Positions 1 to 32,659 of a DNA stretch of 32,659 nt are shown here, piece after piece. The translations under genes and the position numbers were made by a program. The stretch covers positions 1 to 32,659 of IMG/VR virus record IMGVR_UViG_3300025097_000026; one strand, given 5' to 3'. This DNA is from a virus. How positions within the stretch are numbered: position 1 is the first letter of the stretch; every line of letters begins with the position of its first letter. Below the pieces are notes generated by a model. That model did no database searches and was not told the origin of the DNA. It was given only the letters and a program-made list of their open reading frames with translations.

Positions 1-23
1 TAAATCAGGAAGGGGTATCTATT

Positions 24-650
24 ATGTTAAGCAAATCAAACCTTGAAATTGCAAAGATTGTAAGCAAAGGCGAAGGGGTTTTAATTGCTCAGGATCGTAC
101 AGTTGCTAATGATGGTCGAAGATTAATCGAGATCACAAGGCCGAAATGCTACCAGGAAGCGGAGTTTCTGGAAATTGACGGTTTCCAGGCAAGTTATATT
201 GATATGGGTGGTGAAACCAGAACGTGCCATCCTGATTTTATTATGACGAAAGAAGACGCACTCGATATCAATAAGAAACTGAAAAAATCCGCTAAACTTC
301 CGATCCTTGAAAATGCGGTTGTATCCCATAACGGCGCGACACATATTGCAACTGCGGAACCATCGTCTTTCAGCACAAGCGTACAAAAAATTAATCCGCT
401 TGAAGGAAAATATCCGAAATACCAGGAAGTCATACCGGATAGCGCAGATACTACGCTCAAAATTGGATTAAATCCAAAATTATTAAGTGAGATATGCAAT
501 ATAGCGGATAAATTTCAAGACGATTCGTACAAGGCATTAATATTCGAGTTCAGCGGACCGGATAAAACTATTAAGATGACTACCAGGAACCCGGAAACAG
601 ATCAGGAATTTACCGCCGTATTAATGCCGATGAATATTGATGATAAATAA
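24..650 (+). CDS. Sliding-clamp (DnaN/beta clamp)-like protein, short form
   Basis: A 208-residue protein whose second half resembles the C-terminal domain of the bacterial DNA polymerase III beta clamp: GKYPKYQEVIP at residues 128-138 matches the GxFPDYxRVIP motif, and VLMPMNI near the C-terminus (199-205) matches the terminal VMPMRL strand. LPILENAVV (92-100) may be another clamp strand. Full DnaN is about 366 residues with three domains, so this would be a reduced phage version able to tether a polymerase or other partners to DNA. The start follows AGGAAGGGG with good spacing. It is the first gene in the window and is followed by 132 bp of AT-rich non-coding DNA. Similarity is by motif only; an unrelated phage protein with chance resemblance remains possible. 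Confidence 0.5.
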   Translation: MLSKSNLEIAKIVSKGEGVLIAQDRTVANDGRRLIEITRPKCYQEAEFLEIDGFQASYIDMGGETRTCHPDFIMTKEDALDINKKLKKSAKLPILENAVVSHNGATHIATAEPSSFSTSVQKINPLEGKYPKYQEVIPDSADTTLKIGLNPKLLSEICNIADKFQDDSYKALIFEFSGPDKTIKMTTRNPETDQEFTAVLMPMNIDDK

Positions 651-782
651 AAACAATAACAAAACAAAACAATCTTAATATTTAAACTAAAAAAATCAAG
701 GCCATCTATTAAGACATATTATTATTATTCTATTTTTCTAATAATTTATTCTATTTAAAGAAAGAAGGGAGGTGAATGAATA

Positions 783-1043
783 ATGAAATATTATTATGAT
801 GTAAAGGGTTATACAACAGAGAAAAACTTTGATGATGCAGAGTGCGAATATTTAACAGAGTGTTGTGTGTTCGGAAATATTAAAGCTGCAAGGTTGTATA
901 CCAAAGAACTCATTGAATCTTCTGCATACCTGATTATCAAGATAGAACAGCGTGTAGACCTCAAAGAAGATGAATATGATGGGCAAGATAATTATACTGA
1001 CTCTGAAATATGGAGGGCAGTAGTTAAAGCAAAGAAAGAATAA
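783..1043 (+). CDS. Small hypothetical phage protein (86 aa)
   Basis: Not recognised. A soluble acidic protein with two Cys close together (ECEYLTECC around residues 21-28) and a Tyr-rich N-terminus. The start is set by a strong Shine-Dalgarno, GGGAGGTGA, 8-10 bases upstream. It opens a run of four tightly spaced small genes (783-1861) that all have strong ribosome binding sites and end before a terminator at 1889-1930, so they probably form one early transcript. Confidence 0.7.
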   Translation: MKYYYDVKGYTTEKNFDDAECEYLTECCVFGNIKAARLYTKELIESSAYLIIKIEQRVDLKEDEYDGQDNYTDSEIWRAVVKAKKE

Positions 1044-1069
1044 TTCTAATCTTATAAATAGGAGGATTT

Positions 1070-1237
1070 ATGCTGACATTTAAAAAGAATCAAATAAAAA
1101 TGACTAACCGAGTTATTATTTATTGTCTGTCATGTCTCCGAGACATTACGGACTCTATTAAAGTAGAGGTACATAAGGAAACATATTGTTCTAAATGTGC
1201 CTCAAGGATATATGCTGACATTAAGGAGGATAACTAA
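1070..1237 (+). CDS. Zinc-ribbon microprotein (55 aa)
   Basis: A 55-residue ORF starting ATG at 1070 just after a perfect AGGAGG (1060-1065). It carries two CxxC pairs, CLSC and CSKC, about 20 residues apart, the usual layout of a small zinc ribbon. Its TAA (1235-1237) overlaps the ATG of the next gene (1237), so the two are probably translationally coupled. Function unknown; zinc binding is inferred from cysteine spacing. Confidence 0.75.
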   Translation: MLTFKKNQIKMTNRVIIYCLSCLRDITDSIKVEVHKETYCSKCASRIYADIKEDN

Positions 1238-1614
1238 TGGGTAGATACTACACAGGAGACATTAACGGCAAGTTCTGGTTTGCAGTTCAATCAAGTGATG
1301 ATGCCAACTTCTTTGGAGTACATGGAGAGCAGAACGGAAACTTGGAGTATTGTTATGACGAGGAACACCTGAAAGAAGTACGAGTGTCAGTTCAAAAATG
1401 CAAGGACACATTAGGCGAGGATAAGGAAAAGATAGACAATTTCTTTAAGGGTAAGGATGGTTACAACGAGGAAATGATAATGTCGGCTCTGTGTTGGAGC
1501 AAGCATAGAGTAGTTAGTCAATTAGTTTGGTATGCTCGTTTAGAACTTGGCGAGAAGATACTTAAATGTTTATTAGAGAAAGGGGAGTGTTGTTTTGAGG
1601 CTGAATTAGGATAA
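1237..1614 (+). CDS. Hypothetical phage protein (125 aa)
   Basis: Not assigned to a function. The N-terminus (MGRYYTGDINGKFWFAVQSS) resembles a family of uncharacterised proteins found in phages and plasmids. It has no signal peptide or membrane segment and ends in a Cys pair (ECCFEAELG). AAGGAGGA at 1223-1230 serves as ribosome binding site inside the end of the preceding zinc-ribbon gene, and the start codon overlaps that gene's stop. Confidence 0.75.
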   Translation: MGRYYTGDINGKFWFAVQSSDDANFFGVHGEQNGNLEYCYDEEHLKEVRVSVQKCKDTLGEDKEKIDNFFKGKDGYNEEMIMSALCWSKHRVVSQLVWYARLELGEKILKCLLEKGECCFEAELG

Positions 1615-1633
1615 TCTTTTAAAGGAGGGTATA

Positions 1634-1861
1634 ATGTGTTTGAAATGTGGAATGTTAATAAATTGTAAATTTAAGGGAAAACCTGAGAGGAGGACACTAA
1701 AGACAGTTTTAGAAAATAAGATTGAAGAGTATCTCGGAGACTATGAGGGCGAAAGTCTCCATGTGTCTGAGGGTTTCCAATTAGATGTTGTTCCAGAATT
1801 AACTCAAGTGGTGTTTAAGTTATTAGGGATTGACGAACACCAACAGGGTGACATCATCTAA
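1634..1861 (+). CDS. Small hypothetical protein (75 aa)
   Basis: Not recognised. The short N-terminus has CLKC and a further Cys (MCLKCGMLINCKFKG), followed by a basic stretch and an acidic, probably helical body. The start follows AAAGGAGGG about 8 bases upstream. It is the last gene of the 783-1861 cluster; a terminator begins 28 bp after its stop. Confidence 0.65.
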   Translation: MCLKCGMLINCKFKGKPERRTLKTVLENKIEEYLGDYEGESLHVSEGFQLDVVPELTQVVFKLLGIDEHQQGDII

Positions 1862-1888
1862 TAAGGCTCAACCTGGAGGCAACAAATT

Positions 1889-1930
1889 AAAGGCTCGGTT
1901 TCTTCTTAATTGAGGGAATCGGGCTTTTTT
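1889..1930 (+). terminator. Rho-independent terminator after the early cluster
   Basis: A stem formed by 1890-1902 and 1915-1926 (AAG, one bulged G, CTCGGTTTC pairing with GGAATCGGGCTT, with three wobble pairs), a 12-base loop and a run of six T at 1925-1930. It sits directly after the 783-1861 gene cluster and separates it from the terminase region. Confidence 0.8.
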
Positions 1931-2000
1931 AATGGATTCAGATAAAAACGGCTTCACCACAGCCTCGCCACGCCACGCAAACATATCCGAGCATACTAAA

Positions 2001-2101
2001 CCACCCACCTTTTACAACAATTATAAAAGAATATAAAATAAACTTGACATCAATAAAAAATAAATGTAATTAAAGACTTAATCCCACCTAAAAGTGGGTG
2101 G
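2001..2101. repeat. Inverted repeat flanking a promoter candidate
   Basis: Left arm CCACCCACCTTTT (2001-2013); right arm AAAAGTGGGTGG (2090-2101). They are complementary over 12 bases with one bulged C. The right arm can instead pair locally: CCCAC (2083-2087) with GTGGG (2094-2098) around a 6-base loop. The two pairings exclude each other. The promoter candidate at 2044-2070 lies in the loop. Confidence 0.6.
2044..2070 (+). promoter_or_regulatory. Sigma-70-type promoter candidate for the terS region
   Basis: A perfect -35 box TTGACA at 2044-2049. The best -10 is TGTAAT at 2065-2070 (15-bp spacer); TAATTA at 2067-2072 gives a 17-bp spacer. It lies between the terminator at 1889-1930 and terS at 2290, where a new transcript would be expected. 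Confidence 0.5.
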
Positions 2102-2289
2102 GGGTGGGTTGAGGTAATCAATACTTAGAACAAATAAGAACTAAACTAAAACGGAACCGGAAGAATACAAATGCAGCCGAAAGAATAAGCAAACGAACAT
2201 AAACAGACACAATAAAAAAAGAAACAAAGAGGAATATAAAAGAGGAATATTAATAGGTAAAATTAGAAACACAATAACAACATACACAC

Positions 2290-2736
2290 ATGAAAAAAAT
2301 AAAATACACAGACGCTATAGCACAAAAAATCTTGAATCTCTTATCATCCGGAAAGACTTTAGTTGATATTCAATCCAAAGGTCTGCCGTCAAGGTGGACT
2401 ATTTATCAATGGTTTGTAGACAATCCAGAGTTTGAGAAAAGGTTTAGACTTGCTCAGTCTTGCAGTACGGACATAAGGATTGAGGATGTATTAAAGAGGA
2501 TAGAAACCTGCACAGACACCAAGCAAGCCAAATTGCTTGACGTTTTATTTAAGTCTACCTCATGGTATGTTAGTAAGATTAATAGGGCAGTATATGGGGA
2601 TAAGATAGACGTAAGCCACACTCACACACTAGACGTATCCAAGCCGATACAACTTGCATTACAGAGGCTCTCAGCACTCAGGCTAGAGCCACCACAAGAG
2701 CGTGTTATCGAGGTAAATCATACTACTATAACATAA
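2290..2736 (+). CDS. terS: Terminase small subunit (TerS), Sf6-like
   Basis: DNA-recognition subunit of the packaging motor, predicted to bind the packaging site and hand DNA to TerL. The N-terminal part has an HTH-like pattern (residues about 12-45, with the PSRWTIYQWF helix and NPEFEKRFRLAQ, as in TerS proteins with a WxxxxPEFxxxYxxA core). Residues about 75-105 carry the STSWYVSKINRAVYGDKI segment, equivalent to the RKWLxSKLxPKxYGDK motif of Sf6-type small terminases. The length (148) is normal. The Shine-Dalgarno is weak; the start is the first ATG of the frame. TerL lies 4.8 kb downstream, an unusually large separation filled by the accessory cassette. No other packaging-type small subunit is visible. 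Confidence 0.8.
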   Translation: MKKIKYTDAIAQKILNLLSSGKTLVDIQSKGLPSRWTIYQWFVDNPEFEKRFRLAQSCSTDIRIEDVLKRIETCTDTKQAKLLDVLFKSTSWYVSKINRAVYGDKIDVSHTHTLDVSKPIQLALQRLSALRLEPPQERVIEVNHTTIT

Positions 2737-2865
2737 GCACTCTTATCAGATGCAATAGAACATAATCACTTCCAGTTCAATTCAGTTCATGCCTATCCAG
2801 TTGTAATCAATCAACAATCATTTCATATTAGAAATATCAATCCAAAATGGATCCAATTATAACCA

Positions 2866-2908
2866 GGGGGGGGTGGGGGAGAACTTTGGGACTCCTCTCC
2901 CCCCCCAC
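2866..2908. other. G8/C8 homopolymer hairpin
   Basis: Eight G (2866-2873), T, five G, then after 14 bases eight C (2899-2906). GGGGGAGA (2875-2882) pairs perfectly with TCTCCCCC (2896-2903), and the flanking G and C tracts can extend the stem. It stands out against AT-rich surroundings. A T-rich run begins about 20 bases later (2928-2940), too far for a standard terminator. It could be a structural or insulator element, a G-quadruplex former or a length-variable tract. Confidence 0.7.
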
Positions 2909-2950
2909 GTCCTCACTCCAACCAACTTTTTATTTTTTTTATATATATTT

Positions 2951-3075
2951 ATGTTCGCTTTTTTACTTGCAATATATAATATTTTATGTTACGGTGCGAA
3001 TTATGCAGATATATACAGGTACAGCGTTTGGTAAGAAGTTTGAAAAGGTGAAGGAATATGAATTAGGTATAATGA
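2951..3075 (+). repeat. Leader repeat, copy A (upstream and 5' end of the dpdA-like gene)
   Basis: This stretch recurs, with deletions and substitutions, at 3812-3910. Shared blocks include ATGTTCG, the 20-bp TAATATTTTATGTTACGGTG (2977-2996, repeated at 3829-3848), TTTGGTAAGAA (3027-3037) and the segment coding KVKxYxLGI. A TATAAT box at 2975-2980 may be the -10 of a promoter with a poor -35. Confidence 0.75.
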
Positions 3076-3686
3076 TAAGTACGTTTGATTTAAAGTCATT
3101 TCCTCCTGAGAAGTATTTTGGTAAGGTCCCCTGTGCATTGGATAATGGAGTATTTAATTGTTATAGGAAGGGTTATCCATTTCAGGCAGATTTATTTTTG
3201 AAGAATATTGCACATTGTTACAGGATGGGGATTAAATTAGATTTCATAGTATGTCCGGATATTATGTGTGGAGGCATGAAGTCGCTTGAGTATTCTCTTA
3301 TGTGGGCGAGGGGAGAGCTTATAACGGCACCTAATTTAGCTTTAGTTGTCCAAGACGGCATGAGGGTAAGGGATATAGAGAGGGATCTTGAGGATAATTT
3401 CACACATATATTTGTCGGTGGTTCGGTTGAATGGAAGTGGAAGATGGTTGAGGAGTGGGTAGAATTTGCGAGAGCCGAGGGTTTAAAGTCACATATAGGT
3501 CAATGTGGGAAGAAGGAATATTTGGAGAGGGCGTTTGAGTTGGGTGTTGATTCCGTTGATTCATCGAGTATAGTCCGTAATGGAACATGGGAGATTATAG
3601 AGCAATATCAGAGGTCTAAGAAGGGAGTGCAGAAAGATTTGTTTAAAGAAGGCGAAAAAGAAGATATATTGTCCTTTGTGCAGTAA
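3003..3686 (+). CDS. dpdA: DpdA-like guanine transglycosylase (TGT superfamily)
   Basis: Predicted (227 aa) to swap guanine for a 7-deazaguanine base in phage DNA, or to act on tRNA. It follows the phage DpdA / 'queuine tRNA-ribosyltransferase-like' pattern: ALDNGVF (D47) corresponds to the catalytic SDSGGF motif; PDIMCGG (85-91), ALVVQDGM (113-120) and FVGGSVEWK (137-145) are family blocks; GVDSVD (181-186) corresponds to the GxDxFD segment carrying the nucleophilic Asp. The zinc-binding Cys motif of bacterial Tgt is not seen, as expected for viral forms. ATG 3003 is chosen because the homologous part begins there (MQIYTGTAFG); the frame stays open back to 2847, but only through the G8/C8 tract and with no similarity. 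The Shine-Dalgarno is poor. No preQ0 synthesis genes are in the window. DNA versus tRNA as substrate is inference. Confidence 0.75.
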   Translation: MQIYTGTAFGKKFEKVKEYELGIMISTFDLKSFPPEKYFGKVPCALDNGVFNCYRKGYPFQADLFLKNIAHCYRMGIKLDFIVCPDIMCGGMKSLEYSLMWARGELITAPNLALVVQDGMRVRDIERDLEDNFTHIFVGGSVEWKWKMVEEWVEFARAEGLKSHIGQCGKKEYLERAFELGVDSVDSSSIVRNGTWEIIEQYQRSKKGVQKDLFKEGEKEDILSFVQ

Positions 3687-3801
3687 GGAGATTGGCAAGT
3701 GTGGTCATAATCGTTATGATATGATGATTGCAGTCCTTGATGCTTGGGATAAGGTTAAAAGCAATAAAGAGGAATATATTAAATTTAGACAGATAAAATG
3801 A
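3601..3801 (+). CDS. Zinc-knuckle ORF overlapping the dpdA end, no normal start
   Basis: An open frame, +1 relative to dpdA, runs from after a stop at 3598-3600 to TGA at 3799-3801. Its conserved-looking part starts about 3646: KKIYCPLCSKEIGKCGHNR, then DMMIAVLDAWDKVKS, a typical small phage zinc protein (CPLC...CGH). There is no ATG, GTG or TTG before the cysteines; the first ATG (about 3716) lies after them. Options are a rare ATT/ATA start near 3640, a +1 frameshift from dpdA in the A-rich GAAAAAGAAG region, a sequencing error, or a decayed gene. Coordinates give the open frame, not a proven start. Confidence 0.5.
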   Translation, partial: SNIRGLRRECRKICLKKAKKKIYCPLCSKEIGKCGHNRYDMMIAVLDAWDKVKSNKEEYIKFRQIK

Positions 3802-3811
3802 AATTAGGTCC

Positions 3812-3910
3812 ATGTTCGTTTTTCCTTGTAATATTTTATGTTACGGTGTGAAAATATTTGGTAAGAATTTTAAAAAAGGTGAAGGGTTATGGGTTGGGTA
3901 TAATAGTTAA
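3812..3910 (+). repeat. Leader repeat, copy B (decayed copy of the dpdA 5' region)
   Basis: Second copy of the 2951-3075 leader: ATGTTCG, the identical 20-bp TAATATTTTATGTTACGGTG at 3829-3848, TTTGGTAAGAA at 3857-3867, and a segment reading KVKGYGLGIIV beside KVKEYELGIMI of the dpdA product. Relative to copy A it has lost about 30 bp and gained one A in an A run, which shifts the frame. It supplies the start of the next gene (3858). Confidence 0.75.
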
Positions 3911-4250
3911 ACCTAAAAACTGTGTAATATGCGGAAGGATAGTGCCGCTTATTAACGGTAGCTTGAGAACGCAGCCGGCAAGGATATGTAGGGGTAAGGT
4001 AACCAAGAGTGGAAGACATATTGCCTCGGACTGCCAGAAGAAATACAGGAATGAATGGCATAAAAATAAGTATATTTGTGCTGAGTTTAGGGCAACGAGG
4101 AAGATTGATGAAAGCGCTGAATTTATTAATAAGTGTTTAAAGTGTGATAATAGGTTTGAGGCTGAATCAAAATTTAATCGAGTTTGTCCGGAGTGTACTA
4201 TTGGCAACCGAAGTTGTGGGGGCAGGGAAGTGCATATATCAGCAACATAG
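3858..4250 (+). CDS. Two-part Cys-rich zinc-binding protein with dpdA-derived N-terminus
   Basis: Function unknown. Two Cys modules are visible in the 130 residues: CVICGR with later Cys (about 22-60; SDCQKKYRNEWHKNKY follows) and CLKCDNRF...NRVCPEC (about 93-113), a common phage zinc-ribbon pattern. The first 17 residues are encoded by leader-repeat copy B and resemble residues 13-25 of the DpdA-like protein, so the gene appears chimeric. The start is uncertain: TTG at 3858 gives the longest form; TTG at 3894 has the better Shine-Dalgarno (AAGGTGAAGG). It could be a DNA- or RNA-binding protein. Confidence 0.65.
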   Translation: MVRILKKVKGYGLGIIVKPKNCVICGRIVPLINGSLRTQPARICRGKVTKSGRHIASDCQKKYRNEWHKNKYICAEFRATRKIDESAEFINKCLKCDNRFEAESKFNRVCPECTIGNRSCGGREVHISAT

Positions 4251-4289
4251 AAAATACCTTTATAATATAAGAGGTAAAAGAGATTAAGC

Positions 4290-4409
4290 ATGAAATGGAT
4301 TAATCAGAAGCCTAAATGGTATGAATATCCGGTAATGTTAGCAGGGTTATTTATCATCGTGGGATGTGTTATAATAATTAGTTTGTTTGATAAAAAATGG
4401 GAAGAATAA
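4290..4409 (+). CDS. Single-span membrane microprotein (39 aa)
   Basis: ATG at 4290 to TAA at 4407-4409. An N-terminal amphipathic part (MKWINQKPKWYEYP) is followed by one hydrophobic span, VMLAGLFIIVGCVIIISLF, and a charged tail. A weak purine-rich site (AAAAGAG) lies upstream. It overlaps the next gene by 13 bp in another frame. Role unknown; a small membrane protein is inferred from composition only. Confidence 0.6.
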   Translation: MKWINQKPKWYEYPVMLAGLFIIVGCVIIISLFDKKWEE

Positions 4410-4615
4410 TATATACAAGGGATATGTGTTCGGCTTGTGTCGAGCTAAAAGAGAGGTATAACCTGCAGAATATAAGGTATGAGGAGCGTAATGCTGACCG
4501 CCTGGAACAGCCTCAAGACGAGATTGACATACAGGCTTTTATTGAGGAAGTGGTTATGAAGAATATAGATCCTAAAAACATAACATTACCATTGGAGTAT
4601 AACTATGACGCTTGA
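4397..4615 (+). CDS. Glutaredoxin-like protein (72 aa)
   Basis: Short thioredoxin-fold candidate: strand RIIYTRDM followed by the redox motif CSAC (C11, C14), helix VELKERYNL, second strand IRYEERNAD, and LPLEY (64-68) in the place of the cis-Pro strand. Phage glutaredoxins of 70-90 residues typically reduce ribonucleotide reductase or other thiols. No Shine-Dalgarno is seen; translation may depend on the upstream microprotein it overlaps. It overlaps the next gene by 11 bp. The fold assignment rests on motif order. Confidence 0.65.
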   Translation: MGRIIYTRDMCSACVELKERYNLQNIRYEERNADRLEQPQDEIDIQAFIEEVVMKNIDPKNITLPLEYNYDA

Positions 4616-4787
4616 TGAACAGGCAGACGAGTTGTTTGATATAAAGTGTAAAGATTGTGGGGAGGTGTTTGAGGCTAAGACGATGTTTGCTCGGTTCTGT
4701 GGAGCGAGGTGTCGAATGAGGGCATACAGGAAGACGGCTAAGGGTAAGGCTGCGTACACCGAATACAATAAGAGGTATAAGAGATAA
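4605..4787 (+). CDS. Zinc-finger microprotein (60 aa)
   Basis: CKDCGEVFEA, then RFCGARCRMRAYRK, then a Tyr/Lys-rich basic tail. The CxxC...CxxxC arrangement with Arg-rich surroundings is seen in many small phage and plasmid nucleic-acid-binding proteins. The ATG lies inside the end of the glutaredoxin-like gene, and its stop overlaps the ATG at 4787 (TAATG), so it is probably co-translated with both neighbours. Confidence 0.75.
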   Translation: MTLDEQADELFDIKCKDCGEVFEAKTMFARFCGARCRMRAYRKTAKGKAAYTEYNKRYKR

Positions 4788-5236
4788 TGGTAGAAGCGAG
4801 AACTGGAAGACCATTTGATAAGCAGTCATATAAGGAGAATGATAAGAGGGCGAAGGAGGCTGTTTGTCAGTATTTAATTTCTAAAGGTGTTCGTGCTTGG
4901 ATACCAGAGGAGAATTATGGTGCTGATATTCATTCTTATTATCCCGAAGAAAAGATATTCGCAAGGCATGAAGCCGAAATGAAGAATCAATGGGATGGCG
5001 ATTGGGCTGATTGTTGGGATGATGTTCGTGTGCCAGCAAGGAAGTCGAGGTTGATTGAAGAGGGCAAGAATATAATATTTTGGGTGGTTAGGACTGATTG
5101 CCAGGAAGCATGGAGAATTAGGGGAAGCATAATGACACCGGACATGATAAAGCCTGTTCTAATAAAGAAGGGTACTCAATGGGAGAAGTTCTTCTGTATG
5201 CCGGTTGGTATGTGTGAGAGAATAAGGTTGATATGA
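4787..5236 (+). CDS. PD-(D/E)XK nuclease-like protein (149 aa)
   Basis: Possible restriction-endonuclease-fold protein. YGADIHS (D47) followed by FARHEAEMKNQW (E62, E64, K66) fits the D...ExK core of PD-(D/E)XK enzymes. WDGDWADCWDDVRVPARK and the strand NIIFWVVRTD are compatible with a family of small phage proteins of this fold. It could act in recombination, repair or host DNA degradation, or be catalytically silent. It is linked to both neighbours by TAATG/ATGA overlaps. The assignment is by motif only. Confidence 0.5.
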   Translation: MVEARTGRPFDKQSYKENDKRAKEAVCQYLISKGVRAWIPEENYGADIHSYYPEEKIFARHEAEMKNQWDGDWADCWDDVRVPARKSRLIEEGKNIIFWVVRTDCQEAWRIRGSIMTPDMIKPVLIKKGTQWEKFFCMPVGMCERIRLI

Positions 5237-5376
5237 AGTTTAAATGTAAGCATTGTGGAGTTATAGTAAAGAGGGATGCAAGGGAAAGTATATTTAAGGA
5301 GTTTATAACTAAACGTGGGTATAAGTCTTATTGTGCAAAAGCAGGTAAAGATGTATTTTTAAAGAGGGTGCCATGA
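5233..5376 (+). CDS. Zinc-ribbon microprotein (47 aa)
   Basis: ATG 5233 overlaps the TGA of the previous gene (ATGA). The product begins MKFKCKHCG and later has GYKSYCAKAGKDVFLKRV. CxxC followed by a distant YC and a hydrophobic end is a recurring form of tiny phage zinc proteins. Function unknown. Between its stop and 5401 only a 9-codon reading frame remains. Confidence 0.65.
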   Translation: MKFKCKHCGVIVKRDARESIFKEFITKRGYKSYCAKAGKDVFLKRVP

Positions 5377-5400
5377 AGAATATTATGTTGGGGAATTGAT

Positions 5401-6069
5401 ATGATAAAAATTTTTAAAAATGCTATTGTTGATTGTTGGAGGGGGATTAAAGGGTACATTAATCGGAACCGTAAGGTGGAGCATAGGACTAAATATGCAG
5501 ATATTAGAGAAGATTTAAATACCGGTGATATTGTGTTGTTTTCAGGTAAAGGGCTTATCAGTAATGTGATTAAACGGTTTACCGGTTCCCCCTGGAGTCA
5601 TGTGGGCATGGTTATATGTTCGCCAGAATGGAATATGAAGCTCTTGTGGGAATCAACTACCCTGAGTAAACTCAAGGACATTACAAGCGGTGAGGCACGG
5701 CAGGGAGTACAATTAGTACCCCTGAGCGAGAGAATCAAGACGTATGAGGGCGAAGTAGGTATTAGAAAACTTCTACACACAGAGCCATTAAACAATCAGG
5801 CTCTTATTGATTTAAGGGCTGAGGTTAAGGGTAGACCTTACGAAGAGAGCAAGATTGAGTTGTTTAAATCTGCCCATGATGGATTTATGGGTGGCAACGA
5901 GGAAGATTTGTCCAGCCTGTTTTGTTCTGAACTTGTTGCTGAGGCATATCAGAGGTTAGGCTTGATTACCGAGGATACGCCAAGTAATGAATTTACACCT
6001 GCTGATTTTGGAAATTATTTTCCCTTGATTAGGGCAGGGCTTGGTAAAATTATCAAGATAGAGGCATAA
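5401..6069 (+). CDS. NlpC/P60-superfamily hydrolase, permuted (YiiX/YaeF-like)
   Basis: Predicted papain-like Cys hydrolase that cleaves peptide, amide or ester bonds, possibly in cell wall or lipids. The circularly permuted layout is clear: TGDIVLFSG (41-49), GSPWSHVGMV with catalytic His67, and FCSELVAEAYQRLGL with catalytic Cys175. The length (222) matches the YiiX group. No signal peptide is visible, so export would need a holin or another route. A weak GGGGA site precedes the start. It is a candidate lysin, but it lies outside the lysis-like block at 14675-18072, so a role in host modification is equally possible. Confidence 0.8.
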   Translation: MIKIFKNAIVDCWRGIKGYINRNRKVEHRTKYADIREDLNTGDIVLFSGKGLISNVIKRFTGSPWSHVGMVICSPEWNMKLLWESTTLSKLKDITSGEARQGVQLVPLSERIKTYEGEVGIRKLLHTEPLNNQALIDLRAEVKGRPYEESKIELFKSAHDGFMGGNEEDLSSLFCSELVAEAYQRLGLITEDTPSNEFTPADFGNYFPLIRAGLGKIIKIEA

Positions 6070-6314
6070 TGGCAGAAGAAGATTCTGTGTTGCTTACCGT
6101 TAAGGCTGAGGTTCTATTCGAGAGGATTGCAAATCTTCATAATACGGTAAATTATGAGAATAAAATACGCAGAAATGCTATATGCGCCTGTGGTTCAGGT
6201 AAGAAATGGAAGAAGTGTTGTTTGCCTGTACATGAAAAGAATACAAATATTTTAGAGGAAATGGTGAAAGAATACCGTGATATATGTATTAAAATTAGAA
6301 AGGAAAAAATATGA
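6069..6314 (+). CDS. SEC-C motif protein (81 aa)
   Basis: Contains ICACGSGKKWKKCCL (C39, C41, C50, C51), the zinc-binding SEC-C motif known from the SecA C-terminus and many small proteins. The flanking parts are helical and charged. The ATG overlaps the stop of the hydrolase gene (TAATG). It could act as an adaptor or metal-binding module; its partner cannot be read from the sequence. Confidence 0.85.
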   Translation: MAEEDSVLLTVKAEVLFERIANLHNTVNYENKIRRNAICACGSGKKWKKCCLPVHEKNTNILEEMVKEYRDICIKIRKEKI

Positions 6315-6451
6315 AGAAGTCATGTTGCCGTACCTGTATATGTTTTAAGGAGTCTACTGGTATGTGTAGGCGTTTTCCATCGGCAGTAGCAAAAAAACCT
6401 GCCGATTGGTGTTATGAGTATATTACTAATAGGCAGATGAAACTCAAATGA
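6311..6451 (+). CDS. Cys-rich microprotein (46 aa)
   Basis: ATG at 6311 overlaps the TGA of the preceding gene. Cysteines occur as CCRTCIC near the N-terminus, MCRRFP and WCYEY, a pattern (CxxC, CRRxP, WCGxY) common in small phage zinc-binding proteins. Function unknown. Its TGA overlaps the ATG at 6448. Confidence 0.7.
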   Translation: MKKSCCRTCICFKESTGMCRRFPSAVAKKPADWCYEYITNRQMKLK

Positions 6452-6627
6452 GCAATCCAACCCTCGACTCAATTATTGATATATTAGAGTCTAATGCCAG
6501 AGGGCTTAGGGAAGATGTTGAAGACACACTACATCATATATTGATTATTGAAGATCAGATTGGTCGGCTGAAGGAATTAAATGATACTAATACCAAACCA
6601 AAAATCAATACTTCAGAAGATAGCTGA
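6448..6627 (+). CDS. Small acidic helical protein (59 aa)
   Basis: The start ATGA overlaps the preceding stop. Sequence features: SIIDILESNARGLREDVEDTL and a Lys/Asp tail; probably helical or coiled coil. Not recognised. Its 3' end overlaps the next gene by 47 bp in another frame, which is tight even for this cassette. Confidence 0.55.
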   Translation: MSNPTLDSIIDILESNARGLREDVEDTLHHILIIEDQIGRLKELNDTNTKPKINTSEDS

Positions 6628-6796
6628 GTATAAGCGTGATTATGAGAAAGAACACGGCAAGAAGCCAGATGTGATATGGCTTGATCCCGATGAAAGAGAA
6701 GAAGTAAAGAATGCCTTAAAAATAATTGCATGGAAGCATCCTGTACATTTAAACGGTATGCTGATGAAAAATGAGGAAGATAAGATTGATAGCTAG
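6581..6796 (+). CDS. Small hypothetical protein (71 aa)
   Basis: Preceded by AAGGAA about 5-10 bases upstream. It contains KPDVIWLDPDEREEVKNAL (about 28-46), which looks like a conserved core of an uncharacterised phage family. No membrane segment. It overlaps both neighbours. Confidence 0.6.
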   Translation: MILIPNQKSILQKIAEYKRDYEKEHGKKPDVIWLDPDEREEVKNALKIIAWKHPVHLNGMLMKNEEDKIDS

Positions 6797-6932
6797 GATA
6801 AAATGTTTTTTTGGGGTTCATTCATGGTGTTATGGTCGGAATGACCGCAATCGTATAAATTATGGAAGATGTTTTGTATGTGGAAAGGTAATGTACCCAA
6901 AGCCGGAATCGTCTAATATAAGGACGCTATAG
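6771..6932 (+). CDS. Zinc-binding microprotein (53 aa) ending inside the tRNA-like element
   Basis: ATG 6771 to TAG 6930-6932. A basic N-terminus (MRKIRLIARIK) leads into CFFGVHSWCYG and GRCFVCGK, a CxxxxHxW...CxxC pattern seen in many short phage proteins. The last 10 codons lie in the tRNA-like element (6902-6974), and the stop codon is formed by its odd anticodon region. TTG at 6786, after GAGGAAG, is an alternative start. Confidence 0.6.
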   Translation: MRKIRLIARIKCFFGVHSWCYGRNDRNRINYGRCFVCGKVMYPKPESSNIRTL

Positions 6933-6974
6933 GACGCTGTGGAGGTGGGGGTTTAAATCCCTCTTCCGGCTCCA
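6902..6974 (+). tRNA. Degenerate tRNA-like element with disrupted anticodon arm
   Basis: 73 nt. Acceptor strands GCCGGAA (6902-6908) and TTCCGGC (6964-6970) pair perfectly and are followed by T and encoded CCA. D arm: GTCT pairs with GGAC around AATATAA (the usual GG is absent). T arm: GGGGG pairs with CCCTC (one wobble) around TTTAAAT; C56 of the normal loop is replaced by T. The 21 nt between the D and T arms contain no normal 5-bp anticodon stem with 7-nt loop; instead AGGACGCTAT and AGGACGCTGT lie in tandem (6921-6940). Probably a tRNA pseudogene or a tRNA-shaped RNA; no amino-acid identity can be given. Confidence 0.6.
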
Positions 6975-7020
6975 GATTATGAATAATAATAAAAGCAAGA
7001 CCGTATGAGGGAAAGCCATA

Positions 7021-7116
7021 ATGATATTAAAAACCATAGCAGTTATCTGTGCCATAGGGTTTATATGGATATGGGCTTTAAGGTATCTGGACACTAAAAG
7101 CAGGGAGAATAATTAA
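7021..7116 (+). CDS. Single-span membrane peptide (31 aa)
   Basis: ATG 7021 after AGGGA at 7007-7011; TAA at 7114-7116. MILKTIAVICAIGFIWIWAL forms one hydrophobic span, followed by a polar tail (RYLDTKSRENN). A tiny phage membrane peptide of unknown role, placed directly before a strong ribosome binding site for the next gene. Confidence 0.5.
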   Translation: MILKTIAVICAIGFIWIWALRYLDTKSRENN

Positions 7117-7117
7117 T

Positions 7118-7351
7118 ATGAAAATGCTAGAAGGATTAGACGCTTTAGATGCGTTATTGTTGTTTGGTTTCAGGATAGTGAAGGAAATGCCAAAGACCAG
7201 CACATTAATCACCGGAACCGGCTACAGGCTTTGCAGTTCAAAGGTGGATGGGCTGTATCCGGACTCTGTATCATTATTATTTAAAGAGGTTGATGAAGCG
7301 CCTGAGTTTTACAAAAAAAGGCTGGTCCAAATGGGGAAAAGGATGAAATGA
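7118..7351 (+). CDS. Small hypothetical protein (77 aa)
   Basis: Not recognised. Start after GGGAG (about 7104-7108). Contains LDALDALLLFGFRIVKEM and a basic C-terminus (KKRLVQMGKRMK). No clear membrane segment. It overlaps the next gene by ATGA. Confidence 0.65.
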   Translation: MKMLEGLDALDALLLFGFRIVKEMPKTSTLITGTGYRLCSSKVDGLYPDSVSLLFKEVDEAPEFYKKRLVQMGKRMK

Positions 7352-7581
7352 GTAAATTTTTTAAAGTGGATTCCTGTAATGAGTGTCCATACAACGAACA
7401 GTTATGGTGTGGTGAATACGCTAAACCTGAGAGGACCTACTTCTGTGCATACTCCCCTGTTCAATTTCTAATACCAAATGAGGGTAAATACGAGATACAT
7501 CCGGACTGTGGATTGTTGGATATTATATATTTAGGACTTACTCCAGGCGAAATAGAAATAGCTATAAAGGGATACGCATGA
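7348..7581 (+). CDS. Cys-rich small protein before TerL (77 aa)
   Basis: Starts in the ATGA overlap. Cysteines lie in SCNECPYN, WCGEY, FCAYS and HPDCGLLD; CNEC and FC suggest a zinc site. Function unknown. Its stop overlaps the terL start (ATGA at 7578), so translation of terL is probably coupled to it. Confidence 0.7.
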   Translation: MSKFFKVDSCNECPYNEQLWCGEYAKPERTYFCAYSPVQFLIPNEGKYEIHPDCGLLDIIYLGLTPGEIEIAIKGYA

Positions 7582-9131
7582 ATGATGCAGGAATGAAATA
7601 CAGCGCTAAAGGCGAAATGGAGCTTATTGAGCAGTTATTAACCCCTGATATGATGCTTGAGCCTCTTAAATTCGTTATGTTCGCTTATCCGTGGGGAGAA
7701 GTCGGCACTCCTCTTGCTATGCGTAAAGGTCCGAGAAAATGGCAGAGACAAGAGCTTATTAACATAGGTAAGCACAATATTGAGAATCAGTTAAGGATTA
7801 ATAGGGGCGAAGAGCCTCTACCGTATAACTTGGCGGTTTCATCAGGTCGTGGTACCGGAAAAACCACACTATTCGCTTGGATAGCTCATTGGGCTGCTTC
7901 TACATGGATCGGTTGTAGTGTCATTATGACAGCTAATACAGAGCAACAGTTACGGACTAGAACATGGGCTGAGTTGGGCAAATGGCATACTATGGCTATA
8001 AACAGCCATTGGTTTGAACGTACTGCCACTACTTTAAAACCTGCTAAATGGTTTGATGTATCCCTGCGAGAGAAGATGAAGAAGGACACGGCATATTACT
8101 ATATTCAGGCTCAGTTGTGGTCAGAAGAGAATCCAGACGCATTTGCAGGTGTTCATAATGAAAATGGCGTAGTTCTGCTCTTTGACGAAGGCAGTAATAT
8201 ACCTGCTTCCATCTGGACGGTATCAGAAGGTTTCTTTACAGAGCCTATATTCCTCCGGTTCTGGCTGGTAATGTCAAACCCTCGTAGACCACAGGGAGCG
8301 TTTTTTGACTGTTTCCATAAGGATAGCGAATACTGGAATACACGGTTTATTGATTCAAGAAGTGTGGAAGGCACAGATAAGTCTATATACCAGAAGATTA
8401 TAGATAAACATGGCGAGGACTCAGATGTTGCCAGGGTAGAGGTAAAAGGGCAATTTCCTCGTACCGGCTCCAACCAGCTTATCGGATTCACCACAGTTGA
8501 AGAGGCTGCGAGTCGTACCATAAAAAAAGAGGATGTTGCCGGTTCAGCCAAGATTCTTGGAATTGACGTTGCAAGATTCGGGGATGATTTATCTACAATC
8601 CAGAAGAGACAGGGCTTAATTGCCTTTGAACCGATAGAATTCTCTAAAGTAGATAATATGGAGCTTGCCAGTACCGTAGCCAATGTTGCTAATCAATGGA
8701 AGGCAGATGCTATTATCATCGGTTCAGGAGGCGGTCAGGGCGTAATCGACAGATTGAGGCAGTTAGGTTTCAATGTATTAGAGGTAGACGAAGGTGGCTC
8801 TGCAGACCGTAAAGACCTCTATCTTAACAAACGTATTGAAATGTGGGACAATATGCTTGAGTGGCTCCTGGCAGGTGGAGTCATACCAAACCACGAAAGA
8901 CTCAAAGAAGACCTGTCATCACCGATGTACGCATATACACCAACCAGCAGCAAGAAAGTCCTTGAGAGCGTAGAAGCTATGAAAAAGAGAGGATTACCTT
9001 CTCCGGACTTTGGCACTTCATTGGCACTTACCTTCTCCGTTGAAATCGCTCCCACAATGGTACAAATTCAAGGAGGCATGGGTAAAGTAGTTGATAAATT
9101 TGATCCATTCAGCATACCTGCAACTAAATAA
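7578..9131 (+). CDS. terL: Terminase large subunit (TerL)
   Basis: Packaging motor and nuclease, 517 aa. ATPase: Walker A SSGRGTGKT (88-96), Walker B VVLLFDE (198-204, catalytic E204), motif III-like VMSNP (231-235). The RNase-H-type nuclease half starts with GIDVARFGDD (328-337, D330 present). The position normally carrying the second metal-binding Asp (FxDxGGxG) reads IIIGSGGGQG (379-388), and the usual C-terminal ADALALTF reads GTSLALTF (479-486), so two of three nuclease acids look substituted. The length and the rest are normal. The start overlaps the preceding stop (ATGA). It acts with TerS and the portal at 10187. Confidence 0.93.
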   Translation: MNDAGMKYSAKGEMELIEQLLTPDMMLEPLKFVMFAYPWGEVGTPLAMRKGPRKWQRQELINIGKHNIENQLRINRGEEPLPYNLAVSSGRGTGKTTLFAWIAHWAASTWIGCSVIMTANTEQQLRTRTWAELGKWHTMAINSHWFERTATTLKPAKWFDVSLREKMKKDTAYYYIQAQLWSEENPDAFAGVHNENGVVLLFDEGSNIPASIWTVSEGFFTEPIFLRFWLVMSNPRRPQGAFFDCFHKDSEYWNTRFIDSRSVEGTDKSIYQKIIDKHGEDSDVARVEVKGQFPRTGSNQLIGFTTVEEAASRTIKKEDVAGSAKILGIDVARFGDDLSTIQKRQGLIAFEPIEFSKVDNMELASTVANVANQWKADAIIIGSGGGQGVIDRLRQLGFNVLEVDEGGSADRKDLYLNKRIEMWDNMLEWLLAGGVIPNHERLKEDLSSPMYAYTPTSSKKVLESVEAMKKRGLPSPDFGTSLALTFSVEIAPTMVQIQGGMGKVVDKFDPFSIPATK

Positions 9132-9177
9132 TTTCGCATCATTTCACACAACCACGAAAATAATTCGCATTTTTTTC

Positions 9178-9206
9178 TTGACACTACGAATAAATATCGC
9201 TATAGG
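9178..9206 (+). promoter_or_regulatory. Promoter for the head module
   Basis: TTGACA (9178-9183), 17-bp spacer, TATAGG (9201-9206), in the 130-bp gap between terL and the first head gene. The downstream part CTATAGGG with AATA upstream also resembles a T7-type promoter, but no phage RNA polymerase is visible. A T run (9170-9176) after a weak CGAA/TTCG hairpin just upstream may end the terL transcript. Confidence 0.65.
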
Positions 9207-9261
9207 GTATGGAGATATTTAAGTATACTAAATATAGCATATATATTTAAGGAGACTCTTT

Positions 9262-9510
9262 ATGTGTATGGGGGGAGGAGCGCCATCAATACCAGCACCA
9301 CCGCCACCGCCACCGCCACCGGAGCCAGCGCCAACACCAGCCACTCGATCACAGCCTAAACTGGCAGATGCAAGCGTTAAGAAGGCTAAGTCTGATGTTG
9401 AAAATAAGGCGAGGGCATTTGCAGGTACAAGGGGTGGCACACTTGTTACAGGTCCGGAAGGGCTTGCTCAGGTCGAAGCAAATACTCAGAAGAAAACTTT
9501 ATTAGGATAG
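9262..9510 (+). CDS. Small proline-rich structural-module protein (82 aa)
   Basis: Begins MCMGGG and continues into a run of ten consecutive prolines (about 11-22), then an Ala/Lys-rich part and a C-terminal block RGGTLVTGPEGL...KKTLLG. The same C-terminal block ends the next gene. Small proteins of this kind precede the portal in many podophages; the function is not established. The start follows AAGGAGA. It is probably the first gene of the transcript from 9178. Confidence 0.8.
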   Translation: MCMGGGAPSIPAPPPPPPPPEPAPTPATRSQPKLADASVKKAKSDVENKARAFAGTRGGTLVTGPEGLAQVEANTQKKTLLG

Positions 9511-9514
9511 ATAT

Positions 9515-10183
9515 ATGTCGGGTGGAAGAAATCGTAGAGCAAGAGCTGGTATCTTTGCTGCAGACGCAGGAGCAAAGAATAGTTTTAATAGAAGCAGGTT
9601 TGATGTTGCTATTAGCGAAGGAGAGTTACTTGCTGATATTTCAGGGCAATTACCCTTTCATTTAGGACCAACAAGATTTGTTCAGCAGACTAATTACCCT
9701 ATTACGAGGGGAAATCCAAGGGGATTCCTCGATTTAGACTTTAGGACAGGGAAAGAACTATCACAAGGCTTAACTGGCAATCCGCAGGTTGGTGGTGGAA
9801 TATTTCTTGGAAATGCAAAAATGGGTGCAGAGGCAGCATCTATTATATTTGAACAGTTGGGAAGAAGTGATCCAGACAAAGCAGCAGAATTTAAGAATGA
9901 GTTTCTTACGAATACAGGCGCTCATACTGACGGAGGGCGTGGGTTCCTTTCAGGTGATTTTAAATTTACAGGGACATCTGCAAACCGTCTTCCACCTATA
10001 CAAAATTCGGTTGCTAGGGGAGCAAGGGCAAGGCTTGGAGTTGGTGATCCTACGGTGGCTGATGCCACACAGGAAGGGAAAAAAAGAAAGAATTTAGGGG
10101 AAAGCAGGGGTGGCACCCTATTAACCGGTAATGCCGGTTTAAGTGATTCTGCCAATACAACTAAAAAAACTTTATTAGGATAA
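9515..10183 (+). CDS. Structural-module protein with TLLG C-terminus (222 aa)
   Basis: Function unknown. A Gly/Arg-rich protein beginning MSGGRNRRARAGIFAADAG, with a central soluble part and a C-terminal block RGGTLLTGNAGL...KKTLLG (about 198-222) closely matching the end of the gene before it. Placed immediately before the portal, it may be a minor head protein or assembly factor using the shared tail as a docking signal (inference). The start has a moderate AGGATAG site. Confidence 0.8.
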   Translation: MSGGRNRRARAGIFAADAGAKNSFNRSRFDVAISEGELLADISGQLPFHLGPTRFVQQTNYPITRGNPRGFLDLDFRTGKELSQGLTGNPQVGGGIFLGNAKMGAEAASIIFEQLGRSDPDKAAEFKNEFLTNTGAHTDGGRGFLSGDFKFTGTSANRLPPIQNSVARGARARLGVGDPTVADATQEGKKRKNLGESRGGTLLTGNAGLSDSANTTKKTLLG

Positions 10184-10186
10184 GCT

Positions 10187-11854
10187 ATGCCACGTTTAGA
10201 TTTAAGAAAGAAATTTGACACAAGGCTTGCTGATATGAAAAATATCAGGATTCCACACGAAGGTCCCTTAAAAGACCTGAGAGACTATATAGCTCCTAAT
10301 CGTGGTAATTTTCTTGAAGATGAAGGGAATAGGGGTAAGCGAAAGGATCTTAAAATATACAATGGAATACCCACTCTCTCTGCCCGAACATTTGGCGTTG
10401 GAATGAAGGCAGGGGTAACAAGCTCCTCTCGTCCTTGGTTCCGGTTGGCTATGTCAGATCGTGGTCTTATGGAGCGTGATGATGTAAGGGCATATTTACG
10501 AGGAGTTGAGGAAAGGTTATATCAAATATTTAATAAGTCAAACTTTTATCCGATGGCTGCCGTATCATATTATGAATTGGGAGTGTTTGGCACGGCTCCC
10601 ATGTCTATTAAGGCTGACTTTGAGGATATTGTACGGTTTGACACATATACGGTTGGGGAATACTGGATAGCCACTAATTCAAGAGGGGTTGTTGATGTTC
10701 TCTATAGAAGGATATGGAAAACTCCTGTTCAGTTAATTGAAGAATTTGGCAAAGAAAATGTTTCACATGAAACAATTACAAAGGCTAATACGAAACCTGA
10801 TGATAAAATTAAGGTAATTCATGCCGTTGAACCGAATGATGAACGTATTCCGGATATGATTGATGCAGAAAATAAGACATATAGAAGCGTTTATTATGAG
10901 GAGGGCAGCAGGGCTGACGAAGGCTTTTTGGCTGTATCAGGCTTTGATACATTTCCTTATGTCGTTTCTCGTTGGTCCGTTAATGCTTCAGATCCATACG
11001 GTACCGACCAGCCAGGACTAATAGCTCTTGGCGATGCTAAACAGTTACAGGCAGGAACATTCAGGAAGGCAGCAGGGCTTGACAGAAACCTTAATCCACC
11101 ATTACAAGCACCGGCTGACCTCAAAAATCAACGGATTATGAATGTGCCTGGTGGCGTTACATTTGTCAGTAGCTTTAGTGGCTCTCAGGGTATTAAACCG
11201 ATGTATGATGTCCGCATCCCCCTTCAAGACATTATACAGGATAATTTACAGATAGAAGAGCGTATAAAAGACGCTTTTTTTGTTAATATGTTCCTTGCTA
11301 TACAGGCGAATAATAGACCACAGGATATGAAGGCTGAGGTTGCGTTCCAGATTGACAAGGAAAGGCTTCTTATGTTGGGACCTGTGCTGGAAAGTCTCAA
11401 TGAAGATTTCCTTAATCCTCTCATAGACAGGGTATTTTTCATCGCTCAAGAGGCAGGTGTTCTTCCGGAGCCACCTGAAGACCTTGCTGACCAAGACTTA
11501 AAGATAGAATATGTATCTTCCCTTGCTAAGGCTCAGAAGGTAGCAGCAATAAGCAATATGGAGCGATTAAGTGGTCTTATAGGGTTATGGGCGCAGTTTA
11601 ATCCTGACGTTATTGATAAGTTTGATTTCGACCAGGCAACAGATGAAGCCAGCGAAATACTTGATGTGCCTACAAATATTATAAGATCTGATGAAGATGT
11701 TGCTGAAATAAGGAAAATAAAGCAACAGATGAAGCAAGGTCAGATAGCTCTTGAGTCGGGTGTCGCTGCAGCAGGGGCAGCCAAAGACCTTGCAAACGCA
11801 CCTGTTGGCACCGGTAATATGCTTGAACAGCTTGCAGGGGTAACGCCAGCTTAA
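10187..11854 (+). CDS. Portal protein (T7-type head-to-tail connector)
   Basis: 555 aa, the usual length for the podophage head-tail connecting family. Family hallmarks: DLRDYIAPNRGNF near the N-terminus, ARTFGVGMKAGVTSSSRPWFRL (about 66-87), FGTAPMSIK (about 133-141), FPYVVSRW (about 255-262), and the C-terminal helical region. It forms the ring through which TerL packages DNA and to which the adaptor (18393) binds. Its stop is 1 bp before the next start. Confidence 0.93.
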   Translation: MPRLDLRKKFDTRLADMKNIRIPHEGPLKDLRDYIAPNRGNFLEDEGNRGKRKDLKIYNGIPTLSARTFGVGMKAGVTSSSRPWFRLAMSDRGLMERDDVRAYLRGVEERLYQIFNKSNFYPMAAVSYYELGVFGTAPMSIKADFEDIVRFDTYTVGEYWIATNSRGVVDVLYRRIWKTPVQLIEEFGKENVSHETITKANTKPDDKIKVIHAVEPNDERIPDMIDAENKTYRSVYYEEGSRADEGFLAVSGFDTFPYVVSRWSVNASDPYGTDQPGLIALGDAKQLQAGTFRKAAGLDRNLNPPLQAPADLKNQRIMNVPGGVTFVSSFSGSQGIKPMYDVRIPLQDIIQDNLQIEERIKDAFFVNMFLAIQANNRPQDMKAEVAFQIDKERLLMLGPVLESLNEDFLNPLIDRVFFIAQEAGVLPEPPEDLADQDLKIEYVSSLAKAQKVAAISNMERLSGLIGLWAQFNPDVIDKFDFDQATDEASEILDVPTNIIRSDEDVAEIRKIKQQMKQGQIALESGVAAAGAAKDLANAPVGTGNMLEQLAGVTPA

Positions 11855-11855
11855 T

Positions 11856-12179
11856 ATGAAAGATAATATAGGCATAGAAGGCGAAGATAAAAATATAAAA
11901 AAGCAGGATGTGTTGCTCAAGGCAGAAGCTCTTAAAGATAACGCATCGGTATTAGAGGTAATGGATACTAAAGGTGGGAGGCATTTTGTATGGGTTATAT
12001 TATCTGAATGTGGGGTTTATAGAGATGGGTTCGACTCTGATCCATACATTCATGCCAGAAATGCCGGAAATCAGTCAGCAGGGCTGAGATTGTTACATAA
12101 AATTTTAACCGTGTGTCCGAAAAAACATGAGTTGATGTTTGCGGAACACAAATATCAGGAGGAAAACGATGAAAAGTAA
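11856..12179 (+). CDS. Bbp19-like phage protein
   Basis: 107 aa. HFVWVILSECGVYRDGF, then ARNAGNQSAGLRLLHKIL and ELMFAEHKYQ, follow the Bbp19 pattern (FxxWLLxxCGxFRxSF, then GxRxxGLxLLxxL) named after Bordetella phage BPP-1. A minor head-module protein of unknown action. It sits between portal and scaffold, as in BPP-1-like phages, and overlaps the scaffold start by 11 bp. Confidence 0.75.
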   Translation: MKDNIGIEGEDKNIKKQDVLLKAEALKDNASVLEVMDTKGGRHFVWVILSECGVYRDGFDSDPYIHARNAGNQSAGLRLLHKILTVCPKKHELMFAEHKYQEENDEK

Positions 12180-12951
12180 AATGGTTCGTGAAGAAGAATT
12201 TGAAACCCTTACTGATGGTGGGGAAGAAGAGGGTGCTGAGGATAAAGGTGTTGAGGAAGGTTCCGAAGATAAAACAGTAGATCCGGAAGTTGCAAAGAAA
12301 GCTCTGTATCCGAGTGAGGAAAATAAAGACGAAGCCAGGGGAGAGGACAGCGAGGCTAAAGAAGGAGAAGAAGGGGAACCTGAAAAGCCGGAAGAAGAAA
12401 TTAAGGCTGAGGAAGACAAAGGGGAAGAAAAAGAAGATAAGGAAGAAAAAAAGGAAGAAGGCAAAGAAGCTGAAACAGAAATGCTTACTGTCGAAGACCT
12501 TAAATTCCCTGAAGGTGTTACTGTAGACCAAGATATTCAGAATGAATTCCTTACTATTGCCAATGATAAAGATATGACTGCCAAGGAAAGAGGACAGGCA
12601 TTGGTAAATTTACAGACGAAATTATATACCAAACAGACAGAGGCATACCAGGCACAAATGTCAGCTTGGATTGATACTGTTAAAGCAGATAAAGAAATGA
12701 TTGGCGATACTGGAGATAAACTTCCAGCGAATCTGGCTATTGCCAAGAAGGGCATGGAGGGGTTAAAGGTTGATGGTCTTGGTGAAATTCTCAATGAAAC
12801 AGGATACGGCAATCACCCAGCAATCGTTAAGGCATTTTATAGAATAGGAAAATCAATAAGCGAAGATTCTTTCAGGGTTGGTGGAGTAGGAAAAGACACC
12901 TCAGAGAAAGACGCTAAGGATGTGCTTTATCCGAGTGTGGATAAAGTATAG
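12169..12951 (+). CDS. Scaffolding protein
   Basis: 260 aa. The first 110 residues are almost entirely Glu, Lys, Asp and Gly (disordered, acidic), followed by a helical part (LTVEDLKFPEGVTVDQDIQN, then helices to about 230) and a short C-terminal tail. This composition and the place between portal and capsid are typical of podophage scaffolds, which guide shell assembly and then leave. The start at 12169 is chosen for the perfect AGGAGG at 12157-12162; an upstream ATG at 12139 lacks one. LYPS occurs near both ends (ALYPSEEN, VLYPSVDKV). Confidence 0.85.
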   Translation: MKSKMVREEEFETLTDGGEEEGAEDKGVEEGSEDKTVDPEVAKKALYPSEENKDEARGEDSEAKEGEEGEPEKPEEEIKAEEDKGEEKEDKEEKKEEGKEAETEMLTVEDLKFPEGVTVDQDIQNEFLTIANDKDMTAKERGQALVNLQTKLYTKQTEAYQAQMSAWIDTVKADKEMIGDTGDKLPANLAIAKKGMEGLKVDGLGEILNETGYGNHPAIVKAFYRIGKSISEDSFRVGGVGKDTSEKDAKDVLYPSVDKV

Positions 12952-12994
12952 TAGTATTTTATTTTTTTGTTTGTATGTATGGGGAGGATTTGTT

Positions 12995-14002
12995 ATGGCA
13001 ACAGTCGGAACGACTTATCTGAATATTGCAGATAAAGTCAAAAGACTCGATCCAAATGGCGAAAAAATCGCTACGATAATCGAGTTGTTGGCAGAGACAA
13101 ACGAAGTCATGCAGGACATGGTTGTTATTGAAGGTAACACGCAGACCGGTCATAGAACCACAATGCGTAGTGGTCTTCCATCGACAACATGGAGAAAGCT
13201 GTATGGCTACACCACACCATCTAAATCAACAACCGTACAGGTTGACGATACCGCAGGTATCTTAGAAGCATTCTCAATTCTTGATAAAGACTTGGGTGAT
13301 TTAGGGGGTGACGTTGCTGGTTTGAGACTTTCTGAGGATATGGCTTTTTTCCAAGCTATGAATCACGAATTTGTCCAGACTCTATTTTATGGCAACACGG
13401 ATACTGATCCGGAAGAATTCATGGGACTTGCACCTAGATTTGGTGACACATCCGCTAGTAATGGGGGGCAGATTATTGATGCCGGAGGTTCCGGTTCAGA
13501 CAATGCTTCAATGTGGCTAATCAAATGGTCTGAGAACCACACACACGCATTCTTTCCAAAAGGCACTACTGCTGGTTTACAGCATGATGATATGGGTGTC
13601 CAGACCGAAACAGACTCTAGTGGTGGTAAGCGAGTGGTTTATCAGACTCGTTACTTATGGAAAGTCGGTCTTTCGGTTAGGGATTGGAGGCACGTTGTAA
13701 GAATCGCAAATATTGACGTAAGCGCCCTGCTTACTATTGGTAGTGGCTCAGATTCGTCTGCAGACCTTATCAACGATATGATTGACGCTATGCACGCCAA
13801 GATGCAGAACCTTAGTGGTGGAACACTTGTTTGGTACTGTGACCGTGTGGTATATACAGCATTGACGAAGAAGGCAGTTGCAAAAGCGAATGTAAACTTG
13901 ACTTACGACACTTTTGGTGGTAACAGCCGTGTGATGCACTTCCAGGGCATACCAATCAAGAGGGTAGACGGTTTACTCCAGACAGAATCACAGGTAACAT
14001 AG
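12995..14002 (+). CDS. Major capsid protein
   Basis: 335 aa. Begins MATVGTTYLNIADKVKRLDP and contains LPSTTWRKLYGYTTPSKSTT, FFQAMNHEFVQTLFYGN and a long glycine/serine-containing middle, matching the HK97-fold capsid family of BPP-1-type podophages (Bbp17-like). ATG 12995 is preceded by GGGGAGG (12981-12987); the frame is open to 12920, but that part overlaps the scaffold gene and has no site. A terminator follows, consistent with high, separate expression. Confidence 0.9.
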   Translation: MATVGTTYLNIADKVKRLDPNGEKIATIIELLAETNEVMQDMVVIEGNTQTGHRTTMRSGLPSTTWRKLYGYTTPSKSTTVQVDDTAGILEAFSILDKDLGDLGGDVAGLRLSEDMAFFQAMNHEFVQTLFYGNTDTDPEEFMGLAPRFGDTSASNGGQIIDAGGSGSDNASMWLIKWSENHTHAFFPKGTTAGLQHDDMGVQTETDSSGGKRVVYQTRYLWKVGLSVRDWRHVVRIANIDVSALLTIGSGSDSSADLINDMIDAMHAKMQNLSGGTLVWYCDRVVYTALTKKAVAKANVNLTYDTFGGNSRVMHFQGIPIKRVDGLLQTESQVT

Positions 14003-14006
14003 TTTT

Positions 14007-14047
14007 AACCTTATGACAACCTTATGGGAATCATAAGGGTTATTTTA
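14007..14047 (+). terminator. Terminator after the capsid gene
   Basis: AACCTTATG (14018-14026) pairs with CATAAGGGTT (14032-14041) with one bulged G and a 5-base loop, followed by ATTTTATT. A second copy of AACCTTATG (14007-14015) lies just upstream in tandem and could pair with the same 3' arm. The T tract is interrupted, so read-through into the cement gene is likely. Confidence 0.65.
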
Positions 14048-14082
14048 TTAGTATTAATCCTTAGAACTTAGGGAGAATAATT

Positions 14083-14496
14083 ATGATTCTTGATAAAGAG
14101 AATTTATATTCAGACGATCAGGCATTAACCACGACTGCAGATTCAACGAATGTGTTGGATTTGGGAGTAGCCAATAGAGGTCCAGGTAATCCGATGTTGA
14201 TACTGATTCAGGTAACGACTACGTTTGCCGGTGGAACCAATGTGACTATTGACCTTGAAACTGATGATAATACATCATTTAGCTCATTGTCTACCGTTGG
14301 CTCTACTCAAACTATTGTTACTGCCACTTTGGTACAGGGATACAACTTTACCATTCAGTTTGTGCCGGATGCGATGGAAAGGTATTCAAGGCTTGAATAC
14401 ACCATCAGCGGTACATATACTGCTGGTAATGTTACAGCCGGAATTATCTTTGAGAGACAGACCTCGAAGGGCACGTTCCCAGTTGCTACTATATAG
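14083..14496 (+). CDS. Capsid cement (decoration) protein, Bbp16-like
   Basis: 137 aa, beta-rich (many Thr/Val). Starts MILDKENLYSDDQALTTTADSTN and continues VLDLGVANRGPGNPMLI, matching the Bbp16 cementing protein of BPP-1, a jellyroll protein binding the outside of the shell. Start after GGGAG. It follows the capsid gene after the terminator, as expected for a product needed in capsid-like amounts. Confidence 0.85.
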   Translation: MILDKENLYSDDQALTTTADSTNVLDLGVANRGPGNPMLILIQVTTTFAGGTNVTIDLETDDNTSFSSLSTVGSTQTIVTATLVQGYNFTIQFVPDAMERYSRLEYTISGTYTAGNVTAGIIFERQTSKGTFPVATI

Positions 14497-14609
14497 CGTG
14501 GTGTTGCTTGTGAATTGTTTTATATTGGGGAGGGTATACGCCTTCTCCTTCGGAATATTGTGGTTATTGTTACTGCAATAGCTTTAACGGTTTGATTTTT
14601 CATAGGCTT

Positions 14610-14643
14610 TCGTGGTGGTATGCAATACCGTGTATCACCACGA
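14610..14643 (+). other. Two-part RNA hairpin upstream of the holin candidate
   Basis: TCGTGGTG (14610-14617) pairs perfectly with CACCACGA (14636-14643). Inside, GTAT (14618-14621) pairs with ATAC (14625-14628) around GCA. There is no T tract, so it is not a simple terminator. It lies in the 178-bp gap between cement and the gene at 14675 and ends 32 bp before that start. The rest of the gap (14497-14609) holds no gene. Confidence 0.6.
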
Positions 14644-14674
14644 TATTCCCTAGATGCTTTTGAAGAGGAGAATT

Positions 14675-14884
14675 ATGAATATAATGAGTATTTTTCAAGA
14701 TGAAAACGGTCAGTTAAGTATGACCAGAATGGTACTGCTTCTTGTAACTCTTTGTATAGTAACAGAATGGCAGGTCGCAATATGGCTGAGTGATGGGGCA
14801 TGGACACCTGATGCCTGGCGTATGTCTATATTGGGCGGTACTGGCGTAATGAAGTTGATACAAAAACCATTTGAGAAGAAATAA
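14675..14884 (+). CDS. Holin candidate, small membrane protein (69 aa)
   Basis: The sequence MNIMSIFQDENGQLSMTRM is followed by one clear hydrophobic span, VLLLVTLCIVTEWQVAIWL, and a C-terminal part ending IQKPFEKK. 'DENGQLSxxR' before a membrane segment occurs in phage holin-like proteins. The start is set by GAGGAG just upstream of ATG 14675. It is the first gene after the head module. With only one strong span it could also be a lysis regulator or another membrane protein. Confidence 0.5.
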   Translation: MNIMSIFQDENGQLSMTRMVLLLVTLCIVTEWQVAIWLSDGAWTPDAWRMSILGGTGVMKLIQKPFEKK

Positions 14885-14885
14885 G

Positions 14886-15000
14886 ACTCCCCTTAGATGT
14901 ACAAATTCATCGGGGTAAAAACCGGTATAGAAAAGGTGATCCTAGACCAACGAACCGAGGTTCACGCCCTACTCCTTTGATTAGGGGAGGGAGGAGTGGG
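14886..15000 (+). other. Structured intergenic RNA region before the secreted protein
   Basis: Several hairpins in 115 bp: CCCC-TTA-GATG (14889-14899) pairs with CATC-GGGG (14908-14915); GAACC (14952-14956) pairs with GGTTC (14959-14963); ACTCCT (14971-14976) pairs with AGGAGT (14992-14997). CTCCCCT near 14887 can alternatively pair with AGGGGAG (14983-14989). The purine-rich 3' part is the ribosome-binding region of the next gene, so folding could control it. No known riboswitch or tRNA is recognised. Confidence 0.45.
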
Positions 15001-15011
15001 GAATTTATAAG

Positions 15012-15446
15012 ATGAAAAGGCTGTGTGCCTGTATCCTTGTTTCTATTTTTTGGTGTGGCGGTGTGGTTGCGTCAGAGAGCGCCTATAAAAAGGATCCGAT
15101 ATTTCAGGGCAAGACTGATACAGAGTGTATAAAAAAAACAGGGGTGGATCTCACTTGGGTAGAGTCTTTTAAGACTGAGAATTATGTGCATTATATTAAC
15201 AGACCAGTTGAAAATGCGCTTGTGGTTCATAAAATAGAGATGTTGCTCTTTGTTATCAAGGGCTTTGAGGAAGTTTATATAATACTGGGGCAGGAATACA
15301 GCGATAAAACGCAGAGCTGGATGTTGTTTGGGGTAGATATATACGATGATTATTCAGAGTTTACTCAGTTTTACAGAAAAATGCTATATGAATTAACCAG
15401 CCTAATCCATGAGCCGAAATCGAAGTGTATAATAAAAAATAACTAA
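15012..15446 (+). CDS. Secreted protein with signal peptide (144 aa)
   Basis: Basic MKR start, hydrophobic core CACILVSIFWCGGVV, cleavage likely after VVA (residue 20). The mature part (about 124 aa) has two further Cys (about 36 and 140) that could form a disulfide in the periplasm. Not recognised as a family. A secreted phage protein next to a holin candidate could be involved in lysis or superinfection exclusion (inference). The ribosome binding region GGGAGGGAGGAG lies 11-25 bases upstream. Confidence 0.7.
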   Translation: MKRLCACILVSIFWCGGVVASESAYKKDPIFQGKTDTECIKKTGVDLTWVESFKTENYVHYINRPVENALVVHKIEMLLFVIKGFEEVYIILGQEYSDKTQSWMLFGVDIYDDYSEFTQFYRKMLYELTSLIHEPKSKCIIKNN

Positions 15447-15460
15447 ACCGGCACTATGAA

Positions 15461-15649
15461 ATGCCTGAAGCAGAAATAAAAAATGAGAAGGAGATCGCAG
15501 ATCAGATATTAAATGCGATGGGGATACGAGTTCAAGCAAATTGTTATAATAAGGCTTTCCATAACAGGTTACAAATGAGAAATATACTGAAAAGCTGGAA
15601 AGAAGAGATTGATAAAGATAATATGCAGGTGCGGAAAACAGTTAAATAA
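15461..15649 (+). CDS. Small hypothetical protein (62 aa)
   Basis: Charged and helical, beginning MPEAEIKNEKEIADQILNAM. No good Shine-Dalgarno. Not recognised. Its last 41 bp overlap the zinc-ribbon gene starting at 15609 in another frame. Confidence 0.5.
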   Translation: MPEAEIKNEKEIADQILNAMGIRVQANCYNKAFHNRLQMRNILKSWKEEIDKDNMQVRKTVK

Positions 15650-15776
15650 AAATGAATCATATACATATCACACAGTTAAAACCGTGGAGGGTGAGAAAGT
15701 CACACTCTGTATTGATTGTTTTGAAAAGGAGGTGGATAGGGCTTGTGAAATATACAAGCATTTAATAGCTGAGTAA
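15609..15776 (+). CDS. Zinc-ribbon microprotein with TTG start (55 aa)
   Basis: TTG at 15609 after GGAAAGAAGAG; stop TAA 15774-15776. The product reads MIKIICRCGKQLNKNESY with a later LCIDCFEKEVDRA: CxCG and CxxC separated by about 30 residues, a zinc-ribbon layout. It fills what would otherwise be an empty stretch between 15649 and 15804. The ATG at 15653 lies in a different frame and gives only a 37-residue basic peptide. Confidence 0.6.
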   Translation: MIKIICRCGKQLNKNESYTYHTVKTVEGEKVTLCIDCFEKEVDRACEIYKHLIAE

Positions 15777-15803
15777 ACATTTATAACTCATAAGGAGGGT
15801 TGA

Positions 15804-16223
15804 ATGAAAAGTTGTGTTGTGGAGGACAAGATAGGAGCGTTTGTGGAGGCTGTAACAGCTTCCGAAAGATTTGATTTGTTGGGTACGAGTATAGAAGATA
15901 GTGAGTTTGTTCTCCGTGATACAAGTTTGAGCGAAGGGGTTGATGGCGCTTACGTTGAAGTGAGTGTTGAAGAAGTAATTGAAAAACCTCTTAACGACAT
16001 ATTAATTGTGTTGAATGTTGAAAGAAAGCCTATTGTTTTACAGGGCATTACGAGAATTGTGGGATATTATTCAAGAATTAATAATTGGAATAAATCAAAA
16101 GTCGGTGAGTTAAGAGACAGGATTATTTCAAGAGCAGATGGTGGATATGGATTTGGGAAGAAAGCCGAATCTTTAAAAGATGTTAATATGGACGATGCTC
16201 TTGTAGCCGTGAATAGCCTGTAA
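15804..16223 (+). CDS. NrdD C-terminus-like small protein (139 aa)
   Basis: Residues 82-106 (ITRIVGYYSRINNWNKSKVG, then ELRDR) match the C-terminal segment of anaerobic ribonucleotide reductase NrdD (SRITGYYRPVxNWNxGKxxEFxxR), but the catalytic barrel and the C-terminal zinc CxxC pairs of NrdD are absent; only one Cys is present. Similar stand-alone proteins are known in phages and are often called anaerobic reductase. A role as reductase partner or regulator is inference. The start follows AAGGAGGG. It forms a unit with the phosphoesterase region downstream. Confidence 0.55.
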   Translation: MKSCVVEDKIGAFVEAVTASERFDLLGTSIEDSEFVLRDTSLSEGVDGAYVEVSVEEVIEKPLNDILIVLNVERKPIVLQGITRIVGYYSRINNWNKSKVGELRDRIISRADGGYGFGKKAESLKDVNMDDALVAVNSL

Positions 16224-16314
16224 ATAAAAGTGTTGGATATAATTGGTACTTCAAATCGGCAAGAATCTAACAGATAAAGAGATTTTGGAAGACCACTATA
16301 TTTGATACTATATT

Positions 16315-17214
16315 ATGGAATTTAACCAAATAAATATTCCTTGTAATCGGCACGTTGACGAGTGGTTTACATTAATAGGACTTGGTGATATACATGAGGG
16401 TAATGCAGGTTGTGATTTAGATGCCTTACAGAAGGTTGTAGATAAGATAAAAGACAGCGCCACTTATTTCTGGATGGGAATGGGTGACTATATAGAAGCG
16501 ATAAATTTTTCGGACAAGCGATTTGATCCCAGGCAGGTAGCAAGAAAATATAGAAATGGAAGTATTGACCGTATATGCCAGGAACAGATTGAAACTATAT
16601 GTGAGATATTTTATCCGATACGAAAAAAATGTGTTGGGCTGTTAAGGGGTAATCATGAAGAAACTGTAAGGGCAAATTATCATTATGACTGTCTTTATGA
16701 TATGTGGAGACACCTTAACGATATTAAGGTTGGAATAAAGGGTAAATCAAAAACAGCAGAAGTAAATGTTAATAGTATTAAAAACCCTACTGTAAGACTC
16801 CTTTATGATGCAGCAGTAGTCAGGCTGAGTTTCGTTAATAGTAATGAAAAGAGTAAGCATCCTTGGAAAATATCTTTTGATATATATGGCACTCATAGCA
16901 ACATAGCCGGTAGAAAGCCTGGGGGAAAGGTAAATAGAATAAAAGATATCATGGCAGATTGGAATACGGTGGATGTTGTTATGGTGGGACACGGACACGA
17001 CCAGCCGGTTGCGCCTAGCACGGTATTGGGATTCAATCGATATGGGAAATTTATTTCAAGGGACCGGAGAGGTCTTATGTGCGGCTCGTTTTTAAAAACA
17101 TATACATTAGGATCTACAAGTTATGCAGAAAAGGCAGGGTATTCGCCTACAGAGATAGGAACTCCTTCGGTTCAGTTTAATCCGGTACAGGAGAAAGTAA
17201 GGGTTGTTGTATGA
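16315..17214 (+). CDS. Calcineurin-like metallophosphoesterase
   Basis: 299 aa. All metal-binding motifs are present in order: GDIHEG (24-29), GDY (57-59), RGNHE (111-115), YGTHS (191-195) and GHGHD (225-229). It should hydrolyse phosphoester bonds with two metal ions; the substrate (nucleotide, cyclic nucleotide, nucleic acid or protein) cannot be read. No signal peptide. No good Shine-Dalgarno precedes ATG 16315, and the 91 bp before it hold nothing recognisable. It overlaps the next gene (ATGATGG at 17211). Confidence 0.88.
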   Translation: MEFNQINIPCNRHVDEWFTLIGLGDIHEGNAGCDLDALQKVVDKIKDSATYFWMGMGDYIEAINFSDKRFDPRQVARKYRNGSIDRICQEQIETICEIFYPIRKKCVGLLRGNHEETVRANYHYDCLYDMWRHLNDIKVGIKGKSKTAEVNVNSIKNPTVRLLYDAAVVRLSFVNSNEKSKHPWKISFDIYGTHSNIAGRKPGGKVNRIKDIMADWNTVDVVMVGHGHDQPVAPSTVLGFNRYGKFISRDRRGLMCGSFLKTYTLGSTSYAEKAGYSPTEIGTPSVQFNPVQEKVRVVV

Positions 17215-17498
17215 TGGAATATGAAGAAGAAGAGAAAAAAGATGTTAGTGAAAAAAAAGAATTATATGATTGGCAAATAGAATTTAAGGGTTATATAGAA
17301 ATAAAGGGTAAGCATGAAAAGATGCCAACTTGTTATCCTGTATTAAGATATTTACAGAGGGCAATAAACGAGGCGATAGAAAAAGAGTCGGACAAGTTCA
17401 GGTTATATAAATACAATGCGGAAGTAACTGATTATGATGGAGAGGAAGATGTAGATTTTGAAAGTGATATTGAGCTTGACGAGGATATATGCGAATGA
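17211..17498 (+). CDS. Acidic hypothetical protein (95 aa)
   Basis: Very acidic at both ends (MMEYEEEEKKD; EEDVDFESDIELDEDICE) with a more ordered middle (WQIEFKGYIEIKG, YPVLRYLQRAINEAIEKE). Not recognised. Overlaps the phosphoesterase stop upstream and the lipoprotein start downstream, so the three are likely translated together. Confidence 0.65.
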   Translation: MMEYEEEEKKDVSEKKELYDWQIEFKGYIEIKGKHEKMPTCYPVLRYLQRAINEAIEKESDKFRLYKYNAEVTDYDGEEDVDFESDIELDEDICE

Positions 17499-17731
17499 AT
17501 ACTACTACTAAATTAGCGGCAATTAGCATCTTATTGGCGCTTACGAGTGGATGTATCTTCTTGCCGGTAGCTGGAGCAATTATAGGAGCCACAGGGACCA
17601 TCGCTGCTGCAAGGGTGAAGATGGAAGGTGATGTAAAGAAGGCAAAAGCCATTGAGGAGTTTAGGGATACGGTTGTTGGAAGCCTGGACGAAATAAAGGA
17701 AAAGATAGACGAAGTAGAGGATACTCAATGA
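17489..17731 (+). CDS. Small lipoprotein (80 aa), possible outer spanin
   Basis: The N-terminus ends in a lipobox-like LTSGC (Cys22), so a lipid-anchored mature protein of about 59 residues is predicted. The mature part has a Gly/Ala-rich stretch and a charged helical tail (GSLDEIKEKIDEVEDTQ). Small lipoproteins in phage lysis regions often serve as outer-membrane spanins, but no proline-rich Rz1 region is seen. ATG 17495, overlapping the previous stop, is an alternative start. Confidence 0.6.
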   Translation: MRMNTTTKLAAISILLALTSGCIFLPVAGAIIGATGTIAAARVKMEGDVKKAKAIEEFRDTVVGSLDEIKEKIDEVEDTQ

Positions 17732-18072
17732 CGCCAAGCGAATTTGCTATGTTGCGAGAAGATATTGGCAGGTTGTATGAGAAGGCTGATGATTGCGCTC
17801 AGACAGGCGCAAGAATTGAAGCGCAACTTGTTACACATAGAGAATATATTGACGAGTGTTATGCGTTTAGAGAAAAGCAGGTCATATTTAATAATGGCGT
17901 TAATGAAAAGTTTTTAAAGATAAAAATAACAAGAGAGCTTAAAGCTGAATATACCGGTGATGACAGAAAAAATGCTAATATTATATTTGACCGAATTGTC
18001 AGAATATTAACGGTTACGACAATAGCAATATTTGGGATATTTACTATATTGTTTAAATTTGGAATTTTATAG
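17728..18072 (+). CDS. C-terminally membrane-anchored protein (114 aa)
   Basis: A soluble helical part (SEFAMLREDIGRLYEKADD and following) and one membrane span at the C-terminus (about 93-112, ILTVTTIAIFGIFTILF). This topology is shared by hemolysin XhlA-like and some holin-associated phage proteins. The start overlaps the lipoprotein stop (ATGA). A lysis or membrane role is plausible but unproven. Confidence 0.6.
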   Translation: MTPSEFAMLREDIGRLYEKADDCAQTGARIEAQLVTHREYIDECYAFREKQVIFNNGVNEKFLKIKITRELKAEYTGDDRKNANIIFDRIVRILTVTTIAIFGIFTILFKFGIL

Positions 18073-18086
18073 AAAGGCGGTTCGTT

Positions 18087-18389
18087 ATGTTAGTGAAGAT
18101 GAAGGTAAAAAAAGATTGTTATTATGACGGTAGACTTCGCAAGGCAGGTGCTGTCGTTAACTACGACATGGATGACAGAGGTGAAGATGAAAACGGTGAG
18201 AATACTGAAATGCCGTCATGGGGCGAAAGGGTTGCTAATGAGGTAGAAGTAAAAGATCCTGAACCGGTAAAGACTGAATTTAAGGAAACGACTCTTCACG
18301 AACAGGCTGGTCCAAAGAAGTCAACAGTCACTAAAGCCAATACAGGTAAGAAAGTAGGAAATAAAAAGAAATCCAATAAAGGAAAATAA
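18087..18389 (+). CDS. Small phage protein with Lys-rich tail (100 aa)
   Basis: The start MLVKMKVKKDCYYDGRLRKAG resembles small phage proteins (MKVKxLxDCYYxGRxRKKGE) found near head or tail genes. An acidic middle and a disordered Lys/Asn/Gly tail (KVGNKKKSNKGK) follow. The start follows AAAGGCGG. Function unknown; it sits 3 bp before the adaptor gene and opens the tail module. Confidence 0.75.
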   Translation: MLVKMKVKKDCYYDGRLRKAGAVVNYDMDDRGEDENGENTEMPSWGERVANEVEVKDPEPVKTEFKETTLHEQAGPKKSTVTKANTGKKVGNKKKSNKGK

Positions 18390-18392
18390 ACT

Positions 18393-19001
18393 ATGTCGAG
18401 TCAGGTAGATGTCTACAATTTAGCGTTGGATAATATAGCATCAAAGGCAAGGGTAAACTCATTAACTGAGGATAGCGTAGAGCGTAAGACTTGCGAGGCA
18501 CAATTCTTTGCTGCCAGAGAGGTAGTTCTTGAGGACCACGATTGGAATTTTGCTTCTTTCTATGACACATTAACACTTGTTAAGGAGTCAACCGATACTA
18601 TACCCCCACCGTTGCCCTGGCTATACCAATACACCTACCCTTCCCTCTGCGTGTATGCAAGGGAGATTACAAGACAGCTTGATAGTGAAGAGGATGTGCC
18701 TTTCAGGGTAGACCTTAATGATGACAAGACTGCGAAGTATATTCATACTGATAAGCAGGATGCAATACTGAGATATACAAGGAGGATAACCAATATAACA
18801 CTCTTCACGCCAAGAGCAGTAGAGGCGCTTGGGTGGAAGCTGGCTACCATGATCGTAATATCTCTTAATGGTAATTTAAAATTAAAACAGAATGCGGAAC
18901 AGTCTTATCTTAATGCGATAGCAAGCGCAAAAGCATCTAATTTTAATGAGAGCGTAAATAGAAAGGCTGCGGATCCTTCATTAATACAATCTAGGAGCTA
19001 G
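18393..19001 (+). CDS. Tail tubular protein A (T7 gp11-like adaptor)
   Basis: 202 aa, the normal length. Begins with VDVYNLALDNIASKARVNSL, then ERKTCEAQFFAAREVVLE and DHDWNFASF, the conserved core of gp11-type adaptors; YARRIT-like (RYTRRITNITLFTPRAVEAL) and KLATMIV helices follow. It connects the portal ring to the nozzle. It is directly followed by the nozzle gene. Confidence 0.9.
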   Translation: MSSQVDVYNLALDNIASKARVNSLTEDSVERKTCEAQFFAAREVVLEDHDWNFASFYDTLTLVKESTDTIPPPLPWLYQYTYPSLCVYAREITRQLDSEEDVPFRVDLNDDKTAKYIHTDKQDAILRYTRRITNITLFTPRAVEALGWKLATMIVISLNGNLKLKQNAEQSYLNAIASAKASNFNESVNRKAADPSLIQSRS

Positions 19002-19003
19002 GT

Positions 19004-22000
19004 TTGCCTGTAAATAAACAACTATCTTTTGCAGCAGGTGAAGTTAATCCGTCTATTTACGGAAGGGCTGACCTGCAGAAATTCGACTCTGCTTGTAGAA
19101 CACTAAAAAACATGATTGTTCATGTTGAAGGTGGTGCAAGTAATAGGGCAGGACTAGAGTACATTGGTGCCGTCCATGACTCCACAGAGACAACACGCCT
19201 TATTCGGTTCAGGTTTAATACCGAACAAACATACATCCTGGAATTCTCCGACTTCTTCTTTCGTGTTATCAAAGATCAAGCCTATGTAATGCACTCTGCT
19301 GATACGGTCACAGCAGCTACCAGAGCCAATCCATGCGTTGTGACAATAGGCGCTCATTCATACGTTGTGGGACAAGAAGTGTTCATAAAAGATGTTGTAG
19401 GTATGACAGAGCTTAACAATATTTTTTATAGAATAAGGGCTGTAGCCGCAACCACAATAAGTCTTGAGGATATATACGGCACAGCTATAGATAGTTCAGC
19501 TTTCACTACATATTCATCGGGTGGGACGGTAGAAGTTACGCCAATATTTGCCACGCCTTTTCCACAGGCAGACTTGGCTAAATTAAAGTTTACCCAAAAT
19601 GCCGACACTCTTACCGTGGTACATCCTGACCACAATGGTATCTATGATATAACAAGGACAGCGCATGATGTTTGGACGGTATCTCAGGTGGATTTCACTT
19701 CACAGACTTCTGCTCCGACCACAGTAGCAGCGACTCCAAGCACAGCTAATACAGGATTTGTCAGAAATTATGTGGTTACGGCTGTAAATGATACAACAGG
19801 TGAAGAGAGCGTTGCGTCAAGTTCTAATAATGCAGACCATGACTTAGCTGCTGATGCGACAAGAACCAATGACGTAGCGTGGGACGATGTTGCCGGTGTC
19901 ACATGGAAGATATATTGTGATGATAACGCTTCGGGAGTATTTGGGTTTATTGGTAATGCGTCAACAAATGCCTTCAGCGACAACTTCATTACTCCTAGTT
20001 ACGATGTAACTCCTCCGGAAAACAAGAAACCAATATTCGTATTTGAAGATTTTGTCATCACCGGTGCGACTCAGGCAAGTCCCTGTGTGTTAACAATAAC
20101 GGCAGGGGGAAGAACTCCGGTTGTTGGCGATCAGGTGGATGTGTCTGCAGTTGTCGGAATGACAGAGCTTAACGGAAATACATACTTTGTGAAGGCAGCC
20201 ACTTCAACAACTATAGATCTTGAGGATAAAACAGGCACTTCTCTTAATAGTACAGGGTTTACTCCCTATAGTTCTGCCGGAGTTGCAAAGGTTTCCGAAC
20301 AGAATAAGTCTCCTAGATGTGTGACCTACCATCAACAGAGAAGAATATTTGCAGGTCCGGATGACACTCCTTCTACATTCTATACGACCAGAGTGGGACT
20401 GTTTGCAAATATGAATGTTTCTACCGTTACTCAGGCTGACGATGCGATAACATTTAATGTTGTAGCTGATGATGTTAATGAAATAAGGGATATAAAATCA
20501 CAGAAAGACCTGTTTCTCTTTACCTCGTCAGGTATATTCAGAATAACAACAGGCGAGAGCTTGGTCTTTTCTCAAACAAATATATCCTCAGAAGAACAGG
20601 AATCATGGGGGGTTAGCGATATTGAAGCGCTTAAAGTAGGTCAATCGTTCTTATATGTCCAAGACGGTGAGAGGGTTGTCAGGGACTTACAGGATACGAT
20701 TGAAGCAAATGGTTTTTCAGGTGATGATTTGACTCTCCTGGCAAAACATTTATTCAAGGAAAGGAAGATTGTTGAATGGGCTTACGCAAGAGATCCGGAT
20801 AGTGTTATATGGTGTGTAATGGATGATGGCACAGTTAATGCCCTTACATATCTCAGAAAACATCAGATTTGGGCATGGACACATCATGTTACCGATGGCT
20901 TGTTCAAGTCTATTGCAGCAATACCGGAGACTACTAGCGAATATGGAGTATATTTTGTGGTTGAGCGTACAATCGAAGGTACTACTGGAAGCGCCAGTAC
21001 GATGAAATATGTGGAGAGGTTGAAGAACAGGGATGTTTTAGATATAAAGGATTCATTCTTTGTTGATAGTGGTTTAAGCCTGGATGTTCCTATTACTATA
21101 TCCGGAGCGACTGCTGCTTCACCGGTAGTTGTTACTGCCACAGCGCATGGTCTTACCGATGCAGATTTTATTGATATTGCCGAAGTCGAGGGTATGACAG
21201 AACTTAACGGCAACAGGTATAAAATAGGAAATAAAAATACAAATAGCTTTGAATTATTTAACAGGACACAGAGCGTATATACAATCACGGCAGCCTCAAG
21301 AGCCGATCCTTGCGAGATTACTATTGGAACACATACTCATACCGAAGGTCAGCAGATAACGATTTCTGGTGTTGTGGGAATGACCGAGTTAAATGGCAAC
21401 ACTTATCAGGTTAATACTGTTACGTCTACTACAGTTACGCTCAAGAGCATAGCAGGTGTTGGTACGGATTCATCTGGATTCACGACTTATGTATCCGGTG
21501 GGAAGGCAGAGATTGATGCAGATATAGATGGAAGCGCTTTTACTGCTTATACAACTGGAGGCGAGGCAAGATTGGTTGCTACTACTTTATCAGGATTACA
21601 GCATCTTGAAGGGGAAAGCGTGTCTGTGCTTGCTGATGGTGGCACCGTACATAATCCCCTGGATGCTGATTTAACTACAAAGACGGTATCGGGTGGAGCT
21701 ATAACGATTGCAGATGGAGCATCAAGAGTTCATATAGGCTTGCCATATACGAGTGATTTAGAGAATATAGGGGTAGACCTGACTTCCCTAAATGGCTTTG
21801 GTGATGCTCTAGCAAGGAAGAAAACTATACCAACTGTCAAAATAAGGGTGCAGGATTCGGCAGGTATTAGGATTGGACCGAATGCAGATGAGTTGGAACC
21901 ATATAAACCTGAAGGAGTTGAGGCTAATGAAGGACCAACACTCTTGAATCAGGTCATAGAAAAAACCATGCTCAATGTGTATGACCACGATGGAACAGTA

Positions 22001-22078
22001 TTTATCAGGCAGATTGGACCGTTACCGATGACGATTTTAAGTCTATTGCCGGAGGTACAGGTACAGGAAAATGAGTAA
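19004..22078 (+). CDS. Tail tubular protein B (T7 gp12-like nozzle) with inserted repeats
   Basis: 1024 aa; forms the tail nozzle for DNA exit. The N-terminus (NKQLSFAAGEVNPSIYGRAD, then RTLKNMIVHVEGGASNRAG) is the gp12 signature. The TTG start is supported by GGAG (18993-18996); no suitable ATG lies near. T7 gp12 is about 794 aa; the extra length comes from E1-FCCH-like repeat domains around GMTELNG at residues 101-178, 351-430, 697-857 (broken) and 758-837 (nested inside the third), and from an Fn3-like part (about 240-335). The stop overlaps the next start by 8 bp. Confidence 0.92.
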   Translation: MPVNKQLSFAAGEVNPSIYGRADLQKFDSACRTLKNMIVHVEGGASNRAGLEYIGAVHDSTETTRLIRFRFNTEQTYILEFSDFFFRVIKDQAYVMHSADTVTAATRANPCVVTIGAHSYVVGQEVFIKDVVGMTELNNIFYRIRAVAATTISLEDIYGTAIDSSAFTTYSSGGTVEVTPIFATPFPQADLAKLKFTQNADTLTVVHPDHNGIYDITRTAHDVWTVSQVDFTSQTSAPTTVAATPSTANTGFVRNYVVTAVNDTTGEESVASSSNNADHDLAADATRTNDVAWDDVAGVTWKIYCDDNASGVFGFIGNASTNAFSDNFITPSYDVTPPENKKPIFVFEDFVITGATQASPCVLTITAGGRTPVVGDQVDVSAVVGMTELNGNTYFVKAATSTTIDLEDKTGTSLNSTGFTPYSSAGVAKVSEQNKSPRCVTYHQQRRIFAGPDDTPSTFYTTRVGLFANMNVSTVTQADDAITFNVVADDVNEIRDIKSQKDLFLFTSSGIFRITTGESLVFSQTNISSEEQESWGVSDIEALKVGQSFLYVQDGERVVRDLQDTIEANGFSGDDLTLLAKHLFKERKIVEWAYARDPDSVIWCVMDDGTVNALTYLRKHQIWAWTHHVTDGLFKSIAAIPETTSEYGVYFVVERTIEGTTGSASTMKYVERLKNRDVLDIKDSFFVDSGLSLDVPITISGATAASPVVVTATAHGLTDADFIDIAEVEGMTELNGNRYKIGNKNTNSFELFNRTQSVYTITAASRADPCEITIGTHTHTEGQQITISGVVGMTELNGNTYQVNTVTSTTVTLKSIAGVGTDSSGFTTYVSGGKAEIDADIDGSAFTAYTTGGEARLVATTLSGLQHLEGESVSVLADGGTVHNPLDADLTTKTVSGGAITIADGASRVHIGLPYTSDLENIGVDLTSLNGFGDALARKKTIPTVKIRVQDSAGIRIGPNADELEPYKPEGVEANEGPTLLNQVIEKTMLNVYDHDGTVFIRQIGPLPMTILSLLPEVQVQENE
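19304..19537 (+). repeat. Nozzle FCCH-like repeat 1
   Basis: Residues 101-178 of the nozzle: TAATRANPCVVTIGAH, VVGMTELNN, TTISLEDIYGT, SSAFTTYSSGGTVEV. Same order of blocks as repeats 2 and 4. Confidence 0.85.
20054..20293 (+). repeat. Nozzle FCCH-like repeat 2
   Basis: Residues 351-430: TGATQASPCVLTIT, VVGMTELNGNTY, TTIDLEDKTGT, STGFTPYSSAGVAKV. Diverged from repeat 1 at DNA level, so not a very recent copy. Confidence 0.85.
21092..21574 (+). repeat. Nozzle repeat 3 interrupted by nested repeat 4
   Basis: Repeat 3 N-part is residues 697-756 (SGATAASPVVVTATAHGL, EGMTELNGNRY, NSFELFNRTQ). Its expected C-part, DGSAFTAYTTGGEARL, appears only at residues about 842-857. Between them is a complete repeat 4 (758-837: TAASRADPCEITIGTH, VVGMTELNGNTY, TTVTLKSIAG, SSGFTTYVSGGKAEI). 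Confidence 0.75.
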
Positions 22079-22535
22079 ACAGGTAGAAATAAAAAAATCA
22101 AAACAGGAAGATATAATGCCAATAGCCCATAGAATGAGAGAGGCAGATGTAAGGGAAATATGGGCTTCTCATAGAACAACACCTTATAAGGCGTTGCTTA
22201 ATGGAATTAAGGCAGAGGGTAGTTGTTGGACCATATTTGGTGATGGCACTCCTGAAGCTATGATTGGTATAGTGAGGATGTCATTACTTAGTAATAAAGG
22301 GTATGCCTGGATGCTTGGCACCGATGTTTTAACTGAGGATAAGAGGCTCTTTATGCGGCTTACAAAGGAGTTATTTGATGATGTGGTAGAGGGGTATAAT
22401 TACCTTGAAAACCATGTGTCTACAGAAAACAGGTTATCTTTAAGGTGGATACAGGCTATGGGGTTTACTGTTGAGGATAAAATTATCAAAAGGAATGGTG
22501 TTCCTTTTAAGAAATTTTTTATGGAGATAAAATAA
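22071..22535 (+). CDS. T7 gp13-like (GNAT-fold) protein
   Basis: 154 aa. The pattern of the phage Gp13/DUF2833 family: HRMREADVREIWASH near the N-terminus, AMIGIVRMS strand, GYAWMLGTD, and a C-terminal NRLSLRWIQAMGFTVE block resembling GNAT acetyltransferases. In T7 the equivalent is needed for virion maturation around the ejection proteins. Catalysis is unproven. It overlaps the nozzle stop and is followed directly by the gp14-like gene, the usual order. Confidence 0.75.
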   Translation: MSKQVEIKKSKQEDIMPIAHRMREADVREIWASHRTTPYKALLNGIKAEGSCWTIFGDGTPEAMIGIVRMSLLSNKGYAWMLGTDVLTEDKRLFMRLTKELFDDVVEGYNYLENHVSTENRLSLRWIQAMGFTVEDKIIKRNGVPFKKFFMEIK

Positions 22536-23275
22536 TGTGTGAACCTGTCACGATAGCGATTGCCGGTGCTGCAATAGGCGGTGGTCTTGGATATGCTGCC
22601 ACAGGAGATGCAAAAGGCGCTCTTATTGGCGCTGGTTTAGGCGCAGCAGGTGGATACTTTGGCGCATCAGCAGCAGGTCTAGGAGGAGCTAATCCATTAA
22701 TAGGTATGTTAAGTCCGTTAGATGCAGCAGCAGGAGCAGGGGGGTTGCTTGGAACCGGTATTTCTGGCACCACCGCCTTAACTGGTCTATCACTCGTTGG
22801 TACTGGTCTATCCGCATTTGGTATGTTTAGTAATTCAAGGTCGGTAGCTAGAGCAGCAGACTACAGAGCAGGTATAGCTAATAACAATGCGTTAATAGCA
22901 GAGCAGAATGCTATATTAGCTCTTGAGAAGGGAGTGGCTGATGTTGAAGATAAACGATTAGAGACTAGGCAGAGAATGGGGTATGAGAAGACTCGGTTGG
23001 CTTCTATGGGGTTCTTTGTTGGCGAGGGCAGTTCGGTAGAGATATTAACCGATACAGCCATATTGGGAGAGCTAGACGCACTCAGAATAACAGCAGATGC
23101 AGAAAACAGAGCCAATAACTATAGACAACAGGCAGGAGATTTTAGAACAATGGCAGATTTAAACGCATTCGCATCACAGAGTGCTAAGACAGCCGGCAAT
23201 ATTAACACCGCAGGATCTCTAATCACCGGTGCTGCGAATGCCGGTACAACCTTTTTAGCGACAAAACCAGTATAA
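22535..23275 (+). CDS. Internal virion protein B-like (T7 gp14-like)
   Basis: 246 aa. The first 100 residues are Gly/Ala-rich and hydrophobic (repeated GxGLGAAGG-type segments), suited to membrane insertion. The second half is a helical coil (NNNALIAEQNAILALEKGVAD, KRLETRQRMGYEKTRLASMG, then GEGSSVEIL) matching the virion core family of podophages. In T7 the counterpart forms the outer-membrane pore during ejection. Starts in TAATG overlap with the previous gene. Confidence 0.8.
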   Translation: MCEPVTIAIAGAAIGGGLGYAATGDAKGALIGAGLGAAGGYFGASAAGLGGANPLIGMLSPLDAAAGAGGLLGTGISGTTALTGLSLVGTGLSAFGMFSNSRSVARAADYRAGIANNNALIAEQNAILALEKGVADVEDKRLETRQRMGYEKTRLASMGFFVGEGSSVEILTDTAILGELDALRITADAENRANNYRQQAGDFRTMADLNAFASQSAKTAGNINTAGSLITGAANAGTTFLATKPV

Positions 23276-25266
23276 TGGCAATAAAAATACCAAGTGTAAA
23301 AGCGCCTGATTTAACAAGAAGAAGTCATAATATTGATATACCAGCAGGTGCATTCGGTGAGCCTGTGGGAGCGGCAATAGGAAAAATTGGAGCCGATACA
23401 GCCGATGCTGCCAATAAGGTAAATATAGCCTTGGCTAGATTCGATGAACGCAGAAGCTCTACAGAGGCTAATAAGGCATTTAAGGATTTACCCATTAGTG
23501 AGGGTAATGCGTTAATCGCTGCCAAGAAAGATCCGAACAGGAACCTGCCGACATTTCAACCGGACTATACTGCTGCTCAGGATAAGCGTAATAAGGCAAT
23601 CATAGATGGATTGTCCGAGAGAGCGAAGCCGAAGTTCATGCTTCAATATAACACCTTACAGAAGAATCAGGCTTTGGATGCTATGAACTGGGCGTTAGGG
23701 CAAGAGGTTGTTGAGGGCAGGAACGAAATGAATGAGGCTGTTCTCAAGTTAACATCGACAGCTTCTACGGTTGCTGATACTATATTGCTTAAAAAACAGG
23801 TAGAAGATAAAATCTTTGAAGCTCATATTAATAATGTTCTGCTTGATGGTAGGATGCGAGCAAAAGATCCAGATGTCGAGGCTCTGAAGCAGTTCCGGCA
23901 GATTGATTTCAACAAAGCAAGCTCTTTGGTGTTTAATAATCCTGCACTTTTAAGGAAGATGATAAAAGAGAATGCCTTACCCCATCTGAGCGATACACAG
24001 AAAAAAGAATTTATGAGCCAATCTTTTACGTCCACAGCCGGAATTGAATATAGGGCGAAAGTTTCTGCTCTTGATTTCTATGGTGAACAGAATGCTATGT
24101 TTAGAAAAAAGCTGAATGAAGGGTTGTTGGTTGGTGAGGCAGGATATAATGAACTCAATGTAGCCGTACAATCTTTACAGCCTCAAGTTGACGCAGGTGA
24201 TGAAGACGCAGCAACACAACAGTCACTACTAACATTGGTTAGGGACAGTCTTTTTGAGACAGACGATGTAACACAGGCATCAAAGGATAAAAATGCCTTG
24301 ATGAACAAACTGGCTTCTATTAGAGCAACAAAATTAATCAAGGAAATGGGATTGGCAGAGAATACAACCCCTGACAAAGGGCAGCAGTCAGTAACGTATG
24401 TGCATCTTCTTGGCAGATTCAATGAAATGGTTGTAGAGGTAAAGAGAAGAGGTAAAGATCCAGAGTTCCGGTTAAGAGAAAAAGGTACTATTACAAGGCT
24501 TAGTGATATACTTGACGTTCAGGCTGATAGCGAGGTATTTAGACAAAAAGGATTGGTCTCAAATGAAAAACATAATGCGATCATAGAAGATCTGTTGCCA
24601 ATAGTCAGAGATAAAATAGAGGATGACTCCTTCCTAGAAAAGAAAAATATGCTTGGTACTAAAATCAAGGTGAAAGCAGATATATATTCTGCTGCGTTTA
24701 CTCATGTTAAAGAGACATTGGCAAAGAGTCCTGAGTTAAATACTGTTGTTAATCAGGCTGATGCTATGTTATTTGCATATCAGATTGCAAGGACCACAGA
24801 CAAGCAAGAGGAAGCTGATGCTTTTAAGCGCAGGGAGGAAATATTCAAGGCTGGAGACAGAGGTTTAAAAGAACTATATCGACAGCTTATTCCGGAGATT
24901 AATCATTTGACAGATGACGAGATCCCAAACATGATAATAAAAACAGAGGAAACGGCTGACCGGACACCGGTACCAGTATTTAAAGTACCAACACAAGCAG
25001 TTATAGATGTAATGAAGGCGAATCCAAATAATGCAAATACTAAGAAAATATTCATCGAGAGATACGGACAAGACCAGTTTGATGCGATAACCGGTGCCCT
25101 AAGAAGAGGTATGTTTAAAGTTGAACCAACACCGGCTGAACTGCATGAGTTAGGACAGGCGCAAGCCGGTCAGGATGCAGATGCTAAAAGGGAATTTATC
25201 GACACACATGGACAGGGTTGGTATAATTTCCACACAGGTAAACCAGATGATCATAAGGGTATTTGA
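23275..25266 (+). CDS. Internal virion protein (T7 gp15-position ejection protein)
   Basis: 663 aa, mostly helical and charged, no signal peptide. Its position after gp14-like and before the giant protein, and its length (T7 gp15 is 747 aa), fit the second ejection protein. N-terminal IPSVKAPDLTRRSHN and a Gly/Ala part are followed by long helices. No clear transglycosylase motif is seen. It starts in the TAATGG overlap. Assignment rests on position and composition. Confidence 0.65.
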   Translation: MAIKIPSVKAPDLTRRSHNIDIPAGAFGEPVGAAIGKIGADTADAANKVNIALARFDERRSSTEANKAFKDLPISEGNALIAAKKDPNRNLPTFQPDYTAAQDKRNKAIIDGLSERAKPKFMLQYNTLQKNQALDAMNWALGQEVVEGRNEMNEAVLKLTSTASTVADTILLKKQVEDKIFEAHINNVLLDGRMRAKDPDVEALKQFRQIDFNKASSLVFNNPALLRKMIKENALPHLSDTQKKEFMSQSFTSTAGIEYRAKVSALDFYGEQNAMFRKKLNEGLLVGEAGYNELNVAVQSLQPQVDAGDEDAATQQSLLTLVRDSLFETDDVTQASKDKNALMNKLASIRATKLIKEMGLAENTTPDKGQQSVTYVHLLGRFNEMVVEVKRRGKDPEFRLREKGTITRLSDILDVQADSEVFRQKGLVSNEKHNAIIEDLLPIVRDKIEDDSFLEKKNMLGTKIKVKADIYSAAFTHVKETLAKSPELNTVVNQADAMLFAYQIARTTDKQEEADAFKRREEIFKAGDRGLKELYRQLIPEINHLTDDEIPNMIIKTEETADRTPVPVFKVPTQAVIDVMKANPNNANTKKIFIERYGQDQFDAITGALRRGMFKVEPTPAELHELGQAQAGQDADAKREFIDTHGQGWYNFHTGKPDDHKGI

Positions 25267-25287
25267 TTTAATTATTATGGGAAAATA

Positions 25288-28200
25288 ATGGTTACACCTT
25301 TAAAAGAAAAAGATCCATTTTTGGGGTTAGATCCACAATTCGACAACGCTGGTCAGGCTGTAGACTCTGATCCGTTTGCTGGACTAGATCCACAATTCGA
25401 CAACGCTGGTCAGGCTGTAGACTCTGATCCGTTTGCAGATTTACTTCCGGAGAAGGAGGATAGGTTTCAACAGTTGTTGCCTAGGGGAAGTTCTGCTCCA
25501 CCTCAAACTTTTGATAAAGGCACAAGGGACGAGCTTAATGCTCTTAATGGTAATGTCGGCAACAAGGAATATATGTATATTCCTGGGGAGAACGTAGTTA
25601 CATTCAATGAATTTGGCATCAGCAAAGCTATAGAAATATTAAGCAGGGCTTATAGTACAGGTAATTTAGGTTCGGAGCGAAGCCAGTTGGGACACAGAGC
25701 TATGAACGGTGATACAAGCGTTGAGGCACGAATAAGCGAGATAGACGATTTACTGCGAGGCTTTGATCCTCTTGCCGGTATGGTGCCTCCACCTCTTACA
25801 GAGGAAGAGTTGAGATATCCACAGCGACCAGGATTTGTTGGTCCTGACCAGTTTGAAAGAATCAATCAATTCTCTCAACCACCTAAAGACGGCATCGCTA
25901 CTTGGCTTGGTAAGACGGTATTTGAGGAGCTTGCGAATATAAGAGGTTATATGCGTTCAGGTTTAATCAAAGGATCTGCGACAGGAGGAGCGATGTTACT
26001 GGCAACAGCTATACCAGGACCTCATCAGGCTGTCACCGGACCTTTATCTATACCTCTGTTCGGTGCAGGATTTACAGCCGGTGCAATAGAGTATGGTTAC
26101 AGGCAAATGTCCGGAGAAGCATACCTTGAGTACAGGGCTTTCACAGATGACGAAGGGAATAAACTTCCAGACCATATAGCCAAACTTGGCGCTGTTATTA
26201 TGGGTGGCTTTGGTGCCGGCATGGAATCAATATCTATGGGGATGTTGTTCAAGATATTGCCTGGTACAAGACAAGTATTCAAGAAGGCTGGTTTTAAAGT
26301 TAGTGATGCTCTTAAAATACCAAGTTCTACTAAACTTATAAAAGAGTTCTTGTTTAATATGGCTCAGATTTCACTTACTGAAGGTGGTACTGAGGGCGGT
26401 CAGGAGATATTACAGATAGGTATTGGTGAGATACTGAAGGCTAATGCTGATGGAGAGTTTGAGGCTATTGACTTTGCAGATGCAGCAGCAAGAGTAGCTG
26501 AGGCATCAGTTAAAGGTGCCGTTGTCGGTACAGCGCTTGGTGGTGGAGCTACTGCTGCAAGTGTTGGTGTTGATGTTGCTCAAGGTAAAGGCGATTTAAT
26601 AAAGACAATGCAGTCTATGAAGGAAAATCAACAGGAGTCTACTGAATTGTTCTTAGAGCAGCGAGCCTTAAAAGAAAAGGGAAAGGATCTCTCTAAGAAG
26701 AAGAAGTCAAGGATGGCTGAGCTGGAGGGTGAAGGGACCAGATTACAGAAAGAATTTTTTGAACAGTTACAGGCAGAGCAAGACAAGCAGTTAAAGAGTG
26801 ACCTCAAGAAAGGCATTGAAGCCTTAGAAGATGTTACACCTGAAGACCTTACACCGGAAGTAACTGCTGAGGCAGTTGAGAAAGTTGAAACAATTACAAA
26901 AGGGGTGCAGGTTGAAGAAGAAAGCGGAAAAATATCCAGATTACAAGAAGGTGTCAGAAGCACTCAGGAGGCTGGAGAAGGAGGAAAATTTACCTTTGAG
27001 GGAGAGGAAAAAGAACATGAAGTCGGTGGACTGTTAGAATTTCAAGGATTTCACGGTACATCAAAGGAGGGATTGCCAGTTAAAGATGTTACTAATTTCG
27101 GTGGATTTCATGCTGGTACTGAAAAAGCAGCACAAGACCGAGTTGGGCTAGAAGCGGAATCAACAAGGGCATCCACAGGCAAGAAAATTAAACAGAATAT
27201 CATTCCTGTTAATATTAAACTGAATAAGACATTAGGTACGCTTGAAAACCCAATAGATGAAACAACTTTATTTACAATAGTTAATTTAAAGAACAAATTA
27301 AAAGAACTTAAAGACCAAGGATTTGATGGAATAATCTATAAGAACATCACAGAAGATTCAGGATCTATAAGTATTCTTTCTTTTTCTAGTGAAAATGTAA
27401 GTGAGTCAGAAGTCTCAAAGGTTCCGGAAGTTGACACACTTGCGAAGGTTGAAGAAGCCTTACAGGGTATTGCAAAGTCACCTGAAGTTAGAGCCTTACT
27501 TATCAAGGCACGAATCGCATTCCTTGAAAGAGAAACCAAGAATATAGACATACGGATAGATGCACTCAATACAGAGATTGCTAAGGCTAAAGCGAACAGG
27601 AAAAACACCAAAGGGCTTGAGTCAAAGAAGGAAAAGCTCTTAAAGAAGAGTGCAAAAGTAGAGGCAGACTTAGACAATACTTTTATATTGGGATTGGCTA
27701 ATGATTTAAAATTGAGTAAGAAGGCTGCTCCGTTGAAGGTCAAGGCAGAGAAGGCTGAGAATATAGAAGAACAGAGGGTAAATGAAGCAAAACTTATTTT
27801 AGAGGAATTAGGACAGGGTGATGAGCCACAGAATACAACTATTGTAAACGAGGCAGGTGAACAGGTGCCTGTGTTGACACAATCCACAAACCCTGCATTC
27901 CTATCCGGCAGGGCTGATCTTGAGGCTGATCCACTTGCTCTTAATGTGGTAGGTCTTAAACAAGGTGGTAAAAAACCTAATCGTAGAAGCAAAAAAGCCG
28001 TGATGAATGCAGTCCAAAGAATAATAAATGGGAAGCCAGCGCCTAAAGATAAGGCTCAGGCTGCGCTACATAATAGAATATTAGATCTTATTGAAGACAG
28101 GCTTGCAGGTGAACAGCCTCGATTCGTGCCAGGTACCGGTCAAGCTGAAGAGTTTGCGAAGGGCTTTGCGGAGCCTCTTCCTGAAATATTATCTCAGGAC

Positions 28201-31200
28201 GAGAAGATAAAGAATTTATTTGATTCATTAAAGAATAAAGAGTTATTGGCTCAGGAACAGATAGAGCCGGAGGCAATAGTTGAACTGACAGCCGGTAAGG
28301 TACAAAAGCTGGAAGAACAGAGCCTCAAGGCACAGGAGAAAGCGCTGAAGAAAGGGTTTACTCAGGGTGCTAAAGCAACTAAAGATAAAATTAAACAGGC
28401 GAAGAAGAATCTAAGGGACCTGTTGAACTCAACTTCTCTGCCACCTGAGAGCAAGAACAAGATAATGACATTGGCTAAGATTGATAAGAAGATACAATCT
28501 GCCGATGGATTCGTTGGAGCTTTAAAGGAAATCAAAAGTCTAATTAGAACTGAGTTTGAAAGATTAGCATTTAAAGAGCAGAGTACCAGGCTTACTAAAT
28601 TATTAAGCGCAAAGAGTATTAATCCAAAGGTGGTAAGTGGTGTCCGTAAGGGTAAGTTTACTGCTGATATACAGGAGAGGTTAGAGGAGTTAAGGAGCCT
28701 ATTAAAGAAAGGGCGCAGAGTCGATCCTGAAACTGGCGAGGCTCTTACAGAGTTTTCTGAAGCGGAAATGGCAGCGCTTGGAGCAGACATTGAAGCATTG
28801 GAACAGTTTAATAACTTGGGTGAACTTTATGGTAATAAAAACAGAGCCGTTCCAAATGAAAAAACTGGTATTTCTCCTGCTCAAGCAGAGCTTAACAGTA
28901 GACAATTAAAACAGCAGGAAGATGGGATATTCGATCCGCTTGGTAATGCTATCTTAGAGTTCCGAGCTAATCCTAAGAATTTTACAAGCGCACAATTAAA
29001 GAAGATTGCAGACGAGGTAGAAGGCTTAATAACTGAAGGAAAGAATGCTGCTAAAGAGCGTGTGAATGGACGTAAGCTGCGGAATGAGGGTTTAGCGTCT
29101 AATGCAGCAGATACTATAAGGACTGTTGAGGAGCAGTTGTTGATTGATGACAATGCTTTACAACAGAGGATAATAGATTTTAACAAAAAGATAAATAATC
29201 TAAGGCGTTATGCTGCTGAGAACTGGCAGGGACAAGTTGATATAGCCTTTAATCTAAAGGGAGTAGACAACGACCTTATTATAGAAGCTCTTAATATAAG
29301 GGAGGAGCTTGCCGAAGCAATAAGACTGCAGAATCAGTTTGGGAATGACTATCGTGACCGTATTAAAAGGTCGATTGGTACTGTAAGCGATATAGTTTAC
29401 AACAAAAAAATGATAAAAGACCATAAGCGTTTTAATGCCGGCAAATTGTTAATTAAACAAGGCTTTAGGGATGCAAGCGAGGGTGATAAGTTTGTTAATG
29501 CAAAAGGTCAACCAGTAGTCCTTAATCTCAGTATAGCTGAGATAAGAAATTATAAGCTGACAGAGCAACAGACCAAATCACATGAAACACTATTTGCTGA
29601 GGATGGTAATGCCTTTGTGGAGACAACAGAAGATAAGATAGGAACTCTTGATGAACTGTACCAGCTTTTAGATGAAAACGACTTGGCTATTATAGAGGCA
29701 AGGCTTGATATGATGGAAGAGTTATACGATTTACACAATGAAGTATATAGAAAGCTCAATGGTATAAACCTTAAAAGGAATGATGTTGGTGAGGGAAGGT
29801 ATTTCCCCTGGAGTCGTACAACAGGAGGAAGGGATGTTTTAGGGATTGACAATGACCAGGCTATGAGGGCAACTGTAAACCTGTCTTCACATAAAGCGAG
29901 GTCAGCGAATAGGTTTGAATTTAAACCAACAAGTGACGAAGCTGTGATGCAGCGTCATCTATTTGAGGTCAGTCATTATATAGCAACGGCAGATAAGTTG
30001 ACAAACATAAGGCAGATAATAACTAATACTAAATTAAAAAAAGCCATTGAATCCAAGTTTGGCAAAGGATTGTATAGTCAAATGGCTGAGACAGTAACAG
30101 ATTTTATAAGGGGAAGAGTCGAAAGGGGTAAGGCTCTTGATAAAGCCATCAACGAAATGAATTCTCGCTTTGCTGCTTCTGTGCTAAGACTCAAACCTAT
30201 AATAGGAGTTAAGCAGTTGTTATCTATACCTGCATACTTAGAAAAAATGCCGGTTCACGCATTTATAGCAGGGGAGCTTGATTTTATTGTAAAGGCGGTT
30301 GACGATCTTGCTCATGGCAGGAAGAACAGGGCTATAGAAATATTAAAAGAGGTTCCGGCTATTGCCAACAGAGCGCCTAACCCTGAAGTAGCGATTGCCA
30401 ACATAGCACAGGACATTCAGAACATAAAACAATCGTTACAGAGAGGGACTAGATGGAGTAAGCTCATGGATGCCAATATTAAGATAGGTGATATTGGTGC
30501 TATCTATGCTGGTGGATGGGCTTTGTATAAGTATTCTCTTAGTCAAGGTAAGACAAAAGCTCAGGCTCTAAAAATAGTACAAGATACCACGCTTGACAGG
30601 CAGCAGTCTCAAGCGTTGAATCAGTTGTCACCCTTACAGAGAGGTCACTCTTTGGGTAGGTCTTTGACTGCCTTTTCATCGGCACCGTTGTCATATTTAA
30701 GGGCAGAGTTTCAGGCTCTTCGGCAGGGATTTAGGCGTAAGATTTCTCCGTACCAGGCTGGTAGGCAGTTTGCTATTTACCATTTTCTATTGCCTATGAT
30801 ATGGCAATTTGTGGCAGATGGATTTAAGGTTGATAAAGAGCATTTGTGGAGGGCTGCATTTTTAGGAAACCTTAATGCTATTGCTTTAATAGGTGATCTT
30901 TTTCAGGCTTTTTATAATATGGCTTTTGAGTTAAAGGCTTTTGACGTTGAGGCTATACCGTTTCTGGCGTTCACAGATGATATGATTAGAGGGATGGGAG
31001 ATATTATGGAGAGTGGGTTAGAAATAGATAGCGAAGAGTTCTATGATGCTGTTAAAAGATTTGCCTCTGCTTACGGCAAGGTTACTCGCAAGCCAGTACA
31101 ACAGTTCTTTAATATATATGAAGGCATTAGTGAGATTGCCGATGATGGACTCTCTAAAGAGCCACTTTTACAAACATTAGGAGCGCCTCCGTTAAAAAAT

Positions 31201-31203
31201 TAG
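25288..31203 (+). CDS. Giant internal (ejection) protein with ART-like domain
   Basis: 1971 aa, in the T7 gp16 position. Visible parts: a perfect 19-residue tandem repeat at 13-50 and further DPFAxL/P units; hydrophobic Gly/Ala segments near 222-265, 301-322 and 410-432; long coiled coil (about 440-540); an ADP-ribosyltransferase/PolyVal-like domain at about 583-708 (GFHGTSKEG, FGGFHAG, IIPVNIKLNKTL, GFDGIIYKN); coiled coils to about 1480; and a C-terminal region (about 1480-1970; NSRFAASVLRLKPIIGVKQ and following) like other large phage ejection proteins. No lysozyme motif recognised. It probably enters the host envelope or cytoplasm on infection. The Shine-Dalgarno is weak (GGGAAAA). Confidence 0.8.
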   Translation: MVTPLKEKDPFLGLDPQFDNAGQAVDSDPFAGLDPQFDNAGQAVDSDPFADLLPEKEDRFQQLLPRGSSAPPQTFDKGTRDELNALNGNVGNKEYMYIPGENVVTFNEFGISKAIEILSRAYSTGNLGSERSQLGHRAMNGDTSVEARISEIDDLLRGFDPLAGMVPPPLTEEELRYPQRPGFVGPDQFERINQFSQPPKDGIATWLGKTVFEELANIRGYMRSGLIKGSATGGAMLLATAIPGPHQAVTGPLSIPLFGAGFTAGAIEYGYRQMSGEAYLEYRAFTDDEGNKLPDHIAKLGAVIMGGFGAGMESISMGMLFKILPGTRQVFKKAGFKVSDALKIPSSTKLIKEFLFNMAQISLTEGGTEGGQEILQIGIGEILKANADGEFEAIDFADAAARVAEASVKGAVVGTALGGGATAASVGVDVAQGKGDLIKTMQSMKENQQESTELFLEQRALKEKGKDLSKKKKSRMAELEGEGTRLQKEFFEQLQAEQDKQLKSDLKKGIEALEDVTPEDLTPEVTAEAVEKVETITKGVQVEEESGKISRLQEGVRSTQEAGEGGKFTFEGEEKEHEVGGLLEFQGFHGTSKEGLPVKDVTNFGGFHAGTEKAAQDRVGLEAESTRASTGKKIKQNIIPVNIKLNKTLGTLENPIDETTLFTIVNLKNKLKELKDQGFDGIIYKNITEDSGSISILSFSSENVSESEVSKVPEVDTLAKVEEALQGIAKSPEVRALLIKARIAFLERETKNIDIRIDALNTEIAKAKANRKNTKGLESKKEKLLKKSAKVEADLDNTFILGLANDLKLSKKAAPLKVKAEKAENIEEQRVNEAKLILEELGQGDEPQNTTIVNEAGEQVPVLTQSTNPAFLSGRADLEADPLALNVVGLKQGGKKPNRRSKKAVMNAVQRIINGKPAPKDKAQAALHNRILDLIEDRLAGEQPRFVPGTGQAEEFAKGFAEPLPEILSQDEKIKNLFDSLKNKELLAQEQIEPEAIVELTAGKVQKLEEQSLKAQEKALKKGFTQGAKATKDKIKQAKKNLRDLLNSTSLPPESKNKIMTLAKIDKKIQSADGFVGALKEIKSLIRTEFERLAFKEQSTRLTKLLSAKSINPKVVSGVRKGKFTADIQERLEELRSLLKKGRRVDPETGEALTEFSEAEMAALGADIEALEQFNNLGELYGNKNRAVPNEKTGISPAQAELNSRQLKQQEDGIFDPLGNAILEFRANPKNFTSAQLKKIADEVEGLITEGKNAAKERVNGRKLRNEGLASNAADTIRTVEEQLLIDDNALQQRIIDFNKKINNLRRYAAENWQGQVDIAFNLKGVDNDLIIEALNIREELAEAIRLQNQFGNDYRDRIKRSIGTVSDIVYNKKMIKDHKRFNAGKLLIKQGFRDASEGDKFVNAKGQPVVLNLSIAEIRNYKLTEQQTKSHETLFAEDGNAFVETTEDKIGTLDELYQLLDENDLAIIEARLDMMEELYDLHNEVYRKLNGINLKRNDVGEGRYFPWSRTTGGRDVLGIDNDQAMRATVNLSSHKARSANRFEFKPTSDEAVMQRHLFEVSHYIATADKLTNIRQIITNTKLKKAIESKFGKGLYSQMAETVTDFIRGRVERGKALDKAINEMNSRFAASVLRLKPIIGVKQLLSIPAYLEKMPVHAFIAGELDFIVKAVDDLAHGRKNRAIEILKEVPAIANRAPNPEVAIANIAQDIQNIKQSLQRGTRWSKLMDANIKIGDIGAIYAGGWALYKYSLSQGKTKAQALKIVQDTTLDRQQSQALNQLSPLQRGHSLGRSLTAFSSAPLSYLRAEFQALRQGFRRKISPYQAGRQFAIYHFLLPMIWQFVADGFKVDKEHLWRAAFLGNLNAIALIGDLFQAFYNMAFELKAFDVEAIPFLAFTDDMIRGMGDIMESGLEIDSEEFYDAVKRFASAYGKVTRKPVQQFFNIYEGISEIADDGLSKEPLLQTLGAPPLKN
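25328..25436 (+). repeat. Perfect tandem repeat, 57-bp period
   Basis: 25328-25379 and 25385-25436 are identical over 52 bp; the period is 57 bp (19 codons), so the frame is kept. It encodes two copies of GLDPQFDNAGQAVDSDPFA (residues 13-31 and 32-50) at the N-terminus of the giant protein. Identity at third codon positions indicates a recent duplication. Confidence 0.95.
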
Positions 31204-31211
31204 AATAGACC

Positions 31212-31240
31212 TTGACATGATCAATTCATAACTGTATGTA
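31212..31240 (+). promoter_or_regulatory. Promoter candidate for the tail fibre gene
   Basis: TTGACA (31212-31217), 17-bp spacer, TATGTA (31235-31240) preceded by TG. It lies in the 49-bp gap between the giant protein and the fibre. The -35 is perfect; the -10 is weak. Same TTGACA-17-TA pattern as at 9178. Confidence 0.5.
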
Positions 31241-31252
31241 TAGGAGAAAATT

Positions 31253-32659
31253 ATGACAATATCAGCAACAATACCCACAAGACACAATTCATCAGGGAAT
31301 GGATCAGCAACATCATTCTCTTATACCGTGAAGATCGCTGCGTCTTCTGATCTGAAACTGGTACATACCACTTCTGCCGGAGTGGAAACCACACTTGTCA
31401 ATAATACTGACTATACTGTGAATGGAGCCGGTGATGCAGGAGGTGGAACAGTTGACTTCCCTAAAGGCGGTTCATCGTATAGTACGCTTGCTTCCGGTGA
31501 GAAGTTGGCAATCATCTATGCGTATCCGATTGAACAGACTACTGATCTTCCGAATACAGGTAGAATTTTTAATGAAAGTGTTGAGGACCAGCTTGATTAT
31601 ATCACGGTCTTAAATAATCAACATGAAGAAAAGTTTGACCGAGCCGTTTTGTTGACTGAAGGTTCCACGATGACAGGCTTAACCATGCCTGAAGGTGCCG
31701 ATGCTAATGCTCGTAAGAACAAGGCGATTATTTGGAATGAGGCTGGCAATGACTTTGAACTTGGCTCTTCAATCGGTCTTAACAGGGGTAATTGGGCAAC
31801 TTCTACTGCTTATAATGCCAGAGACATTATAAAGGATACCAGTAATAATAACATATATTGGTGTAATACTGACCATACATCAAGTGGTTCCCAGCCTATC
31901 AGTTCCAATACCGATGTGGCTAAATGGGATTTGATTGTTGATGCAGCAGCAGCGGCTACATCTGCAACTGCGGCAGCAACTTCGGCAACGGCAGCAGCAG
32001 CTTCCGCTACGGCAGCAGCAGCTTCTGAAACAGCAGCAGAAACGGCTGAAACCAATGCCGAAACAGCAGAGACTAACGCAGAAACAGCCGAGACTAATGC
32101 CGAAACAGCAGAAACTAACGCTGAAACAGCAGAAACCAATGCAGCCAGTTCAGCTACGGCAGCAGCCAGTTCAGCTACTTCAGCAGCTTCATCTGCAACA
32201 TCAGCAACTTCTTCTGCTTCAACAGCAACAACACAGGCAAGTAACGCATCAACTTCAGCAAGTGCTGCATCTACATCTGCAAGTAATGCAAGTACATCTG
32301 CAAGTAATGCAAGTACATCTGCAAGTGCAGCGAGTACATCTGAAACAAATACAACGGCATCAGTAGGTGCTTTGGCATGGAAATATACATTTGACAGTAG
32401 TACAACAATGGCTGATCCTGGTGCAGGGGAAATAAGATTTGATAATGCTACCGTAGCTTCAGTTACTAATCTGGCTATGGATGCAACTTCGGCAGATACT
32501 GGAAACCCTGATGTATCTGATTTAATTGCAAGCATAGATGATGGCAGTAATGATACGCATGAAGGCTATGTAACTATACGGAAATCTGGCACACCTGCCA
32601 CCTTTGCCTGTTATAGTGTTACAGGGGCTGTAACGGATAGCACAGGATGGTTGCAAGTA
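31253..32659 (+). CDS. Tail fibre or spike protein, N-terminal part (runs off window)
   Basis: Starts ATG 31253 after AGGAGAAAA and is open to the end of the window (469 codons, incomplete). The N-terminal domain (TYTVNGAGDAGG, LAIIYAYPIEQTTDLP, NTGRIFNESVEDQLDYIT) resembles the T7 gp17-type virion attachment domain, where FxxxxxExxLDxxT is conserved. ARDIIKDTSNNNIYWCN (about 190-206) is a carbohydrate-binding-like module. Then an Ala/Ser/Thr/Glu/Asn coiled-coil stalk (about 230-373) and the beginning of a beta domain. It binds the host surface; specificity lies downstream, outside the window. Confidence 0.88.
   Translation, partial: MTISATIPTRHNSSGNGSATSFSYTVKIAASSDLKLVHTTSAGVETTLVNNTDYTVNGAGDAGGGTVDFPKGGSSYSTLASGEKLAIIYAYPIEQTTDLPNTGRIFNESVEDQLDYITVLNNQHEEKFDRAVLLTEGSTMTGLTMPEGADANARKNKAIIWNEAGNDFELGSSIGLNRGNWATSTAYNARDIIKDTSNNNIYWCNTDHTSSGSQPISSNTDVAKWDLIVDAAAAATSATAAATSATAAAASATAAAASETAAETAETNAETAETNAETAETNAETAETNAETAETNAASSATAAASSATSAASSATSATSSASTATTQASNASTSASAASTSASNASTSASNASTSASAASTSETNTTASVGALAWKYTFDSSTTMADPGAGEIRFDNATVASVTNLAMDATSADTGNPDVSDLIASIDDGSNDTHEGYVTIRKSGTPATFACYSVTGAVTDSTGWLQV
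31944..32370 (+). repeat. Low-complexity stalk repeats in the tail fibre
   Basis: Degenerate short repeats built on GCA/TCA/ACT codons, including five to six ETAETNA units (about 32038-32138) and several STSASNA units (about 32265-32340). They encode a 140-residue Ala-rich helical stalk. On the other strand and in other frames the same repeats create long meaningless open frames. Confidence 0.9.

What the first reader, a model, noticed from the sequence alone, without database searches (positions are those of the whole stretch)
27031..27410. ADP-ribosyltransferase/PolyVal-like domain inside the giant ejection protein
The block order HGTS..., FGGFHAG..., ...IIPVNIKLNKTL..., GFDGIIYKN..., then a final strand matches the ART-PolyVal type domain of phage polyvalent proteins. 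If the protein enters the cell with the DNA, this would deliver a host-modifying enzyme at the first moment of infection. Active-site residues beyond H and the FxxxFHAG stretch cannot be confirmed by eye.
Basis: partly seen in the sequence, partly recalled or inferred. Interest (0 to 1): 0.6.

Follow-up and report, generated by a model that had tools for sequence, protein, structure and literature searches.

The report
ADP-ribosyltransferase domain in phage ejection protein
A marine T7-like virus carries, inside the giant protein it probably injects with its DNA, a divergent but real copy of a known enzyme family that attaches ADP-ribose to host molecules; related viruses carry other effector domains in the corresponding protein.

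Summary
Residues ~583-706 of the 1971-aa protein 25288-31203 form an ART-PolyVal (PF18760) domain. Pfam alone is inconclusive (E 0.049, below cut-off). A profile of 57 phage domains built without the window scores it 60.9 bits, against 7.0 for the best of 2000 shuffles. All 58 aligned members individually match PF18760. AlphaFold2 (pLDDT 84) gives the split-sheet topology, and the leading Foldseek PDB matches are ART-superfamily enzymes (AcrIF11, NatT, tankyrase, ParT), though their E-values are weak.

The carrier sits in T7 gene order (gp11-12-13-14-15-[giant]-17), an order kept in nearly all relatives examined. In the nearest relatives a different, clear-cut ART-PolyVal domain (51.7 bits) occupies the same slot. 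Nine of 20 related giants carry ART-PolyVal by Pfam; others carry RNase-like, acetyltransferase, kinase or zeta domains. So the giant is probably a polyvalent protein with exchangeable effector domains.

Caveat: the window domain has the subtype's invariant H589, H608 and E689, but the strand-5 Asp of the published H-Y-D site is Ile694. That position varies in the subtype (Asp in 39 of 50). Activity, delivery and target are unshown. This is a new member of a known kind, in a little-described carrier.

The parts
25288..31203 (+). giant gp16-position protein, 1971 aa, carrier of the ART domain
   Evidence: ORF and translation; T7 gene order; same order in relatives
27034..27405 (+). ART-PolyVal domain, about aa 583-706
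   Evidence: profile score, Pfam membership of the aligned subfamily, AlphaFold2 and Foldseek
27052..27054 (+). H589, strand-1 His of the HGT motif (column H23 of A2), invariant
27109..27111 (+). H608, strand-2 His of GFHAGT (column H42 of A2), where the published family site has Tyr
   Evidence: published site from PMC5512222
27319..27405 (+). motif 3: GFDGIIYKNITEDSGSISILSFSSENV with flanks, strand 4, loop and strands 5-6
27352..27354 (+). E689 of YxNxxE (column E123 of A2), invariant in 58 aligned domains and not part of the search pattern
27367..27369 (+). I694, at the position of the usual strand-5 Asp (D in 39 of 50 readable domains)
25312..25425 (+). two 19-aa repeats (DPFxGLDPQFDNAGQAVDS) at the N terminus; three copies in the near-identical L002
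18393..19001 (+). gp11-like tail tubular A
   Evidence: phrog_394, E 2e-43
19004..22078 (+). gp12-like tail tubular B with FCCH repeats
   Evidence: phrog_376, E 2e-159; PF16190
22071..22535 (+). gp13-like internal virion protein
   Evidence: phrog_308, E 2e-34
22535..23275 (+). gp14-like internal virion protein
   Evidence: phrog_418, E 2e-17
23275..25266 (+). gp15-position protein, 663 aa; no family convincingly detected
   Evidence: position; homologue in L009 upstream of its giant
31253..32659 (+). gp17-like tail fibre, cut by the window end
   Evidence: phrog_13893, E 1e-25

Best explanation
The domain is an NAD-dependent ADP-ribosyltransferase of the ART-PolyVal family, of the subtype with His in strand 2 and YxNxxE in motif 3. 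It is inserted in a variable slot of the gp16-position core protein of a T7-like podovirus. Shown here: family, fold, slot, a different ART type in the same slot of sister phages, and the polyvalent character of related giants. Inferred: the giant is packaged in the head core and ejected with the DNA, as T7 gp16 is; the ART domain thereby reaches the new host and ADP-ribosylates a host molecule (or, as AcrIF11 does, a defence protein) before phage genes are expressed. E689, possibly with D690, in the loop before strand 5 would supply the catalytic acid in place of the missing Asp at 694.
For: Pfam's only match of the domain is ART-PolyVal, sub-threshold. Profile score 60.9 bits, controls at most 7.0; N-half control. 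58 of 58 aligned members match PF18760. 40% identity to L102. AlphaFold2 pLDDT 84, pTM 0.75. The leading PDB folds are AcrIF11, NatT, PARP/tankyrase, RES and ParT; 15 viral models at E up to 1e-3, several named ART-PolyVal. Sister phages carry an over-threshold ART-PolyVal domain in the same slot. ART-PolyVal in 9 of 20 related giants, with other effector domains and LPD22 in others, against 3 of 200 bacterial genomes of one phylum. Gene order as T7. Invariant H589, H608, E689 kept. Catalytic acids in a loop and a non-canonical H-F-H-D site are documented for AcrIF11 (PMC12421852).
Against: Pfam score is below the curated cut-off (14.8 of 31.2). PDB fold E-values are weak (best 0.027; TM at most 0.51). 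The Asp of the published H-Y-D site is Ile694, and the aromatic two residues later is Ile696. No virion proteomics; no detectable homology of the C-terminal core to T7 gp16. The model's alignment was built from ART homologues, so the fold is not an independent discovery. No target is known.
Confidence: 0.62

Rival explanations
1. The domain is a degenerate ART fold (pseudoenzyme) that has lost chemistry and serves as a binding or structural module of the core protein.
For: Ile at the strand-5 Asp position and Ile for the aromatic that usually follows; sub-threshold Pfam score.
Against: The three residues invariant in the subtype are kept. Other subtype members, including L102 and the bacterial-genome copy L196, also lack Asp there. 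The sister-phage slot holds an over-threshold ART.
Confidence: 0.22
2. The domain is active but consumes NAD (NADase) or modifies nucleic acid or small molecules rather than host proteins.
For: NatT, an NAD-consuming toxin to my knowledge, and RES toxin folds are among the best PDB matches. In the literature read, the targets of ART-PolyVal domains are predicted, not measured.
Against: AcrIF11, the top PDB hit by E-value, modifies a protein; the sequence does not discriminate.
Confidence: 0.25
3. The giant is not ejected; the ART domain acts in the producing cell or within the capsid.
For: No virion or ejection data for this phage; no sequence link of the core to T7 gp16.
Against: Conserved T7 core gene order in nearly all relatives examined; polyvalent-associated domains in relatives, for which co-injection is proposed (PMC5512222).
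Confidence: 0.12
4. The resemblance is a chance match of short motifs.
For: Sub-threshold Pfam score only.
Against: Profile scores far above shuffles, independent N-half signal, 40% identity to L102, predicted fold.
Confidence: 0.02

Closest known systems
ART-PolyVal (PF18760), ADP-ribosyltransferases of polyvalent proteins (Iyer et al. 2017, PMC5512222)
   Same: sequence blocks, predicted fold, residence in a large phage protein
   Different: His instead of Tyr in strand 2 and Ile instead of the strand-5 Asp; scores below the Pfam cut-off on its own
N4-like virion RNA polymerase with ART (Roseovarius Plymouth podovirus 1, CBX87992.1, in PMC5512222)
   Same: ART domain fused into a giant podovirus protein thought to enter with the DNA
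   Different: no RNA polymerase module found here; carrier is in the T7 gp16 position
T4 Alt
   Same: head-packaged, injected phage ART (as reviewed in PMC5512222 and PMC9503650)
   Different: Alt/VIP2 clade with R-S-E site, separate protein
AcrIF11 (6KYF)
   Same: best PDB fold match by E-value; phage ART with a non-canonical H-F-H-D site and loop acids
   Different: small stand-alone protein; no demonstrated sequence link
T7 gp16
   Same: gene position between gp15 and gp17
   Different: no detectable sequence homology of the C-terminal core; no lytic transglycosylase domain recognised by Pfam in this giant

Membership tests
ART-PolyVal (PF18760) | Pfam score over the curated cut-off (31.2 bits) | tested here: not met
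   14.8 bits, E 0.049; met by the sister-phage domain in the same slot, 51.7 bits
ART-PolyVal (PF18760) | alignment with members that themselves match the family | tested here: met
   A2: 58 of 58 match PF18760 at E up to 0.1, best 2e-22; profile without window 60.9 bits
ART-PolyVal (PF18760) | strand-1 His | tested here: met
   H589, invariant
ART-PolyVal (PF18760) | strand-2 Tyr of the published H-Y-D site | tested here: not met
   H608; His is the rule in this subtype, whose members still match PF18760
ART-PolyVal (PF18760) | strand-5 Asp of the published H-Y-D site | tested here: not met
   I694; Asp in 39 of 50 subtype members; invariant E689 nearby. Filed as a divergent member on profile and fold, not as a holder of the published site
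ART-PolyVal (PF18760) | ART split beta-sheet fold | tested here: met
   AlphaFold2 plus Foldseek; PDB E-values weak but top hits ART, viral hits prob 1.00
ART-PolyVal (PF18760) | NAD-dependent ADP-ribosyl transfer | not testable with these tools
   needs assay
polyvalent proteins | several disparate effector or LPD domains in one protein | tested here: inconclusive
   only the ART recognised in the window protein; LPD22, PBECR5, GNAT, kinase, zeta in relatives
T7-like ejected core protein (gp16) | gene position gp15-gp16-gp17 | tested here: met
T7-like ejected core protein (gp16) | sequence homology to gp16 | tested here: not met
   hhalign prob 0.1 for the C-terminal core
T7-like ejected core protein (gp16) | presence in virion and ejection into the cell | not testable with these tools
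   needs proteomics and infection experiments

The most novel reading that the evidence does not exclude
The gp16 position of T7-like podoviruses is a general effector-delivery scaffold: a conserved ejected core protein with exchangeable enzyme domains (ARTs of different active-site types, RNase-like, acetyltransferase, kinase, zeta), swapped on short time scales in natural populations and acting on the host before any phage gene is expressed; the ART here uses an H-H-E rather than H-Y-D site.
Probability: 0.4. Interest if true: 0.65.

Novelty: new member of a known kind. Interest (0 to 1): 0.42.

Why it matters
Phage ART-PolyVal domains are known from computation, but I found no measured target in the papers read. 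A T7-like architecture gives a tractable carrier: T7 ejection is well studied, so whether an enzyme domain carried by a core protein reaches the cytoplasm and works there can be tested directly. The ART type differs between sister phages in the same slot, and two nearly identical phage genes (L007, L009) differ by one ART-like cassette, which points to rapid exchange.

Tried and rejected
Chance motif match: rejected. Direct relatives in isolate phages by tblastn of the domain: none significant. PDB by sequence: none. C-terminal core as LPD38 or T7 gp16: no support. dN/dS between window and L002: only 19 differing codons, none in the ART, too few. The His/YxNxxE coupling looks strong but is partly biased, because most His-type domains were collected with a GxDGIxYxN pattern and an H-containing filter; it is reported as a lead only. 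The extra L007 cassette has no relatives in viral contigs beyond itself and only a weak DRAT match (E 0.076), so its ART nature is unproven. No significance test of effector frequency in giants was made, because the giants were not a random sample.

Full report
What is there. The stretch lies in ORF 25288-31203 (+), 1971 aa. Gene order around it is that of T7: tail tubular A (phrog_394), tubular B (phrog_376), gp13-like (phrog_308), gp14-like (phrog_418), a 663-aa protein in the gp15 position, the giant, then the tail fibre. The T7 annotation has the same order. Tubular B resembles those of pelagiphages and of Vibrio phage MZH0603. The host of the window phage is unknown.

The domain. Pfam on the whole giant shows no ART; on the excised domain the single match is ART-PolyVal, E 0.049, below cut-off. 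The nearest other phages, L007 and L009 (88% identical in tubular B), carry between homologous flanks a different domain that matches ART-PolyVal at 51.7 bits, E 2e-13. A DNA pattern for G[FY]DGI[IV]YxN drew 120 viral loci; most of those read carry HGT ... GxHFGT ... DGIVYxNxxE ... SYIxF blocks like the window's. A profile of 57 non-redundant ones without the window scores the window domain at 60.9 bits; 2000 shuffles reach 7.0 at most. Because the search pattern favours motif 3, the half before it was tested against a profile without N-terminal selection: 28.0 bits, shuffles at most 9.2. All 58 rows of the alignment match PF18760 individually, the window row at E 0.067. The closest relative found is in L102, a 2045-aa protein next to genes that look like capsid genes (my reading, not tested) in another phage: 40% identity over 128 aa, E 1e-29.

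Structure. AlphaFold2 with that alignment gives pLDDT 83.6, pTM 0.75, core residues mostly above 90, and the strand order expected for the split ART sheet. Foldseek against PDB: E-values are weak (best 0.027), but the leading matches are ART-superfamily proteins, AcrIF11 (6kyf), NatT (prob 0.97), PARP4, tankyrases, RES-Xre toxins and ParT. Against viral models: 15 hits at E up to 1e-3 with probability 1.00, several named ART-PolyVal-like. The alignment fed to the model consists of ART homologues, so this supports the assignment without being independent of it.

Active site. Iyer et al. give His (strand 1), Tyr (strand 2), Asp (strand 5) for ART-PolyVal (PMC5512222). The window has H589, H608 and, at the Asp position, I694. 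In the subtype to which it belongs, columns for H589, H608 and E689 are invariant; the two His were partly favoured by my filter, E689 was not. The Asp column holds D in 39 of 50 readable members and I, T, N, K, E or P in others; L102 also has I. Domains with an aromatic residue in strand 2, including those of L009, L029, L040, L193, L197 and L201, lack YxNxxE (L009). I infer, without proof, that this subtype uses an H-H-E arrangement. AcrIF11 shows that an ART can work with an H-F-H-D site and loop acids (PMC12421852).

The carrier. A search with an alignment of giants brought 23 loci. Gene order gp12-13-14-15-giant-17 is recognisable, as far as the contigs reach, in 18 of the 19 loci checked. 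In 20 giants Pfam finds ART-PolyVal in 9 (the window, being sub-threshold, not counted), LPD22 in 12, PBECR5 in 3, GNAT acetyltransferase in 3, and Kinase-PolyVal, zeta toxin, GGDEF, LPD3 and LPD23 in one each. Isolate relatives have LPD22, LPD38 or ddrB-ParB. ART-PolyVal occurs in only 3 of 200 bacterial genomes of one phylum (one of the three is the genome the search was centred on). The related giants are therefore polyvalent proteins in the sense of Iyer et al., in the position of the T7 ejected core protein. The C-terminal core has no detectable homology to T7 gp16, so ejection rests on gene order and on the polyvalent precedent.

Exchange. Window and L009 share flanks but carry ARTs of different type in the slot. 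L007 and L009 are 99.8-99.97% identical in the gene on both sides of a roughly 340-bp in-frame difference, which in L007 encodes a second ART-like stretch; its nature is unproven.

Literature. ARTs in polyvalent proteins, including one fused to a podovirus N4-type RNA polymerase, and ART frequencies by phage morphology (3% of siphoviruses and podoviruses) are published (PMC5512222, PMC9503650). Searches for ejection protein with polyvalent protein, and for internal virion protein with ADP-ribosyltransferase and podovirus, found no paper in the held library; that library is incomplete.

Verdict. It is a new member of a known kind; the more interesting part is the gp16-position slot with exchangeable effectors.

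Noticed in passing
window 25312-25425; L002 N terminus: 19-aa repeat DPFxGLDPQFDNAGQAVDS at the N terminus of the giant, two copies in the window and three in the otherwise near-identical L002; L003 has the same length surplus.
   Followed up: partly
L007:16972-17286 versus L009: Nearly identical giant genes (99.8-99.97% DNA identity) differ by a roughly 340-bp in-frame cassette with VFHGTEQLQ...; ART-like N half, weak DRAT match, no relatives found in viral contigs.
   Followed up: partly
giants in L023-L042 (alignment A5): Other giants in the same gene position carry PBECR5, GNAT, Kinase-PolyVal, zeta toxin and, in one, GGDEF domains; which locus holds the GGDEF match was not resolved.
   Followed up: partly
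window 5401-6069: 222-aa protein matching phrog_1128 (enoyl-CoA hydratase/carnitine racemase-like, E 2e-14), unusual in a small podovirus.
   Followed up: no
window 23275-31203: No lysozyme or transglycosylase domain recognised by Pfam in the gp15- and gp16-position proteins, although relatives L016 and L017 have one annotated in the gp15 position.
   Followed up: no
L102:4543-10680 (-): 2045-aa protein of another phage type, with the closest ART relative of the window and the same Ile at the Asp position.
   Followed up: partly
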